Part shown: positions 1 through 64,000 of the stretch, one piece after another
Layout: every line of letters starts with the position of its first letter
Numbering within the stretch: the stretch's first letter is position 1
From: Anaerohalosphaeraceae bacterium
GTDB lineage: Bacteria > Planctomycetota > Phycisphaerae > Sedimentisphaerales > Anaerohalosphaeraceae
Direction of reading: 5' to 3'
Assembly (NCBI GenBank): GCA_037479115.1
Contig: JBBFLK010000004.1
Location: 62,001-126,000 of the forward strand
Length of the DNA: 64,000 bases
Position numbers and translations under genes: made by a program
The notes under the pieces: generated by a model
Database searches by the model: none
What the model saw: the letters and a program-made list of their open reading frames with translations, nothing else
Told to the model about the DNA's origin: nothing

Positions 1-1292
1 CAGATTTCCGTGTAGAGGTCCGCCAGCTCCTGCGGATAAACGGCTTTGGGGCTGCTGCTTCGCGTAAAGATGACCTTGTCGGCTCCGTATTGAAGCTGCG
101 TGAGCATCCCGCGAACATCTTTATCGCTGTTGCACCCGAAGATGATAATCATTGAGTCATACGGAATATGCTGACCAATGGCCTGAATTAAGGCCCGAAT
201 GCTGGCGGCATTGTGTGCGGCATCCACCAGAATCCGCGGGTCATTGCAAATCATTTCCATCCGCCCAATCAGCGAAACTTTGCTGAGCCCTTCGACGGCC
301 TTGCTGTCATCCACCTGAAAGCCGCGCTGCTTGAGCTGATCGAGCATGGCCAGCGCCAGACCGCAGTTGATGGCCTGATGTTCACCGGGCAGGGGAACAC
401 GCAGATGTTCAAACCGGCTGTACGGAGTCGTCAGACAGATTCGATTGTGCGGCCCGTGTTCGCGGGACGATTCAAACCGATAGGAAAAATCAATATCCTT
501 GCCCGTTACGCACAGCGGCGCCTTGACGGCCTGCGCCTGTTTCTTAAGAACCCGCATGGCCAGCGGGTCCTGAGGAACCGTCACCACAGGAATGCCTTCC
601 TTGATGACGCCGGCTTTTTCCCGGGCAATGCAGTCAATCGTCGGGCCCAGCAGATTCATATGGTCCAGACTGATGCTGGTAATGCCGACCACTTCCGGCG
701 TAATCACGTTGGTGCTGTCCAGCCGGCCGCCCAGTCCGGTTTCAATGACGGCAATGTCTACCTTTTCCTCGGCAAAATACAGAAATGCCATCGCCGTAAA
801 GATTTCGAAAAAGGTGGGGGCATCCTGCTTTTCAGCCATTTTTTCTACAACCGGATAAAGCCGGTTGATTAAATCCAGCATCGCCTTTTTGGATATCATC
901 TCGGAGTTGATGACGATGCGCTCATGCAGACTGGTCACGTGAGGCGACGTGTACAGGCCGACCTTATACCCGTTGGCCTCGAGCATCTTGGCCAGCATCG
1001 TTGCCGTAGACCCCTTGCCCTTTGTCCCCGCAATGTGGGCACACTTTATCTTTTTATGGGGATTCCCGAGGGCCTTCAGGAGGTTGTTCATCCGGTCCAG
1101 ATTGAACGTCGTGACATTATAGCGCAGCCGCCCCTGCCTCTCGTAGTCTGTCCTGTCGAACAGGTATTTCAGGGCCTGTTCGTAGGTCCGAAACGCAACG
1201 GTAGTGCGTTTAATTTTCTCGACAGCAACGGAGGAGGTGGTTTTTTTCGCCTTAGACTGCGTCGTCCGTGATAGTCTTTTAGTTGTTGTCAT
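1..1292 (-). CDS. folC: Folylpolyglutamate/dihydrofolate synthase (partial, C-terminus outside window)
   Basis: This is a Mur-ligase-family enzyme that adds glutamate to folates in the cytoplasm; bifunctional members also make dihydrofolate. I read it directly from the reverse strand because the frame stays open to the window edge, so about 430 residues are visible and the C-terminus is missing. The ATP-binding P-loop GTKGKGS lies at residues 89-95, followed by YTSPHV, ETGLGGRLDSTN and SLDHMNLLG, all typical of FolC. A Lys/Thr-rich N-terminal extension of about 28 residues precedes the domain. The only upstream ATG is at 1292 and has no strong ribosome-binding site. It is transcribed away from tkt. 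Confidence 0.93.
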   Translation of the reverse strand, partial: MTTTKRLSRTTQSKAKKTTSSVAVEKIKRTTVAFRTYEQALKYLFDRTDYERQGRLRYNVTTFNLDRMNNLLKALGNPHKKIKCAHIAGTKGKGSTATMLAKMLEANGYKVGLYTSPHVTSLHERIVINSEMISKKAMLDLINRLYPVVEKMAEKQDAPTFFEIFTAMAFLYFAEEKVDIAVIETGLGGRLDSTNVITPEVVGITSISLDHMNLLGPTIDCIAREKAGVIKEGIPVVTVPQDPLAMRVLKKQAQAVKAPLCVTGKDIDFSYRFESSREHGPHNRICLTTPYSRFEHLRVPLPGEHQAINCGLALAMLDQLKQRGFQVDDSKAVEGLSKVSLIGRMEMICNDPRILVDAAHNAASIRALIQAIGQHIPYDSMIIIFGCNSDKDVRGMLTQLQYGADKVIFTRSSSPKAVYPQELADLYTEI

Positions 1293-1617
1293 GATGGCAA
1301 AGGATGATACCCGAAAAAACCCAATAAGTCAATCGTATTATGCCTTAAACCACACAAAAACACATTTCTTCGAAAAGACGCATCTTCCAATTTATTATAC
1401 AATAACTTACAAAAGGACTTTCTGAGTCGTTTTCTTTGTGCAGTCATCTTTGTAAACAAAGTATCTTATGATAACATTAAATATTTTAATTATTTCGCGG
1501 CAGAATCGACCCCAAAAAATAACGCCGCAAAAACGCTTGAAACGACCTTCCTGACTTAATACAATACGGTACTTTTCAAATCTGTTTCATAAAATCTTTC
1601 TATTTTTTGAGGTTTTT
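1293..1617. other. Divergent intergenic region between folC and tkt
   Basis: This 325-bp AT-rich stretch has no gene. It must carry the promoters of both flanking genes. A good rightward promoter is annotated separately. On the reverse strand a TATAAT hexamer at 1394-1399 could serve folC, but I see no good -35 element for it. Confidence 0.6.
1537..1565 (+). promoter_or_regulatory. Candidate sigma70-type promoter of tkt
   Basis: TTGAAA (1537-1542) and TACAAT (1560-1565) are separated by 17 nt and lie about 50 nt upstream of the tkt start. A GAGG ribosome-binding site stands just before the ATG at 1618. Confidence 0.55.
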
Positions 1618-3645
1618 ATGACAAAAGCGAATGCGACAGGTCTTTCGGCACTGGATATGAAGTGTGTGGAAACCATTCGTTTTTTGGCGATGGATGGTGT
1701 TCAGGCCGCCAACTCCGGGCATCCCGGAATGCCGATGGGAATGGCCGCCGCGGCCTATGCACTCTGGATGCGGCACCTCCGGTTTAATCCTGCCGACCCG
1801 AAATGGCTCAACCGCGACCGCTTCATCCTCTCGGCCGGGCACGGAAGCATGCTCCTCTATGCCCTGCTTCACCTGTGCGGTTTTGACCTGCCGCTGGACG
1901 AATTGAAACAGTTCCGTCAGTGGGGCAGCAAGACCCCCGGCCATCCCGAATATGGACACACCCCCGGCGTAGAGGTCACAACCGGTCCGCTGGGCCAGGG
2001 CATCTCCAACGGCGTCGGCATGGCCATTGCCCAAAAGTACCTGGCCGCCCGATATAACAAGGAAGGATTCCCGATTTTTGACTATAAAATCTATGTCATC
2101 GCCGGCGACGGATGCCTTCAGGAAGGTGTCAGCGGCGAGGCCTCCAGTCTGGCGGGCCATCTGGGGCTGGATAATCTGATTGTTATTTACGATGACAACG
2201 GCATCACCATCGACGGCGAAACACATTTATCTTTTACTGAAGATGTCGCCAAACGGTATGAGGCCTACGGCTGGAACGTTCACACTGTCGGCGGCGACGG
2301 ACACAACATTGCTGAACTGGACCGTGTCCTTGAAATCGCCAAGAAGCCCAACGGAAGACCCACGCTTATCAAGTTTCGCTCACACATCGGCTTCGGCAGT
2401 CCGAATTTCCAGGACACCCATACCGCCCACGGCGCCCCGCTGGGTGTGGAAGAGTGCAAACTGATTAAGAAAAACGCCGGCTGGGACCCGGACAAGACCT
2501 TTGTCGTGCCGGAGGAAGTCGCCGCTCACATGGGACAGGCCAAACACAAAGGCGCCCTCCTCCAGAAGGAGTATGAGGCCCTCTTTGCCAAATACGCTCA
2601 GGCCTATCCGCAGGAAGCCAAAGAAATCACCGACGCGCTGGCCGGTCGGCTTCCGATTGAGATTGAGCCGCTGCTGCCGAAATTCGAGGCCGGTACGTCT
2701 GTCGCCACGCGTCAGGCCTCCGGCAAAACGCTCGACGCCCTGATGCCGCATCTGCCCCTGGTGATTGGCGGTTCCGCAGACCTGACCCCGTCCAACAATA
2801 CCCATTTCAAGGGTGCATCGGATTTCCAGAAGAACAATCCGACCGGCCGCTACATCCGCTACGGCGTCCGCGAACATGCGATGGCCGCCATTATGAACGG
2901 CATGGCCGTCAGCGGCCTGATTCGCCCCTACGGCGGCACCTTCATGGTCTTTTCCGACTATATGCGGGGCGCTTTGCGGGTGGCGTGCCTGTCGAAATAT
3001 CCGACGATTTTCGTGTTCACACACGACACCATCGGGCTGGGCGAAGACGGCCCGACCCATCAGCCCGTCGAGCACCTGGCCTCCCTGCGGGCGATTCCCA
3101 ATCTGCTGGTGATTCGTCCGGCCGATGCCAACGAAACCGCCCAGGCCTGGAAATACACCCTTGAACATCGCGACCAGCCCATCGCATTGGCCCTCACCCG
3201 CCAGGGGGTTCCGGTGCTGGACCAGAGCAAATATGCCAGCGCTTCCAACCTGGTCAAGGGCGCGTACGTCCTCATTAAAGATGACAATCCGGATGTGCTG
3301 CTCCTGGGAGCCGGCTCGGAGGTGCACATCGCCCTTCAGGCCCGCGAGATTCTTGCCGCCGAAGGCATTCGCTCGCAGGTTGTCTCAATGCCCTGCTGGG
3401 AGCTCTTTGAACGCCAGCCCGCCGCCTACAAGGAAAGCGTCATTCCCTCAACGATTAAGGCACGCGTCGGCGTCGAGGCCGGTGTGCGGATGGGCTGGGA
3501 CCGCTGGATCGGGCCGTGGGGCGAGTTTGTGGGGATGAGCACGTTCGGGGTGTCGGCGCCGTACAAGGTCTGCTACAAAAACTTCGGCATCACGCCGGAA
3601 GCCGTCGCCGCCGCCGCCAAAAAGTCCCTGGCCGCGGCAAAATAG
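1618..3645 (+). CDS. tkt: Transketolase
   Basis: Transketolase moves two-carbon ketol units between sugar phosphates in the non-oxidative pentose phosphate pathway, using thiamine diphosphate and a divalent metal. The 675 residues match the usual family length. SGHPGMPMG lies near residue 33. The thiamine-diphosphate motif GDG starts at 163 and ends with a conserved Asn near 194. GPLGQG is at 123-128, and the central pyrimidine-binding region contains YGVREHAM, whose Glu is the catalytic acid. The start at 1618 follows a GAGG ribosome-binding site. No strong terminator follows; a 12-bp inverted repeat about 95 nt downstream may serve. Confidence 0.96.
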   Translation: MTKANATGLSALDMKCVETIRFLAMDGVQAANSGHPGMPMGMAAAAYALWMRHLRFNPADPKWLNRDRFILSAGHGSMLLYALLHLCGFDLPLDELKQFRQWGSKTPGHPEYGHTPGVEVTTGPLGQGISNGVGMAIAQKYLAARYNKEGFPIFDYKIYVIAGDGCLQEGVSGEASSLAGHLGLDNLIVIYDDNGITIDGETHLSFTEDVAKRYEAYGWNVHTVGGDGHNIAELDRVLEIAKKPNGRPTLIKFRSHIGFGSPNFQDTHTAHGAPLGVEECKLIKKNAGWDPDKTFVVPEEVAAHMGQAKHKGALLQKEYEALFAKYAQAYPQEAKEITDALAGRLPIEIEPLLPKFEAGTSVATRQASGKTLDALMPHLPLVIGGSADLTPSNNTHFKGASDFQKNNPTGRYIRYGVREHAMAAIMNGMAVSGLIRPYGGTFMVFSDYMRGALRVACLSKYPTIFVFTHDTIGLGEDGPTHQPVEHLASLRAIPNLLVIRPADANETAQAWKYTLEHRDQPIALALTRQGVPVLDQSKYASASNLVKGAYVLIKDDNPDVLLLGAGSEVHIALQAREILAAEGIRSQVVSMPCWELFERQPAAYKESVIPSTIKARVGVEAGVRMGWDRWIGPWGEFVGMSTFGVSAPYKVCYKNFGITPEAVAAAAKKSLAAAK

Positions 3646-3733
3646 CGTTGACGAAATCAGACCCAAAAAAAGAAGAACGGTGCAGCGATAAAACAGCAAG
3701 CGATTGCAGAAGCTCAAGCGGTTCGGATAAGAG

Positions 3734-4039
3734 TTAAGAAAGAGCAAGTTCCTTAAACTTGCTCTTTAAGAACTCCTGGAGATAGGATTCCTGATTCTCA
3801 ATCTGCTTGGCCTGGTTCCGAAGCAAATCTCTGCATTTTCTTATAATCAACTGAAAATTGAACGATTTCATATGATGAGCTTTAGGGCCTATGACTTTTA
3901 TGCCCCTGGGCAGTTTGCTGAACCAGCCAATTTCTAACATTACAACTCCGTCAATATCCTCCGTGAAACAAGGTTCGTCCGAACCGAAATCAATATAAAG
4001 AATATCGGCCTCTTTATCATAATGATGCGTAATGTTCAT
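3734..4039 (-). CDS. DUF2283 domain protein, putative partner of the upstream nuclease-like gene
   Basis: This 101-residue protein begins with the DUF2283 core (HYDKEADILYIDFG, then EDIDGVVMLEIG) and ends in a charged, probably helical tail rich in Lys and Glu. A longer frame opens at 4063, but the ATG at 4039 overlaps the stop of the upstream gene as ATGA and has GGAAG six bases ahead, so I chose it; this implies translational coupling. DUF2283 proteins often sit beside small toxin-like genes. The local DNA is clearly more AT-rich than the surroundings, which suggests transfer. An antitoxin or partner role is inferred from context only. Confidence 0.75.
   Translation of the reverse strand: MNITHHYDKEADILYIDFGSDEPCFTEDIDGVVMLEIGWFSKLPRGIKVIGPKAHHMKSFNFQLIIRKCRDLLRNQAKQIENQESYLQEFLKSKFKELALS
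3739..3767. repeat. 12-bp perfect inverted repeat at the 3' end of the DUF2283 gene
   Basis: Arms at 3739-3750 and 3756-3767 (AAAGAGCAAGTT / AACTTGCTCTTT) enclose a 5-nt loop. It lies in the last codons of the leftward gene and downstream of tkt, so it may act as a bidirectional terminator, although the T tracts are only three bases long. Confidence 0.5.
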
Positions 4040-4386
4040 TTTTTCTTCCATTCTTGTTCCCACCCCTTCAACACAGGATTCGTGTAAACGGTTCTGATCC
4101 TGCGATTGTTGATATTGACTAACACATACAAGTAAACTCGTGCCGTTACTGTGTTCAAAATATAAAAGTCATCAAAAAATTTCACGAATGCTTTTACAGA
4201 ATTCTCTTTCGGACTTTTTAATATAAAGTCCGGATGCTGTAATGTTTCTGCGATTTTATCGAAGTGTGCTTCAAGGTATTTCCTGCTATTATCTTGTACA
4301 ATGTGCCGCCATGTTTGTTCAGTTAACTCAAATGGCTTTCCGTCATGACCCTTTATGACAACAGCTCCTCCTTTAAATATCGGCAC
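4036..4386 (-). CDS. Small putative BECR-fold (PBECR-like) nuclease or toxin
   Basis: I do not recognise this 116-residue protein with certainty. Its layout (FELTEQTWRHI near the start, AETLQHPDFILKS in the middle, then ARVYLYVLVNI and RIRTVYTNP near the end) resembles the phage-type Barnase/EndoU/ColicinE5/RelE-like nuclease families, in which a Trp-x-His-Ile helix is followed by HP(D/E) and a C-terminal strand ending in a Thr-x-Tyr-like motif. It is the first gene of a two-gene unit overlapping the DUF2283 gene by four bases. The AT-rich composition and short length fit a mobile toxin-antitoxin-like pair. Nuclease activity is an inference; it could also be a structural phage remnant. Confidence 0.55.
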   Translation of the reverse strand: MPIFKGGAVVIKGHDGKPFELTEQTWRHIVQDNSRKYLEAHFDKIAETLQHPDFILKSPKENSVKAFVKFFDDFYILNTVTARVYLYVLVNINNRRIRTVYTNPVLKGWEQEWKKK

Positions 4387-4499
4387 GTGAATGAACCTCC
4401 TGCATCCGAATCTCGAAAAAGAACTCCTTTTCTAAAAGGTTATTATAAGAAATATTCAGGGAATAATCAATCTTCTATTCTGACAAACAAAACCTCTTA

Positions 4500-4609
4500 T
4501 CATTCCCGCGATTCTCGTTATCCCTGCAACCTTTGGTTATTCCCGCACAAATCTTTGTTATTCCCCGCAGACCTCTATAAGTCACTGTCATTCCCGCGCA
4601 GGCGGGAAT
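4500..4609 (+). repeat. dRS3-like array 1: ATTCCC half-sites plus terminal palindrome
   Basis: Four copies of a (T)CATTCCCGC-like or TTATTCCC-like half-site, spaced roughly 17-30 nt apart, lead into one intact 20-bp palindrome at 4590-4609 with the form ATTCCC-N8-GGGAAT (N8 = GCGCAGGC). The same form is known as dRS3 in Neisseria. Two further arrays of the same design lie near 12.4 kb and 59.0 kb. Confidence 0.7.
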
Positions 4610-4634
4610 CTATTTTTTAATAGAATTTGGCTTT

Positions 4635-4674
4635 ATATCGACAACCTATGGCGACATTGTCGATATTGTTTTTT
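4635..4674 (+). terminator. Hairpin followed by T tract, orphan terminator-like element
   Basis: ATATCGACAA (4635-4644) pairs perfectly with TTGTCGATAT (4657-4666) across a 12-nt loop, followed by TGTTTTTT. The stem is AT-rich. No rightward gene lies within 900 bp upstream, so its role is unclear. Confidence 0.4.
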
Positions 4675-4750
4675 CAGTACATTTTGTTTGATAACAAAAC
4701 TTATTCTTTATCCAAAATAGATATTATCGCGAGAGATTTTTTTATAATCG

Positions 4751-7507
4751 TTATAGGCAGTTCAGCCAGTCCGCCGCCAGGTCTTCCAAGTCGGCTAAAT
4801 CGACCTGCCCGCTTTGATTGCGGTCGGCGCCCATGCACCAATCCGGCCCGGCACAATCGGTCGAAAGCCAATGCTCCGCCAGGGCCGCCAGACCGTCCAT
4901 TCCGTTGCCCGGCAGGACAAATGTCTGCAGCGGCGTCAGGACATTCAGCACGGCTCCCTGGCAGCTGCTGTTGACAATCGTTCCCAGATTCGTGAGGGTA
5001 CTTACCGTAATTTCGTGCCCGTTCAAATCCAGCACCGCCCCCGACTCAATCGTCAGGTCCGTCGAAATCGGCAAGGCCAGGTCGGCTCCTATCTTCAGGG
5101 TGCCCGCCAGAATGCGTGTGGCTCCGGTGTAGGTGCAGGGGCCTGTCAACGTCAGCGTTCCGACGCCTCCTTTGGCCACGTGTCCATCGCCGCTGACGGA
5201 CCCGCTGACCATCAAATCCCCCGCCTGAGCAGCCAGCAAATACCGCCTGCCGCCCGCCAGCTGAAGCGGCATCCCGATTGTCTGCGCAGAGGGCGACTCA
5301 TTGACAATATCCCCCAGCAGCACAATTCGATTTCCCGAAAGGGTAAAGCCGCCCGCCGTATTCAAAAACCGAATCCCATTGACCGGCCTGTCGGCTGCAA
5401 GATTATTGTTCGAAGCCGTCTGAAGCGTCCCGCCGAAGAGCAGATTGTCCGCCCCGTACGAAGGGACATCCCAGTTGGCGGCGTCCGACCAGCTGCCGGA
5501 GGTGCCGCCGCCCGTCCAGACACGGGCATTCGGCGAGGACGCCTGCTGCGTAAACCGCCACTGCTGAGCGAGTGTGTGAAGCCAGCGCCATTGACGCGTC
5601 AGCGAGCCGCTGGTCGAGCCGGCTACGGAGACGGCCTTGGCCGTAATCTTATTGAGGATGCGGAAAGAACCGTCCGTGAGCGGTTCAATCGCCCATTTCT
5701 GGGCATCATTGTTCAAATCCGTCCACTGACGAATCTGTTCTCCGTCGGAAAAGGCTCCGTTCCGCAAATCCACCGGAAGACCGCTGGCGACATTGACAAT
5801 TTTCGTATAACCGTCAAAGGTCGGAATAAACCGCCATTTCTGAAGGTTGGAGCCGGTCCAGCTGCCCAAGGCCAGCCGCGTGCCGGTACTGGTATTGGCC
5901 ACGCCGACCGGCAGCCCGCCAAACTGCATCTCCATCGAATACATCCCCGCCGGCGTCAGCCAGAAACACTGATGCCCCGGCTGAGACGGCTCCCAGCTGC
6001 CGACATCGATTGAAGCCCCGACTGCATTTTGTGCACCGGCGACCTCCAGCGCCATCGATGTGGCGACATTCAGCATTCGAAACCCGCGATTGTTTGTCTG
6101 AACGACATACCACCGATGAGCATTATTGGTGCTGCTGTACGGCACCAGTTTTACCGGCTTGCCCGGGCCGTAGATGTTGCTCGGGTTTCCGTCCGGACTG
6201 ACGACAGCCAGTGCCTTGCCGTTGGCCAGACAGGTAATCCGGTACTGATTTCGTCCCACCCGCGTAAACGTCCAGATTTGGTCTGTGCCGCCCCTCCAGG
6301 TGTTCATCTGCACCGTGTCGGTGTAGGCGTCCGCCGCCTCCAGATACAGCCCCCCTTCCGGCGCACCCGGATTCCGATTCATTCCGCAGACAATCGCATA
6401 GTTTCCGTCCGGCAGGTCCCAGCCCGCCCTCGGCCAGCCGTCATCCCCCCAAATCAGCGTGCGAAGCCCGAGTTTGGCCACCCCGTTGTCGGCGGCATCA
6501 TAGAAGTGAAACGAAAACATCTCCAGACCGTCCTGAGCGGTGAAAATCCCGATGTGGCCCGGTCCGATTTCGCGTCCGACGGAACCCAGCTCCGGCTTCG
6601 GGGTGCCGTCTGCATTGTAATTGGCCGTGTAATCCCGCCCCAAAAACAGCGAGCCGGTATCCTGCGTCAGAACGTTGATTCCATCCCGGTCGAAATACGG
6701 CCCTGTGATATTCGTCGCCCGGGCATACCGAATAAAATAGGTACTGTTCACGCCCGCACAGCAGCGTTCCTGATTGAAAAACAAATAATAATAGCCGTCC
6801 TTATAATAAAGATAAGCCGCTTCAATCCACGCTCTGGCCAGCTGTGTTGAAGTGGTTCCGCTTTTGACCTTGCCGGTAGCCGGGTCAATCTGATAGAGCC
6901 AGATGCCGCCGTAGGTCCAGCCGTTGCCGCTCGGGTGACCGAATGAACCGGCCGCCAGCCACAGATTGCCGACTGTGTCAAACAAAAGCGTCGGGTCAAT
7001 GCTTCGCCGGTAATCCGTGCATAAATCCGTCCACAAAACAGACCCCTGGTCCACCCAGTCACGGTTCAGGATGTTGGACCCGACGGCCAGTCCGCAGACG
7101 GACTTCTCCGTGCAGTTGTAGTCATAACACATATTGCGGGAATAATAGAGATAATACAAATTGCCGACTTTGATGACTTCCGGCGCCCACAGATTCCAGG
7201 GTCCGCTGCCCTCACAGGTGGAAAGATAGGAAGCCATATAAGGCGGAACGCCGCTGGAATAAGTGAACGGGCGATTTCCTGAATACCAAGTCACCAAATC
7301 CGTTGAATAACGACTTAACAGATTATTCCCGGTCGAGAAATACCAGTATCTCCCGTTTTCGTAGATGATTGTGGATGGGTCATGGCAGGTGATTGTGCCG
7401 GTAATCTCCAGACCATAAGACATAGGAAACAAAGAAACCACGAACAGCCAAGAAAAAAAATAATGGGTTACTGCTCGGGTGTCTGTTTTGCCTGCCTGCC
7501 GTGTCAT
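4751..7507 (-). CDS. Secreted GH43 arabinan-degrading enzyme with ricin-type, beta-strand-repeat and dockerin-like modules
   Basis: This 918-residue exported protein probably cleaves alpha-1,5-arabinan, a side chain of pectin. A signal peptide (residues 1-32) leads into a GH43 five-blade propeller. The three expected acidic residues are visible: Asp43 in CHDPS, Asp171 in RRSIDPT and Glu229 in WIEAAY. Two ricin-type (CBM13-like) repeats with QxW elements follow in the middle, then an autotransporter-type beta-strand repeat (WSDAANWD, LTGPCTYTGATRILAGTL). Paired dockerin-like motifs close the protein (LAALAEHWLSTDC, DRNQSGQVDLADLEDLAADWL). The frame opens at 7573, but the ATG at 7507 follows AGGGGGG and begins the signal peptide. 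It diverges from the pectate lyase. The exact substrate is inferred. Confidence 0.88.
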   Translation of the reverse strand: MTRQAGKTDTRAVTHYFFSWLFVVSLFPMSYGLEITGTITCHDPSTIIYENGRYWYFSTGNNLLSRYSTDLVTWYSGNRPFTYSSGVPPYMASYLSTCEGSGPWNLWAPEVIKVGNLYYLYYSRNMCYDYNCTEKSVCGLAVGSNILNRDWVDQGSVLWTDLCTDYRRSIDPTLLFDTVGNLWLAAGSFGHPSGNGWTYGGIWLYQIDPATGKVKSGTTSTQLARAWIEAAYLYYKDGYYYLFFNQERCCAGVNSTYFIRYARATNITGPYFDRDGINVLTQDTGSLFLGRDYTANYNADGTPKPELGSVGREIGPGHIGIFTAQDGLEMFSFHFYDAADNGVAKLGLRTLIWGDDGWPRAGWDLPDGNYAIVCGMNRNPGAPEGGLYLEAADAYTDTVQMNTWRGGTDQIWTFTRVGRNQYRITCLANGKALAVVSPDGNPSNIYGPGKPVKLVPYSSTNNAHRWYVVQTNNRGFRMLNVATSMALEVAGAQNAVGASIDVGSWEPSQPGHQCFWLTPAGMYSMEMQFGGLPVGVANTSTGTRLALGSWTGSNLQKWRFIPTFDGYTKIVNVASGLPVDLRNGAFSDGEQIRQWTDLNNDAQKWAIEPLTDGSFRILNKITAKAVSVAGSTSGSLTRQWRWLHTLAQQWRFTQQASSPNARVWTGGGTSGSWSDAANWDVPSYGADNLLFGGTLQTASNNNLAADRPVNGIRFLNTAGGFTLSGNRIVLLGDIVNESPSAQTIGMPLQLAGGRRYLLAAQAGDLMVSGSVSGDGHVAKGGVGTLTLTGPCTYTGATRILAGTLKIGADLALPISTDLTIESGAVLDLNGHEITVSTLTNLGTIVNSSCQGAVLNVLTPLQTFVLPGNGMDGLAALAEHWLSTDCAGPDWCMGADRNQSGQVDLADLEDLAADWLNCL

Positions 7508-7631
7508 TTTGCCTGACCCCCCTAAAAAGGTTTTCCAGTAAGCATATACCAAACCATGAAGAAATTTAGACAATTTTTTCAGGAAAATTACAAGACACAG
7601 TCTGTCTGGAAATAGGACATATAGTTTTTTC

Positions 7632-7660
7632 TTGTCTTTTTGTCTTCTTTATCTTATAAT
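7632..7660 (+). promoter_or_regulatory. Candidate promoter of the pectate lyase gene
   Basis: TTGTCT (7632-7637) and a consensus TATAAT (7655-7660) are 17 nt apart. The predicted leader is about 105 nt and could form a GGGGGT/ACCC hairpin. Confidence 0.55.
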
Positions 7661-7771
7661 TGGATTTGGATTTGATATCGGGTTCGGGGGTATTTTTGGC
7701 ACCCTTACAGACAGGCTGATAGGCCGGCAAAACCGCCAAAAAAATCCTTTTTGCACCGCAGGGAGTTGAGG

Positions 7772-10700
7772 ATGAAAAAGACCGGCAAGTGGACGGCATC
7801 CATTCTTCTTTTTTCTCTCTTTTCAGCATGGGCCTTTTCCGTTCCCCTGGCTTTTCCGGGAGCGGAGGGTGCCGGGCGTTTTGCCGCAGGCGGACGCGGC
7901 GGAACGGTTTATGAGGTCACGAATCTAAACAACAGCGGACCGGGCTCGATTGTCGATGCCGTCAGTCAGCCCAACCGCACAATCGTCTTTCGGGTCTCCG
8001 GAACGATTGAACTGGGAAATGTTATCCTGCGGCCCAAATCCAACACCACTATCGCCGGTCAGACCGCTCCGGGGGACGGCATCTGCATCAAAGGACGCAT
8101 CTACCTGAGCGGCGCCGACAACGTCATTATTCGCTACATTCGGGTCCGTGTGGATGCGGGCGGTGCCAATTCCAGCGGGGATGCCATCGACATCGCCAGC
8201 GGCAGCAACATCATCATCGACCACGTCAGCGCCTCCTACGCACGGGACGAAACCATTTCCTGCCAGGACGGCTCCAACAACGTCACCGTCCAGTGGTGCA
8301 TCCTCAGTGAAGCCCTGACCTTCGAAAATCACAGCTACGGCTCCCTGATTCGCGGCCAGTACGGAGAACGGAAATCCTATCACCACAATCTCTATGCCCA
8401 TAACAAAGGGCGGAATCCTCGTCCGGGCAACTATCTCAGTTCAACACTCGACCCGGACGGCCTGTATTTTGACTTCCGCAACAACGTTATTTACAACTGG
8501 TCCGGCACGAATCCGGGCAACAACTTTGATACCAACAACATCAGTCGATACAATTTCATCAACAATGTTTATATCCGCGGGCCGGGCTCTACCGGCACAA
8601 AAATCTTCGGGGAATACTCTCTCGTCAGCTACGGCTTTTTCTCCGGCAACGCCCACGGGGCTTCGTATGCGTCAATTTCAGTCCCGTCCGACCCGTGGAG
8701 TCTGGTGACGTTCAGCGGATTCACCCAGGCACAAATTAACGCGTACAAAGCCCGTACCGGAGGGGTTCCGATTCCGATGGAGCCGGTGACTACCACCTCC
8801 GCTTATCAGGCCCTGCAGGATGTGTTGGCCTCCGCCGGAGCCAGTCTGGTGCGCGACGCTGTGGACCAAAGAATCGTCAGCGATGTCATCAACGGCACGG
8901 GGGATTTTGTGTACAATACCCCCCTTCCGACCGACCCGCCGGAGGTGCTGAACCACTTCTGGCCGCCCCTGGCTTCCGCACCGGCCCCGACAGACAGCGA
9001 TCACGACGGAATGCCGGACTACTGGGAAACGGCCAACGGGCTCAATCCCTCCAACCCCGCCGACCGAAATTCCTACACACTTGACCCGGATTACACAAAT
9101 CTGGAAGTCTATCTGAACTGGCTGGTGCAGGGAGATACCCAGCCCCCCGCCGCTCCGACGGGGCTGACAGCCGCCGCCGACAATCAGCTCGTCCAGCTCA
9201 CCTGGAATCCCAACACGGAACCGGACCTGGCCGGCTACAATGTCTATCGCTCTACAGTGTCCGGCAGCGGATACGTCAAGCTCAACGGCATCCTCCTGAC
9301 CAGTCCGGCCTATACGGATACCAGCGTGAGCAACGGCACCACCTATTATTATGTGGTTACCGCGGTGGATACCGCCACCAATGAATCCGCTGCTTCGGTT
9401 CAGGTGTCTGCCGTGCCGATGGACCTGACGCCTCCGGCGCCGCCGGCCGGTCTGTGGGCGCGGATTGAAAACGGCACCGTCCTGCTGGACTGGCTGGACA
9501 ATACCGAACCGGATTGGGCCGCCTACAACGTCTATCGCGCAGAGGGATTCAGCGGCGAGTATGGTTTGCTCACCGCTTCCGGGATTACAACATCGTTCTT
9601 TGCAGATTCGGATGTCTCGGCCGGCCAAACCTATTTTTACGCCGTGACAGCCAAAGACATTTCCGGCAATGAATCTGATGCGCTGTATGAAATTCCGGTC
9701 ACCATCAGCACAACGGCGATGGGACGAATCCTGCGGGAAACCTGGACCGGCATTTTCGGCGGTACAGTCAATCATTTGACCTCTCATCCGCTGTACCCGA
9801 ACGCTCCGTCCGGACGCGACTGGCCGGCCAACTTCGAAGGCCCGACCGACTGGGCGGATTCCTACGGGACCCGCGTCCGCGGCTATCTGCACCCGCCCGC
9901 CTCAGGGTGGTACACCTTCTATATTGCTGCCGACAATGAGGCCCAGCTTTGGCTCAGCACGGACGGCTCGCCGGCCAATGCCGCCCTGATTGCCTCCGTG
10001 TCCGGCGGAACCGCCCCGCGGCAGTGGGACCAATCCCCCTCGCAGCGGTCGGCTCCGATTTTCCTGACCGCCGGACGCAAATACTACATCGAGGTTCTCC
10101 ACAAAGAAGACAGCGGCCCGGACCATCTGGCCGTTGCGTGGGAAGGCCCCGGGCTGAGCCGGCAGGTCATCGCCGGACAATATCTGTCGCCGTGGTTTAT
10201 CGGACTGTACGGAGACACAAACGCCGATGAGTGGGTCGATATCGAAGACCTGCCCGCCTTTGCCTCCGTCTGGCTGGAAACCGACTGCGCCGAAAGCTCC
10301 GCCTGGGACCTCAACGGCGACTGTGTCGTGGACCTGCAGGAATTCAGCATTTTGGCAGGGAACTGGATGCTCGATATTTATCCGCTTTTGCCGCCGACGA
10401 ATCTGACCGCCGAGGCCGACGATGGCGCTGTGCTGCTCGATTGGGATGACAGCCCCGAATCCTCCGTTATCGGATACAATGTGTACCGCTCCACAACTTC
10501 CGGCGGCGGCTATATGAAACTGAACGCTTCCCCGGTTTTGTCCTCCGATTATTTTGACGGCACCGTTCAAAACGGCACTCCGTATTACTATGTCGTCACA
10601 GCCGTCAACCGCAGCGGCATGGAATCCTCCTTTTCAAACGAGGTGTCGGCCCTGCCCAATCCCCCCAGCTCCGACCTTGTTATTCAGGAAAATGAAGCCG

Positions 10701-11092
10701 GTTTCTGCGGCGTCGAAGGGGTGATTGAAAACGAACATACCGGCTACACCGGCAGCGGCTATGCCAACACCGACAACGCCGTCGGCAAGGGCATTAACTA
10801 CCGCATTCAGATTCTAACGGGCGGCACCTATGCGTTTGTCTGGCGATTTGCCAACGGCGCCACAGCCGCCCGCCCGGCCAATCTGCTCATCAACGGTACC
10901 CCCGCCGCATCCGGCATTGCCTTTCCGGTCACCGGGGCCTGGACATCCTGGAGCACAACCGCAGCGGTTCAGGTCTCTTTGCCGGCGGGGACATACACGG
11001 TGCGTCTGGAAGCAACGACCTCCGGCGGCCTGGCAAACATCGACTCAATGACCGTTACCGGCCCCAATCTCCAGCCGGCATCCTGTCTATAA
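7772..11092 (+). CDS. Secreted multidomain PL1-type pectate lyase with FN3, PA14, dockerin-like and CBM modules
   Basis: This 1106-residue exported protein is predicted to cleave polygalacturonate by beta-elimination. The signal peptide (1-23) is followed by a PL1-like parallel beta-helix of about 400 residues starting FPGAEGAGRFAAGGRGG, with NTTIAGQTAPGDG and NVIIRYIRVR ladders. Next come a calcium-binding DSDHDGMPDYWE segment, two FN3 domains, a PA14 domain (near residues 650-810), paired dockerin-like motifs (DTNADEWVDIEDL, DLNGDCVVDLQEF), a third FN3 and a C-terminal CBM6/35-like beta-sandwich. The frame opens upstream, but the ATG at 7772 has GGGAG ahead and starts the signal peptide. 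It diverges from the arabinanase, suggesting a shared pectin response. Confidence 0.9.
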   Translation: MKKTGKWTASILLFSLFSAWAFSVPLAFPGAEGAGRFAAGGRGGTVYEVTNLNNSGPGSIVDAVSQPNRTIVFRVSGTIELGNVILRPKSNTTIAGQTAPGDGICIKGRIYLSGADNVIIRYIRVRVDAGGANSSGDAIDIASGSNIIIDHVSASYARDETISCQDGSNNVTVQWCILSEALTFENHSYGSLIRGQYGERKSYHHNLYAHNKGRNPRPGNYLSSTLDPDGLYFDFRNNVIYNWSGTNPGNNFDTNNISRYNFINNVYIRGPGSTGTKIFGEYSLVSYGFFSGNAHGASYASISVPSDPWSLVTFSGFTQAQINAYKARTGGVPIPMEPVTTTSAYQALQDVLASAGASLVRDAVDQRIVSDVINGTGDFVYNTPLPTDPPEVLNHFWPPLASAPAPTDSDHDGMPDYWETANGLNPSNPADRNSYTLDPDYTNLEVYLNWLVQGDTQPPAAPTGLTAAADNQLVQLTWNPNTEPDLAGYNVYRSTVSGSGYVKLNGILLTSPAYTDTSVSNGTTYYYVVTAVDTATNESAASVQVSAVPMDLTPPAPPAGLWARIENGTVLLDWLDNTEPDWAAYNVYRAEGFSGEYGLLTASGITTSFFADSDVSAGQTYFYAVTAKDISGNESDALYEIPVTISTTAMGRILRETWTGIFGGTVNHLTSHPLYPNAPSGRDWPANFEGPTDWADSYGTRVRGYLHPPASGWYTFYIAADNEAQLWLSTDGSPANAALIASVSGGTAPRQWDQSPSQRSAPIFLTAGRKYYIEVLHKEDSGPDHLAVAWEGPGLSRQVIAGQYLSPWFIGLYGDTNADEWVDIEDLPAFASVWLETDCAESSAWDLNGDCVVDLQEFSILAGNWMLDIYPLLPPTNLTAEADDGAVLLDWDDSPESSVIGYNVYRSTTSGGGYMKLNASPVLSSDYFDGTVQNGTPYYYVVTAVNRSGMESSFSNEVSALPNPPSSDLVIQENEAGFCGVEGVIENEHTGYTGSGYANTDNAVGKGINYRIQILTGGTYAFVWRFANGATAARPANLLINGTPAASGIAFPVTGAWTSWSTTAAVQVSLPAGTYTVRLEATTSGGLANIDSMTVTGPNLQPASCL

Positions 11093-11189
11093 AGAAAACC
11101 CGGCAGCATTCTTTGCCGAAGCCCTTGTTTTTTTTCAGAACCGCCGATAGAGTAAACGGCATCATCCACAGAAACGAAAGGGCCTGACT

Positions 11190-12284
11190 ATGGCAAAGAA
11201 AATCAAACGAATCGCCGTCCTGACCGGCGGCGGCGACTGTCCCGGTCTGAACGCCGTCATCCGTGCCGTCACCAAAACCGCCATCAACAAGTACGGCCTG
11301 GAGGTGTACGGCGTCGAAGATGCCTATCTGGGGCTGATTGAAAACCGCATCCGCCCGCTCAGTTTTGACGATGTGAGCAACATCCTCACGCTGGGCGGCA
11401 CGATTCTGGGCTCCTCCAACAAAACCAATCCCTTCGCCTATCCGATGCCCATCGGCAAGACCGTCCGCAACCGCGATGTGTCCGATTTGTGCATCGCCAA
11501 CCTCGAAAAGCACGGCATCGAGGCGATGATTTGCATCGGCGGAGACGGCACGATGGCCTCCGCCGCCGCTTTTGCCAAAAAGGGCCTGACGGTCATGGGC
11601 GTGCCGAAAACCATTGACAACGATGTGTACGGCACAGACCTGACGTTCGGCTTCAACACCGCCGTAACGACCGCCGCCGAGGCCATCGACAAGATTCACA
11701 CGACCGCCAGTTCGCACCATCGCGTGATGATTGTCGAAGTGATGGGCCGCTATGCGGGCTGGATTGCCCTGCACGCCGGCGCCGCAGGCGGGGCCGATGT
11801 CATCCTGATTCCCGAAATCCCCTATGACCTCAACCGCATCGCCGAAGTCGTCCTGGCCCGCTCGCGCAAAGGCCGCCGTTTCAGCATCATCTCCATCGCT
11901 GAAGGCGCCAAACCCAAGGGCGGCAAAATGGTCGTCTTCAAAAAGGAATCCGACAGCCCCGACCCGATTCGGCTGGGCGGCGTTTCCTATGTGCTCGCTG
12001 AGCAGCTGTCCAGAATGACGGGCCTGTCCTGCCGCGGCGTTAACCTCGGCCATCTCCAGCGCGGCGGCACCCCAACCCCCTTTGACCGCAACATGGGCAC
12101 CCAGTTCGGCTATTACGCCCTCGAGTTGCTGATGAAAGGGGTCCAAAACCATCTGGTCATCTGGAAAAACGGTTCGCTCGGCTCGATTCCGCTCAGCCGT
12201 GTGGCCGGCAAAATCAAAACCGTTCCGCTCAAAGACCCGCTGATTGCCGCCGCCAAAGCCGTCGGAACCAGTTTTGGAATCTAA
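11190..12284 (+). CDS. pfkA: 6-phosphofructokinase (PFK-A superfamily, mixed phosphoryl-donor signature)
   Basis: The enzyme phosphorylates fructose 6-phosphate in glycolysis. The 364 residues begin with the nucleotide-binding LTGGGDCPGLNA. GGDG at 117-120 carries Gly at the position that favours ATP, while PKTIDND (139-145) carries Lys140, the residue normally seen in pyrophosphate-dependent enzymes. Gly plus Lys occurs in some actinobacterial-type ATP-dependent PFKs, so ATP use is likelier but not certain. MGRYAGW and the GHLQRGG-like NLGHLQRGGTP are also present. It stands alone between the pectate lyase and a repeat array, with a GAAAGGGCC-type ribosome-binding site ahead of the start. 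Confidence 0.93.
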   Translation: MAKKIKRIAVLTGGGDCPGLNAVIRAVTKTAINKYGLEVYGVEDAYLGLIENRIRPLSFDDVSNILTLGGTILGSSNKTNPFAYPMPIGKTVRNRDVSDLCIANLEKHGIEAMICIGGDGTMASAAAFAKKGLTVMGVPKTIDNDVYGTDLTFGFNTAVTTAAEAIDKIHTTASSHHRVMIVEVMGRYAGWIALHAGAAGGADVILIPEIPYDLNRIAEVVLARSRKGRRFSIISIAEGAKPKGGKMVVFKKESDSPDPIRLGGVSYVLAEQLSRMTGLSCRGVNLGHLQRGGTPTPFDRNMGTQFGYYALELLMKGVQNHLVIWKNGSLGSIPLSRVAGKIKTVPLKDPLIAAAKAVGTSFGI

Positions 12285-12307
12285 AAGATGTCCAACAAAA
12301 CCCTTCA

Positions 12308-12428
12308 TCATTCCCGCTTTGTCCGCCCTTCCGGGACACAGCCGTCATCCCTGCGCAGGCCTTTGTCATTCCCGCACAACTTTGTCACATTCCCGCGGTT
12401 TCTTTGTCATTCCCGCAAAGGCGGGAAT
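12308..12428 (+). repeat. dRS3-like array 2
   Basis: Five degenerate TCATTCCCGC-like half-sites, several followed by a short ...TTTG stretch, lead into one intact palindrome ATTCCC-N8-GGGAAT (N8 = GCAAAGGC) at 12409-12428. It has the same orientation and order as array 1 and occupies most of the 182 bp between pfkA and coaB. Confidence 0.7.
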
Positions 12429-12466
12429 CCATATTTTTTGCGGACTTTCATTAGAGATTCAAAACC

Positions 12467-13120
12467 ATGATGGCTGCATCGAAAAAGAAACGGCGAATCC
12501 TGATTACGGCCGGCGGCACGCGGGAATACATTGACCCGGTCCGCTTTCTGTCCAACGCCGGCAGCGGACAGATGGGCTATGCTCTGGCCCGTGCGGCCCT
12601 GCGGGCGGGTCACCGTGTAACCCTGATTTCAGCCCCGACGACTCTAAAGCCCCCGGCCCAAGCCGAACTCCTCCGCGTCGTCTCCTGTCAGGACATGTTC
12701 CGGGCCGTGAAAGAGAAGTTTCCCCAAAGTGATTGTCTGATTATGACCGCGGCTGTGTCGGACTACACACCGGTCAAAAAAGAAAAAACGAAGATGAAAA
12801 AAAGCAGGGGAATCCTGACGCTTCGGCTCAAACCGACGCCCGACATCCTGGCTTGGGCGGGCCGGCACAAAAAGAAAGGACAGATTCTGGTCGGGTTCGC
12901 CCTCGAAGACAAAAATCTCAAACAAAACGCCGAGCAGAAGCTTCGCCGCAAAAATCTTGACCTGATTGTCGCCAACAAGCCGGACGCCATTGCCGCCAGG
13001 CAGTCCGCCGTCTTTCTCAAATCCCCGTCCGGCCCCTGGCTGGCCCTGCCCTATCAAAGCAAGCAGCGTACCGCCGGCTGCATCCTTCGGATGATTGAAA
13101 AACTCTTTGCGGAAAACTAA
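12467..13120 (+). CDS. coaB: Stand-alone phosphopantothenate-cysteine ligase domain (CoaB)
   Basis: CoaB joins cysteine to 4'-phosphopantothenate in coenzyme A synthesis. In most bacteria it is fused behind the CoaC decarboxylase; here only the ligase half is present (217 residues). Visible motifs are ITAGGTREYIDPVRFLSNAGSGQMG at the start, MTAAVSDYTP near 93-102, the Lys-rich KKEKTKMKKS segment, LKPTPDIL, VGFALED and LIVANKPD. No CoaC gene is visible in this window. Its last four bases overlap the end of the convergent pyrE. Two ATG codons stand at the start (12467 and 12470) without a clear ribosome-binding site. Confidence 0.88.
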   Translation: MMAASKKKRRILITAGGTREYIDPVRFLSNAGSGQMGYALARAALRAGHRVTLISAPTTLKPPAQAELLRVVSCQDMFRAVKEKFPQSDCLIMTAAVSDYTPVKKEKTKMKKSRGILTLRLKPTPDILAWAGRHKKKGQILVGFALEDKNLKQNAEQKLRRKNLDLIVANKPDAIAARQSAVFLKSPSGPWLALPYQSKQRTAGCILRMIEKLFAEN

Positions 13121-13641
13121 TCCGTGATGCCGAGGTCTTCTTTTGTCAGGATGCTCTCGAAGCGGTAGCCTGCCTTTTCAATATTTTCGCGAGCCCCCTG
13201 TTTGCGGTCGATTACGCAGACAATCCGGTCCACCCGCGCTCCGGCCTCGGTGATGATTTTAGCCGCCTCGAGCACCTGCCCGCCGGTCGTGGCGATATCC
13301 TCCACCAGCAGCACAACATCGCCCGGTTCGAGCCGGCCCTCAATCATCTTGCCTGTGCCGTACCCTTTTTTGCTGTTGCGGATGATAACCCAGGGCTTGT
13401 CGGACTCCATCGCCGCCGCCGCCGCCAGCGCCACTCCGCCCAGCTCTGCCCCGGCAATCCGCGTCACCTCCGGCGACAGGTGCCTGCAGAACTCTTTTCC
13501 CAGGGCCCGCAGGATATCCGGCTGGGTCTCGAACAGATATTTGTCCAGATAATACTTGCTCCGCTTGCCGCTGCGCAGAACAAAATCTCCCTCCAGATAC
13601 GATGCATCCTTAATCCGCCTGGCCAGCTGATGTTTGTCCAT
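13117..13641 (-). CDS. pyrE: Orotate phosphoribosyltransferase
   Basis: PyrE makes orotidine 5'-monophosphate from orotate and PRPP in pyrimidine synthesis. The 174 residues are within the family range. LRSGKRSKYYLDKYL is the N-terminal substrate region, KGYGTGKMIEG the catalytic loop, and VVLLVEDIATTGGQ (about residues 109-122) the PRPP-binding signature. It is the last gene of a leftward run. A repeat-flanked four-helix-bundle gene now separates it from purB, and the repeat begins only 10 bp upstream of the pyrE start codon, which could have changed how pyrE is expressed. Confidence 0.92.
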   Translation of the reverse strand: MDKHQLARRIKDASYLEGDFVLRSGKRSKYYLDKYLFETQPDILRALGKEFCRHLSPEVTRIAGAELGGVALAAAAAMESDKPWVIIRNSKKGYGTGKMIEGRLEPGDVVLLVEDIATTGGQVLEAAKIITEAGARVDRIVCVIDRKQGARENIEKAGYRFESILTKEDLGITD

Positions 13642-13650
13642 TGGAAAATC

Positions 13651-13699
13651 CAGTTCTCAGTTATCAGTCATCAGTTATCAGTCATCAGTTATCAGTTAT
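13651..13699 (+). repeat. CAGTTAT/CAGTCAT heptamer array, left flank of cassette
   Basis: Seven tandem heptamers run CAGTTCT, CAGTTAT, CAGTCAT, CAGTTAT, CAGTCAT, CAGTTAT, CAGTTAT. Positions 13658-13692 form a perfect 35-bp inverted match with 14126-14160 on the other side of the four-helix-bundle gene. Confidence 0.85.
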
Positions 13700-13707
13700 A
13701 GGAACTG

Positions 13708-14085
13708 TCAATGTTCGAACGATTCCGAAAATCGAGTCTTTTTCAATATCGCATAAAGCATTTTACCAATTTCGTCGGCTCTCGGATACAGGGTCGTATA
13801 AAATTTTTTCTCCAAAATTCCGCAATCCATTAATACATCCAGCCAATATTTTGTCTCGAGCGTCTCTTTATAAGCGATAGAGATTTTGTTGGAAAAATCC
13901 GCCGATGAAACGGCTCCATTGGCTTCCGCAATATTGGCTCCGATTGAAGTACCCGACCGAAGCAGCTGCCGGAAAAGCAGATACTCTTTTGTCCGTTCAC
14001 GCACCGCTCTGGTCGTTAAAACAACCTGAATAGCAAACTCATAGGCCTTTCGATAAACCTGACTCCTTCCGCAATTTTCCACCAT
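13708..14085 (-). CDS. Four-helix-bundle protein, S23/IVP (23S rRNA intervening-sequence) family
   Basis: This 125-residue protein has the family hallmarks: YRKAYEFAIQVVLTTRAV in helix 1, LLFRQLLRSGTSIGANIAEANGA with the conserved SGxSIxANIAEA motif, FSNKISIAYKETLETKYWLDVL, and a C-terminal helix. Members were first found encoded inside 23S rRNA insertions and are now known as stand-alone genes of unknown function, often near small repeats. The gene lies between purB and pyrE in the same direction, inside a roughly 510-bp segment bounded by inverted heptamer arrays, and is more AT-rich than either neighbour. This suggests insertion into a purine/pyrimidine gene run. No transposase is present. 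Confidence 0.88.
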   Translation of the reverse strand: MVENCGRSQVYRKAYEFAIQVVLTTRAVRERTKEYLLFRQLLRSGTSIGANIAEANGAVSSADFSNKISIAYKETLETKYWLDVLMDCGILEKKFYTTLYPRADEIGKMLYAILKKTRFSESFEH

Positions 14086-14104
14086 TCGCCCTTTCCATTC
14101 TCTG

Positions 14105-14160
14105 CTAACTGTTCACTGTTCACTGATAACTGATGACTGATAACTGATGACTGATAACTG
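14105..14160 (-). repeat. Heptamer array, right flank of cassette (inverted copy)
   Basis: Eight heptamers read CAGTTAT, CAGTCAT, CAGTTAT, CAGTCAT, CAGTTAT, CAGTGAA, CAGTGAA, CAGTTAG on the reverse strand. The first five mirror the left flank exactly. The array ends three bases before the purB stop codon. Confidence 0.85.
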
Positions 14161-14163
14161 CTC

Positions 14164-15597
14164 TCACACCTTCAGCTCCGCCGTATGCTTCATCTGTCGG
14201 CGATACCGTCGGCGGATGGGGCTGACCACCTCCCGAAGAAATTCATCGACCTGCTCCGGAGCCCGACCGATGTACTCCTTCGGGTTGAGCACTTTGCGGA
14301 AATCCACTTTGGCAAAGGCCGGGTCACTCCGGAGCCGCTCCAGCAGGTCATTTTTCTTTCCGTGCTGCTTGACCTGTGCGGCCGCCGCATGCGAATGCAC
14401 CCGAATCCGCTCGTGCAGCTCCTGCCGGCTGCCGCCGGCCTTCACAGCCGCCATCAGGATATTTTCCGTCGCCATAAACGGCAGTTCCGCCTCCACGTGC
14501 GCCGCAATCACCTTCGGATAAACCACCAGACCGGACGCCACGTTAATCAAAATCTCCAGAATCCCGTCTACCGCCAGAAAACTTTCCGCCAGCACAATCC
14601 GGCGGTTGGAAGAGTCATCCAGCGTCCGCTCCAGCCACTGGACCGAGGCAGTCATCGCCGGACTGGCGGCCAGCGACAGCACAAACCGCGCCAGCCCCGT
14701 CGCCCGCTCGCACCGCATCGGATTGCGCTTGTACGCCATCGCCGAAGAGCCCACCTGCGAGCTCTCAAACGGCTCCTCAATCTCTTTCAGATTGGCCAGC
14801 AGACGGATATCATTGCACATCTTGTGCGCCGACTGCGCAATCGAAGCCAGCACATCCACAATCAGCTTGTCGAGCTTGCGCGGATAGGTCTGACCGGTCA
14901 CGGCACAGACTTTCGAAAACCCGAAGGCCCCGGCGACCATCGCCTCCAGGCGGCGCACCTTGCTGTGGCGGCCGCCGAACAGGGCCAGAAACGACGCCTG
15001 CGTACCGGTCGTGCCCTTAATCCCGCGAAACGGCAGCTCCTGAATCCGCCGCTCCAGTTCCTCCAAATCCATCGCAAAATCATACGCCCACAGCGTCGCC
15101 CGCTTGCCGACCGTCGTCAGCTGCGCGGGCTGAAAATGCGTAAACCCGAGCGTCGGAAGCGCCCGATACTGCCGGGCGAAACGGCCCAGCCGGTCAATCA
15201 GACAGGCCAGCTTGCCCGCCAGAATCTCCATCCCGCGGCGCATCAGAATCAGGTCGGTGTTGTCCGTAATGTCGCAGCTGGTTGCCCCCAAATGAAGAAT
15301 CGGGGCGGCCTTGGGCGCCGCATCGGCAAAGGTGTGGATATGCGCCATCACATCGTGCCGCAGCTTCTGCTCATATGCCGCCGCCTTCTTATAGTCGATG
15401 TCCTCCAGATGCTGCTGCATCTGGCGAATCTGGGCGTCCGTAATCTTCAGCCCCAGTTTCTTCTGGGCCCGGGCCAGCTCCAGCCAAAGCCGCCGCCATG
15501 TGCGAAACTTGCTGTCCGGACCGAACAATTCCGCCATCTCCCGCGAGGCATTCCGCTCCACCAGCGGGCTGGTATAAACCGACATCTCTTTTGCCAT
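14164..15597 (-). CDS. purB: Adenylosuccinate lyase
   Basis: PurB acts twice in purine synthesis, releasing fumarate from SAICAR and from adenylosuccinate. The 477-residue protein contains [31 protein letters not shown] with the catalytic His, and the superfamily signature [12 protein letters not shown] carrying the mobile-loop Ser. The frame opens at 15663, but the ATG at 15597 has ACAGGAAACAG upstream and gives the usual N-terminus. It follows an aldo/keto reductase gene by 56 bp on the same strand. Its stop codon abuts the inverted heptamer array. Confidence 0.95.
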
Positions 15598-15653
15598 AAT
15601 TCTGTTTCCTGTCAATTCTGAAAGTCTGTCCGATTGTATCGGTTCCTCCGCCC

Positions 15654-16604
15654 TTACGCACACAGGATTTTTTCAATTTCCTCCAGCAGCGGCTCCGGCA
15701 GCTCTGCATCAGCCGCAGGCACCCAGTCGCGAATCTGCCCTCTCCGGCGGGCCCCGACAATCGCGGAGGTAACCTCCGGCCGCCGCAGCACCCACGCTAT
15801 CGCCAATTGTCCGACCGTCAGCCCCGCCTGAGCGGCAGCTCTCTTGAGCCGCTCGATTTTGTCCAGATTGCGGTCAAACAGCGGTGAACGAAAATTCGGG
15901 TCTGAAACAATCCGATGGTCATCCGGCGGCAGCGTCCGCAGATACTCGGCTGTAAACTTGCCCGTCAAAAGCCCCTTCTGGAGAGGGCTGTACGCCATGA
16001 CTCCGATTTGCTTCTTCCCGCAGTACGGCAGAATCTCCTTCTCAATATCCCGCCGCAGCATACTGTACGGCGGCTGCAGGGACGCCGGCGGGGCAATCCT
16101 CGCCAGCCGCTCCAGCAGTGGCACGTCGCAGTTGCACACCCCGATATACCGCACCTTGCCCTGCTCGACCAGCCGCACCATCGCCTCCCAGCCCTCCTCC
16201 AGCTGCTCGGCCGGCTGCGGCCAGTGCATCTGATACAAATCTATCACCTCCACCCCCAGCCGCTTCAGACTGGCCTCGCACTCGGCGGCAATGCTGTCGG
16301 CATCCAGACAGCTGATTTTCTCCCGGCGCTCATTCCACAGCAGGCCGCATTTGGTTGCCACAAACGGACGAGGCCGAATCGACCGCAGCGCCCGCCCCAC
16401 CACTTCCTCCGAATGCCCGCAGCCGTAAATCGGGGCCGTATCGATCCAGTTGATGCCGCACTCTATCGCCTCTTCAATCGCCTCCAGCGAATCCCGGTCA
16501 TCCTGCGGCCCCCAGCCGTACTCCCACGGCCCGCCGATCGCCCAGGTTCCCAGCCCGATGACCGTCAGCTCCAAATCCGTCTGTCCAAGCCGTCGAGTCT
16601 TCAT
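15654..16604 (-). CDS. Aldo/keto reductase
   Basis: This is a cytoplasmic NAD(P)H-dependent oxidoreductase with a TIM-barrel fold (316 residues). The catalytic tetrad is visible as Asp and Tyr in [13 protein letters not shown], Lys in VATKCGL and His in [23 protein letters not shown] and the cofactor segment [13 protein letters not shown] near the C-terminus complete the family pattern. An open frame extends far upstream, but its sequence is a shadow of the preceding protease gene. The ATG at 16604 follows GAGGGCAAAACGG and starts the expected beta-strand [13 protein letters not shown]. It ends 56 bp before purB. The substrate is unknown. Confidence 0.9.
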
Positions 16605-16615
16605 CCGTTTTGCCC

Positions 16616-17323
16616 TCAATAAGACACAGAATAGCCCGCATACAGCAGATTGACCGCCAGAACAAAGATCGGTCCAAAAATTTTCCCCAGCAGCGTCCAC
16701 ACCAGAAAAAAGCCCATCAGGCGAACCGGCATTACACTCATCAGCATCTGATAATACGTCCGCGCCGGCTCCGGCAGCACCAGCACCATCCAGGCCTGCC
16801 CGTCCAGCGGCGCCACCGGCATCATATTGAACAAAAACAGCACCAGGTTCAAGCTGAACAAGATGCTCAGCAGCACGGCTGTCCCCTGCAGCAGCCCGTC
16901 CTGGCGGGCCTGAGCGACACTCATAAACCCGATGCGGTCCGCAGGCCAAAACCACTCCAGCGCCAGCCCCAGACGAATCAGTCCCGCCGCCGCCAGCACC
17001 AGCAGCAGATTGGCTGCCGGCCCGCTCAGCGCCATCCAGGCCGCCCGCTTCGGATACATCCGGGCCCATTCTGCATCATACGGCGCACTGGCCCAGCCGA
17101 GCATCCATCCCCAGGCCGCATACGACAGCCACGGAAAAACAATCATCCCCAGCGGCTCGCGCCTCAAATGCGGCAGCGGATTCAAAGACACCAGCCCCTC
17201 TTCCCAGGCCGTCCGGTCCCCCATCCGCCGGGCCGCCAGCGCATGCGCCGCCTCATGAAAAATCAGCGAAAACAAAAACACCCCATACCAGAGGATGCCC
17301 AACACCAGCGTATCATTCGTCAT
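16616..17323 (-). CDS. Site-2-protease-like (M50) membrane metalloprotease
   Basis: This 235-residue polytopic membrane protein belongs to the M50 family, which cuts substrates inside the membrane. The zinc motif HEAAH is at residues 23-27, and the second metal-ligand region reads NMMPVAPLDGQAW. About five to six hydrophobic segments are visible. The open frame continues upstream to 17518, but that part is low-complexity and unlike a protein start. The ATG at 17323 follows GGGAAG at good spacing. No PDZ domain is present, so it is a minimal form. It sits 11 bp upstream of the aldo/keto reductase start, probably in the same operon. Its substrate cannot be told from context. Confidence 0.85.
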   Translation of the reverse strand: MTNDTLVLGILWYGVFLFSLIFHEAAHALAARRMGDRTAWEEGLVSLNPLPHLRREPLGMIVFPWLSYAAWGWMLGWASAPYDAEWARMYPKRAAWMALSGPAANLLLVLAAAGLIRLGLALEWFWPADRIGFMSVAQARQDGLLQGTAVLLSILFSLNLVLFLFNMMPVAPLDGQAWMVLVLPEPARTYYQMLMSVMPVRLMGFFLVWTLLGKIFGPIFVLAVNLLYAGYSVSY

Positions 17324-17346
17324 AACCGGCACTTCCCGAAAAGGGT

Positions 17347-18111
17347 TTACTCCAGATAAATCATCTTTTTGGTCATCCCGCCGTCGAGGACAAAGTTTTG
17401 TCCGGTGATAAACTCCGCCCGTCGGCTGCACAGATACAGCACCATCTGGGCGACATCCTCCGGTCTGCCGACCCGTCCGGCCGGATGCTGCGTATGGTCC
17501 TCGGGCCGAATCACCCACGGAGCCGGGGCGCCGTGCAGATAGGCCGTTGTATCAATCCAGCCGGGACTGATGCAGTTGACCCGCACCGCCGGTCCCAGAC
17601 TGATTGCAAGGGCATGCGTCAGCGCCACAAGCCCCCCCTTGGCCGCCGAATACGCCTCCGTATTCGGTTCGCTCATCAGTGCCCGCGTCGAGGCGATATT
17701 CACAATTGCCCCTCGGGTTTCCTTCAGGGCCGCCGCACAGTGCTTTGCACACAAAAACGCCCCTGACAAATCCGTATCAATCACCCGCCTCCAGCCCTCG
17801 TAAGATAACTCCTGTACCGGCATATTTCGGGCGACGGCCGCATTGTTCACCAGGCAGTCTATCCGGCCGAACCGCTCGAGCGTCCGCTGCACCATCCGCC
17901 GCACCGAAGCTTCCTCCGCCACATCGGTCTGGACAAACAGCACATCGGGGGCTTTCAGAAAAGCCAGGGCCTTCGGCTCCAGCTGGGCGTCGACCTCTGC
18001 CAGCACCACAGAGGCCCCCGCCTCCAGAAAGGTTTTGGCAATGCAAAGGCCGATTCCCCGCCCCCCGCCGGTAATCACCGCCGTTTTGCCTTGGAATTCT
18101 GAATGGTCCAT
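17347..18111 (-). CDS. Short-chain dehydrogenase/reductase
   Basis: This is a classical SDR of 254 residues. The Rossmann motif TGGGRGIG lies at 14-21, LVNNAA at about 87-92, and the catalytic Ser141, Tyr154 and Lys158 in the order expected. LDGGMTKKM closes the protein, typical of FabG-like enzymes. I chose the ATG at 18111; an in-frame TTG at 18141 adds ten residues but its nearest GGAGG lies inside those codons. It is the first gene of the leftward run that continues with the M50 protease. The substrate is unknown. Confidence 0.88.
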   Translation of the reverse strand: MDHSEFQGKTAVITGGGRGIGLCIAKTFLEAGASVVLAEVDAQLEPKALAFLKAPDVLFVQTDVAEEASVRRMVQRTLERFGRIDCLVNNAAVARNMPVQELSYEGWRRVIDTDLSGAFLCAKHCAAALKETRGAIVNIASTRALMSEPNTEAYSAAKGGLVALTHALAISLGPAVRVNCISPGWIDTTAYLHGAPAPWVIRPEDHTQHPAGRVGRPEDVAQMVLYLCSRRAEFITGQNFVLDGGMTKKMIYLE

Positions 18112-18256
18112 ACCTGTTATATACCGGCCCGCCGCCTCCAACTCCAGAAGATTCTGGACGCCGCAGGCCTCATCCGGTACAATCCGCCCCGATTGTCCGT
18201 TTTCAAAAAACCAAACAAAATGCCGGCTCTGCGCCGAATAGACAGAAAGGTCCGCT

Positions 18257-19315
18257 ATGAATAAAGCGTCCGAACAGTTCCTGCAGGAATTGCTGGAAGC
18301 CCCCAGCCCGTCGGGCTACGAACAGCCCGCCGCACGCATCTGGCGGGAGTACGTCAAACCCTATGCCCACCAGTTGATTACCGATGTCCACGGAAACAGC
18401 ATCGCCGTCCTGAATCCTGATGCCGAGTTTAAGTTTATGATTGCCGGCCACGTGGATGAAATCGGCCTGCTGATTACCCACATCGACGACAAAGGATACC
18501 TTTATACCGCGCAAATCGGCGGGATGGACCCCGCCCTGCTCATCGGTCAGCGGGTGCAAATCTGCACCGCCGACGGCCCCGTGCTCGGCGTCATCGGCCG
18601 CAAAGCCATCCATCAGATGACGCCCGAAGAACGGAAAAAAGCCGTCGAAATGGAAAACATCTGGGTGGACATCGGCGCCAACAGCAAAAAAGACGCCCTC
18701 AAGCGCGTAGCCGTCGGCGACCCGATGGTCATCGACGTCCCCTATCGCCGGCTCAACGGCGATAAAATCGTCTCCCGGGCCACCGATGACAAGGCCGGAG
18801 CCTTCGTCGTCGCCGAGGTCATTCGGGCCCTCTCCCGCCGCAAACTGAAAATCTCCGTCATCGGCGTCGCCACGGTCCAGGAGGAAATCGGCCTTCGCGG
18901 GGCCATTACCTCCTCCTACAAAATCCATCCGCACGCCGGCATCGCCGTGGATGTCGGCTTTGCCAGCGACCATCCCGACACCGACCCTAAAAAAACGGGC
19001 CAGGTCTCGCTCGGCAAAGGCCCCATCCTCCATCGAGGCCCGAATATCAACCCCATTCTCGAGAAAGACCTTTTCAAGGCCGCCAAAGCCCACAAAATCC
19101 CAACCCAAGTTACGGCAGAGCCCCGCGGTACCGGGACCGATGCCAATGCGATTCAGCTTTGCCGCGGCGGCGCGGCCGCAGGGCTTATCAGCATTCCAAA
19201 CCGCTATATGCACACGCCGGTTGAGGTGATTTCCCTGAAGGATTTGGAGGCGTGCATCAAGCTGCTGACGGAATTTCTGGCCGCTCACCCCGCCGAGCGG
19301 GACTATCGGCCCTGA
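18257..19315 (+). CDS. M42-family aminopeptidase (glutamyl aminopeptidase/endoglucanase-like)
   Basis: M42 enzymes are cytosolic di-metal aminopeptidases, usually forming dodecamers. The 352 residues match the family. Predicted metal ligands and catalytic residues are His65 and Asp67 in AGHVDEIG, Asp178 in ATDDKAG, Glu209/Glu210 in VQEEIGLRGA, Asp232 in AVDVGF and His319 in RYMHTPVE. The substrate-binding RGTGTDANAIQ segment is intact. AGAAAGG provides the ribosome-binding site ahead of ATG 18257. It is transcribed away from the SDR gene across a 145-bp gap and ends 15 bp before the convergent PilZ gene. Confidence 0.93.
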   Translation: MNKASEQFLQELLEAPSPSGYEQPAARIWREYVKPYAHQLITDVHGNSIAVLNPDAEFKFMIAGHVDEIGLLITHIDDKGYLYTAQIGGMDPALLIGQRVQICTADGPVLGVIGRKAIHQMTPEERKKAVEMENIWVDIGANSKKDALKRVAVGDPMVIDVPYRRLNGDKIVSRATDDKAGAFVVAEVIRALSRRKLKISVIGVATVQEEIGLRGAITSSYKIHPHAGIAVDVGFASDHPDTDPKKTGQVSLGKGPILHRGPNINPILEKDLFKAAKAHKIPTQVTAEPRGTGTDANAIQLCRGGAAAGLISIPNRYMHTPVEVISLKDLEACIKLLTEFLAAHPAERDYRP

Positions 19316-19330
19316 CCCCCTGCAGAGATG

Positions 19331-20155
19331 TTAGACGGAATGGGACTGCTTCGACGTCGGCTCTAAAGTTTCCGACTCTTCATTGAGACGACGATACTCT
19401 TCGACTGTCTCCAAAAGCCGCTGCAGGACGGCCCGTCCCTCTACACTGGTTTCCAGCCCTAAAAACTCAATCCCCATCCAAAGGGAGCCGGTTTCTTTGT
19501 CCTCCCGAAGATGCCGCAGCTGGCCTTCAACCAAAATCGGCTTCTGGTAGTACAGCGGGGTAAACTGAATTCCGAAAACCTGACCTATCGAAAAGCAATC
19601 CCTTTTTTCCAGTCCCGCCGTCATCCGAAGCCCCCCTGCTGAAAGGTCCGACAGCTGTCCCTGCCAGTAGCAATCTGCCGGTATTGCACAGGATTTCTCC
19701 AGAAACCCCCGGTGCCAAAAAAGAACTTTTATCTTCAAATCTTTTGGAACGGGCTGCCGTTGATAGGCCCTTCTCGGTATCTTTTCTATACGATGCGGGC
19801 GTTCGAGAAGAACTTTCCCATTTTTCCCTTCCAGAACTGCCGAATCGAGCCCCACAATCGTGCTTTCACAAATATATTTTGAATAATCCATACGAAAACA
19901 GAGACCGACTGGTTGGTTTATTCGCATATTTTGCGACACCGACTGCCCGCCGGATATCACCTCAACCACAATCGTCTGGTCACTGCATTTCAGAATGTTC
20001 GCCCGGACCGTATGCCATCGGCTGGAAGCCAAAAAAGTCAGCACCCCCGTTCTTTGATGAAAAGACGCCAGGGACAGCAGGTTAACCAGAGCATCTCCCT
20101 CCAGATATTCCACCTCATTGACGATCGTTTCAACGGTCATATTTTTATTACCCAT
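19331..20155 (-). CDS. YcgR-like PilZ domain protein (putative c-di-GMP receptor)
   Basis: The 274-residue protein has an N-terminal YcgR-N-like beta domain (residues about 30-120) followed by a PilZ domain. The c-di-GMP motifs are recognisable: the arginine-rich RRAYQRQPV segment near residue 130 and DLSAGGLRM near 173-181. YcgR proteins act as brakes on flagella or influence attachment in response to c-di-GMP. No flagellar gene is visible nearby, so the output is unknown. Neither of the two candidate Met starts (20155 or 20140) has a clear ribosome-binding site. Confidence 0.82.
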   Translation of the reverse strand: MGNKNMTVETIVNEVEYLEGDALVNLLSLASFHQRTGVLTFLASSRWHTVRANILKCSDQTIVVEVISGGQSVSQNMRINQPVGLCFRMDYSKYICESTIVGLDSAVLEGKNGKVLLERPHRIEKIPRRAYQRQPVPKDLKIKVLFWHRGFLEKSCAIPADCYWQGQLSDLSAGGLRMTAGLEKRDCFSIGQVFGIQFTPLYYQKPILVEGQLRHLREDKETGSLWMGIEFLGLETSVEGRAVLQRLLETVEEYRRLNEESETLEPTSKQSHSV

Positions 20156-20381
20156 TCAGCAGATTGTTTGCGTATCGCGGGCCTATTTTCACCCCTTCTC
20201 ATCGGTCAAAAAAAACGGTTTCTGAAAAGCAATCCGCCTAATCTCCTAAAAAATCATCCTTTTGGAGGACAGACCATCCTGTGCGTCCGATAATCTGCAG
20301 GACCTTTAAAAAAGAATTATCCGGCTTTCGCTTTGAATCTTCGATTGAAAACCGCATGCCCCGCCGATAAGATGCCTCTTT

Positions 20382-21716
20382 ATGAAACCCAATAATCCGG
20401 ATAAAACCTCTTTGGCATCCGCCTTTCTGCTGCTGTTGTTTGCTGCGGGACTGGGGCTGGCAATTTTGCTGGTAAAAGCCCGCTCGGCTTTTCAGTTTTC
20501 CGTTCCTATCCTCCTGCCTGGTGAAGGCCTTTCGGTCGTCCTTCCGACAGGTCCCGGCTGGAAGGCCCTTTCCGAATGGGCCTACGAACAGGATAACAGT
20601 TTCGCCCTCGTGGCAACCTATTCGATGCAGGGAAGCCCCCCGGCAGAAGTCCGCTGGCAGTATAAACTGGCCGATCGGCCCATCTCTCCTCAGGCCCTTC
20701 TGGAGCAAATCGCCCGGCAGTTCAACGGCCCGGTCAGCATCATCCAGACTACCAGCGGCCCCCTTTCTTTCTCCCACATTCTGCTGTTTTCACGGGTTCA
20801 GGGAGAACAAATTCTTCTGGGCGCCGCCGTTCCGCAGGAAGGCCGACTGCTGCTGCTTCAGCTGAAAAGTTATGCGGAGCATTCCTATCTGACCGACCTG
20901 TTTGAGCAGCTGGCCGCCCGCGTGCAGTTTCATCCTGATCCTCGCCGTCAGGTCGGACAGCGGCTCTTCGAAGACCTCACAAGCCGTCTCTATCCGCAAT
21001 GGCTGGAAACCCTGGCCCGTCGGGCGGAAATCTTCCTGCTGTCTCCGGTCTCCGGCAGACCCATCGGATATTCCAAAACATCCGTCGTCAAATCAGAAAC
21101 GAATCTTGCGGCCGCTTTTGAACAGGAACAGATGTTTCGACAGAACGACTCTCCGCAGTCTTTGAGCCGCTTTGAATCGGCGCAAAATCTCTCGGAGTTT
21201 GTCTGGATAACCGCCCGCCGGAGCCGCCGAGGGCCGCTCCAAACCCAGCTGCGCCGGCTGTCGGACGGCTCTGTGCAAATCGAGGATTCCTATCGGCGAA
21301 GCACGGTCTGCTGGCCGGCCCCGGATGCCGTGCCGGAAATTCTCCTGCCGCTGACGGCCCGCGCGATGCTCGATGCGGAAAAATCGGAAGCTGTTCTGGA
21401 CATCATCGCCGCCGCAGGCCAGGTGGTGCCCGTCCTGGTGTCCCGCTCCGAACCGCAAAAAACGGCTTCCCTGCCGGACCAGACAAAATATGCCGTCAGA
21501 ATCCAGTTTCTGCATCATCCGGACAATTACGAAGAATATTATTTTGACGCCGAACAAACCCTGCTGGCCCGGCTGGAGGCACTGCCCGGCCAGCCCGCTC
21601 GCCTGTGGAGAAGAGGAGGCGAAACAGATATCCGGCGATTGCTCCCTTCTTTCACAAAACCGGACCAAATCGTCCTGAAACTGACTCCGTCAGAGATGAT
21701 TGTTTTTCAGAAATAG
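20382..21716 (+). CDS. Membrane-anchored protein of unknown function
   Basis: I do not recognise this 444-residue protein. One transmembrane helix near residues 12-31 anchors it, leaving a large domain that is probably outside the cytoplasm. A YxxxFEQLAARVQFHPD-like segment at residues about 165-185 resembles the end of secreted lipoprotein-type domains in which a predicted fold ends before a second half. A Glu/Tyr-rich HHPDNYEEYYFD strand occurs near residue 385. It starts 12 bp upstream of trxB on the same strand, so the two may share a transcript. It has no cysteine-pair motif that would link it to thioredoxin reductase. Confidence 0.75.
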   Translation: MKPNNPDKTSLASAFLLLLFAAGLGLAILLVKARSAFQFSVPILLPGEGLSVVLPTGPGWKALSEWAYEQDNSFALVATYSMQGSPPAEVRWQYKLADRPISPQALLEQIARQFNGPVSIIQTTSGPLSFSHILLFSRVQGEQILLGAAVPQEGRLLLLQLKSYAEHSYLTDLFEQLAARVQFHPDPRRQVGQRLFEDLTSRLYPQWLETLARRAEIFLLSPVSGRPIGYSKTSVVKSETNLAAAFEQEQMFRQNDSPQSLSRFESAQNLSEFVWITARRSRRGPLQTQLRRLSDGSVQIEDSYRRSTVCWPAPDAVPEILLPLTARAMLDAEKSEAVLDIIAAAGQVVPVLVSRSEPQKTASLPDQTKYAVRIQFLHHPDNYEEYYFDAEQTLLARLEALPGQPARLWRRGGETDIRRLLPSFTKPDQIVLKLTPSEMIVFQK

Positions 21717-21728
21717 GAACAAACTGCC

Positions 21729-22727
21729 ATGAACGCTTCGAAAACAACAAATCATTCTGCAGACTGTCTTATCATCGGGGCCGGACCGGCCGGACTGGGC
21801 GCGGCTCTTTATGCCGCACGCGACCGATTCAAAACCATTGTTCTTGAAAAATTTTATCCCGGCGGGCAAATCCTCACTACCGACCGCATCGAAAACTATC
21901 CGGGCTTTCTCAATATCCCCGGTCCCGACCTGATTCTGAAAATGGTCGAGCAGGTTCAGACCTTCAGCGCGGACATCAAAACCAACCAGGAAGTCCTGTC
22001 CCTTCAGCGCCGTTCAGACGGCCTCATTGAAGCCCGCACCGAGCAGGAGGTTTACACCGCCAAGGTCGTTATCCTGGCCCCCGGCAGCTCCTATCGAAAA
22101 CTGGGGGTGCCCGGCGAAGAGGAATTTCGCCAGGCCGGCGCCGGCGTCAGCTACTGCGGCACCTGCGACGCACCCTTCTTTAAGGACAAGGTCGTCGTCG
22201 CCGTCGGCGGCGGCAACACGGCCGTCGAAGATACCCTCCATTTGGCCAAATACGCCAAAAAAGTCTATATGGTCCACCGCCGCAGCGAATTCCGCGCCAC
22301 CAAAGTCCTCGTCGAAGAACTGATGCAGAAGGTCCATCAGAAAGACTCCAACATTTCATTGATTCTCGATACGGTCGTCACGGAAATACAGGGCTCCGGC
22401 CGGGTCGAACGGGTCCGGCTGAAAAACGTCCGCACCGGTCAGGTGGACGAGCTGCCCTGCGACGGCGTCTTTATCTTTGTGGGAATGGTTCCCAATACCG
22501 GCTTTTTAAAGGGTTTTGTGGACCTTACCGAAGCGGGCTTTATCCGCTGTGAGCCGGCGTACCTGCGGACCCGCGTCCCGGGCGTCTTTGCCGCCGGAGA
22601 CTGCCGAATCGGCGCGGCCATGCAGCTGGTCACCGCCGTTGCCGACGGCGTCAACGCCGCCATGTGGATGAAACACTACCTCCGCAACCCCGACTGGTGG
22701 AATGAACCCCTCGCGGATGCGCTGTAA
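21729..22727 (+). CDS. trxB: Thioredoxin-disulfide reductase
   Basis: TrxB passes electrons from NAD(P)H through FAD to thioredoxin. The 332 residues include the FAD-binding IIGAGPAGLGAALYAAR, the redox-active pair Cys143/Cys146 in YCGTCDAPFF, the pyridine-nucleotide motif VGGGNTAVED, HRRSEFRATK, and the second FAD motif GVFAAGDCR near the C-terminus. It follows the membrane-anchored unknown by 12 bp. It may supply reducing power to the thioredoxin-coupled arsenate reductases and thioredoxin domains encoded at 36-44 kb, but this is inference. Confidence 0.94.
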   Translation: MNASKTTNHSADCLIIGAGPAGLGAALYAARDRFKTIVLEKFYPGGQILTTDRIENYPGFLNIPGPDLILKMVEQVQTFSADIKTNQEVLSLQRRSDGLIEARTEQEVYTAKVVILAPGSSYRKLGVPGEEEFRQAGAGVSYCGTCDAPFFKDKVVVAVGGGNTAVEDTLHLAKYAKKVYMVHRRSEFRATKVLVEELMQKVHQKDSNISLILDTVVTEIQGSGRVERVRLKNVRTGQVDELPCDGVFIFVGMVPNTGFLKGFVDLTEAGFIRCEPAYLRTRVPGVFAAGDCRIGAAMQLVTAVADGVNAAMWMKHYLRNPDWWNEPLADAL

Positions 22728-22993
22728 ATTCTTCAGAACGTCTGCAGCGTTTTTGTACGGCGCTCGATTTGTGCAGGCACACAGAGAAATATTCACATAT
22801 TGTCTAAAAAGCTGACTGAATGCGTCTTGTCAGTTTGGCCAGGACCATAAAATACATTGGCAGGAGATTTTCACTAAGGGCACCTTTTATGCACCATCTT
22901 CAGATTGCTCCGGAATTCCTTGAAAAACCGGCATTCTCATCAGACTCCTTGTTCAGCACATATCCATCGAGTGCGATTCTGTTTGAATTATTT

Positions 22994-23014
22994 TGTGATT
23001 GTGTTCACAATCAC
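22994..23014. promoter_or_regulatory. CRP/FNR-like palindrome between convergent genes
   Basis: TGTGA-N6-TCACA (22994-23009) sits inside a 9-bp perfect inverted repeat GTGATTGTG/CACAATCAC (22995-23014). It lies downstream of both trxB and parB, six bases from the parB stop, so an operator role is doubtful; it may instead be a transcript-end hairpin without a T tract. Confidence 0.35.
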
Positions 23015-23019
23015 GATAT

Positions 23020-23967
23020 TTAGAGTGTCTCCGTGTTCGGCAGGCCCATCGCCGCTGTAAGCCGGTCGAAGTCATCCAGCGAATAATAGTCGATGATAAT
23101 CCGCCCCCGGTTTCCTTTGCGTCCTGCTTCAATTCGTACTTTGGTTCCCAGAATCGATTCCAGCCGTTTTTCCAAATCCAGAATGTAGGCGGCCTTTTCC
23201 TTTTTCTTTGTTTCACTTGCGGTTTCCCTCTGCAGCAGCCGGCGAACAAGATTCTCTACGTCCCGTACACTCAGCCGCCCTGCCATCGCTCGATGTGCCA
23301 GCTTCTTTCGAATCTCCTCATCCGGCAAAGCCAGGATTGCCCGGGCATGGCCCATACTCAGCTGGTTCTCGACGAGCATTGTCTGGATTTCCTCCGGCAG
23401 CTCCAGCAGCCGCAAATAATTGCTGATGACGGAACGGTCTTCTCCCAGCCGCTGGGCCGCTTCCGTCTGCGTGAGGGAAAATGTCTGGATGTAATTTTTG
23501 TAGGCCTTCGCCCGCTCAATCGGATTCAGGTCCGCCCGGTGTATGTTCTCCACCAACGCCAGCTCGAGCATCTGTTCATCCGTCGCGGCACGAATCATAA
23601 CCGGCACAGTGGATAGCCCTGCTATCTGGGCTGCCCGAAATCGACGCTCGCCGGCTATAATCTCATAGACACCCTCCCCTGCCGGCCGGACCAAGATCGG
23701 CTGAATGATGCCGTTCTGCCGAATTGACTCGGCCAAGTCTTTTAATTCATCCTCATTCCAGAACTGACGCGGCTGGTAGGGATTCGGACGAATCGCCGAC
23801 AGCGGAATCTCCGTCTTAGATTTCTCTAACTCCTTATCTTTCGGATAGTTATGCTCTTCTTGCCGGAGGGGCTCTGTGTCCGGCTCTGACAGACTTGCAC
23901 TGATGGGACCCAAAAGGGCTTCCAGTCCCCTGCCCAAATGCGGCTTCTTTGGTTTCGAACTGCTCAT
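23020..23967 (-). CDS. parB: Chromosome-partitioning protein ParB
   Basis: ParB is a CTPase clamp that loads at parS and organises the origin region for segregation. The 315 residues show [10 protein letters not shown] at the N-terminus, [14 protein letters not shown], the CTP-binding segments [10 protein letters not shown] and GERRFRAA, the helix-turn-helix [32 protein letters not shown], and the C-terminal dimerisation domain. The frame opens at 23979, but the upstream ATG contains the GGAGG that serves the ATG at 23967, so the latter is the likely start. Two perfect parS sites lie 80-140 bp upstream. No parA is adjacent, which is unusual. Confidence 0.95.
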
Positions 23968-24046
23968 AACGGCCTCCATGGAAAAATCATTTCATTCAAC
24001 GTTTCGACTTTTTTAATGGAGAAACCGCAGAAAATCCAGAAAAAAA

Positions 24047-24062
24047 TGTTTCACGTGAAACA
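24047..24062. promoter_or_regulatory. parS site 1
   Basis: A perfect 16-bp palindrome TGTTTCACGTGAAACA, the bacterial ParB-binding consensus, 80 bp upstream of the parB start. Confidence 0.93.
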
Positions 24063-24090
24063 ACGTGCAAAATGCAGAAGAAATCCGGAC

Positions 24091-24106
24091 TGTTTCACGT
24101 GAAACA
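24091..24106. promoter_or_regulatory. parS site 2
   Basis: A second copy, identical to site 1, with a centre-to-centre distance of 44 bp. The pair occupies the likely parB promoter, so autoregulation is plausible. Confidence 0.93.
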
Positions 24107-24126
24107 CTTCAGCGGGATTGTCCGAT

Positions 24127-25629
24127 TTATGGAAGGATATTTTCGGCTTTTGGTATCCCGTAGAGCTGAAGAATCATCTGGTTAAACCGCTCCAGATTGT
24201 CTTTCGGAATGACGACGGTCGGATATCCCATTTCAAATTCCACAACATGGAAGGGCGAATCAGGAGATGCCTTCAGGGCAGCGGGAATATCAGTCATCTG
24301 GCCGATTTCCATGCCATTGATGCTTTTTACAACAATCCGTCCGAGATTTTGATACCCCAAATTGATATCGGCCGGAAGGACATAACTTAAAATAACAATC
24401 TCTTTACGGCCGGCAGGGGGGGTCATAGCCATGTTTCTATAGTAATGAAACAAATGAGGAGGCACTTTGCCCTGCCAGTTTTCCCCCCACAGACGAAGAT
24501 AATCGAGAGTCAGCTTTTGGAAAACATAGCCCCCTGTAATGAAATATTTGGGCTGCTTTCCATATTCCTGGTAGGGGACCAGCATTTCAGATGCGTCAAA
24601 CCGCATGCTTTTTCCGGCAAGCTCGATTTTTTTCCCATCTCGAAACACCGTAAAGGTTACCGGTTCATCAACCCGCCGGGAATGAATAAGATGCTCGTAA
24701 GATACCTTCTCGAAATCAGGATGCTGATACTTCCCAAAAGCATCAATCACTTTGCCGTTCAAGGCAAGAAGAACGTCCCCGGCTTTCAAAACATCACTTC
24801 CAGTCCCCTTTGCGTACACAACAGAGACATAGCAGCCATCCTTCATCTCTTCGGGAAGTTTCAGGTACCTTCGAACAGTCGGATCGACTAAGTCATATGT
24901 CTCAAATCCGGGCGTTCCATAGCCGCTATATTCTTTATTCTGTTCAGTCTCCCGCAAAAAAGAGACAACCGTTTGACTGGGGATAAGGGCAACTTCGGCC
25001 TCGGTGCTGTCAAAAGCGATTCCATAGACAGCACCCGTGCGGTCTGCAAAGACTTCGCCGCGGGAGGTCTGTCTGGAAGTGCTTGATAATACGAATGTTA
25101 GAGTTCGCTGATAGGATGTCGGGCAGCTTCGGACTATCACGCGGTCCAGAAAGCCGCGAGACGTTTTAACCGTTCCATCCGAAGCAAGCCAGTGGCCGGT
25201 CAGTTCCAGATTCTTCTTGTATTTGTCCTTAAACTCTGCGGGTTTCAGGGGGGCCGACAGGGCTTTTTCATCCAGTTTCAAAAGGCACAGGTTCAGGTCG
25301 TAATCAATCGCCTTGATTTCGGCGGGCACAAACTGCGCCTCCTGCTGGGTTTTGACTTGTACCAGCGTAGCATAAGCAAAGGGCTCTGCGAGGGTTACAA
25401 CTTCATAAGGCCCGACAGCCGCTCCAAAGCAAATCGCTGTCTGCGAGGGATTGCGCTTCCAGGGCTGAAAGAGGTCGTACCGGCTGCTGGCTATCTGAAT
25501 ATACACCAGTGAATCTTTGCTGACCGCTTCCTGAAGCTTTCGGGAATCAACCGAAGCTTCATATTGACGGCAGGAAACGCAAAGTCCGATAAAAATTATA
25601 GTTGCAGCAGTGTGAAGTATTCGTTTCAT
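24127..25629 (-). CDS. Catalytically degenerate HtrA/Deg-like lipoprotein paralogue with PDZ domains
   Basis: This 500-residue exported protein is a by-eye paralogue of the active protease upstream; both share the C-terminal pattern WGxNW, a (V/I)LSxxLPxxI-like segment and V..(V/I)NG. In the trypsin-like fold the catalytic His is replaced (VVTLAEPFAYA against LTNAHNV in the active protein), while the Asp (DYDLNLCLL) and a Ser in TSRGEVF remain and the NSGGP oxyanion loop is altered. The N-terminus ends in CVSC, a possible lipoprotein cleavage site at Cys20. Its ATG overlaps the stop of the active gene as ATGA, so the two are translationally coupled and may form a mixed complex. It ends just before the parS sites. 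Confidence 0.82.
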   Translation of the reverse strand: MKRILHTAATIIFIGLCVSCRQYEASVDSRKLQEAVSKDSLVYIQIASSRYDLFQPWKRNPSQTAICFGAAVGPYEVVTLAEPFAYATLVQVKTQQEAQFVPAEIKAIDYDLNLCLLKLDEKALSAPLKPAEFKDKYKKNLELTGHWLASDGTVKTSRGFLDRVIVRSCPTSYQRTLTFVLSSTSRQTSRGEVFADRTGAVYGIAFDSTEAEVALIPSQTVVSFLRETEQNKEYSGYGTPGFETYDLVDPTVRRYLKLPEEMKDGCYVSVVYAKGTGSDVLKAGDVLLALNGKVIDAFGKYQHPDFEKVSYEHLIHSRRVDEPVTFTVFRDGKKIELAGKSMRFDASEMLVPYQEYGKQPKYFITGGYVFQKLTLDYLRLWGENWQGKVPPHLFHYYRNMAMTPPAGRKEIVILSYVLPADINLGYQNLGRIVVKSINGMEIGQMTDIPAALKASPDSPFHVVEFEMGYPTVVIPKDNLERFNQMILQLYGIPKAENILP

Positions 25630-27107
25630 CGTGTCTGCTCCGGCAGGGGACTGACAGGGACATCGTATCGTTCAAGGATTTCCAGATGCCGTTGACGGGC
25701 CTTGACGGCATCGATCACCATTGGGGTCGGATTGCCCAGAAACTTCAAGACCCAAAAACCGTTTACATCCGTTGCAAGGGCCTTGTCCAAATCATCTAAC
25801 TCTTTTATCGGCAACCCGTTAACGGTTTCTACCGGCTGATGAACAAACCCGCCGACATACGTCGTCAGCTCATCCGGCAGGATGTCCGACAAAACTACAT
25901 ATTCCTTTCGTTTCGGGTCGTTATTCAGGTTTTGTACCTCATAGAAGAGGTAGCGAAGATAGAAGGGGATATCCGTAATCCAGTTTCGCCCCCACGATTC
26001 GAGATAATTGCGGTTCAGGGATACAAACGTCAGCCCGGCAAAGCACTTATATTTCGGCTGTACGTCAAACTGCCGACGAAACGTCAGTACGGGTTCGTTG
26101 TAATCGACCTTGATGTTGGCTTTGTGCTCTACTCCGTCGCGGTAGAAAACGACCTCGATGCTCTCGCCGATTTGTTTTTGTTCGACGGCCTCGGACATAT
26201 CGAGCATCAGGCCGTAAATGCGAATCATCCCATCGTTATCAATATCATAATCGCCGATTTTGGTCAGCACATCGTTTTTCTGCAGGATGCCGGAGGCGGT
26301 GCTGTTCAGGACGGTATCGAGAATCACGACGCCCTGGCGGTCTTCCGGGACTTTTAAGTACTGTTTCAGCCAAGGGTTATGAAGGCCTTCGAAGGTGAGG
26401 ATTCCTAAGGACCCAAAGCCGTCGTACCGGCCGTCTTCGATGTCCTTCAGGAAGTGTTCAATAACGGGCGTCGGGATCATAAATCCAATATTTTCCGCCA
26501 TTTGGAGGCCCTGAAAGGCCACGCCGACGACCTTGCCGTCCTGAAGGACCGGTCCGCCGGAGTTGCCGGGGTTGATGGCGGCGTCGGTCTGGATAAGCAG
26601 GTGCGAATCGGCCTGCGTATGACTGTAAATGCCTACCTCAATTCGAGATACGACGCCTTCGGTGATGGAGACCGTCCGGCCGCCCAGCGGAAACCCGCAG
26701 GTCTGCACGGTGGAATTGACCGCCGGCAGGGGGCCGAACTCCAGCGGAATCATATCGTCGTAAAACGTTGGGTCATAAACGGTTAAGACGGCCAAGTCGC
26801 AGTCGTGGCCGACAAACTCCACCCGGGCGGGGTAGCGTTTGGCGACATTCTGCTTTTGCACTTCGATGTAGCGGTAATTGCTGACGTTGTGCGCATTGGT
26901 CAGAATCCGTCGGCCGGCAATGACAAACCCCGAGCCGCTCCCGCGGGACATCGCGGTCTTTTTCCAGGGGTTGACATAATCGAAGTCCTGCTGGACAACA
27001 GTAATCTGGACGACGGACTTTTCATAAGTAGCTTGATTGGCAAAGACTTGTGTAAAGAAAATTGCGGTGAAAAACAAAATATGAAATCCGTTTCTGATAT
27101 TGTTCAT
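25626..27107 (-). CDS. Secreted HtrA/Deg-like serine protease with PDZ domains
   Basis: This 493-residue exported protein is a trypsin-fold (S1C) protease. The signal peptide covers residues 1-23. The triad is intact: His73 in LTNAHNVS, Asp104 in CDLAVL and Ser183 in NPGNSGGPV. A PDZ-like domain follows at about 235-340 and a second Deg9-like C-terminal domain at about 360-480. HtrA proteins degrade or refold damaged envelope proteins. GAGG eight bases ahead of the ATG gives the ribosome-binding site. It is the first gene of a two-gene operon with its inactive paralogue. Confidence 0.9.
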   Translation of the reverse strand: MNNIRNGFHILFFTAIFFTQVFANQATYEKSVVQITVVQQDFDYVNPWKKTAMSRGSGSGFVIAGRRILTNAHNVSNYRYIEVQKQNVAKRYPARVEFVGHDCDLAVLTVYDPTFYDDMIPLEFGPLPAVNSTVQTCGFPLGGRTVSITEGVVSRIEVGIYSHTQADSHLLIQTDAAINPGNSGGPVLQDGKVVGVAFQGLQMAENIGFMIPTPVIEHFLKDIEDGRYDGFGSLGILTFEGLHNPWLKQYLKVPEDRQGVVILDTVLNSTASGILQKNDVLTKIGDYDIDNDGMIRIYGLMLDMSEAVEQKQIGESIEVVFYRDGVEHKANIKVDYNEPVLTFRRQFDVQPKYKCFAGLTFVSLNRNYLESWGRNWITDIPFYLRYLFYEVQNLNNDPKRKEYVVLSDILPDELTTYVGGFVHQPVETVNGLPIKELDDLDKALATDVNGFWVLKFLGNPTPMVIDAVKARQRHLEILERYDVPVSPLPEQTR

Positions 27108-27461
27108 CTTTTGAGCCTCGAAATGTCTTTGTCTGTTTTGGGTCTATTGTACAGACGGCCCGCAGGCGTGAAAACAGATTTCCAAACGTTTTAAAATTTA
27201 CGCTGCCGAAAATTTATGATTTTGGTCAAAGACAAGAAATGTATACCTGATAGGCAAAAAATGTATATATGTTGCCAAAGGCGGATAAACGAGGAACGAA
27301 ATCCAAAAATAGGGAGACAGAAACGTAAGAAGGTTCCGGTTTTTCAGATTATAGAGAGGAATTGGCGAAAGACTGGGGTGAAAAAAATACGAGGTCAGCA
27401 ACATATCGCGAGAACTGTATACACCACGGACGGAGGGTTCGATTTACTATTTCATTTTATA
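27108..27461. other. Gene-free region upstream of the AbiF RNA
   Basis: About 350 AT-rich bases lie between the leftward protease and the rightward AbiF unit. I see a possible leftward -10 (TACAAT) within the first 60 bases. A rightward open frame running through the RNA gene has no ribosome-binding site or recognisable product. Nothing else is supported. Confidence 0.5.
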
Positions 27462-27490
27462 TTGAACAGGAATAAAAAAGACGATATAGT
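27462..27490 (+). promoter_or_regulatory. Candidate promoter of the AbiF-associated RNA
   Basis: TTGAAC (27462-27467) and TATAGT (27485-27490) are separated by exactly 17 nt. Transcription would begin near 27496, the first base of the predicted RNA fold. Confidence 0.65.
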
Positions 27491-27495
27491 TTATA

Positions 27496-27555
27496 GAGCA
27501 TACCCGCCGGGCCTCTGCTGAAAAGCATGCTCACTTCGGCGGGTTTTTCTTTTTT
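27496..27555 (+). ncRNA. Putative pseudoknotted antitoxin-like RNA upstream of abiF
   Basis: A roughly 60-nt RNA is predicted between a promoter and a T tract. GAGCA (27496-27500) can pair with TGCTC (27528-27532), and CCCGCCG (27503-27509) with CGGCGGG (27537-27543). The order a-b-a'-b' is an H-type pseudoknot. A small hairpin TGCT-GAAA-AGCA with a GNRA tetraloop (27516-27527) is nested inside, and the second long helix leads straight into TTTTTCTTTTTT. All pairings are perfect and can coexist. A structured RNA motif upstream of abiF-type genes is known; the match to that family is my inference from position and shape. Confidence 0.75.
27503..27555 (+). terminator. Intrinsic terminator shared with the AbiF RNA
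   Basis: The seven-base G/C helix CCCGCCG/CGGCGGG is followed by TTTTTCTTTTTT, ending 13 bases before the abiF start codon. It should limit readthrough into abiF, the arrangement seen in type III toxin-antitoxin loci. Confidence 0.7.
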
Positions 27556-27567
27556 CAGGGCTGCGGA

Positions 27568-28470
27568 ATGAAATACACAAAACCTCCACTGACTTTCGAG
27601 AAGCAGGCAGACCTCCTTTTAGAACGAGGAATGGAAGGAGACAGAAGGCAGATAATCGAACGTCTTTCTGTTGTGAATTATTACCGACTCAGCGGCTATT
27701 GGCATCCCTTTCGAGAAAGTGCTGACTGCGATGCCTTTAAACCCGGCACTTGTTTTGAAAACATCTGGAGGCGCTATACCTTTGACCGACGGCTCCGCTT
27801 GATTGTCATGGACGCCGTCGAACGGATCGAGGTTGCCGTACGTACACAACTTGCTTACCACCATTCTCATCTTGATGGAAATCCATTTTCCTTTGTCGAA
27901 AATCCTTCTCATCTGCCGGAACTGACATCGGAAGACCGTGCACGTTTCCTCGAAGACTTGAAACGAGATGCACAAAACAGCAAAGAGACCTTTGCCGAGC
28001 ATTTTCGAAAAAAATACGGAGACAGTCATTCCTATATGCCGGTCTGGATGAGCTGTGAAGTGATGACATTCGGCGGCATGCTTACTTTCTATCGGGGCTC
28101 TTCTGTTGAGATACAGAAAAAGATATCTTATTTCTTCAGTGTAACAGAAGAAGTGTTCAACTCCTGGCTGCTGACATTGAACGTGATTCGGAATATCTGT
28201 GCTCATCACGGACGGCTGTGGAATCGAGAGCTCGGGGTCAAACCCAAAATTCCTCGAAAAGACCCCCGCTGGCATCAGCCGGTCGAAGTAACCAATCATC
28301 GAATCTTTTCTGTCCTGTCAATCTGCAAGTTCTGCCTGGACAAAATTGCTCCGCAAAGTCAATGGCCGACACGTCTCAAACAGATGCTGAGCGACTATCC
28401 AGAAATTCCTCTGGGGAATATGGGGTTTCCGACAGAATGGCAAAACAGTCCTATTTGGAAAGAACCGTAA
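27568..28470 (+). CDS. abiF: AbiF/AbiD-type (Abi_2 family) HEPN abortive-infection protein
   Basis: This 300-residue protein matches the Abi_2 family: PPLTFEKQADLLLERGM and VVNYYRLSGYWHPF at the N-terminus, then FDRRLRLIVMDAVERIEVAVRTQL. The HEPN ribonuclease motif is RNICAHH (R-x4-H) within VIRNICAHHGRLWNR near residue 210. Family members cause growth arrest or abortive infection on phage attack, and relatives are considered kin of the Cas13 HEPN nucleases. AGGG ahead of the ATG gives a ribosome-binding site. A promoter, predicted pseudoknot RNA and terminator stand immediately upstream, so the RNA may act as its antitoxin. The region is more AT-rich than its neighbours. RNA cleavage is inferred. 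Confidence 0.92.
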   Translation: MKYTKPPLTFEKQADLLLERGMEGDRRQIIERLSVVNYYRLSGYWHPFRESADCDAFKPGTCFENIWRRYTFDRRLRLIVMDAVERIEVAVRTQLAYHHSHLDGNPFSFVENPSHLPELTSEDRARFLEDLKRDAQNSKETFAEHFRKKYGDSHSYMPVWMSCEVMTFGGMLTFYRGSSVEIQKKISYFFSVTEEVFNSWLLTLNVIRNICAHHGRLWNRELGVKPKIPRKDPRWHQPVEVTNHRIFSVLSICKFCLDKIAPQSQWPTRLKQMLSDYPEIPLGNMGFPTEWQNSPIWKEP

Positions 28471-28559
28471 AAAACTTCCGAGCCGCGGATTTTCAGGAAC
28501 AACCAGGTTTTTTTTCCACAAAAAAAGAGAGCAAGAATTAAGCAAGAAGGAAACCGGCG

Positions 28560-29114
28560 ATGCCGCCCAAGTATGTCAAGACGATTCGGCAGGAATTGTA
28601 TTACGAGTACGCCAAGCTGATTTGCCGCAGCGTGTACGGCCGTGTCGAGCCCCATCGCGGATTCGTCACCGACCGCTACAAAAAACTGCAGGACGGACGG
28701 ATCACCATCTCCGGCACAATCCGGGAATGGCAGCGGGAACAGGAGCTTCCGCGGCAGTGCGTCTTCTGCAGCTCCGCCGAGAACCTGCAAACGGACCATC
28801 TCATTCCGCGCAGCCGCGGCGGGGCGGATTCGGCGGACAATCTCGTCCCGGCCTGTGCAGCCTGCAACGCCTCGCGCGGCGAGCAGGGCGTTTTTGCCTG
28901 GCTGGGTCTGAAAGAAAAAGACCGCCTGCATCGGCTGGTCGCCGGCAAATCCCTCAAGGAACTGTTCGACCTGCACGAACGCTGCGGCACGCTGGATGTG
29001 GACACCGACACCCTCCCCAGCCGCCTGTGCCCCGTCTGCAAGAATCCGCCCGTGTGCCGCCGCTGGAACAAAACCGGACAGCTGACGTGCTTTTGCCTGG
29101 AAGCGGTCTTCTGA
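28560..29114 (+). CDS. HNH endonuclease
   Basis: This 184-residue protein carries a beta-beta-alpha-metal HNH fold: CVFC (zinc pair), TDHLIPRSRGG, the conserved Asn in ADNLVPAC, and CNASRG (second zinc pair CAAC). A further CPVC...C pair near the C-terminus may bind another zinc. Similar proteins occur as stand-alone genes in many genomes and may be housekeeping or repair-related. It follows abiF by 89 bp on the same strand with AAGGAAA ahead of the ATG, so co-transcription and a role in defence are possible but not shown. Confidence 0.85.
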   Translation: MPPKYVKTIRQELYYEYAKLICRSVYGRVEPHRGFVTDRYKKLQDGRITISGTIREWQREQELPRQCVFCSSAENLQTDHLIPRSRGGADSADNLVPACAACNASRGEQGVFAWLGLKEKDRLHRLVAGKSLKELFDLHERCGTLDVDTDTLPSRLCPVCKNPPVCRRWNKTGQLTCFCLEAVF

Positions 29115-29193
29115 CCGTCCCGTTCGGCTGTCCAAACAAGACCGTGCAAGCCCGCAAAGGTCTGCTCCGGACGCCCAAAAGCAAGCAGGGCCC

Positions 29194-32100
29194 TCAAAAG
29201 GCGATGTGCCCCAGCCACTCGGCGGCCAAAACAGACAGGTCCTCCAGGTTGACCCGCCCGTCGCAGGTCAGGTCGCATTCGCTCGTTTCCTCCAGCCAGA
29301 CGTCGGCCAGAGCCGTCAAGTCATCCAGATTGACCGCATGGCTGCCTGTCAGGTCGGCGGCCAGGGCATGCTCCCGATACAGCCGGAGAATCTGCTCCTC
29401 CGACAAGGCCCGGTCATAAAGGCGGATTTCATCGAGCTGACCTGCAAAAGGAGCCGTCATCACCCCCGCATTGCTGAAGGCACCGAGAAAGACGTCCTGC
29501 GAAGCGGACGTATGGATGCTCACCGAGGCGCTGGGCTGGGCGGCCTGCGGGACGCCGTCCACATAAAACCGGATGTCGCCGAGGTCGGCGCTGCCGTCAT
29601 GGAGCAGCACCGCGGCCAGATGGTGCCAGCGGCCGTCGTTGAGGGCTGCGGACGGGCGGGTATATCCGCCCCAGACGCCGACAGCCGGCACCCCGTCGGC
29701 ATCCAGCCGGAGAATCCATTTCTGGCCGGTCGATTCGCCGCCCCAGGACAGAAGGCAGAGCTGCCGGCCGGCGGCCTCCGTCTTGAACCAGACCGTACAG
29801 GTGCGGCTGGCCGGACCGAGAACGCCTTTGAAGCCGGAGACCTGCAAATAATCATCCAAACCGTCCAGAAGCAGTCCGCCGCAATGTTTTCCCCGCGTCC
29901 AGGCGGACGAATCCATATTGAACATCCGAGCCGTGCGTCCGCTGCCGGAGGCATCTGCGGCCTCGGTCCCGGAGGTTTCATTCAACCGCCAGTACGCAGC
30001 GGGGCTGTCCATGTCGGTCTGTTCAGACAGACAGCGGCCGGTGAGGGTGTGGGCGTAAAGTCGGGCCACTTCGTCATTGCTTAAGGGCCGATTCCAAAGA
30101 GCAAAGTCATCCAGCCGGCCCTTGAAATAGGCATCGGCGGCCCAGTTGCTTCGGCCGATATAGTTGCTGGTGCGGGTTACAACGGGCGGTATGGCGGTCT
30201 GGCCGGAGGCGATTTCCACGCCGTTTTTGAATAGTTTGACAAAACCGGAGGCATCCAGCGTCGCCGTGAACATCTGCCACTGATTCAGTGCGATAGCACC
30301 CGCAGCGGTCACTTTGCCGCCGGAGACGGAGCCGTTGTAGGCCTCAAAGGAGAGGGTGTTCGAGGTGCCGTCGCGGGCAAAGACGATGTTGTTGTTGGCC
30401 GGACCGTTGCCGATGTCCAGAAAACGCGCCCAGAAGCCTGCTTCGGTCGGATACGCCCAGAACGAAACGGTCAGCCCGCCGGTCAAATCGGAAAATCCGT
30501 TCGGCAGGCGGACATGGTCATTGACCCCGTCAAAAGAAAGCGATTGAGCGGCCATGCCGGAGGAATCGACAACCGGACCATTGACCAGAACGGCGTGGGC
30601 CTGAGCGGGTGAGGCATCCAGCAGGGCAGTGCCGCTGACGGAGGCGGCATCCATTTTGTAATGGGCCAGAAGGCCCTGTACGGGCAGGGGAGCTGTGCGG
30701 AAAAACCACACCTTCCCGGGCGAAACCGTTTGGTCGTTATTGATTTGGTCCACCCGCCAGAAATAAAAGGTGTCGGGCAGCAGCTGCGGCGTAAAAGAAG
30801 GATGGGTTCGACGGGCTTTGTATTCCGGCGAATCCGGACCGGCGGACTGTACAGCCGCCGCGTCGGTCCCGATGTAAATATCATGAGCAGCCGCCAGCGA
30901 ACCGGGCGTCCACTGAAGCGTCAAGAAGTCGTTCAGGCCGTCGGACTGGTCGGGCGGAAAGGGGTTTTCGGCCTGACCGGCGGTCTGACAGAGAATCTGA
31001 ACCTGCTGGGCCGTCAGGGGATAATTATAAACCCGCACCTCATCCAAAAAGCCCTCATAATAGGCGTCGGCCGCCCAGTTGCTCCGGCCGATGTAGGTGT
31101 TCACCCGCGTGATATTGGAAGGCAGGGCGGTTTTGCCGGAGGCGATGGGGGTTCCGTTTTTGTACAGAACCACATTGCCGGCGGCGTCGAGCGTCGCCGT
31201 AAACATCTGCCACTGGTTCAGAGCAATCGCACCGGCGGCGATGACCTGACCGCCGGAGGCGGTGTAGTCATAGCACTCAAAAAACAGGTCATTCGTGGAG
31301 CCGCGGCGGCCGAAGACGATGTTGCAATTGTACTCGCCGTTGCCGAAATCGAGAAAGCGGGCCCAGTTTTTGACGGCCGTCGGATACGCCCAGACCGAAA
31401 CGGTCATCCCCGCCCGAAAGTTGGCAAAGCCGTCGGGCAGATCGATATAGTCATCCACCCCGTCAAACCGCAAAGCCCTGTTCACAGGCCCTTGTGAACC
31501 GTTTGCTTCAAACGACAAGCCCCCCAGAAGGGTGCCGTGATTCTGAAAACCGCTGCTGTCGGCGGCGGCGGTGCCGGCGGTTTCGTCGAGCTGCCAGCGG
31601 CCGATAAGCCGTTTGGCAAACCAGGTATGCGGTGTAGATGCCCCCGGAGCGGAAGCCATCTTCCAGAAGGCGCGGGCGGCCGAGGCGCTGTCAATCAGGT
31701 CGGAAGAACAAACGCGGCTGGTATCGTTCCAGACGGCCGGATACAGCCCTTTAGACGGGTCGATGCAGTTGACGTAGAGGTATTCCAGATACGAGCCGAC
31801 CAGATTGAGCCAGCGGGGATCGCCGTCTATTTCATATAGTTCGACGTAGGCGTTGGTCATATCGTGCCCGCCCCATTTGCCATGCTGGGTGAGGGCGAGG
31901 GTCTTGCGATTGATAAAGACGTGCTCCATCGCCGCCGCCATCCGCTGGGCTTCCTTCAGATAGGCGGCCTGGCCGGTGATTTGATAAAGCCGCACGGCAC
32001 ACTGGGTCATGACGGCGGTCTGATACCCCAAAGGCCCCTGATTGGTTTCGTGAAAGATGCCGGTGGGGTATCGCAGGTCGGAAGCCATAATCCAGTTGTA

Positions 32101-32736
32101 CAGCCGCAGGGCATTGATTTTATAGGACTCGGTGCCGGTTCGCTGATAGAGCAGCAGATTGGCCAGAATCGTCGGGGCGGTCGAGCAGACGCTGGCGCCG
32201 CCGGTGTCGGATTCGTGCCAGCGGATGCCGCCGTTGGGGGTGTTCGAGGGGCCGTTTTCACCGGTCATGCAGAAGGCGACGGTCTGCTGGGCCCAGGTGA
32301 GGTATTTGGAATCGCCGGTCAGGTCGTACAGTTCAATCAGACACAGGGCAAGCCAGGCATTGTCATCATAGTATCGGTCGCCGCAGCCGCCGTAGGAGGC
32401 ATTAAAGCCGCTGGTGCCGTTGTAGGTGCACCAGTAGCGAAGGCGCAGGGTGTCGGCCAGATTGCGGGCCCGCGTCAGGTAGGAAGAATCCAGACGGGCG
32501 GCCGCATTCAAAGCCCCAAAAATGACTCCCTGCCCCCAGGCATAATCCGGCCAGGTCTGATTCAGGACACTGTTGTAAAGCCCGTCAGAGCGTCCGAAGC
32601 GGTTTTGAATCTGAGTGAGGACCTCCCGACCCCACTGCTGAAAGGACGCAGATGTCAGGACATCCGCATACCCAACAGAAACAGCCGTACAGAACAGCAG
32701 ACAATAAACCGGAAACCGAATGCTTTTGCTTTTCAT
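29194..32736 (-). CDS. Secreted GH76 alpha-1,6-mannanase-like enzyme with three LamG domains and dockerin-like motifs
   Basis: This 1180-residue exported protein starts with a signal peptide (1-24) and a GH76 (alpha/alpha)6 barrel to about residue 385. GH76 enzymes cut alpha-1,6-mannan, such as fungal cell-wall mannan. The catalytic Asp pair is at 124-125 in YYDDNAW. LamG-like lectin domain 1 (LIGRWQLDETAGTAAADSSG), an FN3-like linker (about 615-700), LamG 2, LamG 3 and paired dockerin-like motifs (DLTGSHAVNLDDLTALADVWL, then DLTCDGRVNLEDLSVLAAEWL, each shown as key residues) follow. LamG 1 and 2 are near-duplicates. The frame opens at 32781, but the ATG at 32736 follows AGAGGTG. A promoter lies about 200 nt upstream. 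Confidence 0.9.
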   Translation of the reverse strand: MKSKSIRFPVYCLLFCTAVSVGYADVLTSASFQQWGREVLTQIQNRFGRSDGLYNSVLNQTWPDYAWGQGVIFGALNAAARLDSSYLTRARNLADTLRLRYWCTYNGTSGFNASYGGCGDRYYDDNAWLALCLIELYDLTGDSKYLTWAQQTVAFCMTGENGPSNTPNGGIRWHESDTGGASVCSTAPTILANLLLYQRTGTESYKINALRLYNWIMASDLRYPTGIFHETNQGPLGYQTAVMTQCAVRLYQITGQAAYLKEAQRMAAAMEHVFINRKTLALTQHGKWGGHDMTNAYVELYEIDGDPRWLNLVGSYLEYLYVNCIDPSKGLYPAVWNDTSRVCSSDLIDSASAARAFWKMASAPGASTPHTWFAKRLIGRWQLDETAGTAAADSSGFQNHGTLLGGLSFEANGSQGPVNRALRFDGVDDYIDLPDGFANFRAGMTVSVWAYPTAVKNWARFLDFGNGEYNCNIVFGRRGSTNDLFFECYDYTASGGQVIAAGAIALNQWQMFTATLDAAGNVVLYKNGTPIASGKTALPSNITRVNTYIGRSNWAADAYYEGFLDEVRVYNYPLTAQQVQILCQTAGQAENPFPPDQSDGLNDFLTLQWTPGSLAAAHDIYIGTDAAAVQSAGPDSPEYKARRTHPSFTPQLLPDTFYFWRVDQINNDQTVSPGKVWFFRTAPLPVQGLLAHYKMDAASVSGTALLDASPAQAHAVLVNGPVVDSSGMAAQSLSFDGVNDHVRLPNGFSDLTGGLTVSFWAYPTEAGFWARFLDIGNGPANNNIVFARDGTSNTLSFEAYNGSVSGGKVTAAGAIALNQWQMFTATLDASGFVKLFKNGVEIASGQTAIPPVVTRTSNYIGRSNWAADAYFKGRLDDFALWNRPLSNDEVARLYAHTLTGRCLSEQTDMDSPAAYWRLNETSGTEAADASGSGRTARMFNMDSSAWTRGKHCGGLLLDGLDDYLQVSGFKGVLGPASRTCTVWFKTEAAGRQLCLLSWGGESTGQKWILRLDADGVPAVGVWGGYTRPSAALNDGRWHHLAAVLLHDGSADLGDIRFYVDGVPQAAQPSASVSIHTSASQDVFLGAFSNAGVMTAPFAGQLDEIRLYDRALSEEQILRLYREHALAADLTGSHAVNLDDLTALADVWLEETSECDLTCDGRVNLEDLSVLAAEWLGHIAF

Positions 32737-33134
32737 AACACCTCTGCCAAAAGTCGATTCACACAATCCTCGAGGACACATCCAGAAACGTCAGAGGGCA
32801 AAAGCAAACGACCTTCTGCCCCGGCAGAGGCGGATATTCCAGTCGGCGAATGAAATGTAAAACAGGCAGTCGTCGAATTGGGCAAACAAATCCCCCTCGG
32901 TATAGGGCCATCCGCAACCGGACTGCTTGCCTGAATTGTATAAGAAACCTGTTTTAGAGGTCAAGAAAATTCTGTTTCTCCGCTGGGATGGCCATGGAAC
33001 ATCGTATCCTTTCTAAAGAGACGCGGCTGCAGGACGGACAGGCCACAACCCTGTCGGCCCCGAATAACCGGATGGCCCCAAAAAGAACATCTCCGGACAG
33101 AGCTCTGCTCGGCTGCGGCTTCCCGAAATCTGTT
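32737..33134. other. Long GH76 leader and gene-free region
   Basis: About 400 bp with no gene. The first 200 bases would be the 5' untranslated leader of the GH76 transcript if the promoter at 32935-32964 is used. I recognise no riboswitch family in it. Confidence 0.45.
32935..32964 (-). promoter_or_regulatory. Candidate promoter of the GH76 gene
   Basis: On the reverse strand TTGACC (32964-32959) and TACAAT (32940-32935) are 18 nt apart; a TATACA alternative overlaps at 16 nt. Confidence 0.55.
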
Positions 33135-33168
33135 AAAAAAACAGCCGCGGGGGCACACCCCCCGCGGC
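33135..33168 (-). terminator. Strong intrinsic terminator of the choice-of-anchor protein gene
   Basis: A perfect 10-bp G/C stem (GCCGCGGGGG at 33144-33153 with CCCCCGCGGC at 33159-33168) and a 5-nt loop lead on the reverse strand into TGTTTTTTT. It ends the leftward transcript about 50 bp after the stop codon. Confidence 0.9.
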
Positions 33169-33214
33169 CTATTGTGAACCTGCACACGGGAAGTACACGA
33201 AGGAATAGCGGCGA

Positions 33215-34395
33215 TTACTGTTTCTTTAAGGCCTCCATCAGCTGCTGGAGCCGAATCTGCAGTTCCGCCACGGCAGGCCCGCTGACAAAGTCCCCGGGCC
33301 GGCACTGCCCGTCCGATTTGAACACGGCCGCTCGCAGCAGGGCCGCCGCCGTGCCGTAGTTCTTCTGTTCAAGCGTGAACTGGACGGTCACCAGCAGATT
33401 CCGAAACGCTGCAAGACGATGCACGCCCGATTTGCCGGGACCCGTCCCGACCAGCGTACCGGCGCGGACCGACTCATCAAAGAAGGCCAGCAGCGCCTGA
33501 ATCTGCTGCGCACAGGTCAGAGGCATGAATCCTTCGCCGGTCAGGGCGACTTCAACATCAGCCGCCTGGGGGTCATTGCTCTGCAGCACCAGCGTCGCCG
33601 AAGCCGTCCCTTCCGCCGCAGGAGCGAACAGCACACCCAAAACGGTGCTCTCGCCCGCCTGAAGGGTTACGGACGCCTGACGCAGCCCCGTCGTATAGAA
33701 CTGGAAGGTGTCCTCCTGTTCCAGATACACGGCGGCAATCGTCAGGGGTGCATCGCCGACATTGGATACTATCAGGAACTGCTCTGCAAATGTGCCGAGC
33801 CGGACCTTGCCGAAATCCACGGCCGACAGCGAAACCTCTATGGCGGGAACGGGCTGGGGTTCCTCAGGCTCTTCGGGCTCCTCGGGCTCTTCAGGTGTCT
33901 GGTCCACCCAGGCCAGATGCAGCGTCAGCCGATAATTGCCCTCAGCGAAACAGTCCACCCGAATGGCAAAGGGCGTCCCGTCTCTATAGAGGCCTGAAAT
34001 CACCTGATTGGTCAGAAACACTTCAGAGGTTCCGGCCGCCACAGGAACCCCATCGACGGCAAAGGCCGTTCCGTACAGGGTTACATAGGGGTCGGGCAGA
34101 CCGTTGTAGGCCGTGGTAATCAGCAGCATGCTGTCAATTCTGCCGCCGTAAATATTCACGACTGCCCCGCTGGCCGCATAGACATCGCCAAGGTAGTAAG
34201 AGTTTTTGATGTGGGCCCCGGGGAGAAGATTGACGGTTGCATCCTCAATCCACACATAACCGAGGATTTCCCCGGTGATATCCACGGTTACGCCGCCTGT
34301 GTACACCTCATCCGCCCGGCAGAGGGAAACGGATGAGAGCATCACGGCCAACAGAGCACCTGCAGGCCTGTCCAAAGTGTTCGATAGGTTTTCAT
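33215..34395 (-). CDS. Secreted choice-of-anchor-D-type protein with a frame break in its signal peptide
   Basis: The protein (about 393 residues) has an N-terminal domain of repeated Gly-rich strands (residues 30-160), a linker of four Glu-Glu-Pro repeats, an ASH/choice-of-anchor D immunoglobulin-like domain (VDFGKVRLGTFAEQFLIVSNVGDAPL) and a C-terminal helical domain. The best start by signals is the ATG at 34395, five bases after GGAGGT, giving MKTYRTLWTGLQ; that frame stops after 17 codons. The hydrophobic LLAVMLSSVSLCRA and the rest continue in the other frame, which is open from a TTG at 34408. A one-base indel in the signal peptide region explains both. Function is unknown; surface or periplasmic location is likely. 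Confidence 0.75.
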
Positions 34396-34597
34396 TTTCT
34401 ACCTCCAAAATAGATAGTGCTCACCAACAAGAATCAACTCTCTGTAAAATATACCCCCAAACCGAGCAGACGCAAAATAGCTGTTTATGGTTCCGAAAAG
34501 CGAGTTATTATCGGACGATACCGATAAAAAACCCTCTTTTTGTGCGCTGAAACCGATGTGAACGGATTGCCGGGAGGCAATTTTTTAAAAAACAAAA

Positions 34598-34625
34598 TTG
34601 CTTTCAAGAAGTATATGATTATATT
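34598..34625 (+). promoter_or_regulatory. Candidate promoter of the first ars operon
   Basis: TTGCTT (34598-34603) and TATATT (34620-34625) are 16 nt apart, and the -10 lies inside the operator palindrome, so a bound repressor would block RNA polymerase. Confidence 0.5.
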
Positions 34626-34641
34626 GTAAAATAATCATATA
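34612..34641. promoter_or_regulatory. ArsR operator 1
   Basis: A perfect inverted repeat with 11-bp arms TATATGATTAT (34612-34622) and ATAATCATATA (34631-34641) and an 8-nt spacer lies 20 bp upstream of the arsR-type gene. The geometry suits a winged-helix ArsR dimer. Confidence 0.75.
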
Positions 34642-34661
34642 AAGCAGGGTTTTTCAAAAAT

Positions 34662-34997
34662 ATGGAAGATATCAATCGAGAACGTTTTGAATTGTACGAA
34701 AAGCAGTCCCTCGTTACCCAGGCAATGGCCCATCCGCTTCGGATTGCCATCTTAAATGTCCTGCGGCAGGGCCCGTGCTGTGTTCAGGACATTGTCCGCC
34801 AGGTGGGCGGCAAGCAGTCGAATATCTCGCGCCATCTGGGCATTTTGGTCAATGCGGGCATTCTGCATTATGAAAAAAAGGGACTCCATGTCTTCTACAC
34901 CCTGAAACGACAATGCGTCCTTCGGTTTCTGGACTGCCTATCGGACTACCTGAAGGAACAAATTGAGATGGACAAAAAACTTCTCGAAATCATCTAA
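34662..34997 (+). CDS. ArsR-family metalloregulator 1
   Basis: This 111-residue winged-helix repressor belongs to the ArsR/SmtB family, which leaves DNA when metal or metalloid ions bind. AHPLRIAILNVLRQG begins the DNA-binding domain; VGGKQSNISRHLGIL is the recognition helix and GLHVFYTL the wing. A vicinal Cys39-Cys40 pair lies where arsenic-sensing members carry the alpha3 CxC motif, so a thiophilic inducer is plausible. It heads a rightward operon that continues with an ArsP/YraQ-like permease 13 bp later and has a palindromic operator just upstream, implying autoregulation. Confidence 0.9.
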   Translation: MEDINRERFELYEKQSLVTQAMAHPLRIAILNVLRQGPCCVQDIVRQVGGKQSNISRHLGILVNAGILHYEKKGLHVFYTLKRQCVLRFLDCLSDYLKEQIEMDKKLLEII

Positions 34998-35010
34998 GGA
35001 AACCCTATCG

Positions 35011-36345
35011 ATGAGTTTTCTCAAACAGGAATGGAAAAAACTGGCTGGAATCGTCGCCGTCTTTCTGGCTTGTTTTTATCTGCCGCTCGGCTGGCCGCGG
35101 TTTGACAACGCCGTCTTCGAAGCCCTTCATCTGGTTAAATGGTATGCCCGCGAGCATGTGCTTCTTTGTTTGGTCCCCGCCTTTTTCATCGCCGGGGCCA
35201 TTACCGTCTTTCTCAGTCAGGCCTCCGTGATGAAATATCTGGGCGCACGGGCCAACAAAGTGCTGGCGTACGGCGTCGCCTCCGTCTCCGGCACCATTCT
35301 GGCGGTCTGCTCCTGCACGGTACTGCCGCTGTTTGCCGGCATTTACCGAATGGGAGCGGGGCTCGGTCCGGCCTGCGCTTTTCTTTATTCCGGACCGGCT
35401 ATCAACATTCTGGCGATTATTCTGACCGCCCGCATCCTCGGGCTGGAACTGGGCATCGCCCGGGCCGTCGGAGCCGTCGTTTTCAGCATCCTCATCGGGC
35501 TGATTATGCATCTTCTTTACCGCAAGGAAGAACTGCAGAAAGCAGATGCACAGCTGATGACACCCCCGGAACAGGTCAGCCGTCCTCTCCGGCAGAACGT
35601 CATTTTAATGGGGCTGATGGTCGGCATCCTGGTCTTTGCCAACTGGGCACGAAGCGGGGATGTGCGGGCTGTTTTTCTATGCTGTCCCGGCGGCCTGTCC
35701 ACCTATACCCTGGAAGGAACCGTTATTCAGCAAACCGAGCAGCAGGTTCTGATTAAAGACCGAACCGGAACCGAACACATCATCCCCGCCGAACAGATTC
35801 AGCAAGTCAGTCCCGTGGAAAAAAATGTTCTTTACGAGGCAATTTATAAAATTCGCTGGGGTCTGACAATCGGACTGCTGGTGCTGCTGATTGGGCTGGT
35901 GTTTTTGTGGATTCAGAAGGAAGAGCGAATCCACTGGCTCCAGTCCACGTGGGGATACGCCGTACAAATATTGCCGCTGCTTCTGTTCGGCGTGCTGATA
36001 GCCGGCTTTCTGCTCGGACGTGTGGGGCACGAAGGCCTCATCCCCTCGGTCTGGATTCAGAAGGCGGTCGGGGGCAATTCCCTCTGGGCCAATCTGTTCG
36101 CCTCCGTTGCCGGGGCGTTTATGTATTTTGCAACATTAACGGAGGTGCCGATTCTGCAGGGTCTCCTCGGCGCCGGGATGGGCAAAGGCCCCGCTTTGGC
36201 CCTGCTGCTGGCCGGACCGGCGCTGTCGCTGCCCAATATGCTGGTCATTCGGTCCATCATGGGCACGCAGAAAACCGTTGTCTTTATTTTACTGGTTATC
36301 GGAATGGCGACTCTGTCCGGAGTCCTTTTCGGTGCGTTTTTCTAA
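35011..36345 (+). CDS. ArsP/YraQ-like permease (DUF318 family) with an inserted beta domain
   Basis: This 444-residue protein has about nine to ten membrane helices in two related halves. Family hallmarks are FFIAGAITVFLSQASVMKYLG, VCSCTVLPLFAGIYRMGAGLGPACAFLYSGPAIN in the first half and ATLTEVPILQGLLGAGMGKGPALALLLAGPALSLPNM in the second. Relatives include ArsP, which exports trivalent organoarsenicals, and putative metal exporters. About 40 residues between the halves (YTLEGTVIQQTEQQVLIKD onward) look like a small beta-barrel insertion. A Cys-Cys pair (FLCCPGG) precedes it. The ATG at 35011 follows AAGGAAA; an earlier in-frame opening overlaps arsR and is not used. Export of methylarsenite is inferred from the linked arsM. 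Confidence 0.85.
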   Translation: MSFLKQEWKKLAGIVAVFLACFYLPLGWPRFDNAVFEALHLVKWYAREHVLLCLVPAFFIAGAITVFLSQASVMKYLGARANKVLAYGVASVSGTILAVCSCTVLPLFAGIYRMGAGLGPACAFLYSGPAINILAIILTARILGLELGIARAVGAVVFSILIGLIMHLLYRKEELQKADAQLMTPPEQVSRPLRQNVILMGLMVGILVFANWARSGDVRAVFLCCPGGLSTYTLEGTVIQQTEQQVLIKDRTGTEHIIPAEQIQQVSPVEKNVLYEAIYKIRWGLTIGLLVLLIGLVFLWIQKEERIHWLQSTWGYAVQILPLLLFGVLIAGFLLGRVGHEGLIPSVWIQKAVGGNSLWANLFASVAGAFMYFATLTEVPILQGLLGAGMGKGPALALLLAGPALSLPNMLVIRSIMGTQKTVVFILLVIGMATLSGVLFGAFF

Positions 36346-36363
36346 ATTTGGAGGAAAGAACCG

Positions 36364-36597
36364 ATGAAAAAAATCCAGATTTTGGGGACGGGCTGTCCCA
36401 AATGCAAAAAACTGGCGGAGAATGCGGAAATCGCCGCCAAAGAACTGGGGATTGAATATCAAATCGAGAAAATTACCCAGATTAACGACATCATGAAAAT
36501 GGGGGTGATGATGACCCCGGCGCTGGCCGTAGACGGCGTGGTCAAAGTCGTCGGCAAGGTCGTCTCGCCCGAAGATATCCGAACGATGCTTGTCTGA
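36364..36597 (+). CDS. Small thioredoxin-like redox-active disulfide protein
   Basis: This 77-residue protein is a minimal thioredoxin fold (redox-active disulfide protein 2 type) with the active pair Cys11/Cys14 in GCPKC and the cis-proline loop MMTPALAVDG. Such proteins commonly follow YraQ/ArsP-like permease genes. It starts 18 bp after the permease with GGAGGAAAG as its ribosome-binding site. It has no signal peptide, so it should act in the cytoplasm, perhaps reducing or handing metalloid to the permease. Confidence 0.9.
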   Translation: MKKIQILGTGCPKCKKLAENAEIAAKELGIEYQIEKITQINDIMKMGVMMTPALAVDGVVKVVGKVVSPEDIRTMLV

Positions 36598-36631
36598 AGC
36601 AGGAAGCTTTTTGACGAAAGGAGAATTAACA

Positions 36632-37009
36632 ATGAGTTCCAACAATTCCTGTGCCTGCACCGGCGGAACGACGCTGATTTTCGCCTGTTCCGGGGCCGCC
36701 GACGTCGGGGCAATCGCCGACCGGGCCGCCCGCAAAATGACTCAGATGGGCCTCGGCAAGATGTTCTGCACCGTCGGCATCGGCGGACGCATCAGCGGCA
36801 TCCTGAAAACCACCGAAGCCGCCGAGAAGATTTTGGCCGTGGACGGCTGTCCGCTCAACTGCGTCAAGCAGTCGCTCGAGCTGGCCGGCTTTAAATCCTT
36901 CCGGCATCTCCAGCTGGCGGATTTGGGGATGGAAAAAGGCAAAACCCCTGTCAGCGACGACGCCGTCGAAAAAGTCGTGGCCAAAGGCAAAGACCTGTTG
37001 GCCGGTTAA
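36632..37009 (+). CDS. DGC-domain putative zinc-binding protein
   Basis: This 125-residue protein matches the DGC family, named for the motif seen here as AVDGCPLNC (Asp71, Gly72, Cys73, Cys77). IFACSGAADVGAIADRAARKM at residues 16-36 and KMFCTVGIGGRISG supply further conserved cysteines. Metal binding is likely; the reaction is unknown. An earlier in-frame opening exists, but AAAGGAG stands ahead of the ATG at 36632. It is the fourth gene of the first ars operon, in a typical permease-thioredoxin-DGC order. Confidence 0.88.
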   Translation: MSSNNSCACTGGTTLIFACSGAADVGAIADRAARKMTQMGLGKMFCTVGIGGRISGILKTTEAAEKILAVDGCPLNCVKQSLELAGFKSFRHLQLADLGMEKGKTPVSDDAVEKVVAKGKDLLAG

Positions 37010-37035
37010 ACACAGTGCCATAGCCAAGGAAAACA

Positions 37036-37626
37036 ATGAAGATTCTTCTTCAGTGTCCCTGCTGCGGTCCCGGCGGATGGATGATTTGGCTGCTGACGGC
37101 GGCGGGGCTGTGGATGCTGTTCCAATGGATGCGAACGATGAAAAACTCGAAAGGGGATTCGATGAACAAGACCGCCCGGATTCTGATTGTTATCGGATTG
37201 GCGGCGGCGGTACTGCTTGTTTTCGCCGCCAGACATTCCAAAACCGACAAGACCGCTTCCGCCTCTGCCCACTCTCTCCCCCAGCCGACAGGTTCCTCTC
37301 CGCTGCCGCGTCTGGTGGACCTCGGCGCCGGCAAGTGCATCCCCTGCAAGATGATGGCCCCCATCCTCGAATCGCTCAAAAAAGAATATGCCGGCAAATT
37401 TGACGTGATTTTCATCGACGTCTGGGAAAAACCGGACGAAGGGGCACAATACGGCATCCGAATGATTCCGACGCAGATTTTCTTTGACCCGTCCGGCAAA
37501 GAACTGTTCCGACACGAAGGATTCTTTTCCAAAGAAGATATTCTGGCCAAATGGAAGGAGCTGGGCTTTGACTTTTCCGCTCCGGCGGGTGAGTCGGCAC
37601 CGCAAACAGAGACTCTGTCCCCATAA
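37036..37626 (+). CDS. Membrane-tethered thioredoxin-domain protein 1
   Basis: The 196-residue form carries two hydrophobic helices (about 14-31 and 47-64) before an exported thioredoxin domain with CIPC at Cys101-Cys104, the cis-proline loop MIPTQIFF and EGFFSKEDIL. Two starts are credible: 37036 has AAGGAAAA ahead, and 37162, in frame, has AAAGGGG and would give a 154-residue protein with a single membrane anchor. The longer N-terminus contains a CPCC cluster. It lies in the first ars operon, 26 bp after the DGC gene, and probably receives electrons from the CcdA protein encoded two genes later. Confidence 0.87.
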   Translation: MKILLQCPCCGPGGWMIWLLTAAGLWMLFQWMRTMKNSKGDSMNKTARILIVIGLAAAVLLVFAARHSKTDKTASASAHSLPQPTGSSPLPRLVDLGAGKCIPCKMMAPILESLKKEYAGKFDVIFIDVWEKPDEGAQYGIRMIPTQIFFDPSGKELFRHEGFFSKEDILAKWKELGFDFSAPAGESAPQTETLSP

Positions 37627-37646
37627 AGGAAAAGGATGAGGTCTGT

Positions 37647-38579
37647 ATGAAACATGTTTCCTCTGTCTTGCTTTTGCTTGTATTGCTCTGTGCCCCCGCT
37701 GTGTCCGAAGCCGAGGAAATCCCGCCGGCCGCTGAACAAACCGTTCAGCAGCTCTATCCGGATTTGACCCGGGGCGCCCTGGCGCTGGCCGTCCTCGAGG
37801 ACCTTCCGGAGGGCATTCTGCTGAAGGCCGGCCCTGTGGAAATCTCCCTGGAGGCAATTGCCAAAATCATCAATTCTCAACCCGCCTCCGTCCGGGACGA
37901 GTACAAAAACAACGCCTTCTTCATTCTCGAACAGGAGGCCGTCGAGCGAATCCTCCCCGAGCTGGCCAAGAAAGCCCTGGCTGTTTCAGAAGAGACAGCC
38001 GCAAAGAGCGACTGGGCCCTCGTGGAGGAGTTCTTTGAAACAGCCGTCTTCAACTCGGTTCAGGTCTCCGAAGAGGAAATGCGGACCTTTTATAAGGCCA
38101 ACCCGGATTTGTTCGGCGGGGCCTCCTTTGAACAGGTCAAAGCGCCGCTGAACGAGTATCTGCTCGACCGGAAAAAACAGCAAATTGTTTCCGAATATAT
38201 CCGGAAACTCGGAGAACAAATCCCCATCCGAATCTCCCGCGACTGGACCGTCAAACAAGCGCAGGCGGCCCTCGATAACCCTGTGGACAAGGCCCGCCGA
38301 AGCCGGAAACCCTCGTTGGCGGCCTTCGGGTCTGACGGCTGCCGGCCCTGCGAGATGATGTCTCCCATCCTCGAGGCCGTTCGAAAAAAATATGATGGGA
38401 AACTCAACGTCGTCTTTGTCCATGTCCGCAGACAGCCGATTCTGGCCTCCCGATACGGCATTCAGGCCATTCCCGTCCAGATTTTTTATAATGCAGACGG
38501 CCAAGAGGTCTTTCGGCACGAGGGGTTTTTTCCTCAGGACGAAATCGAGAAGAAATTACAGGAAATCGGAGTGCGCTGA
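37647..38579 (+). CDS. Secreted fusion of a SurA/PpiC-N-like chaperone domain and thioredoxin
   Basis: A signal peptide (1-22) precedes an all-helical region (about 60-200) with the pattern VEISLEAIAKII, YKNNAFFILEQEAVERI and EEEMRTFYKANPDLFG, followed by a C-terminal LLDRKKQQIVSEYIRKLGE helix. This resembles the chaperone core of SurA/PpiC proteins with the isomerase domain removed. A thioredoxin domain follows, with CRPC at Cys232-Cys235, AIPVQIFY and HEGFFPQDEI, closely similar to the preceding gene's domain. The arrangement suggests an envelope oxidoreductase that grips a client protein. It starts 20 bp after the membrane thioredoxin gene and ends 3 bp before ccdA. Confidence 0.82.
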   Translation: MKHVSSVLLLLVLLCAPAVSEAEEIPPAAEQTVQQLYPDLTRGALALAVLEDLPEGILLKAGPVEISLEAIAKIINSQPASVRDEYKNNAFFILEQEAVERILPELAKKALAVSEETAAKSDWALVEEFFETAVFNSVQVSEEEMRTFYKANPDLFGGASFEQVKAPLNEYLLDRKKQQIVSEYIRKLGEQIPIRISRDWTVKQAQAALDNPVDKARRSRKPSLAAFGSDGCRPCEMMSPILEAVRKKYDGKLNVVFVHVRRQPILASRYGIQAIPVQIFYNADGQEVFRHEGFFPQDEIEKKLQEIGVR

Positions 38580-38582
38580 CCC

Positions 38583-39281
38583 ATGCAGGACCTGTTCGCC
38601 CAGCTGACTCGCGCCGTAGAAGGCACCGTGTGGGTTGCCCTGTCCGCCTCTTTTATCTGGGGGGTGCTGAGCATCCTGCTGAGCCCTTGCCATTTAGCGA
38701 GCATTCCGCTGATTATCGGCTTCATCGATGAACAGGGGCGGATTTCCGCCCGTCGTGCCTTTGGGATTTCGCTGCTGTTTGCCGTCGGGATTCTGATAAC
38801 GATTGCGGTGATTGGGGCCCTGACCGCCGCCGCCGGCCGCATGATGGGTGATGTCGGAAAGTACGGCAATTATTTTGTTGCCATTATTTTTTTCGCCGTA
38901 GGGCTGCACCTTTTAGAGGTCATTCCAATGCCCTGGTCCGGGCCGGGACAGGTGAACACCCGGCGCAAGGGGCTCCTGGCGGCTTTCCTGCTCGGTCTGA
39001 TTTTCGGCATCGCACTGGGTCCGTGCACCTTTGCCTATATGGCCCCGATGCTGGCCGTAACATTCAAACTGGCTTCTGCGGATATGCTTTACGGCATCGT
39101 GCTGCTGCTGATGTACGGCATCGGCCACTGCTCCGTCATCGTCCTGGCGGGCACCTTTACCGAAGTCGTTCAGCGGTATCTGAACTGGAATGAACAATCC
39201 AAAGGAGCCGTCCGATTAAAGAAAATCTGCGGCGTTCTGGTCCTGCTGGCCGGCCTGTGGCTGATTTACACCGCCCCATAA
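38583..39281 (+). CDS. CcdA/DsbD-type thiol electron transporter
   Basis: CcdA moves electrons from cytoplasmic thioredoxin across the membrane to exported thiol proteins. This 232-residue protein has about six membrane helices and the two conserved cysteine motifs, LSPCHLASIP (Cys36) and LGPCTFAYMAP (Cys148), at matching positions in the two halves. It begins three bases after the SurA-thioredoxin fusion gene, strong evidence that it feeds the exported thioredoxins of this operon. Cytochrome c maturation is the other known role of the family, but no cytochrome gene is nearby. Confidence 0.92.
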   Translation: MQDLFAQLTRAVEGTVWVALSASFIWGVLSILLSPCHLASIPLIIGFIDEQGRISARRAFGISLLFAVGILITIAVIGALTAAAGRMMGDVGKYGNYFVAIIFFAVGLHLLEVIPMPWSGPGQVNTRRKGLLAAFLLGLIFGIALGPCTFAYMAPMLAVTFKLASADMLYGIVLLLMYGIGHCSVIVLAGTFTEVVQRYLNWNEQSKGAVRLKKICGVLVLLAGLWLIYTAP

Positions 39282-39314
39282 AAGAAATCGTTCCTTTAAT
39301 AATCAGGAGGTGTT

Positions 39315-40001
39315 ATGGATCGACGAAAGTTTCTTTCACAGGGAGTTCTTGCCGGTTCCGCTGCGGCCTTCGGCCTTTCGGCGGCGGCACAGACGAACGA
39401 AACGGCTCCGCTGCGAATCATCGGCATCAGCTGCAGCCCCCGCAAAGGCAAAACCACATCCAGAGCTGTTCAGATTGCCCTCGAGGCCGCCCAGTCCGTT
39501 TCCCCCCGCATTCAGACTCAGCTGATTGATTTGGGCGAAATGACCGTCGGCGGCTGGCAGGGCGGCGCCACCCCGGAAACCCCGAAGGAAATCATCGATG
39601 ATTACTCCAGCGAGGTGGAACCCCTGCTGGAAACGCCGGGGCTGGGCGGGCTGATTATCGGGTCGCCGGTCTATTTCCGCACAATGAGCTCGCTGTGCAA
39701 GGCTCTGCTGGAGCGGATGGCTTCGCTGCGGACCCCCAAATATTATCTGGCGGACCTGCCGGTCGGGGCGGTGGCCGTCGGCTCGTTCCGCAACGGCGGG
39801 CAGGAGCTGGTGATTGAACAGATTCACGCGGCGATGCTCTGTCATGAGGCGTTTATTGTCGGCGGCAAACCCAAAGGGCATCAGGGGGCTACACTTGTAA
39901 ATGCCTACAACGACGACATCACCAAGGATGAAATCGGCGTTCAGACCGCCAGACAGCTGGGGATTCGGGTTGCCGAGGCGGCCCTGAAGACCCGCGGCTG
40001 A
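39315..40001 (+). CDS. Tat-exported flavodoxin-like FMN reductase
   Basis: This 228-residue protein has a twin-arginine leader (MDRRKFLSQGVLAGSAAAFG) and an FMN-reductase/iron-sulfur-flavoprotein-like flavodoxin fold. GISCSPRKGKTT near residue 37 binds FMN phosphate, GSPVYFRTMSSLCKALLERM near 115 and VGSFRNGGQE near 155 are the other cofactor loops. It follows the CcdA gene by 33 bp with AGGAGGTG before the ATG. ArsH, an FMN reductase, oxidises methylarsenite; an exported analogue here would be new, but this protein is not an obvious ArsH and its substrate is unknown. Confidence 0.85.
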   Translation: MDRRKFLSQGVLAGSAAAFGLSAAAQTNETAPLRIIGISCSPRKGKTTSRAVQIALEAAQSVSPRIQTQLIDLGEMTVGGWQGGATPETPKEIIDDYSSEVEPLLETPGLGGLIIGSPVYFRTMSSLCKALLERMASLRTPKYYLADLPVGAVAVGSFRNGGQELVIEQIHAAMLCHEAFIVGGKPKGHQGATLVNAYNDDITKDEIGVQTARQLGIRVAEAALKTRG

Positions 40002-40033
40002 CGGTCCATCCGGCCGACGTCTGAAAATCGGGC

Positions 40034-40061
40034 TTGACAAGGCAAACTTGTGCGGTATTAT
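40034..40061 (+). promoter_or_regulatory. Promoter of the second ars operon
   Basis: Consensus TTGACA (40034-40039) and TATTAT (40056-40061), 16 nt apart, 35 bp upstream of the second arsR-type start. Confidence 0.75.
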
Positions 40062-40080
40062 ATGCGTATATGTGCATATA
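40059..40080. promoter_or_regulatory. ArsR operator 2
   Basis: Inverted repeat TATATGC (40059-40065) / GCATATA (40074-40080) with an 8-nt spacer, overlapping the -10. It shares the spacer length and the TATATG core of operator 1. Confidence 0.68.
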
Positions 40081-40095
40081 TACAGAAAGAACCGT

Positions 40096-40461
40096 ATGGA
40101 AAAAGAAGCGGCCTATCTGAAGGGATTGTCGGACCCGATTCGCCTGCGGCTGGCGGTGATGCTGGCGGTTCGCGGGGAGCTGTGCGTCTGTCTGCTCGCG
40201 GAAGCCCTGCGCCAGCCCCAGTACAAAATCTCCCGGCACCTGAGCATCCTGCGGCGTCAGGGAATCGTTGAAGTCCGGCGGCAGGGCACCTGGATGTACT
40301 ACCGGCTGCGTCCGCCCGCCGGCCCGATGGAACGGTCCCTCCAAAACTGCCTGGCGGACTGCTTCCGGAGCCATCCGACGGTTCGGCAGGACCTTCAGCG
40401 GCTCGACAGGGCCCAATGCAGTCCGAACCCCTCAAAAAATGAAAGGAAGCAGCGGTCATGA
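40096..40461 (+). CDS. arsR: ArsR-family arsenite-responsive repressor 2
   Basis: This 121-residue winged-helix protein carries the arsenic-sensing motif ELCVCLL with Cys30 and Cys32 in the alpha3 helix. LSDPIRLRLAVML starts the DNA-binding domain and PQYKISRHLSILRRQGIV is the recognition helix. An in-frame opening from 40048 runs through the operator and is not used. The last four bases overlap the arsC start. A strong promoter and palindromic operator just upstream imply autorepression of the arsC-arsC-arsM-acr3 operon, relieved by arsenite. Confidence 0.93.
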   Translation: MEKEAAYLKGLSDPIRLRLAVMLAVRGELCVCLLAEALRQPQYKISRHLSILRRQGIVEVRRQGTWMYYRLRPPAGPMERSLQNCLADCFRSHPTVRQDLQRLDRAQCSPNPSKNERKQRS

Positions 40462-40913
40462 CGGCGTGTGGAACAAAACTTCGCATTCTCTTTCTTTGTA
40501 CAGGCAATTCCTGCCGAAGCCAGATGGCCGAGGGCTGGGCCCGTCATCTCAAAGGCGGCTGTGTGGAGCCCTATTCGGCGGGCATCGAAACACACGGCTT
40601 AAATCCGCTGGCCGTCCGCGTGATGGCCGAAGCGGGCGTGGACATCTCCGCCCACCGCTCCAAGCACCTCGACGAGGTCCGCCATATTCCGTTCGACTAT
40701 GTCATCACCGTCTGCGACCATGCCCACGAGCACTGCCCGCTGTTTCCCGGCAAAACCAAAATCCTGCATGTCGGGTTTGAAGACCCGCCGCGTCTGGCCA
40801 AAGCCGCCAAAACAGAGGAAGAAGCCCTGAACTGCTACCGCCGCGTGCGCGACCAAATCCGCGCCTTTGTCGAACAGATTCCCGACATCCTGACCCGGGG
40901 AGAACCCAAATGA
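40458..40913 (+). CDS. arsC: Thioredoxin-coupled arsenate reductase
   Basis: ArsC of the low-molecular-weight phosphatase fold reduces arsenate to arsenite. The 151 residues hold the catalytic P-loop CTGNSCRS (Cys14 to Arg20) and the resolving cysteines Cys86 and Cys93 in CDHAHEHCP. The spacing of 72 and 7 residues equals that of the well-studied staphylococcal enzyme (Cys10, Cys82, Cys89), which is recycled by thioredoxin. It overlaps arsR by four bases and is overlapped by the next gene by four bases, so the set is translationally coupled. Confidence 0.95.
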   Translation: MTACGTKLRILFLCTGNSCRSQMAEGWARHLKGGCVEPYSAGIETHGLNPLAVRVMAEAGVDISAHRSKHLDEVRHIPFDYVITVCDHAHEHCPLFPGKTKILHVGFEDPPRLAKAAKTEEEALNCYRRVRDQIRAFVEQIPDILTRGEPK

Positions 40914-41353
40914 AAAAAAAAGAACGCGTGCTGTTTTTCTGCAAACACAACTCCTGCCGGAGCCAGATGGCCGAGGCGTACTTGAAGAAACTGGCCTCCG
41001 ACCGCTTTGAGGTCTTCAGCGCCGGTCTGTTCCCGGAAATGATTCATCCGTTCGTTGAGGTTGTGATGCAGGAGGACGGCGTGAGCCTCCGCGGCCAGAC
41101 CGCCAAAAGCATCGACCTGTATCTGGGCAAACAGCCCCTGGACCACATTATTATCGTCTGTCAGGAAGGCGAGGCCGAGTGTCCCCGGCTGTATCCGTTT
41201 GCCCTGCATGTCGAGCGATGGCCGCTGCCCGACCCGGCAAGTGTACAGGGGGACAAGGAAACCATTCTGGCCGCCTTTCGCCAAACCAGAGAGGCCGTCA
41301 AGGAACACATAAAAAACTGGCTGAAAAAGAAAGCGGAAGAACAGCAGGCATGA
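40910..41353 (+). CDS. Second ArsC-like low-molecular-weight phosphatase-fold protein
   Basis: This 147-residue protein is a divergent paralogue of the preceding ArsC. It keeps the P-loop CKHNSCRS (Cys11 to Arg17) and a cysteine pair Cys84/Cys91 in CQEGEAECP, again seven residues apart, so a complete reductase triad is possible. The Trp/Leu-rich VERWPLPDPASVQG segment is like that of ArsC proteins. Four-base overlaps at both ends join it to arsC and to the region of arsM. It may be a second arsenate reductase with different affinity or act on another oxyanion. Confidence 0.88.
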   Translation: MKKKERVLFFCKHNSCRSQMAEAYLKKLASDRFEVFSAGLFPEMIHPFVEVVMQEDGVSLRGQTAKSIDLYLGKQPLDHIIIVCQEGEAECPRLYPFALHVERWPLPDPASVQGDKETILAAFRQTREAVKEHIKNWLKKKAEEQQA

Positions 41354-41361
41354 GGTTTGTT

Positions 41362-42195
41362 ATGACAGAAACTTCCAAAGAAACCATTCGACAAACAGTT
41401 CGGCAGGAATATTCCAAAATCGCCAAAGGGCAGTCCTCCTGCTGCTGCGGCTGCACCCCCTCCGCCCAGCTGGCGCAGCATCTGGGCTATTCCGCGGATG
41501 ACCTGGCTCTGCTGCCGGACGGCGCCAACCTCGGCCTGTCCTGCGGCAATCCGACGGCGCTGGCGGACCTGAAGCCCGGACAGGTTGTGCTGGACCTGGG
41601 CAGCGGCGGCGGAATCGACGTCTTCATCGCCGCCTCCAAAGTCGGCCCGACCGGCCGAGCCGTCGGCGTCGATATGACCCCGGATATGGTCAGCAAAGCC
41701 CGCGCCTCCATTCCCGCCTTCACACAAAAAACCGGACTGTCCAATGTGGAGTTTCGGCTCGGCGAAATCGAGCATCTGCCCGTCGCCGACGGCACCGTCG
41801 ACGTGGTTATCTCCAACTGCGTCATCAATCTGTCCCCCGACAAACAGCAGGTCTGGAATGAAATCGCCCGGGTTCTCAAACCCGGAGGCAAGGCCTGCAT
41901 CTCCGACCTGGCCCTCCAGAAACCTCTGCCGGCGGAACTCGCCCGTTCGGCCGCCGCCTTGGTCAGCTGCGTGGCCGGAGCCGTTCCGGTCGAACAGACC
42001 CTCCAAATGGCCAAACAAGCAGGTTTGTGCAGTCTTCGCATTGAAAAACATCCCTACAGCATCGAACTGGCGGCTGACTGCAATGACCCGCTGTATCGGC
42101 AGGTCCGAGAAGCCCTGCCGCCGGGTGCCAAACTAAGCGATTACGTGATCAGCATCCATCTGACGGCCTTCAAACCTGCAGAAAAAGGATTATAA
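41362..42195 (+). CDS. arsM: Arsenite S-adenosylmethionine methyltransferase
   Basis: ArsM transfers methyl groups from S-adenosylmethionine to arsenite. The 277 residues include the SAM motif [13 protein letters not shown] (77-89) and [10 protein letters not shown]. The three arsenic-binding cysteines appear as Cys61 (LSCGNP), Cys153 (SNCVINLS) and Cys203 (VSCVAG), whose spacing resembles that of characterised ArsM enzymes. A CCCGC cluster at residues 27-31 adds further thiols. An ATG at 41350 overlaps the previous stop, but GAGG stands at the right distance from the ATG at 41362, which I prefer. It ends one base before acr3. Confidence 0.94.
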
Positions 42196-42196
42196 A

Positions 42197-43399
42197 ATGA
42201 ATCGGCAAACTGTTGTTCAAAAAAAGGAAAAGGGATTAAACATCTTCGAAAAATATCTGACCGTGTGGGTGATTCTCTGCATTGCCGGCGGGATTGGGCT
42301 GGGCAAAGCGGCGCCCGGCCTGGCCAAAACGCTCGACGGCATGGCCGTGTACGTCAATCAGGCGCCGGTCATTTCCATCCCGATTGCCGTGTGCCTGTTT
42401 TTTATGATGTACCCGATTATGGTCAAGATTGACTTTGCCGAGGTGCTCAAAGCCGGCAAAAGCATCAAACCCGTCGCCCTGACCCTGTTCGTCAACTGGG
42501 CGATTAAGCCGTTTACGATGTACGCCATCGCCCTCTTTTTCTTAGGCACGCTCTTTTACGGCTTCATCGGGCCGGACGCTGTGGACCTCGTCAAGATGCC
42601 CTTCGGGCTGGATTTGCCGGTCGGCGCCCAGTACGGCGTCGGCACCGTCGTGCTCGAAAACGGCGTCAAGATGCTTCAGGTGCCGCTGTGGCGCAGCTAT
42701 CTGGCCGGCTGCATCCTGCTGGGCATCGCCCCCTGCACGGCGATGGTGCTGGTCTGGGGCTATCTGGCCAAAGGCAATGACGGGCATACGCTGGTGATGG
42801 TGGCGATAAATTCGCTGACGATGCTGGTTCTGTACGGCCCGCTGGGCGGCTTCCTCCTGGGCGTCGGCAAGCTGCCGGTTCCCTGGCAGGCCCTGCTGCT
42901 GTCCATCGCCGTCTATGTCGCCCTGCCGCTGGCCGCCGGTTTCTTCTCCCGCCGGTGGATTCTGGCCCGCAAGGGTCCCGAATGGTTCGAAACCAGATTC
43001 CTGCATATCCTCACGCCGATTACCATCGTTGCTCTGCTGCTGACGCTGGTGCTGCTGTTTTCCTTCAAGGGCGACACCATTCTGAATAATCCTCTGACGA
43101 TTCTGTGGATTGCTGTTCCGCTGTTTCTCCAGACCTGTCTGATTTTCGCAGTGGCCTATGCGCTGGCGCGCTGGCTGAAGCTGAATTATGCGGATGCGGC
43201 GCCGTCGGCGATGATTGGGGCCAGCAACCATTTTGAAGTGGCGATTGCCACGGCGACGATGCTCTTCGGTCTGTCCTCCGGCGCGGCGCTGGCCACGGTA
43301 GTCGGCGTGCTTATCGAAGTGCCGGTGATGCTGATGCTGGTCAAAATCTGCCTGAAAACGCAGCACTGGTTCCGGCCCGCCGTCGTAGAAACCCGATAG
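42197..43399 (+). CDS. acr3: ACR3-family arsenite efflux transporter
   Basis: This 400-residue protein with about ten membrane helices exports arsenite. Family motifs include [26 protein letters not shown], the conserved Cys in [33 protein letters not shown] and [17 protein letters not shown]. Like some other Acr3 proteins it has a hydrophilic loop of about 30 residues ([19 protein letters not shown]) after helix 4. AAGGA lies before the ATG, one base after the arsM stop. It should share regulation by the second ArsR. Confidence 0.95.
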
Positions 43400-43415
43400 A
43401 AAGGAAACGGAACCA

Positions 43416-43829
43416 ATGAAGCAGAAAAACTCTGTGTGGCTGGTCATAGCGGCGGCCCTGGCATTGCTTTTGGCTGTTCAGTTTATCCAGACCCGCCGCT
43501 ACCAGACCCAGACTGAGAACTTTCCGGATGACTCCATCGTCGGACAGGGCAGACCGGTACTCGTGCAGATTACGTCGGCCTCCTGCATTTACTGCCGGCG
43601 GATGATGCCGACCCTGACGGAACTGGCCCGGACACACGCCCCGCACTTTGCGATTGCACTGGTCTCGCTGGACCGACAGCCCCAGGCAGGCCGAAAATAC
43701 GAGGTGCAGGCCCTTCCGATGCAGATTTTCTACGATGCGCAGGGAAACGAACTGTCCCGCCATGTCGGCGCGATGAGCCGCGAGGAAATCCTGAATCAAT
43801 GGCGGCAGGCAGGGCTGGCGATTCCGTAG
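43416..43829 (+). CDS. Membrane-anchored thioredoxin-domain protein 2
   Basis: One transmembrane helix (residues 7-24) anchors a thioredoxin domain with CIYC (Cys57-Cys60), RRMMPTLTELA and the cis-proline loop ALPMQIFYDAQG. The domain resembles the two exported thioredoxins of the first ars operon (same QIFx-DxxGxELxRH pattern), indicating duplication within the island. It is the last gene of the second operon, 16 bp after acr3, with AGAAAGGAAACGG before the ATG. Confidence 0.88.
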   Translation: MKQKNSVWLVIAAALALLLAVQFIQTRRYQTQTENFPDDSIVGQGRPVLVQITSASCIYCRRMMPTLTELARTHAPHFAIALVSLDRQPQAGRKYEVQALPMQIFYDAQGNELSRHVGAMSREEILNQWRQAGLAIP

Positions 43830-43835
43830 CCGTTT

Positions 43836-44762
43836 TTATTCCCGCCGCTGCTGCTGACGCAGATAATCCACCGGCGCCCGGTCATCCGTCAGCACACGGG
43901 CCTGCGGGTCCGGCTTCAAATCCGGACGAAAACAGCGGGCGATGGCCGGAAGACTGAACGCAAACTTATGCCGCTCCTGCAGCATTCGGGCCCGCTCCAG
44001 AAACGCCGCTCCCTGCGGCGTCTGCACCTGAGCCCCCGGCGAAATCAGAATCGCATTGCCGCTCGTGCGTCCCAGAAAGACATCGCAGCGGTCAAACACC
44101 TTCAGAAACGTCACCCATTCCGCATCAAAGAGCTGGTTGTCATAGAAGACGTTGGCCGCCACAACCCCCGTCGGCGACAGGACGCCCTTGACCTCCTCCA
44201 GAAATTCGCGCGTCATCAGATGAAACGGGATATAGTCCCCGTTGAAGGCGTCCAGCACAATGATGTCATACTGCGGAGGATTGGGGCGGCGGAGCCGCTT
44301 TTTGATGAACATCCGCCCGTCATCCACATAGACCTTCAGTTTGTCATCTTCCGCAAACGCAAAGAACTCTTTGGCCAGCGGCGGGATGGCCTCGTCGATT
44401 TCCACGACATCAATTTGGGCCTGCGGAAAATAGAAACGAAAATCGCGCGGGATGACCCCTCCGCCCAGTCCGAGAACCAGAATCGAGTTGGGCTCCGGCA
44501 CATACAGAAGCGAAGCATAAACCAGTTTGGTGTATTCGAGCTGATGATGCCGCAGATCGTTCAAATCGACCTGCGTCTGAATCGGCACAGCGGCCCGCCG
44601 CCCGAACCGCAGCGTCACCACAGAGTCCTTTTGATACACAAAAATCGTATTGTACAGCGACTCTTTGCGGGCGGCCAGACGGCCCCATTCCTCCGGAGCC
44701 GCCGCAGACAGCACGGAAAGAAACAGAAAAACAGCCGGAAAATCCCATCGTTTTTTACGCAT
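43836..44762 (-). CDS. Spermidine-synthase-like methyltransferase-fold protein (exported or membrane-associated)
   Basis: This 308-residue protein has a hydrophobic N-terminus (residues 8-22) and a spermidine-synthase Rossmann fold: VLGLGGGVIPRDF (motif I), VDVVEIDEAI with the acidic ribose-binding residue, VYVDDGRMFI and YDIIVLDAFNGDYIPFHLMTREF. In many genomes this fold is fused to a membrane domain in one polypeptide. Here the membrane half is the preceding, separately encoded gene, which it overlaps by eight bases. Whether it makes polyamines is uncertain, since these fused forms often have other substrates. Confidence 0.85.
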   Translation of the reverse strand: MRKKRWDFPAVFLFLSVLSAAAPEEWGRLAARKESLYNTIFVYQKDSVVTLRFGRRAAVPIQTQVDLNDLRHHQLEYTKLVYASLLYVPEPNSILVLGLGGGVIPRDFRFYFPQAQIDVVEIDEAIPPLAKEFFAFAEDDKLKVYVDDGRMFIKKRLRRPNPPQYDIIVLDAFNGDYIPFHLMTREFLEEVKGVLSPTGVVAANVFYDNQLFDAEWVTFLKVFDRCDVFLGRTSGNAILISPGAQVQTPQGAAFLERARMLQERHKFAFSLPAIARCFRPDLKPDPQARVLTDDRAPVDYLRQQQRRE

Positions 44763-45396
44763 GCTTTTTCCTCCGCACCAGGGCCGTAAAAAGTACGGCC
44801 GTTCCCAGCAGGGCCAGAATCAGGCCGGAAATCGACAGGACCAGACGCATCGAATACAGAATCAGATAAAAGGCCGTCACCACACAGCCCGCAAAACTGG
44901 CAATCGTGGAAAGGGCCATCACCACACCGGCACTGACCCCCGCTTCCTCCGGCCGCTGCGTCAGCCAGCGGACCACCGTCGGAGACACCGTCCCCAGAAA
45001 GGTCGTCGGCACGGCAAACAGTGCCAGCGCCGCCAGCAGCGAACCCCATTTTTCATCCAGTCCCCAATCGAAAATCCTCTCGCACACCGGACCGGTGAAA
45101 AACGGCAGAACAGCCGTCCAGACGCCCGCCAGCAGGATAAAAACACCCAGCAGAATGCCGCTGTTTTTTTGAGCCGACAGCCGTCCCCCCAGCAGATACC
45201 CTACGGACAAGCTCAGCAGAAAGGTGCCGATGACGCTGCCGGTAACCACATACACGGCGCTGCCGAAATAAGGGGCCAGCATCCGCACCCCCAGAATCTC
45301 CAGCTCCATCACGAACCAGCCGCACAGACAGGCGACCAAAACGGCCGCCGCCGTGCGGGTTTTCTGCCTGGCTGTCCTGTCCGGATTCGGTTCCAT
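44755..45396 (-). CDS. Membrane half of a split spermidine-synthase-like transporter protein
   Basis: The 213-residue protein has about six membrane helices and the pattern of the membrane domain found N-terminal to spermidine synthase-like enzymes: GWFVMELEILGVRMLAPYFG, VYVVTGSVIGTFLLSLSVGYLLGGRLS, TTFLGTVSPTVVRWL and STIASFAGCVVTAFYL. The open frame begins at a TTG (45483), but the ATG at 45396 is a likelier start; neither has a clear ribosome-binding site. Its 3' end overlaps the synthase gene by eight bases, so the two halves should be made together. Confidence 0.82.
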   Translation of the reverse strand: MEPNPDRTARQKTRTAAAVLVACLCGWFVMELEILGVRMLAPYFGSAVYVVTGSVIGTFLLSLSVGYLLGGRLSAQKNSGILLGVFILLAGVWTAVLPFFTGPVCERIFDWGLDEKWGSLLAALALFAVPTTFLGTVSPTVVRWLTQRPEEAGVSAGVVMALSTIASFAGCVVTAFYLILYSMRLVLSISGLILALLGTAVLFTALVRRKKHA

Positions 45397-45539
45397 TTGA
45401 AGCGGATGAAAAAGGTGGTAGTGTTTCCGCCGCCGACGCTCGACATTATAAGGACTTATTGCGGCTCGGCAATGTTTTTCCAAAATTGGATATTTTCGAC
45501 ACTTTCGGCTTCGGTATGTCGTTAAATCTTTTTTCCTGC

Positions 45540-45568
45540 TTGTCTTCCGGGGAAAAACCTGATAAAGT
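45540..45568 (+). promoter_or_regulatory. Possible promoter of the ferritin-like gene
   Basis: TTGTCT (45540-45545) and TAAAGT (45563-45568) with a 17-nt spacer, about 60 bp upstream of the start at 45630. Each hexamer matches only four of six consensus bases. Confidence 0.35.
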
Positions 45569-45629
45569 AACCCTCTGAAATCGAAAATTCAGAAACGGAA
45601 CAAACCGGAAGCGGCGGACCGAGGCGATT

Positions 45630-46115
45630 ATGCTCAAATTTCGCACATTCGACGAGGTATTGGACTTTGCAATCATCCAGGAAAAAGCGGCCCAGCAGTT
45701 CTATGCCAAGCTGGCTCAGGATGTGCAGGACCCCGCCGTCAAAGACTTTTACCGTCAGCTGATTACCGAAGAAAAAGAGCACGAAAAACGCCTGATGTCT
45801 CTGAAGGGGTATGCGTATGCCTTCCGGGAGCCGGACCTGCGCGATTTGTCGGAGAGCGGCTATCTGGATGCGATGCCGGTGCCGGAGAACGTGACAATCC
45901 GGGAGGCCGTGGACTTTGCCATCCGCAAAGAACGTTCTGCCGAGCATTTATATTCTTTGTTGGCCGATTTGGCCCCGCAGGAAGAGCTCGAACAGCTCTT
46001 TCGAATGCTCTCCGAGCAGGAGCTTCATCACCGGACGGCCTTTGAAAAAAAACGACTCCTGCTCGATAAAAAGGACGCATCGGCGTCTTCGAGCGACCCA
46101 AAAAGCCCTGAATAA
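45630..46115 (+). CDS. Rubrerythrin-type ferritin-like diiron protein
   Basis: This 161-residue protein is a four-helix bundle with two repeats of a diiron site: a Glu in IIQEKAAQQFY, then EEKEHEKRL, and a second Glu in IRKERSAEHLY, then EQELHHRTAFEKK. It lacks the C-terminal rubredoxin domain of classical rubrerythrins. Such proteins handle peroxide or iron in anaerobes and microaerophiles. GAGG precedes the ATG. A Ser/Asp-rich tail follows the last helix. It stands alone and points into the lipoprotein gene after it. Confidence 0.88.
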   Translation: MLKFRTFDEVLDFAIIQEKAAQQFYAKLAQDVQDPAVKDFYRQLITEEKEHEKRLMSLKGYAYAFREPDLRDLSESGYLDAMPVPENVTIREAVDFAIRKERSAEHLYSLLADLAPQEELEQLFRMLSEQELHHRTAFEKKRLLLDKKDASASSSDPKSPE

Positions 46116-46117
46116 AC

Positions 46118-46147
46118 TTGACACCGGCGAAAGAAAACCGGTACGAT
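46118..46147 (+). promoter_or_regulatory. Promoter of the coiled-coil lipoprotein gene
   Basis: Consensus TTGACA (46118-46123) and TACGAT (46142-46147), 18 nt apart. The -10 overlaps an ATG at 46146, which argues that translation starts later, at the GTG at 46191. Confidence 0.6.
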
Positions 46148-46190
46148 GGGGGAGTTTAGGCCCGAACAATCTGTTTTCAGGAGAGAAACG

Positions 46191-47942
46191 GTGAAAGCGT
46201 GCATCGGAACGGCGCAAACGCTGATTTTGTCGGCAGTTCTGTTCGGTCTGGCGGGCTGTTCAGACGACCCGGCTCATCAGGCCCAGAAGAAAATCCACCA
46301 AAAGACGGAAGCGGCGGCGGCGGTGCTGACCTTTGAGGGAAATCCGGAAAAGGCCAAAGCACAGTTGAACCAGGCCCTGTCGGTCGGCGGCACTCCGGCG
46401 GTTCGAGAGCCCGCTTATCTGGCCCTGGGCAATCTGGAGCTGGCGGAGCTTCACCGGCAGGCCGCCCAGCTGGATGCCGCCAAACGGCCCGTCACAGACA
46501 CGCTGATTTCTCTGGCTGACCAGGTTCGGCGAACCGGAAAACTCCGCACCCAGCTTCAGGGCGTCTCCCGCACGCTCGATTCCGGAGAAAAGGAGATAGC
46601 AGAGCTGGAGCAGGCCCTGGCAGGCGGCGGACCGGCGGGCGAAGGGCTGCTGCGGGAACTGGACAAGGCCCGCGAGGAGCTGGCCGCTCTGGCGGCTCAG
46701 CGCCAGCAGTGGGCGGCCAAAGCCGACGCAGCGGATGAGCAGCTTTCGCTTCTTCAGGCCCAGGCGGATGAACGCTTTCGCGAAGCCAAACTGGCCCAGG
46801 GGCCGCGAAAAACGGACCTGGAAAAGGCCGGCTATGATATTCTGCTCAGGAAAAAAGATTTTTATTCCGCCAAGCAGGAGGCCCTTACCCAACTCGACAT
46901 GACCGAGCGGCAGATAGCGTTGGTTCAGCCCCGGGTTGAACGTCTGGCTGCTGGGGTGGAGGAGATACGCACGAAAATCCAGGCCCTTCGCCAATCCGAG
47001 CAGCTCCGGCAGCTGCGGGAGACCCAGCAGCAGCTGACCGCGCAGATTCAGCAGGAGTTCGGCGTCCTTCGTCAGTTGGTTGCCCGGCTGCGGGAGCAGA
47101 CGGCGGCTTGTCAGCGGCAATACGAGCAGATTCAGGCGAATGTCGAAACCGTGCTCCAGACGTATCAGCGGGTTCAGACACGCGCCTCGATGCCCACCGT
47201 GCTCTATAAGACGGCCCAGGTGCAGGCCTTCTCCGGACAGATGGCCGCAAGCCGGCTTCAGTTTGAATTAACGGTCAGTCTGGCTGTTGAAGGGCTCCTG
47301 GCGGCCTCCGCCGGAGATGCCGAGATCGAAGCTCTGCTCCGGGAGGGCATGCTGACGGTGGCGGAGGATGAATGGTTCAGCAAAGCGGCCGCCGCATTCG
47401 ACGAGGCGGACAAAACCTTTGAGCAGGCCCTGGCCGAAGGCCGTTCGCTCAGCGGGGAAGCCGCCCGGCAGTTCGCCGTGCATGTCACCTCCAGCCGGCT
47501 GCTCAATCTTCACTCCAAAATGAAACTGGCCGATTCCCTGAATCGGTTTGAAATGGCCGATGCCGTCGAATCCGCCTTAAAAGAGCAGATGCAGAAGGCC
47601 GCCGAGCTGGGACCGATTTTTACCCAGTCGGAAACGGCGCGGCTTCTGGAAAAGGGCCTGAATTATCAGCCCCGGATGCCTTATGACACCGAACTGTATT
47701 TTGAATCGCTTCGTCCGCAGCTGAGTGCCTGGAGACAGGTGCAGGGCACCCCGCAGCAGCGGGAGCAGGCGGCTCGACAGGCCGTCGCAATGATCGAACA
47801 GCTCGAGGCCGGCGCGGATGAAAAGCTTCTTCGCCTGCTTCAGGCCGAAAAACAGACCATTCAGGCGGCCATTGAGCGGGGATTCGAAGAGCCGGCTCCG
47901 TCGGCGGTTCCTTCTCCGTTCGGAGAGCCCAATCAGCGTTAA
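46191..47942 (+). CDS. Large coiled-coil lipoprotein of unknown function
   Basis: This 583-residue protein has a lipoprotein signal (SAVLFGLAGC) followed by long Ala/Gln/Glu-rich helices that should form coiled coils (about residues 110-310), and further helical repeats to the end. I do not recognise a family. The start is a GTG at 46191, five bases after AGGAGAG; an upstream in-frame ATG at 46146 lies within the promoter -10 and has no ribosome-binding site. A tetratricopeptide-like segment (PAYLALGNLELAELHRQAA) sits near residue 80. It is followed 27 bp later by an EIIA-like gene. A periplasmic scaffold role is possible but only guessed. Confidence 0.78.
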   Translation: MKACIGTAQTLILSAVLFGLAGCSDDPAHQAQKKIHQKTEAAAAVLTFEGNPEKAKAQLNQALSVGGTPAVREPAYLALGNLELAELHRQAAQLDAAKRPVTDTLISLADQVRRTGKLRTQLQGVSRTLDSGEKEIAELEQALAGGGPAGEGLLRELDKAREELAALAAQRQQWAAKADAADEQLSLLQAQADERFREAKLAQGPRKTDLEKAGYDILLRKKDFYSAKQEALTQLDMTERQIALVQPRVERLAAGVEEIRTKIQALRQSEQLRQLRETQQQLTAQIQQEFGVLRQLVARLREQTAACQRQYEQIQANVETVLQTYQRVQTRASMPTVLYKTAQVQAFSGQMAASRLQFELTVSLAVEGLLAASAGDAEIEALLREGMLTVAEDEWFSKAAAAFDEADKTFEQALAEGRSLSGEAARQFAVHVTSSRLLNLHSKMKLADSLNRFEMADAVESALKEQMQKAAELGPIFTQSETARLLEKGLNYQPRMPYDTELYFESLRPQLSAWRQVQGTPQQREQAARQAVAMIEQLEAGADEKLLRLLQAEKQTIQAAIERGFEEPAPSAVPSPFGEPNQR

Positions 47943-47969
47943 CCTAATCCACAGGACCCAAACAGAAAA

Positions 47970-48788
47970 ATGAAACTGGCGGATTTGCTCAAACCGGAGT
48001 GCATTCAGACGGGCATGGTCATTGAGGACAAGGCCATTGCTCTCTGTGAGATTGCCGCATTGGCCAAAAAAAGTCCGCTGTGCCGGCATATCTCAGAGGA
48101 AGATATTCTTGAGGCCCTGCAGGAACGCGAAACCCTCGGCTCGACGGCCTTCGGCGGACAGGTGGCGATTCCGCACTGCCGTCTGAAGTCCATCCCCGAT
48201 TTTGTCGTCGGGGCGATTACTATCCCCGAAGGCGTGGATTTTGAAGCATCGGACCGACAGAAAGTCCGTCTGATTGTGTTTATTCTGGCCCCGGAGGAGC
48301 GTCCCAACGCCCATATCCGTCTGCTGTCATCCATTTCTCGGGCCCTGCAGAATCCCAAAGGCGTTGAAAAAATGGTAGCCGCCAAAGACGCCCGCTCTCT
48401 TCGGCAGATGCTCATTCGACAGGCCGGTGCTGAGATTCCGCTGGAGGTGTCCAGCCAGAAGAGTCTGCTGCACGTGTTTGTGCAGGATGAGCACGTGTTT
48501 GAACAGATTCTCGGAGCGCTGGCGGGGCTGGAAACCGGTTCTCTGGCGGTGCTGAGCGGCGAGAACAGCCGCACCTACTTGTCGAAGATGCCTCTGTATG
48601 CCCAGTTTGCCAAGAACGAAAACGGGGACGGTTCGGTGTGTCGGGTGATTCTGGCGATGATAGAGCAGCGGCTGGACAATGAAATCATTCGGCGGATTGA
48701 AGGGATTACCGGCCCCCTGCAGGAATGCAGCGGGGTGATGGTGACGATACAGAATCTGTCGTATGCGGCCGGTTCGCTCGAACCGTAA
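47970..48788 (+). CDS. EIIA-type (PtsN-like) phosphotransferase domain protein
   Basis: Residues 1-150 form a fructose/nitrogen-type PTS EIIA domain: LADLLKPECI, LGSTAFGGQVAIPHCR with the phosphorylatable His69, and VRLIVFILAP. The remaining 120 residues form a second alpha/beta domain, possibly PII-like, with no motif I can name. No sugar permease (EIIBC) or HPr gene is nearby, so a regulatory role is likelier than transport. It follows the coiled-coil lipoprotein gene by 27 bp on the same strand and precedes gspF by 46 bp. Confidence 0.85.
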   Translation: MKLADLLKPECIQTGMVIEDKAIALCEIAALAKKSPLCRHISEEDILEALQERETLGSTAFGGQVAIPHCRLKSIPDFVVGAITIPEGVDFEASDRQKVRLIVFILAPEERPNAHIRLLSSISRALQNPKGVEKMVAAKDARSLRQMLIRQAGAEIPLEVSSQKSLLHVFVQDEHVFEQILGALAGLETGSLAVLSGENSRTYLSKMPLYAQFAKNENGDGSVCRVILAMIEQRLDNEIIRRIEGITGPLQECSGVMVTIQNLSYAAGSLEP

Positions 48789-48834
48789 GGTTTTCTTTAG
48801 GGGCGGGCGGCCGCTCTGAAGAAGGAGGTTCGTC

Positions 48835-49812
48835 GTGGCAGACCCGAAGATTCAATTCTATCACAGTTTGTCCACACTGCTGGAGGCGGGTGTGCCGATT
48901 CTGCGAGCCCTGCCGACAGCGGGTCGAATCTTGCGCGGGCCCTGGCGGCGAACCGTGCAGTCTCTCGAAGCGGACCTCCGGCAGGGAATGACGCTGGCCG
49001 ACAGTATGGCCCAAAAAAAACGCTGCTTTGAGCCCCTTGAAGTCGAGCTGGTCCGCACGGGGGAACAGACCGGACAGCTGGCGGAAATCCTGGCCCAGCT
49101 GAGTCAATGGCGGGAATTCCTCCGTCAAATTAAACGGACGTTCTGGTCCGGGATGGCCTTGCCGATCTTTATCATCCATGCGGCGGCACTGGTTTTGCCC
49201 CTTCCGATTTTGGGAAAAGCGATTCTGCTCAAAGAAGGCGAGGTGGCGGATTATTTTTATTCCGTGGCCGGAATCTTATCCATTTTTTATATTCCGGCCG
49301 CTCTGGTTGCCGCTGTTGTGTACCTGACACCCTCGCAGGGGCTTTTTCGAAAGATGTATGATTCGGCTCTCTGTGCTGTCCCGCTGATGGGGAAAGCCGT
49401 AATCAATCTGTCTCTGAGCCGCTTTGCCAAAACCTTTGCGATGCTTTACGGAGCCGGCGTGCCGATTATCCAGGCGTCCGAGCAGGCCGTGCGAAACTGC
49501 GGCAACTGGCTGGTTCAGCAGCGGTTAAAAGGGGGGTACATGAATACAAAAAAAGGACTGCCCATGAGTAAGGGGTTTTCTCCGACGGTGGATGCTGAGT
49601 TTCGCGAAATCTGGCTGGTCGGGGAAGAAACGGGAGAACTGCAGGAATCCGCCCAGCGGCTGGGGAAGATGTATGCCGAGCGGGCCGAAACGAGAATCAG
49701 GGCCTTTGCCCGAACATTCCCAGTGCTGATTTATTTGCTTATTACGGCTGTTTTAGGATTTCTGGTCATTCAGGGCTTTCTGGCTATTTACGGGAGAATC
49801 CTGTCTCAGTGA
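48835..49812 (+). CDS. Type II secretion/type IV pilus inner-membrane protein GspF/PilC-like
   Basis: This 325-residue protein has the two-domain GspF layout. Domain 1 reads FYHSLSTLLEAGVPILRAL and DLRQGMTLADSM; domain 2 reads RFAKTFAMLYGAGVPIIQASE and LVGEETGELQESAQRLGKMY. Membrane helices lie after domain 1 (two) and at the C-terminus. It uses a GTG start preceded by a strong GAAGGAGGTT site. It is somewhat shorter than classical GspF. It is separated by more than 10 kb from the GspC/GspD-type genes at the window end. It is followed nine bases later by rnpA. Confidence 0.86.
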   Translation: MADPKIQFYHSLSTLLEAGVPILRALPTAGRILRGPWRRTVQSLEADLRQGMTLADSMAQKKRCFEPLEVELVRTGEQTGQLAEILAQLSQWREFLRQIKRTFWSGMALPIFIIHAAALVLPLPILGKAILLKEGEVADYFYSVAGILSIFYIPAALVAAVVYLTPSQGLFRKMYDSALCAVPLMGKAVINLSLSRFAKTFAMLYGAGVPIIQASEQAVRNCGNWLVQQRLKGGYMNTKKGLPMSKGFSPTVDAEFREIWLVGEETGELQESAQRLGKMYAERAETRIRAFARTFPVLIYLLITAVLGFLVIQGFLAIYGRILSQ

Positions 49813-49821
49813 AGCGGATAT

Positions 49822-50235
49822 TTGGATAAAAAAGGTCGTGCTTTGGCCAGATACTTTTTCCGGAAAAGTCAGCGGATTCGAAGTCAGGCGGATTTCCGCC
49901 GCATCATTGGGGGACGCTTGTCCGTCCGCCGGGGAATGATGCAGCTCTATATGGCCCCTAATGAGCTTAAAAAGCCGCGATTTGGGGTTTCTGTGGCCAA
50001 AAAGGGAACCAATGCCGTGACTCGAAACCGGTTAAAACGGCTCGGACGGGAGGCGTTTCGGCTCAGCCAGCACCAGATACCAGCCGATTTTGACTATGTT
50101 TTAATTTTTACACCGAAAATGTCGAAAAAAAAAGGTGAGAACAGCATAATATTGCCGACCTTTGAAGAAGTCAGGAAGACGTTTTTGGATATGGTATATA
50201 CACTATCGTCTCGACGTACAGCATTTTTGCAATGA
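49822..50235 (+). CDS. rnpA: Ribonuclease P protein component
   Basis: RnpA assists RNase P RNA in maturing tRNA 5' ends. The 137-residue frame shows [14 protein letters not shown], the signature region [21 protein letters not shown] with the RNxxKRxxRE-type motif, and DYVLIFTPK. The frame begins with a TTG at 49822 and no ATG precedes the conserved region, so the exact start is uncertain. In most bacteria rpmH lies directly upstream; here it is replaced by gspF. The last four bases overlap a MerR-type gene (ATGA). Confidence 0.88.
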
Positions 50236-50492
50236 CGGAGCGTAAATTATTCAGTATTGGACAGGCGGCATCGAAAGCCGGCGTATCGAGACAGACTGTC
50301 CAGTATTATTTAATGGTGGGATTGCTGGAGCCGACGGAAAGAACGCCGACGGGCCGGCGTCTGTTTGATGAAAAGGCGATTGAGACAATTCGTCTGATTC
50401 ATCATATGAACGATACTGGATATACTCTTCGGGATATCCGGGAGATTTTTCTGGAAAAACGAAAGAATGAACTAAAGGGACAGACCTCATGA
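50232..50492 (+). CDS. Small MerR-family DNA-binding protein
   Basis: This 86-residue protein is essentially a bare MerR winged-helix domain: [62 protein letters not shown]. The usual effector-binding and dimerisation helix is reduced to a short charged tail, so ligand sensing in the MerR style is unlikely. Four-base ATGA overlaps join it to rnpA upstream and to the MlaD-like gene downstream. Its target is unknown. Confidence 0.88.
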
Positions 50493-51403
50493 TGGATTAT
50501 GCCGCTCAGCAGCGCCGCCGCAATTTGATTGTCGGGGGGTTTGTACTGGTGGCGCTGTGTGCTTTTTTCTGGATGCTGATGGTCTTCGGGGATTTGCCGG
50601 TGGCCGTCGGCAAAATGCGCTCGTATGAAGTGCTCATCGAGTTTCCCAATGCACCGGGAATCGGTCGGGATACGCCTGTCCAGTACTGCGGCTACCAAAT
50701 CGGACGCGTGCTGAAGGTCTCGCCGCCCGTGCTTGTGACCGACCCCAACGGAAGGCCGATCGGACACGTGGTTAAGGCGGTTTGTCTGATTGAGGAGCAG
50801 TACAAGGACATCCCCTGGAATGTGGACATCAAACTGATGCGCCGGGGACTGGGCAGCAGTTATATTGAGTTTACCTGGGACCCCCAAAAGCCCCTCGTTC
50901 CCAAATACCCGGACAATCCGCAGTCCGTCTATCTGATGGACCGGATGGTGCTGTCGGGCACGACGGGCCTGACGAGCGAATTTTTCCCGCCGGAGGTCCA
51001 GAAAAAGCTGGAAAATCTGGTCGATGCGATTGCGGCCCTGGCAACCAATGCCAACCGAATCATCGGAGATGCGGACAATCAGGCCAATATTCGAAAAACG
51101 CTTGCCGCCGTCAGCGAGGCCACGGCCCAGGCCCGTGATACGCTCAAATCTGTGCAGCAGTTTACGGATGTCGGCACGGAGCAGCTGACTCGGGTGGCTG
51201 ATCGGCTCGACACGGCCCTGGCCGAATTCGGGCGCGTCTTTGCGCAGCTCAATGCCGGACAGGGCACCGCCGGCCGGATGCTGACGGATGACCGCCTGTA
51301 TGAAAATCTGGTGGACAGCACCCTCGAACTCCAGATGGCCCTGGAGCAGATTAAAAAGTGGGCGGCGGAGGCACGCGACCGCGGTATCCGAATCAAATGG
51401 TAG
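50489..51403 (+). CDS. MlaD/MCE-domain protein
   Basis: This 304-residue protein has one N-terminal membrane helix (12-33), an MCE domain (YEVLIEFPNAPGIGRDTPVQYCGYQIGRV, then VDIKLMRRGLGSSYIEF) and a helical C-terminal half with a likely coiled coil (NLVDAIAALATNANRIIGDADNQ onward). MCE proteins shuttle lipids between membranes with an MlaE/MlaF-type ABC transporter. No permease or ATPase gene is adjacent here. It is the last member of the rnpA-merR chain, joined by an ATGA overlap. Confidence 0.9.
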   Translation: MMDYAAQQRRRNLIVGGFVLVALCAFFWMLMVFGDLPVAVGKMRSYEVLIEFPNAPGIGRDTPVQYCGYQIGRVLKVSPPVLVTDPNGRPIGHVVKAVCLIEEQYKDIPWNVDIKLMRRGLGSSYIEFTWDPQKPLVPKYPDNPQSVYLMDRMVLSGTTGLTSEFFPPEVQKKLENLVDAIAALATNANRIIGDADNQANIRKTLAAVSEATAQARDTLKSVQQFTDVGTEQLTRVADRLDTALAEFGRVFAQLNAGQGTAGRMLTDDRLYENLVDSTLELQMALEQIKKWAAEARDRGIRIKW

Positions 51404-51454
51404 TCCCCGGATGCTTCCTCCGCGGTCTGGTTGGAAAGCAGCCGTCGGCCGGTC

Positions 51455-53767
51455 TTAAAACAGATATTTGAATGACAGCAGGACGGACGGAGCGGTCGAG
51501 CGGTAGTCGTTGCAGCTGCCCTGCACACGCAGACGCCGGTTGTATTTCCTGTCGATAAATCCGAGCAGGTTGGTGCCGTCTAATCCCATGCTGATTTTTT
51601 CCTTCTGATACCGCAGCCCCATATTCACAAAGACAGCGGCATCATACGCATCCGAAAACCCCTCGTCGATGGTGTCCCGGCTCCTCGCATAGTCCTGGGC
51701 ACCCGGGAACCCCCAGTAAATGCGGGCGGAAGTCAGCAGAGACCAATTGGGATGGAACTGATAGCCGGCATGCACTTTCGTGATATGGTCGCTCCAGCTG
51801 GTGAACCGGTCGCCGGAGACCAGATAGGTGCTCATCCCTTCCCGAAGGTCAAAATCCGTCAGCGTCACATAACTGTGAGAGGCGCTGAGATTCCATCTGT
51901 CTTTTTTGTAAGTGAACTCTCCCTCCAGTCCCCAGAACTTCTGAAGACCGACATTGGTTGTAGAGACCGAGGCGACATCCCAGGCGATAATGTCGAGCCG
52001 GCTGGCAAAGCCGCTGAAGGCGAACCAGAGGTTGTCATTGTGCTGCCGCTCCCATCGAAATTCGAGATTATCCAGTTCTTCGGCATCGCTGGTGTCCTTT
52101 GTTTGAAGCCATCGCAGGCGGGACTCTTCGGCATTCTGCATCCGCACCGATTGAGCAGCGATGAATTTGAGGGTATCCTGCGGAGACAGCGAGTAGACCA
52201 CGGCAGCGCGGGGAGAATAGAGCATGTCCGTATAAGTATTTTTGTCCGCTCGGCCTCCCAGAAAGAGCGTTACGGAGTCCGTCAGGGCCCACTGCCACTC
52301 GCCGAGGCCGGAGTATGTAGCCGTCGTCCAGGCCTCTTTATCCCAGTCATAGGTGTTGATGCGCCAGGCATTGAAGTTTCCGCCGGACATGGAATTGAAA
52401 CTTTCCAGAGATACCTCCGCGCCAAAGGCGACCGAGTGCCGCTCGTCCGGCGTCCAGCGGCCCAGGGCCCTGGCGAAGAGTTCATCTTCATCATGGCGAT
52501 TGTAGTTGTTCGAAAAGTCCCGGCGCATATACCGGAAGGTGTCATAACTGAGCAGGTATTCGATGCTGAAGGTGCCGGTCAGCTCCTGCAGATATTTGGC
52601 GGTAAAGGTCAGCTGCTGATAACCTGTTCCGGAGGGGGCCTGCTGTCCGGCGGGCTGCCACCATTCCGGCCCCCAGGTCCAGCCGGCGGCAGCCGGGTTG
52701 TTATACGCCTCCAGCGGGTTGATGTAGTCCAGCCCGCCCCGCGTCAGCCGTGCCCAGAAGTCAAAGTTGCCGTGGGTGTATTGACCGTGAAATTTGAAGC
52801 GCGGGCTTTGGGCCCACGCCTGGTTGTCATTGACCACAGAAAACGGGACCGGCCTTCCCGGTCGGACGGAATACCCGTCACCCCATGAAGTGAACCATTT
52901 GCCGGACACGTACGGTGCCCAATCCGGAGAAGCCCCCTCATATTTGTCCATTCCGAAATAAACATACATCCCGCTGTCTTGGCTGAATTTCCGTCCGTGT
53001 TTGATTTCCACCGAGCCGAAGTTCTCGATGAGCCCTGCCTTGGCCGTCACTTCCGTGCCCCGGAAGGTCAGGGCGTTTTCCGTAACGATATTAATCACGC
53101 CGGAGACAGCGCCCGGGCCGTAAATAGCCGAGCCGGGTCCGCGGATGACATCGATGTGATGAATGTCCGCCAGCAGCGGCAGGTCCCGTTCGCTGAGAGC
53201 CCCGTAGTGTCCGCGCTCGTTGAGAACACGTCCGTTGACCAGCAGCAGATATTTATCGTCCCGGTCGCCGGTAATCCCGCGGATTCCCAGATGCGGAAAT
53301 TCCCATTCCTGAATGCTGTACTGAAGCCCCGGAACATAGATTTCCAGCAGTTCGTTGAGACTGTGGGCGCCGGACTGCCAGATTTGTTCTTTGGTAATCG
53401 TCGTAATTGCCGCCGGCGAAATACGCCGTACCGATTTGGTCAGCGTTCCAACCGGCAGGACATCCAGATTCATCAGGTCCACGATGGACATTTCAAACAA
53501 GTCCTGCGATTCGGTGTATTCCTCCGCATCTTCCTCCTGCGAAGCACGGCCCCACAGCTGGATTTGCAGGTCCTCTTTCTCCTGCAGCAGCTTTTCGCGC
53601 TGCGCATTCAGCTCATTCAGAGCGGCAGTGACTTCTTCAAGTTTTTTCCGGAGAGCGTCGCTGTCGGTCTCTGCCGCCGCAGCCGACAGATTTGCGGAGG
53701 TTGTCAGCAGCAGCGCCGCAAACAGCGGCAGCACTCTGGGCGGAACCCAAAAGAGATTGCCGTCCAT
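51455..53767 (-). CDS. TonB-dependent outer-membrane receptor
   Basis: This 770-residue protein has a signal peptide (about 1-33), a predicted coiled coil (36-70) not found in most receptors, an acidic spacer, a DLMNLDVLPVGTLTKS segment typical of a receptor subclass, a plug domain (AITTITKEQIWQSGAHSLNELLEIYVPGLQ through GPGSAIYGPGAVSGVINIVT) and a beta-barrel ending in a terminal Phe (FKYLF). AAAGGAG precedes the ATG. The ligand is not evident; no siderophore, vitamin or sugar genes adjoin. It ends convergently with the MlaD-like gene. Confidence 0.9.
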   Translation of the reverse strand: MDGNLFWVPPRVLPLFAALLLTTSANLSAAAAETDSDALRKKLEEVTAALNELNAQREKLLQEKEDLQIQLWGRASQEEDAEEYTESQDLFEMSIVDLMNLDVLPVGTLTKSVRRISPAAITTITKEQIWQSGAHSLNELLEIYVPGLQYSIQEWEFPHLGIRGITGDRDDKYLLLVNGRVLNERGHYGALSERDLPLLADIHHIDVIRGPGSAIYGPGAVSGVINIVTENALTFRGTEVTAKAGLIENFGSVEIKHGRKFSQDSGMYVYFGMDKYEGASPDWAPYVSGKWFTSWGDGYSVRPGRPVPFSVVNDNQAWAQSPRFKFHGQYTHGNFDFWARLTRGGLDYINPLEAYNNPAAAGWTWGPEWWQPAGQQAPSGTGYQQLTFTAKYLQELTGTFSIEYLLSYDTFRYMRRDFSNNYNRHDEDELFARALGRWTPDERHSVAFGAEVSLESFNSMSGGNFNAWRINTYDWDKEAWTTATYSGLGEWQWALTDSVTLFLGGRADKNTYTDMLYSPRAAVVYSLSPQDTLKFIAAQSVRMQNAEESRLRWLQTKDTSDAEELDNLEFRWERQHNDNLWFAFSGFASRLDIIAWDVASVSTTNVGLQKFWGLEGEFTYKKDRWNLSASHSYVTLTDFDLREGMSTYLVSGDRFTSWSDHITKVHAGYQFHPNWSLLTSARIYWGFPGAQDYARSRDTIDEGFSDAYDAAVFVNMGLRYQKEKISMGLDGTNLLGFIDRKYNRRLRVQGSCNDYRSTAPSVLLSFKYLF

Positions 53768-54023
53768 TCGTCATCTCCTTTTGCTGTCCAGTTCAGCCGA
53801 TACGCCTGTTTCGGTTTCGTCCACAGATTCGGAAAGCGGCCTGACGGGGCTTTACAGGGAAAAAGAGAAATGCTTGCGGAATTGCCGGGAAAGATGCTTT
53901 TTTGCTGAATTTTCGTAAAAAGACGTCCGATAAAGGCGTTATAGCAAACGATTGCTGCCGCCTGCTAAGCACACTTTCTCAGAAAAGAGGAACAGATGCG
54001 ATGATATTTATCTTCGGGACGGC

Positions 54024-55901
54024 TCAGCCCTTCAAAGCAAAGGGACTGATGAGGGGCCCATACTGTCTGCGGGCCGCACGGAGCCGCTGTCGGACGGTTT
54101 CGAACGTGTCATAAACAATCTGCGGCGTATCCGGCACTTTCTCCCGATAGATTTTCTCCACGCGGTCAAACTTTTCGAGCAGCTTGTCCACGCGGATGGT
54201 GAACTGTTTCTCGTAGGACTCTTTGGCGTAAGACTTGTCGAGCTTGTCCTGGAAAAGCGGGACCAGGTCCTCATACCGTGGAATCCACCCGGTCGGGGTT
54301 TTAATGGCGTCCAGTTCGTTGTGCGCCCGCCGCTCCGCCCACAGCAGCCAGACCATTTTGTCCAGCTTGCCCGTCAGAAACTCGTTCTTCTCATCCCGCA
54401 GAAAATAATTGACGGAGAAAATCGGAGGCGGATTTTGTACGCCGTCGGCAAAATCAAGATTGTTCTGGATATAGCGGCCCAGAGGAATCGACACAAAATC
54501 CTGGTTGGCCATGAGATTAAATTTGCGGACACCGGTTTGGCCGAGCGTGGCGGCCGTCGTCTCTGATTCGATGGACGCGCCTTTGGTGATAATCCCTTCG
54601 GTCCAGCTGAACGCCTGCTCAATCGGCACGAGCGTGTCGCTGTCGCGTCCGCCGTAAATGACCGCCCCGATGGGCACCCCTTCCGGGTTGTCGGCCTGCG
54701 GGTCCAGATTATCCAGTGCCGACAGCCGGATGGTGTAGCGGGCGTTTTTGTGCGAGGGCGGAATCTCCTTGCCCTCTGCATCTTTTTTGCCTTTGTACCA
54801 TTCCCCCTGAAAATTGATGCCCCGTTCGGGAATCTCGCAGCCCATTCCCTCCCAGTAGGGTTTTCCGTCGGCGATGAGGACATTGCTGAAAATCACTTCT
54901 CCCGGTGAAAGCAGCGCCTTGTAAATCACCGGGTCATCCTTGGGATTGACATCGCAGATGATGCCGAAAATCCCCTGCTCGACGTTGGCACAGTACATCC
55001 GGCCGTTTCGCTTGCGGAAATAGGCGATATCGTCGCCGATAATGGTCTGTCCCGGCAGCATCGCTGTAGAGGTCTTTCCGCAGGCGGACGGAAAAGCCCC
55101 GACGAAATAGGTAGTTCGATTCCGGGGGCCGCGGACCCCCATAATGAACATATGCTCCGCCAGCCAGCCCTCTTTATCCGCTTTCTGGATGGCCAGCCGC
55201 AGCGCCAGTTTTTTCAGTCCGACGGTGTTGCCGGCGTACTGCGTGTTGACGGAATAGACGGTATCGGCAATCAAATCGATATAAACACGGCGCTTCTGCC
55301 AATGAATCGAGCAGCCGTTTGCATCCGTTTCACCTTCGGAATGAAGGAAGCGGAAGAACTCCCCGTCCGGCGGGAGTTTTTTGAACTGTTCGTAGCCCGG
55401 CCGATAGAGAATGCTTTCGCTGTGAGCAACATAGGGAGAATCTGTAATCTGGACACAGGAAATCGAAAAATCGGAGTTTGTCGGCCCCAGGCACCAGAAG
55501 CAGATGAGCATCGTCTTGCCTTTCATCGAGCCTTTCAGGTACCCGCGGACCTCTTCCAGTCCTTCGGTGCGGTCAATGGAGTTCAAACTGGCCCCCAGCT
55601 CCATATCTTTCGGAAGCAGATACCGTGTGCTGAAGGTATCCCGGCCTTGGTCATTGGGACCGTCGAAATGATAGGTATGCCCGGGGGTTTTCAGGGGAAG
55701 TTCACCCCCGCCGTGGAGAGCCATTTGACGCAGCCGGGCATTGTCTTCGGGGCTGCCGCTGAATACACAAATCTTTTCCGGCTCTGTTAATTGAACGGCA
55801 TCTTCAATAAAGGTGTAAAGGGTTGGGTTGTTGACAGCTTCCAGAAGACGAAGACTCTTTGTGTCCAGTTTTTCTCGGATGAATCTGCTAATTTGGGTCA
55901 T
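54024..55901 (-). CDS. pckG: GTP-dependent phosphoenolpyruvate carboxykinase
   Basis: The enzyme interconverts oxaloacetate and PEP with GTP/GDP, at the start of gluconeogenesis or, in fermenters, in the reverse carboxylating direction. The 625 residues match the GTP class. The kinase P-loop FPSACGKTSTAML carries the class-specific active-site Cys. GRDSDTLVPIEQAFSW and NYFLRDE are further conserved parts, and the FRFLHSEGE segment lies in the substrate region. GAGGGAAAA provides the ribosome-binding site before ATG 55901. It is monocistronic and divergent from groES. Confidence 0.94.
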   Translation of the reverse strand: MTQISRFIREKLDTKSLRLLEAVNNPTLYTFIEDAVQLTEPEKICVFSGSPEDNARLRQMALHGGGELPLKTPGHTYHFDGPNDQGRDTFSTRYLLPKDMELGASLNSIDRTEGLEEVRGYLKGSMKGKTMLICFWCLGPTNSDFSISCVQITDSPYVAHSESILYRPGYEQFKKLPPDGEFFRFLHSEGETDANGCSIHWQKRRVYIDLIADTVYSVNTQYAGNTVGLKKLALRLAIQKADKEGWLAEHMFIMGVRGPRNRTTYFVGAFPSACGKTSTAMLPGQTIIGDDIAYFRKRNGRMYCANVEQGIFGIICDVNPKDDPVIYKALLSPGEVIFSNVLIADGKPYWEGMGCEIPERGINFQGEWYKGKKDAEGKEIPPSHKNARYTIRLSALDNLDPQADNPEGVPIGAVIYGGRDSDTLVPIEQAFSWTEGIITKGASIESETTAATLGQTGVRKFNLMANQDFVSIPLGRYIQNNLDFADGVQNPPPIFSVNYFLRDEKNEFLTGKLDKMVWLLWAERRAHNELDAIKTPTGWIPRYEDLVPLFQDKLDKSYAKESYEKQFTIRVDKLLEKFDRVEKIYREKVPDTPQIVYDTFETVRQRLRAARRQYGPLISPFALKG

Positions 55902-56305
55902 TTTTTCCCTCGGCCTACTTGTTCATTTTCCCATGAGGACACAAAATCTGCGAGATTGTAGGGAGGACACCGGGAAAAGTCAACCCCAAATCATTTGCTG
56001 AAGGCGTTGTTGTGTTTCTGTATTTTGGATGGAGAATTGCCGGTTTCGTCTTTTCCCTGTCAGGGTGGCAGGTATCTGCCCGCATTGTAGAGTAAGGTTC
56101 CTGTAATTTTGTCAGGGATTGTACGGCGGGGGGAAGAGAATATAACTAATGGATTTGAAAAGAGATAGAATGGTTTTGGTGCCGCGAAGCTGTCGGTTGG
56201 TACATTTTTTGCTCAAGTGCTCCCATCGTAAATGGGTTTCTTGCGGAGCCCCGAAAGGTTGAAAGTAGTAAAGTGGGACTTTTTTGTGAAAAGGAGTCGA
56301 GAACT
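55902..56305. other. Divergent intergenic region between pckG and groES
   Basis: This 404-bp stretch has no gene. It should hold both promoters. TTGTAC (56119-56124) and TATAAC (56141-56146) with a 16-nt spacer form a modest rightward candidate about 160 bp ahead of groES. A small hairpin CCCAT/ATGGG lies at 56222-56236. No CIRCE element (TTAGCACTC-N9-GAGTGCTAA) is visible, so HrcA control by the standard site is not supported. Confidence 0.5.
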
Positions 56306-56596
56306 ATGAAGATTCGGCCCTTAGCAGACAAGGTGCTTATCCAGAGAGTTGAAGCGGAAAACAAAACAGCCGGAGGAATTGTACTGCCGGATACGGCCAA
56401 GGAGAAACCCCGAAGAGGCAAAGTAATTGCGGTTGGAGAGGGCAAACTTCTGGAGGACGGCAAGAGGGCGGAGATGACCGTCAAGAAAGGGCAGGAAGTC
56501 CTGTTTGCCAGTTATGCGGGAACCGAAATCAAAATTGACGGCAAAGAATATCTGATTATGGACGAATCGGATATCATGGCCATTATCGAATCGTAA
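56306..56596 (+). CDS. groES: Co-chaperonin GroES
   Basis: GroES caps the GroEL chamber during protein folding. The 96 residues show [33 protein letters not shown] with the mobile loop, GKVIAVGEG and [13 protein letters not shown], all standard. An in-frame opening lies at 56273, but AAAAGGAG precedes the ATG at 56306. groEL follows 45 bp later in the same direction. Confidence 0.96.
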
Positions 56597-56641
56597 AGCA
56601 GGATAAACAATCCAGTTTTTTCGGACAGGAGAAAGGAACGT

Positions 56642-58255
56642 ATGGCAGCCAAAAAGATAGCATACAATACGGAAGCCCGAGCGGCCATTCGCGAGGGAAT
56701 TCGCAAGCTGGCCCGTGCTGTAAAGATTACGCTGGGGCCGTGCGGCCGCAACGTCATCATTGAAAAATCCTTCGGCTCTCCGACCGTAACCAAAGACGGT
56801 GTCACGGTCGCCAAAGAAATCGAACTTGAAGACGCCTATGAAAACATGGGCGCCCAGATGGTCAAGGAAGTGGCCTCCAAGACGTCCAATGTCGCCGGCG
56901 ACGGAACCACCACGGCGACGATTCTGGCCGAGGCCATTTTTGAGGAGGGACTCAAGAATATCACCGCCGGCGCCAATCCCATTCAGGTAAAGCGCGGCAT
57001 CGACAAGGCCGTTGAGGCGATTGTCGAGGAACTCAAGAAGATGTCGATTCCCGTCGAGTCCAGCAAGCAGATTGAGCAGGTCGCCACCTGTTCGGCCAAC
57101 CATGATGCGCAAATCGGCAAGACCCTGGCGGAGGCGATGGAAAAAGTCGGCAAGGACGGCGTGATTACCGTCGAGGAAGGCCAGTCGCTGGAGACGACGG
57201 TCGAACTGCTGGAAGGAATGCAGTTTGACAAGGGGTATCTGAGCCCGCACTTTATCACCAATCCGGAAGAGCGGACCTGCGTGCTCGAGAAGCCCTATAT
57301 CCTGATTCACGAAAAGAAAATCAGCTCTGTCAAGTCGCTGGTGCCGATTCTTGAAAAGGTGGCCAAGCAGGGTCGGCCGCTGCTGATTATTGCCGAGGAT
57401 GTCGAGGGCGAGGCCCTGGCGACGCTGGTGGTCAACAAGCTGCGCGGCGTCCTGCAGGTCTGCGCGGTCAAGGCGCCCGGCTTCGGCGATCGGCGCAAGG
57501 CCATGCTGCAGGATATTGCCATCCTCACCGGTGCCACAGCCCTGTTTGAGGATTTGGGCATCCAGCTGGAGAATGTCGAGCTCAGCCAGCTCGGCCAGGC
57601 CAAGCGCGTCACCGTGGACAAGGACACCACGACGATTGTCGAGGGGGCCGGCAAGACCGAGGACATCAAGGGCCGCATCGAACAGATTAAGAAGGAAATC
57701 GAGGCCTCGACCAGTGAATATGATATTGAAAAGCTCCAGGAGCGGCTGGCCAAGCTGGCCGGCGGCGTTGCCCAGATTAACGTCGGGGCGGCCACCGAGG
57801 CCGAGATGAAGGAAAAGAAGGCCCGCGTGGAAGATGCGCTCCATGCCTGCCGGGCGGCCGTCGAAGAAGGCATTCTGCCGGGCGGCGGGGTCGCGATGCT
57901 GCGGTGCCTGCCGGCGCTGGATAAGATTCAGTGCGTCGGCGACGAGTCGATCGGCGTCGATATTGTCCGCCGGGCGGTCTTTGCTCCGATTAAGCAGATT
58001 GCCTACAACGCCGGACTGGACGGCTCCATCGTGGCCCAGAAGGTTCTCGAGTCCAAGGACAAGAACTTCGGTTATGATGCCGTCCGCAAGGAGTACGGCG
58101 ATATGATTAAATTCGGCGTGATTGTGCCGACCAAGGTCGAGCGCACAGCCCTGCAGAACGGGGCGTCGATTGCGTCGCTGCTGCTGACCACGGATGCGGT
58201 TGTCAGCGAAATCCCCGAAAAGAAAGAAACCCATTCGCACGGCGGCGGATATTAA
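56642..58255 (+). CDS. groEL: Chaperonin GroEL
   Basis: GroEL is the ATP-driven folding chamber. The 537 residues include [32 protein letters not shown], the ATP motif [41 protein letters not shown] and [20 protein letters not shown]. The C-terminus ends in HSHGGGY and lacks the GGM repeat tail of many GroEL proteins, a trait also seen in some additional chaperonin copies. AGAAAGGAACG precedes the ATG. A strong intrinsic terminator ends the operon. Confidence 0.96.
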
Positions 58256-58269
58256 TTCCCGAGCAACCG

Positions 58270-58299
58270 GCGGGCCCCTCTTTCGGGGCCCGCTTTTTT
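58270..58299 (+). terminator. Intrinsic terminator of the groES-groEL operon
   Basis: A perfect 9-bp stem GCGGGCCCC (58270-58278) / GGGGCCCGC (58285-58293) with a 6-nt loop is followed by six T residues (58294-58299). Confidence 0.93.
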
Positions 58300-58312
58300 A
58301 GGGATTTTCGTC

Positions 58313-58591
58313 ATGTTTCAGTTTTTCTTTCAAAAAGACCCGTTTCGTCAGGCCGGACGGTCGCTGGCCGTCGGGGCCCTGCTGACCGGACTTTTCCTTA
58401 TCGGATTCGGCCTGCTGGTGTTTATTCTGCGTGATTTGTTTGCCTTTCTGGCGGCGGCGGTCTTTTTTGCGGCCGGCTTTTCCGCCATCGGCTATGCTGT
58501 CCGGGTGTACTGGCTGACCCGGCAGATGGACCGGGAACGACGGGCCTATCGCGAAAACGTCGAAATCCATTTCCCCGACCTCTGGCAGTAA
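58313..58591 (+). CDS. Small membrane protein of unknown function
   Basis: This 92-residue protein has two adjacent hydrophobic helices (about 17-38 and 40-66) and a charged C-terminal helix (RQMDRERRAYRENVEIHFPDLWQ). I recognise no family. It begins 14 bp after the groEL terminator and lacks a clear ribosome-binding site, but its codon use resembles neighbouring genes and it has a sensible membrane topology. It could be transcribed by readthrough. Confidence 0.6.
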   Translation: MFQFFFQKDPFRQAGRSLAVGALLTGLFLIGFGLLVFILRDLFAFLAAAVFFAAGFSAIGYAVRVYWLTRQMDRERRAYRENVEIHFPDLWQ

Positions 58592-58620
58592 TTCCCGCCC
58601 GCTCTTTTTTCTTCATTCGT

Positions 58621-58684
58621 AATTCTTTATTTTTCATTTGCCCTTGCTTCCCGGCCGCTTTTTTAATTCTTCATTTGCCCTTGC
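58621..58684 (+). repeat. Tandem AATTCTT...CATTTGCCCTTGC repeat
   Basis: Two units, 58621-58647 and 58665-58684, share AATTCTT and CATTTGCCCTTGC; the first has a 7-base insertion. Confidence 0.6.
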
Positions 58685-58690
58685 AAGGAA

Positions 58691-58810
58691 GACAGCCCCG
58701 GGCGACAAGCCCGGGGAAAGGGAATGGCGCTTCGTTTTCTTTCTCCCCTCCCTGGCGGGCGGGGCTATCTTTCGGCGGACAGGGTTCAGACGCCAGCGGC
58801 CAGTTGCCAG
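58691..58810 (+). repeat. 120-bp hairpin-bearing repeat, copy A
   Basis: The block begins with GCCCCGGGCGACAAGCCCGGGG-type hairpin sequence (CCCCGGGC/GCCCGGGG stem, 5-nt loop), later has GGCGGGGCTATCT and ends GCCAGCGGCCAGTTGCCAG. Copy B lies at 59061-59185 in the same orientation with a diverged centre. Confidence 0.7.
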
Positions 58811-58842
58811 TTATCAGTTATCAGTCATCAGTTATCAGTCAT
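58801..58842 (+). repeat. Heptamer array 3
   Basis: Six tandem heptamers: CAGTTGC, CAGTTAT, CAGTTAT, CAGTCAT, CAGTTAT, CAGTCAT. This is the same family as the flanks of the 13.7-kb cassette, but with no gene between it and array 4. Confidence 0.8.
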
Positions 58843-58935
58843 CAGAATTCGTTTGCTTTTTTTGAATCTGTGGAATCCCCGCAATCTGTGGTGAATTGTT
58901 TCGGATTTCGAATTTCGAATTTTTCCATCCGCTGG

Positions 58936-59060
58936 ATTCCCGCCTGCGCGGGAATGACGGTGGTCTGCGCGGGAATGACGGCGGTCTGCGCGGGAACGAC
59001 GGCGGCCTGCGCGGGAAGGACACGGGTCTGCGCGCGAATGACGACGGCTTGGGCGCGGGA
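58936..59060 (-). repeat. dRS3-like array 3
   Basis: An intact ATTCCC-N8-GGGAAT palindrome (58936-58955, N8 = GCCTGCGC) is followed by about five decaying CTGCGCGGGAATGACGG half-sites at a 21-nt period. It is the reverse-complement orientation of arrays 1 and 2, keeping the rule that the full palindrome stands at one fixed end. Confidence 0.75.
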
Positions 59061-59185
59061 AATAGCCCCGGGCGACAAGCCCGGGGAAAGAAACGGCACG
59101 TCCCCTACCTGCTCTTTGTCCCCGTCCTTTCGGGCGGGGCTATCTCCCGAGGGACATTGTCCAGATGCCAGCGGCCAGTTGCCAG
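59061..59185 (+). repeat. 120-bp hairpin-bearing repeat, copy B
   Basis: Same architecture as copy A at 58691-58810, again running into a heptamer array through GCCAGCGGCCAGTTGCCAG. Confidence 0.7.
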
Positions 59186-59210
59186 TAACCAGTTATCAGT
59201 CAGTAGTTAT
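59176..59210 (+). repeat. Heptamer array 4 (decayed)
   Basis: CAGTTGC, CAGTAAC, CAGTTAT followed by degenerate CAGTCAGTAGTTAT. It sits at the end of copy B exactly as array 3 sits at the end of copy A. Confidence 0.65.
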
Positions 59211-59528
59211 CCCACAAATCCATTTGCTTTTCCCTTTCGGTGCCTTTTTTCTTTCCTTTCCTAATCTGTGTCGTCCGTGAAATCTGTGGTGAAATAAAAA
59301 TTGTTCTCCTTTCCCCAGTCTGTGAAATCCGCGGTGAAAAACTTGTTTCGGATTTCGAGTTTCGTGCTTCGAATTTCGGCCGCCCGGCCGTCGGCCTTTG
59401 CCAAGCCCCCTCACATCAAAAAGGAACTTGCCGAAATCTCCGAGATTGTGCTAAACTGGCAGGCTTTCTTAGCCGTAAAAGCCAAAAGGGTAAAAAAACC
59501 GTCTATCCAGCAACGGAAAGGTAGTGGT

Positions 59529-60656
59529 ATGAAAAGAGGACTCTTTGGATTCTTTTTTATTCTTATTCCCGGAATTGCGTTAATTTTCGGCTGCAACGAA
59601 AGCATGGCCGGCCAGGCCGATGTCGGCAAGACCTCCTTAAAACAGGAAACACCCGCCGCAGCCCCCAGTCCGGGGCCTGCACCGGCCGGACCCGCTAAGC
59701 CCGCCGAAACCAAAGAACCCAAGAAAGAAGACAAAAAATCCATCGACGGTCCCAAAATCCTCGTCACCAAAGAATTCCACGATTTCGGCGATATCGGACC
59801 GGGCACCTATCACAGCTGCACGTTTACCTTTAAGAATATCGGGAACAAAACATTAAAGATTGACCATGTCCAGAGCACTTGCGGATGCAGCGTCCCCCAG
59901 CTGGAAAAGAAAGATTATGAACCCGGAGAGTCCGGTACTATTGAAGTCAGATTTCACGCTCCCACCACCAGCGGAGAAACCAAAAAACAGATGTACATTG
60001 TCAGCAATGACCCATCCAATCCGCGGGCTCAGCTGGAGGTCCGTGCAGTCGTCGATGTAAAAGTCCAGACCGAGCCGACCGAGGTCTCGCTGGTGCTCAA
60101 CAAGCCCAACGCCGGGCTGGGACCCATCCAGATTAAAAGCACGGACGGCAAACCCTTCCGTATTACCAAATTTAGTTCTATGGCGGACGCCATCACCTGT
60201 GTGTTCGACCCGAATGCCGCCGCAACAGAATTCACGCTGACTCCCCAGGTGGATATGGATCTCTTGTCCAAAAACCCAACCGGCGTAATGACCATCGAGG
60301 TGGACCACCCGCAGGGCGGCATCCAGATGGTCCGATATAATGCCCTTCCGCGATATGAAATCAACCGGCCCCGGATAATCCTCCAGAACGTCAAGCCCGG
60401 CCAGAAAGAGCAAAAAGAGGTCGTCATTACCAGCCATTACGGAGAGTCGCTGAAGATTGCCAGCTCCTCGTCCCGCGCCGGCTTAATGAAAATCGTCAAG
60501 CAGGAAGTCAAAGACAACGCACTGACCCTGACGATAGAAATCACAGCGCCGGAAAAAGAAGCGGCCAATCGTCGATACTTCTCCGATGAACTGATGATTC
60601 GATTCGACAATTCCGCGGAAGTGGAGGTCCGAATCAGCGGCTGGTTTGCGAATTAG
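59529..60656 (+). CDS. DUF1573-domain lipoprotein
   Basis: This 375-residue protein has a lipoprotein signal (PGIALIFGC), a Pro/Ala/Lys-rich linker (about 28-75) and a DUF1573 immunoglobulin-like domain: FHDFGDIGPGTYHSCTFTFKNIGNKTLKI, STCGCSVPQ and EPGESGTIEVRF. Two more beta domains follow. DUF1573 proteins are common in Planctomycetes and Bacteroidetes; their role is unknown. The frame opens at 59301 inside repeats, but the lipoprotein start at 59529 follows GGAAAGG and is chosen. It begins directly after the repeat tract. Confidence 0.87.
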   Translation: MKRGLFGFFFILIPGIALIFGCNESMAGQADVGKTSLKQETPAAAPSPGPAPAGPAKPAETKEPKKEDKKSIDGPKILVTKEFHDFGDIGPGTYHSCTFTFKNIGNKTLKIDHVQSTCGCSVPQLEKKDYEPGESGTIEVRFHAPTTSGETKKQMYIVSNDPSNPRAQLEVRAVVDVKVQTEPTEVSLVLNKPNAGLGPIQIKSTDGKPFRITKFSSMADAITCVFDPNAAATEFTLTPQVDMDLLSKNPTGVMTIEVDHPQGGIQMVRYNALPRYEINRPRIILQNVKPGQKEQKEVVITSHYGESLKIASSSSRAGLMKIVKQEVKDNALTLTIEITAPEKEAANRRYFSDELMIRFDNSAEVEVRISGWFAN

Positions 60657-60792
60657 GGACCTTTTTTGGCCTGTATCCTCCACAAGAGGCGGCAGAACCT
60701 CCGCAATGGGAACCGCCGGCGGGATTATTTGTCTAACACAGCAGGACATGAAAACAGGACTACCATTTTAGGCAGGGAAAAGACGGCCGACT

Positions 60793-61860
60793 ATGCTCAA
60801 AGCTCTTCGAATCGCCAGTCTTGCGGCTGTGATAGGCGCCGTCGTCGTTCTGGCGGCGGTAGCTGTACTGGGCTTTCGCGGCGATCCGGAAATCGAGGCC
60901 TTTTTGGCCCAGGAAGGGGTGGTTGAGCAGTTCCGCAAAAAAAGCCAGACCGTCCCAGCCGCCAAACCCGATGCCGTTTCCCCGCTGGAGCAGGCCGCCA
61001 AGGCCTTTGCCCTGCGGATAGACCCGCCTCCTCCTCCGCCGCCGCCCAAGCCGGTTGAACCGCCCAAGCCCCCGGAGGTCAAACCGCCGGTCGTCCAGCC
61101 GCCCAGACCGCCGGAAAACAGACAGCCGACCCTAACGGCCAAGTTTACCCTGATTGCCACGGCCCGTTATACGGACCAACCGGAAAAGTCGATGGCCTTG
61201 CTTCAGAATGTCCAGAATGAATACAAATGGTATCGGCAGGGCGACCAGGTCGGCCATCTGGTTATTCACGAAATCAAAGACGGCTCGATTGTGCTCTATC
61301 AGGGCGACAAGTTTAACTCTGAACTGTTCATGCCGGCCCCGCCGCCGACAAAATCTCTCCTGAAGTCCGACGGGGCAGTTGCTTCCGCGGCTCCGAGAGG
61401 GCCTTCCTCCGTTTCCGTCTCCGGCATTGCTCCGGAATCGAACGAAGAGATACAGGCCGGCACGCTCGGTCCATCCGCCGACGGACAGCCTGACATATCG
61501 AGAGCAGCTTCGTCCCGGCCTCCTCGGCCCCAGCCGGCTGCCTCTCCGCCGCGGATTGCGACGACAATCCCAATGCAGGAAGAAGTGCCCACACTCGAGA
61601 TAGACCCCCAAGAACAGATTCGCTCCATCGAAGAAAGCATAGCTGCTATTGAAAATATTATGAGACAGACTGCTCCTCAGGAGGGACAATCAGAAGAAGA
61701 ACGTCAGGCCGAACAGCAGGCCTGGCAGGAACTTCTGAAGGTGCTGGCCAAAGAAAAAGAAACGCTGCTTCAGGCCGCCTCAGACGGGGAGCCGTCCGCA
61801 GAGAAAAAAACCGACTCTTCCTCGGCAAAAGAGGCGGACGCATCCCGGAAAACTCAATAA
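60793..61860 (+). CDS. GspC/PilP-like type II secretion connector protein
   Basis: This 355-residue protein has one N-terminal membrane helix (8-28), a Pro-rich linker beginning with eight consecutive prolines (about 78-114) and a small beta domain (LIATARYTDQPEKSMALLQN, WYRQGDQVGHLVIHEIKDGSIVLYQGD) like the homology region of GspC and PilP, which link the inner-membrane platform to the secretin. The C-terminal third is Pro/Glu-rich and helical. The secretin gene follows 247 bp later in the same direction, supporting this reading. Overall sequence similarity to classical GspC is low. Confidence 0.72.
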   Translation: MLKALRIASLAAVIGAVVVLAAVAVLGFRGDPEIEAFLAQEGVVEQFRKKSQTVPAAKPDAVSPLEQAAKAFALRIDPPPPPPPPKPVEPPKPPEVKPPVVQPPRPPENRQPTLTAKFTLIATARYTDQPEKSMALLQNVQNEYKWYRQGDQVGHLVIHEIKDGSIVLYQGDKFNSELFMPAPPPTKSLLKSDGAVASAAPRGPSSVSVSGIAPESNEEIQAGTLGPSADGQPDISRAASSRPPRPQPAASPPRIATTIPMQEEVPTLEIDPQEQIRSIEESIAAIENIMRQTAPQEGQSEEERQAEQQAWQELLKVLAKEKETLLQAASDGEPSAEKKTDSSSAKEADASRKTQ

Positions 61861-62107
61861 TCTGTGGAATGAACCCCTTTTTTGTCCGATAGATTTTCAA
61901 CGAACGTTTTTCCCGTCTTTTCAGGGAACCAGTTCACAAGCCGATGGTCTGAATAAGAGAGAGATTTTTTGTCGGCAGAAACGCCCGGAAAAGTAGTACG
62001 GAAAGACCTTTATAACCGATAAATAAAGGATAGTTTTTGGAAAGGCGGCGCCAAGAACGTACGACCTTTCCCCTGGAGTATTTTACGGCAACAGATTGGA
62101 GCAGGAT

Positions 62108-64000
62108 ATGCACTCGAACGGACACGGCTGCCCGCGGAATCGAAGAAGAATGCGAGTGTTGTTCAGTTTCTTGGCTGTCTGGTTTGTCCTGTATGAACCG
62201 GCCCATTCGGCAACGAGGACCTCGGCGCCGAGTGCGGAGCGCAGCCGTCTGTATCGACTGAATCATCGTCCGGCGGAGGAAATGAAGGCCGTCCTGCTCC
62301 ATCTGGGCATCGGACGCCGGGTGGACGCCCTTTCAGAAAAGATTCTGATTGTCACCAGCAGTCAGCCGGAGGATTTGATTCGGGCCTCCAGTGTCCTTCA
62401 GATGCTTGACCAGCCGACCGTGCGGGGGCTCAAGCAATGGCAGCCGTCGGAGGTCGGACTGCCCGGTACGGAGTACCTGTTTGGGGAACTGAAACTCTCG
62501 GAGCTCCAGGGGGGTACGCTGCTGGACCCGCCGCCGGGCACTATGGACAATGCCCTGCTTCTGGATGAGCATCAGGGAGGGCTGCTCGCCATCGGAAATG
62601 AAACGATGCTGAATCGGCTGGACCAGATTATCAGTCAGTGGACAGCCAAGCGGCAGCCGAAGCCCGTTGCGGTGCCGGCGGAACCGTCGCCCGCTCCTTC
62701 AGCCCAGCCGCAGCCGGTCCAGCCGTCCGAGCCGCAAAAAGAACCCAATTTGCCTTCGGCCGAGACGACCGCCGCGGCTCTGCCGGTTACCCCTGCAGAA
62801 CCGTCCGCACCAACGGAGCGACCTTCAGAAATCCCGGAGCCGGAACCGTCCCCCCAGCCGCAGGATGAAGACTTTTTCAGTCAGGAACTGATGAAGGCGC
62901 TGGCGGCGGCTCAGGAAAAAGCCGAACAGCTCCAGAAAGAAATTGAACTCGAAAAGCAGAACGCGGAGGAGGAAGAAGATGCGGCCTTCCTGGAGGTGAT
63001 TGAAGCCCTGCGGCGACGGGCGACGGGAGAAGAAGCCGCTGCCGAACCAAAAACCGAACCCATTCCGGGCTCTCTGCTGGCCCGTCTGGAGGAGCAGCTG
63101 GCTCGACAGGAGCAGCAGATTGCCGAGCTGAAGGCGCTGCTGGCCGAGCGAACCGCCCCCAAAGACTCTAAAATCCGTACGGCCCCCGGTCTTCCCGAAC
63201 CGGTTATCCCGGAAGGAGAGAAGGAACTGGAGCTGACCATCACCCTGCCGGAAAAGGTGGAAATCACACAGCTGATTGAACTGGTCGGCAAGCAGCTGGG
63301 GCTGAACTATATGTACGACCCGACGCAGGTGCGCGGGGACGTGACCCTGAAGATTCACGACGGACGAATCAAAGTCAAAGACACCTATGCCCTGCTCGAA
63401 TCCGTGATGCGGTTCCGCGGTTTTGTGATGACGCGCCGCGGCAATCTGGTGACGATTGTGCCGGCCGGCCAGATTCGTCAGGCCGACCCGGCGATTGTCT
63501 CGCCGGATGAGCCGATTGCACCGGGGGATGTCATCGTCAGCAGCGTCTTTCCGCTCAAACACATCTCGCCGGCAGCAGCCCAGAAAATGCTCACAGACCT
63601 GCAGCTGGGAACCTCCTTTGTGCCGGTCAACGAAACAAACACGCTGATTGTAACGGACTATTCCTACCGAATGGACCGCATCAATCAGGTGATTTCCCTG
63701 GTGGACGTGGCGGGAGAGCCGAAACGCTTTGCCTTTCGGCAGCTGCAGTACACCTCCGCGGCGGACATTCTGAACAAACTGCGGACCCTGACGGCCCAAA
63801 TGAGCGGGATTTCCGTCGTATCCTCGGCCGGCACGGAGGATGCCGCCGCCCGTGCGCAGGCCCCGGTGGTGCAGCGGGACGCCCAGGGCCGAGTCATCGC
63901 ACCGCGCCCGCCGCAGACGCCGCAGCCGACTCCGGCTCCCGCTCCCTCCGCTCCCGCGCAGGAAACGGTCTTTCTGGACACGGACGAGCGAACCAACCGA
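62108..64000 (+). CDS. GspD-like type II secretion secretin (partial, C-terminus outside window)
   Basis: I read this frame directly because it is open to the window edge; 631 codons are visible. A signal sequence (about 15-35) is followed by an unusual N-terminal region with a long Pro/Glu/Ala linker (about 180-265) and a coiled coil (EKAEQLQKEIELEKQNAEEE, later LARLEEQLARQEQQIAELK). Then come the secretin N domains: N0 (LELTITLPEKVEITQLIELVG, DPTQVRGDVTLKI), N1 (VFPLKHISPAAAQKMLTDL, NTLIVTDYS) and the start of N2 (FAFRQLQYTSAADILNKL), with a Pro-rich insertion. The outer-membrane barrel must lie beyond 64000. GGAG precedes ATG 62108. The N-terminal 350 residues are not standard for GspD. 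Confidence 0.85.
   Translation, partial: MHSNGHGCPRNRRRMRVLFSFLAVWFVLYEPAHSATRTSAPSAERSRLYRLNHRPAEEMKAVLLHLGIGRRVDALSEKILIVTSSQPEDLIRASSVLQMLDQPTVRGLKQWQPSEVGLPGTEYLFGELKLSELQGGTLLDPPPGTMDNALLLDEHQGGLLAIGNETMLNRLDQIISQWTAKRQPKPVAVPAEPSPAPSAQPQPVQPSEPQKEPNLPSAETTAAALPVTPAEPSAPTERPSEIPEPEPSPQPQDEDFFSQELMKALAAAQEKAEQLQKEIELEKQNAEEEEDAAFLEVIEALRRRATGEEAAAEPKTEPIPGSLLARLEEQLARQEQQIAELKALLAERTAPKDSKIRTAPGLPEPVIPEGEKELELTITLPEKVEITQLIELVGKQLGLNYMYDPTQVRGDVTLKIHDGRIKVKDTYALLESVMRFRGFVMTRRGNLVTIVPAGQIRQADPAIVSPDEPIAPGDVIVSSVFPLKHISPAAAQKMLTDLQLGTSFVPVNETNTLIVTDYSYRMDRINQVISLVDVAGEPKRFAFRQLQYTSAADILNKLRTLTAQMSGISVVSSAGTEDAAARAQAPVVQRDAQGRVIAPRPPQTPQPTPAPAPSAPAQETVFLDTDERTNR

Follow-up and report, generated by a model that had tools for sequence, protein, structure and literature searches.

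The locus at positions 27462 to 28470 of the window (the whole 64-kb stretch of DNA analysed here, to which all coordinates refer) is a fresh instance of a known RNA toxin-antitoxin and phage-defence unit, not a new system. Its core, an AbiF HEPN gene together with its cognate abiF RNA, is supported by family searches, a match to the PbAbiF-ncRNA fold, an independent covariance model, covariation and the published work on AbiF. We favour the reading that it operates as a one-promoter AbiF toxin-antitoxin unit, to which we assign a probability of about 0.88. The Abi_2 gene is a 300-aa open reading frame (orf) that begins with ATG; upstream of it lie a promoter and then a GC-rich hairpin region followed by a T-run. 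The individual features are as follows.

27462..27490, plus strand: sigma70-like promoter, TTGAAC-N17-TATAGT (consensus scan and conservation in relatives)
about 27497..27550 (ends approximate), plus strand: abiF RNA transcript, presumed antitoxin and leader attenuator (RF03085 hit, model R1)
27503..27543, plus strand: abiF core (minimum-energy fold and covariation)
27503-27509/27537-27543, plus strand: outer helix, 7 bp, CCCGCCG/CGGCGGG (minimum-energy fold, covariation)
27510-27512/27529-27531, plus strand: inner helix, 3 bp, GGC/GCU (minimum-energy fold, covariation)
27516-27519/27524-27527, plus strand: apical TGCT-GAAA-AGCA hairpin (minimum-energy fold)
27532-27536, plus strand: 3' bulge (minimum-energy fold)
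27503..27555, plus strand: intrinsic terminator, formed by the outer helix of the RNA plus TTTTTCTTTTTT (sequence; same arrangement in homologues)
27568..28470, plus strand: abiF (Abi_2, HEPN) toxin gene, 300 aa, RNICAH with R208/H213 (PF07751, PADLOC, 8vz6, AlphaFold2 model)

AbiF protein and its abiF RNA

The initial annotation had recognised an Abi_2-family gene with an RNICAH motif, and every search of the protein agrees with this. The Pfam family Abi_2 (PF07751) matched with an E value of 5.5e-53 (180.4 bits against a gathering cut-off of 25.6), the PADLOC AbiD model with 2.8e-68, and the protein of PDB entry 8vz6 over its full length with 6.1e-49 at approximately 30% identity, whereby RNICAH is aligned with the 8vz6 motif. 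The AlphaFold2 model, computed with 20 homologues, has a pLDDT of 92.1, and its sole significant match in the PDB is again 8vz6, "PbAbiF dimer bound to ncRNA" (E 2.5e-19, TM 0.89/0.90). R208 and H213 are invariant in alignments A1 and A4 (10 and 20 homologues, respectively). Compared with the 92%-identical orthologue of the congener G004, dN is 0.037 and dS 0.321, indicating that abiF is under purifying selection. The kinship between AbiF and Cas13 that had been pointed out also stands, as published work locates AbiD/F proteins at the Cas13 root (PMC12165695). The locus thus documents an AbiF/abiF-RNA unit in Planctomycetota (Phycisphaerae) for a protein family with that position.

The outer helix ends about 24 bp before the ATG of abiF, on the same strand. 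The Rfam abiF RNA model (RF03085) aligns end to end with positions 27503-27544 but reaches only 26 bits, below its gathering cut-off of 37, so that a standard Rfam scan misses this RNA. We also searched with a covariance model, R1, that was made from eight more distant planctomycete RNAs, the window and its orthologues being left out; it recovered the RNA of this locus with 42.1 bits (E 4.5e-7) and gave no second hit in the 64-kb window or elsewhere in the genome. The recognition by the Rfam model proposed earlier therefore failed at the threshold, whereas the family assignment itself was borne out by the independent model. An alignment of the RNAs made by MAFFT (A3) had misplaced the 3' arm because the length of the bulge varies, and for this reason the covariance model was built from a group with equal bulges (A5).

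The low Rfam score is not peculiar to this locus: only 1 of the 18 planctomycete loci scanned reached the RF03085 cut-off, and several others scored below it. Despite these low scores, nearly all of the 18 show the abiF motif, and the Abi_2 genes of the planctomycete loci found are preceded by an abiF RNA in nearly every case. That most motif-bearing loci miss the cut-off hence reflects the reach of the Rfam model, not an absence of kinship; the current RF03085 under-calls the phylum, missing most of its members though the RNA is present. The window RNA shares with RF03085 the outer CCCGCC/GGCGGG helix, the inner RGC/GCU helix, the CUCU after the inner 5' strand, the 3' bulge and the placement upstream of abiF; two features set it apart, an apical loop with an extra GAAA hairpin and a G-U closing pair.

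Nested fold, terminator and promoter

The sequence strings from which a folded RNA had been proposed are all present: GAGCA at 27496-27500, TGCTC at 27528-27532, CCCGCCG at 27503-27509, CGGCGGG at 27537-27543 and the GAAA hairpin at 27516-27527. Folding of the RNA from 27496 to 27552 gave a z score of -2.9 (1 of 200 shuffles was as good), and its minimum-energy structure is the nested abiF fold, that is, the outer 7 bp, the inner GGC/GCU and the GAAA hairpin. Across the family the conserved fold consists of the outer helix, an inner XGC/GCY helix, an apical part of variable length and the 3' bulge. The compensatory changes that the initial annotation sought in the CCCGCCG/CGGCGGG helix were found, in the outer and inner helices alike: among 36 distinct homologues, 98.1% of the cells are paired and 7 of 9 pairs show double-sided changes, although the percentage is inflated, as the descriptor demanded outer-helix pairing, which does not account for the double-sided changes. 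The latter occur in 36 cells, and 0 of 500 shuffles reached any of the three helix values; as the sequences are related, shuffle counts such as these are not probabilities. The alignment (A2, 36 rows) leaves out duplicates and seven further rows (L028, L029, L034, L043, L066, L069, and L092), in most of which the descriptor had picked the wrong GC or the motif or register was doubtful.

Within the inner helix, two pairs are invariant, and the third is seen as C-G, A-U, G-U, G-C, and U-A, with six rows lacking a standard pair at this position. Our first RNA descriptor demanded this inner X-Y pair, which made the condition circular, and the search was therefore redone without it. With the relaxed descriptor, 34 of 47 homologues are paired at this position against 18.5 expected by shuffling, and none of 10000 shuffles was as high.

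The H-type pseudoknot that the initial annotation had drawn between GAGCA and TGCTC fared differently. In favour of this form as the active structure, in the manner of the type III antitoxin ToxI, the 5-bp complement is perfect in the window and in two congeners with nearly identical RNAs, and L030 likewise has 5/5 pairs. However, most homologues lack the pseudoknot helix: over 47 of them this type of pairing gives 0/5 pairs in 7, 1/5 in 15, and 5/5 in only 3. As a candidate helix it was rejected: 41.1% of its cells are paired compared with 39.9% after shuffling, and its covariation score is 0.070 compared with 0.071, which is chance level across the 36 homologues; comparison with shuffles at both fixed and free offsets gave no signal for this helix. 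On its 3' side, the pseudoknot would use bases that already belong to the conserved, covarying inner helix, and it is this inner helix that homologues retain. Where the inner helix is CGC/GCG, leaders like AACA offer no CGC and the pairing is impossible; the GAGCA strand itself starts at the deduced point of transcription start, and part of it may be missing from the transcript. Judged from these alignments, the pseudoknot is not conserved family-wide, and the nested structure is the one of minimum energy; we regard a ToxI-like active form as very unlikely.

A weaker variant of the same idea would be a switch confined to this genus, in which the nested fold binds AbiF and the GAGCA/TGCTC pairing removes the inner helix, freeing the toxin or altering termination. 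By our energy estimate for the pseudoknot, the loss of the inner helix costs approximately 3.4 kcal/mol, so a transient alternative pairing is energetically allowed, and the three congeners are too similar to argue against a lineage-specific pairing. Such a two-state switch nevertheless appears highly improbable to us.

The outer helix runs straight into TTTTTCTTTTTT, and the stem of the presumed antitoxin thus doubles as the terminator. Homologues have the same helix followed by a T-run, which the descriptor demanded. The proposed order of promoter, RNA, terminator, and toxin is thus present, but the terminator belongs to the RNA itself and is not the separate element after it that had been described.

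The -35/-10 pair with a 17-nt spacer noted earlier was retained as a putative promoter. TTGAAC-17-TATAGT has 9 of 12 consensus matches, a result that is weak by itself since the scan gives 5 hits in 600 bp against 0.8 expected. The position is kept: most of the planctomycete relatives have a TTGAAC/TATA-like pair similarly spaced from the RNA that follows it, and among three congeners promoter and RNA are kept while the remaining intergenic sequence has diverged. From the promoter spacing, transcription is predicted to start at about 27496-27498.

Proposed mechanism and its alternatives

The closest studied counterpart is AbiF-RCd22 of the Clostridioides difficile prophage phi027 (PMC12373285). 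It shares with the window locus an Abi_2 HEPN toxin with RNxCAH, an abiF-motif RNA directly upstream, a single promoter ahead of the RNA, and a terminator between promoter and toxin gene. RCd22 has two abiF motifs and a separate terminator hairpin, whereas the window has one motif whose outer helix is the terminator; RCd22 resides in a prophage, whereas the window unit lies among chromosomal housekeeping genes. The window AbiF shares about 31% identity with the protein of the related C. difficile phage phiC2. The C. difficile AbiF is toxic and loses its toxicity when R202/H207 are changed; an abiF-motif RNA binds and neutralises it, whether supplied in cis or in trans, and also causes premature termination ahead of abiF (PMC12373285). 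The second counterpart is PbAbiF with its ncRNA (PDB 8vz6; Zilberzwige-Tal et al. 2025), which shares full-length homology and fold and in which R210/H215 correspond to R208/H213; the comparison covers the proteins, which are about 30% identical. The PbAbiF dimer binds one ncRNA per monomer, which blocks its RNase (PMC12737573).

Family, fold, RNA family, covarying nested helices, promoter position, and purifying selection were computed here for the window locus. Since it has the same parts in the same order as the studied AbiF systems, the same mechanism is the best explanation. Transcription would begin just before the abiF RNA, and most transcripts would end at the T-run after the outer helix, yielding a short abiF RNA of about 50 nt, while a minority would read through into abiF. 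By analogy with the studied proteins, AbiF would dimerise through its HEPN fold, R208/H213 making up the RNase site. The abiF RNA, in its nested fold with the 3-bp inner helix and 3' bulge, would attach to each monomer and so block this site. Attenuation ahead of the gene, binding of RNA to protein, toxicity of the RNase, and antitoxin action at this locus would all follow the published systems, and the abiF RNA very probably keeps the AbiF toxin off here as well. Were the RNA supply lost, the RNase would be freed and growth would stop; a phage that shuts down or alters transcription is our assumed trigger, and an RNA target is likewise assumed.

We weighed whether the RNA might instead be a cis-acting leader only, a terminator hairpin that limits abiF expression and has no separate antitoxin action. 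In favour of this, abiF is immediately preceded by a terminator in the form of the outer helix, and the effect in C. difficile is partly transcriptional and in cis (PMC12373285). However, a terminator does not require the conservation seen in the inner helix and its fixed GC/GC strands, the C. difficile RNA binds the protein and works in trans (PMC12373285), and 8vz6 contains PbAbiF with its RNA, which together make a pure leader unlikely. A Cas13-like role, in which the RNA would guide the HEPN protein to its targets, is suggested by the position of AbiF at the Cas13 root, for which a guide capacity has been proposed (PMC12165695). However, the short apical part that varies is largely taken up by a self-paired hairpin and leaves no free spacer-like segment, and the AbiF RNAs described so far are inhibitory (PMC12373285, PMC12737573); we give this idea hardly any credence.

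The comparison with type III systems (ToxIN, AbiQ, TenpIN, CptIN) made in the initial annotation extends to the order of RNA, terminator, and toxin and, by homology, probably to an RNA that directly inhibits an RNase toxin. It ends there: type III toxins have the ToxN/AbiQ fold, whereas the window toxin has the HEPN/AbiF fold; their antitoxin is a tandem repeat array, whereas the window has one motif; and the ToxI-like pseudoknot finds no covariation in the window RNA. Of the lineage-specific novelty that had been anticipated, little was found beyond a single abiF motif fused to its own terminator. This compact layout, in which the antitoxin stem is the terminator, offers a small test piece for the coupling of antitoxin level and toxin read-through.

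Relatives and genomic surroundings

Abi_2 genes are sparse across the phylum (9 of 392 genomes), and the closest named relative comes from a metagenome-assembled genome labelled uncultured Phycisphaerae bacterium. In G000 and G004 the unit adjoins the same trypsin-PDZ gene, whereas the AbiF of G001 is a different one (about 50% identity), encoded in another genomic place and accompanied by an abiF RNA of its own. A relative of the same order (L005) has two tandem abiF motifs, at 2176-2216 and 2238-2279 on the minus strand, before one AbiF gene, in which it resembles RCd22. In G003, a contig (L117, G003:C55:141000-143854) stops 2 nt past an abiF RNA identical to that of the window; this 99%-complete assembly yielded no Abi_2 gene, and its toxin gene is possibly missing or merely unassembled.

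Upstream of AbiF in the Verrucomicrobia relative and the Marinobacter relatives found, no abiF RNA was visible. The AbiF genes at these loci (L014-L018 and L019) either lack the RNA or have it located elsewhere, and those of Marinobacter and relatives directly abut a preceding orf whose product by eye resembles the specificity subunit of a type I restriction system. With regard to a prophage link, viral contigs scanned with the single sequence gave no relative, and the alignment scan returned 67 relatives, the best of which is 46% identical.

We also searched the ten neighbouring proteins for defence systems and found no other such system; the only matches were those of one ParB neighbour, a weak one to a methyltransferase and one to an unnamed candidate model. 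A defence island was rejected for this locus, the surroundings being housekeeping genes. With no defence neighbours, a role in phage defence would be argued solely from membership of the AbiF family.

An HNH protein of 184 aa is encoded at 28560-29114, 89 bp past abiF on the same strand, and its HNH domain is nearest to that of IscB/Cas9d; an orthologue (90% identity) also stands behind abiF in G004, and no link with AbiF was seen elsewhere. From our own reading of the translation, a neighbouring GH76-type protein has a dockerin-like repeat at its end. On the minus strand, 24127-27107 holds two adjacent serine-protease/PDZ-type genes, the second of which (24127-25629) has no Pfam trypsin match, and a similar adjacent protease/PDZ pair is present in the congeners G001, G003, G004, and G005.
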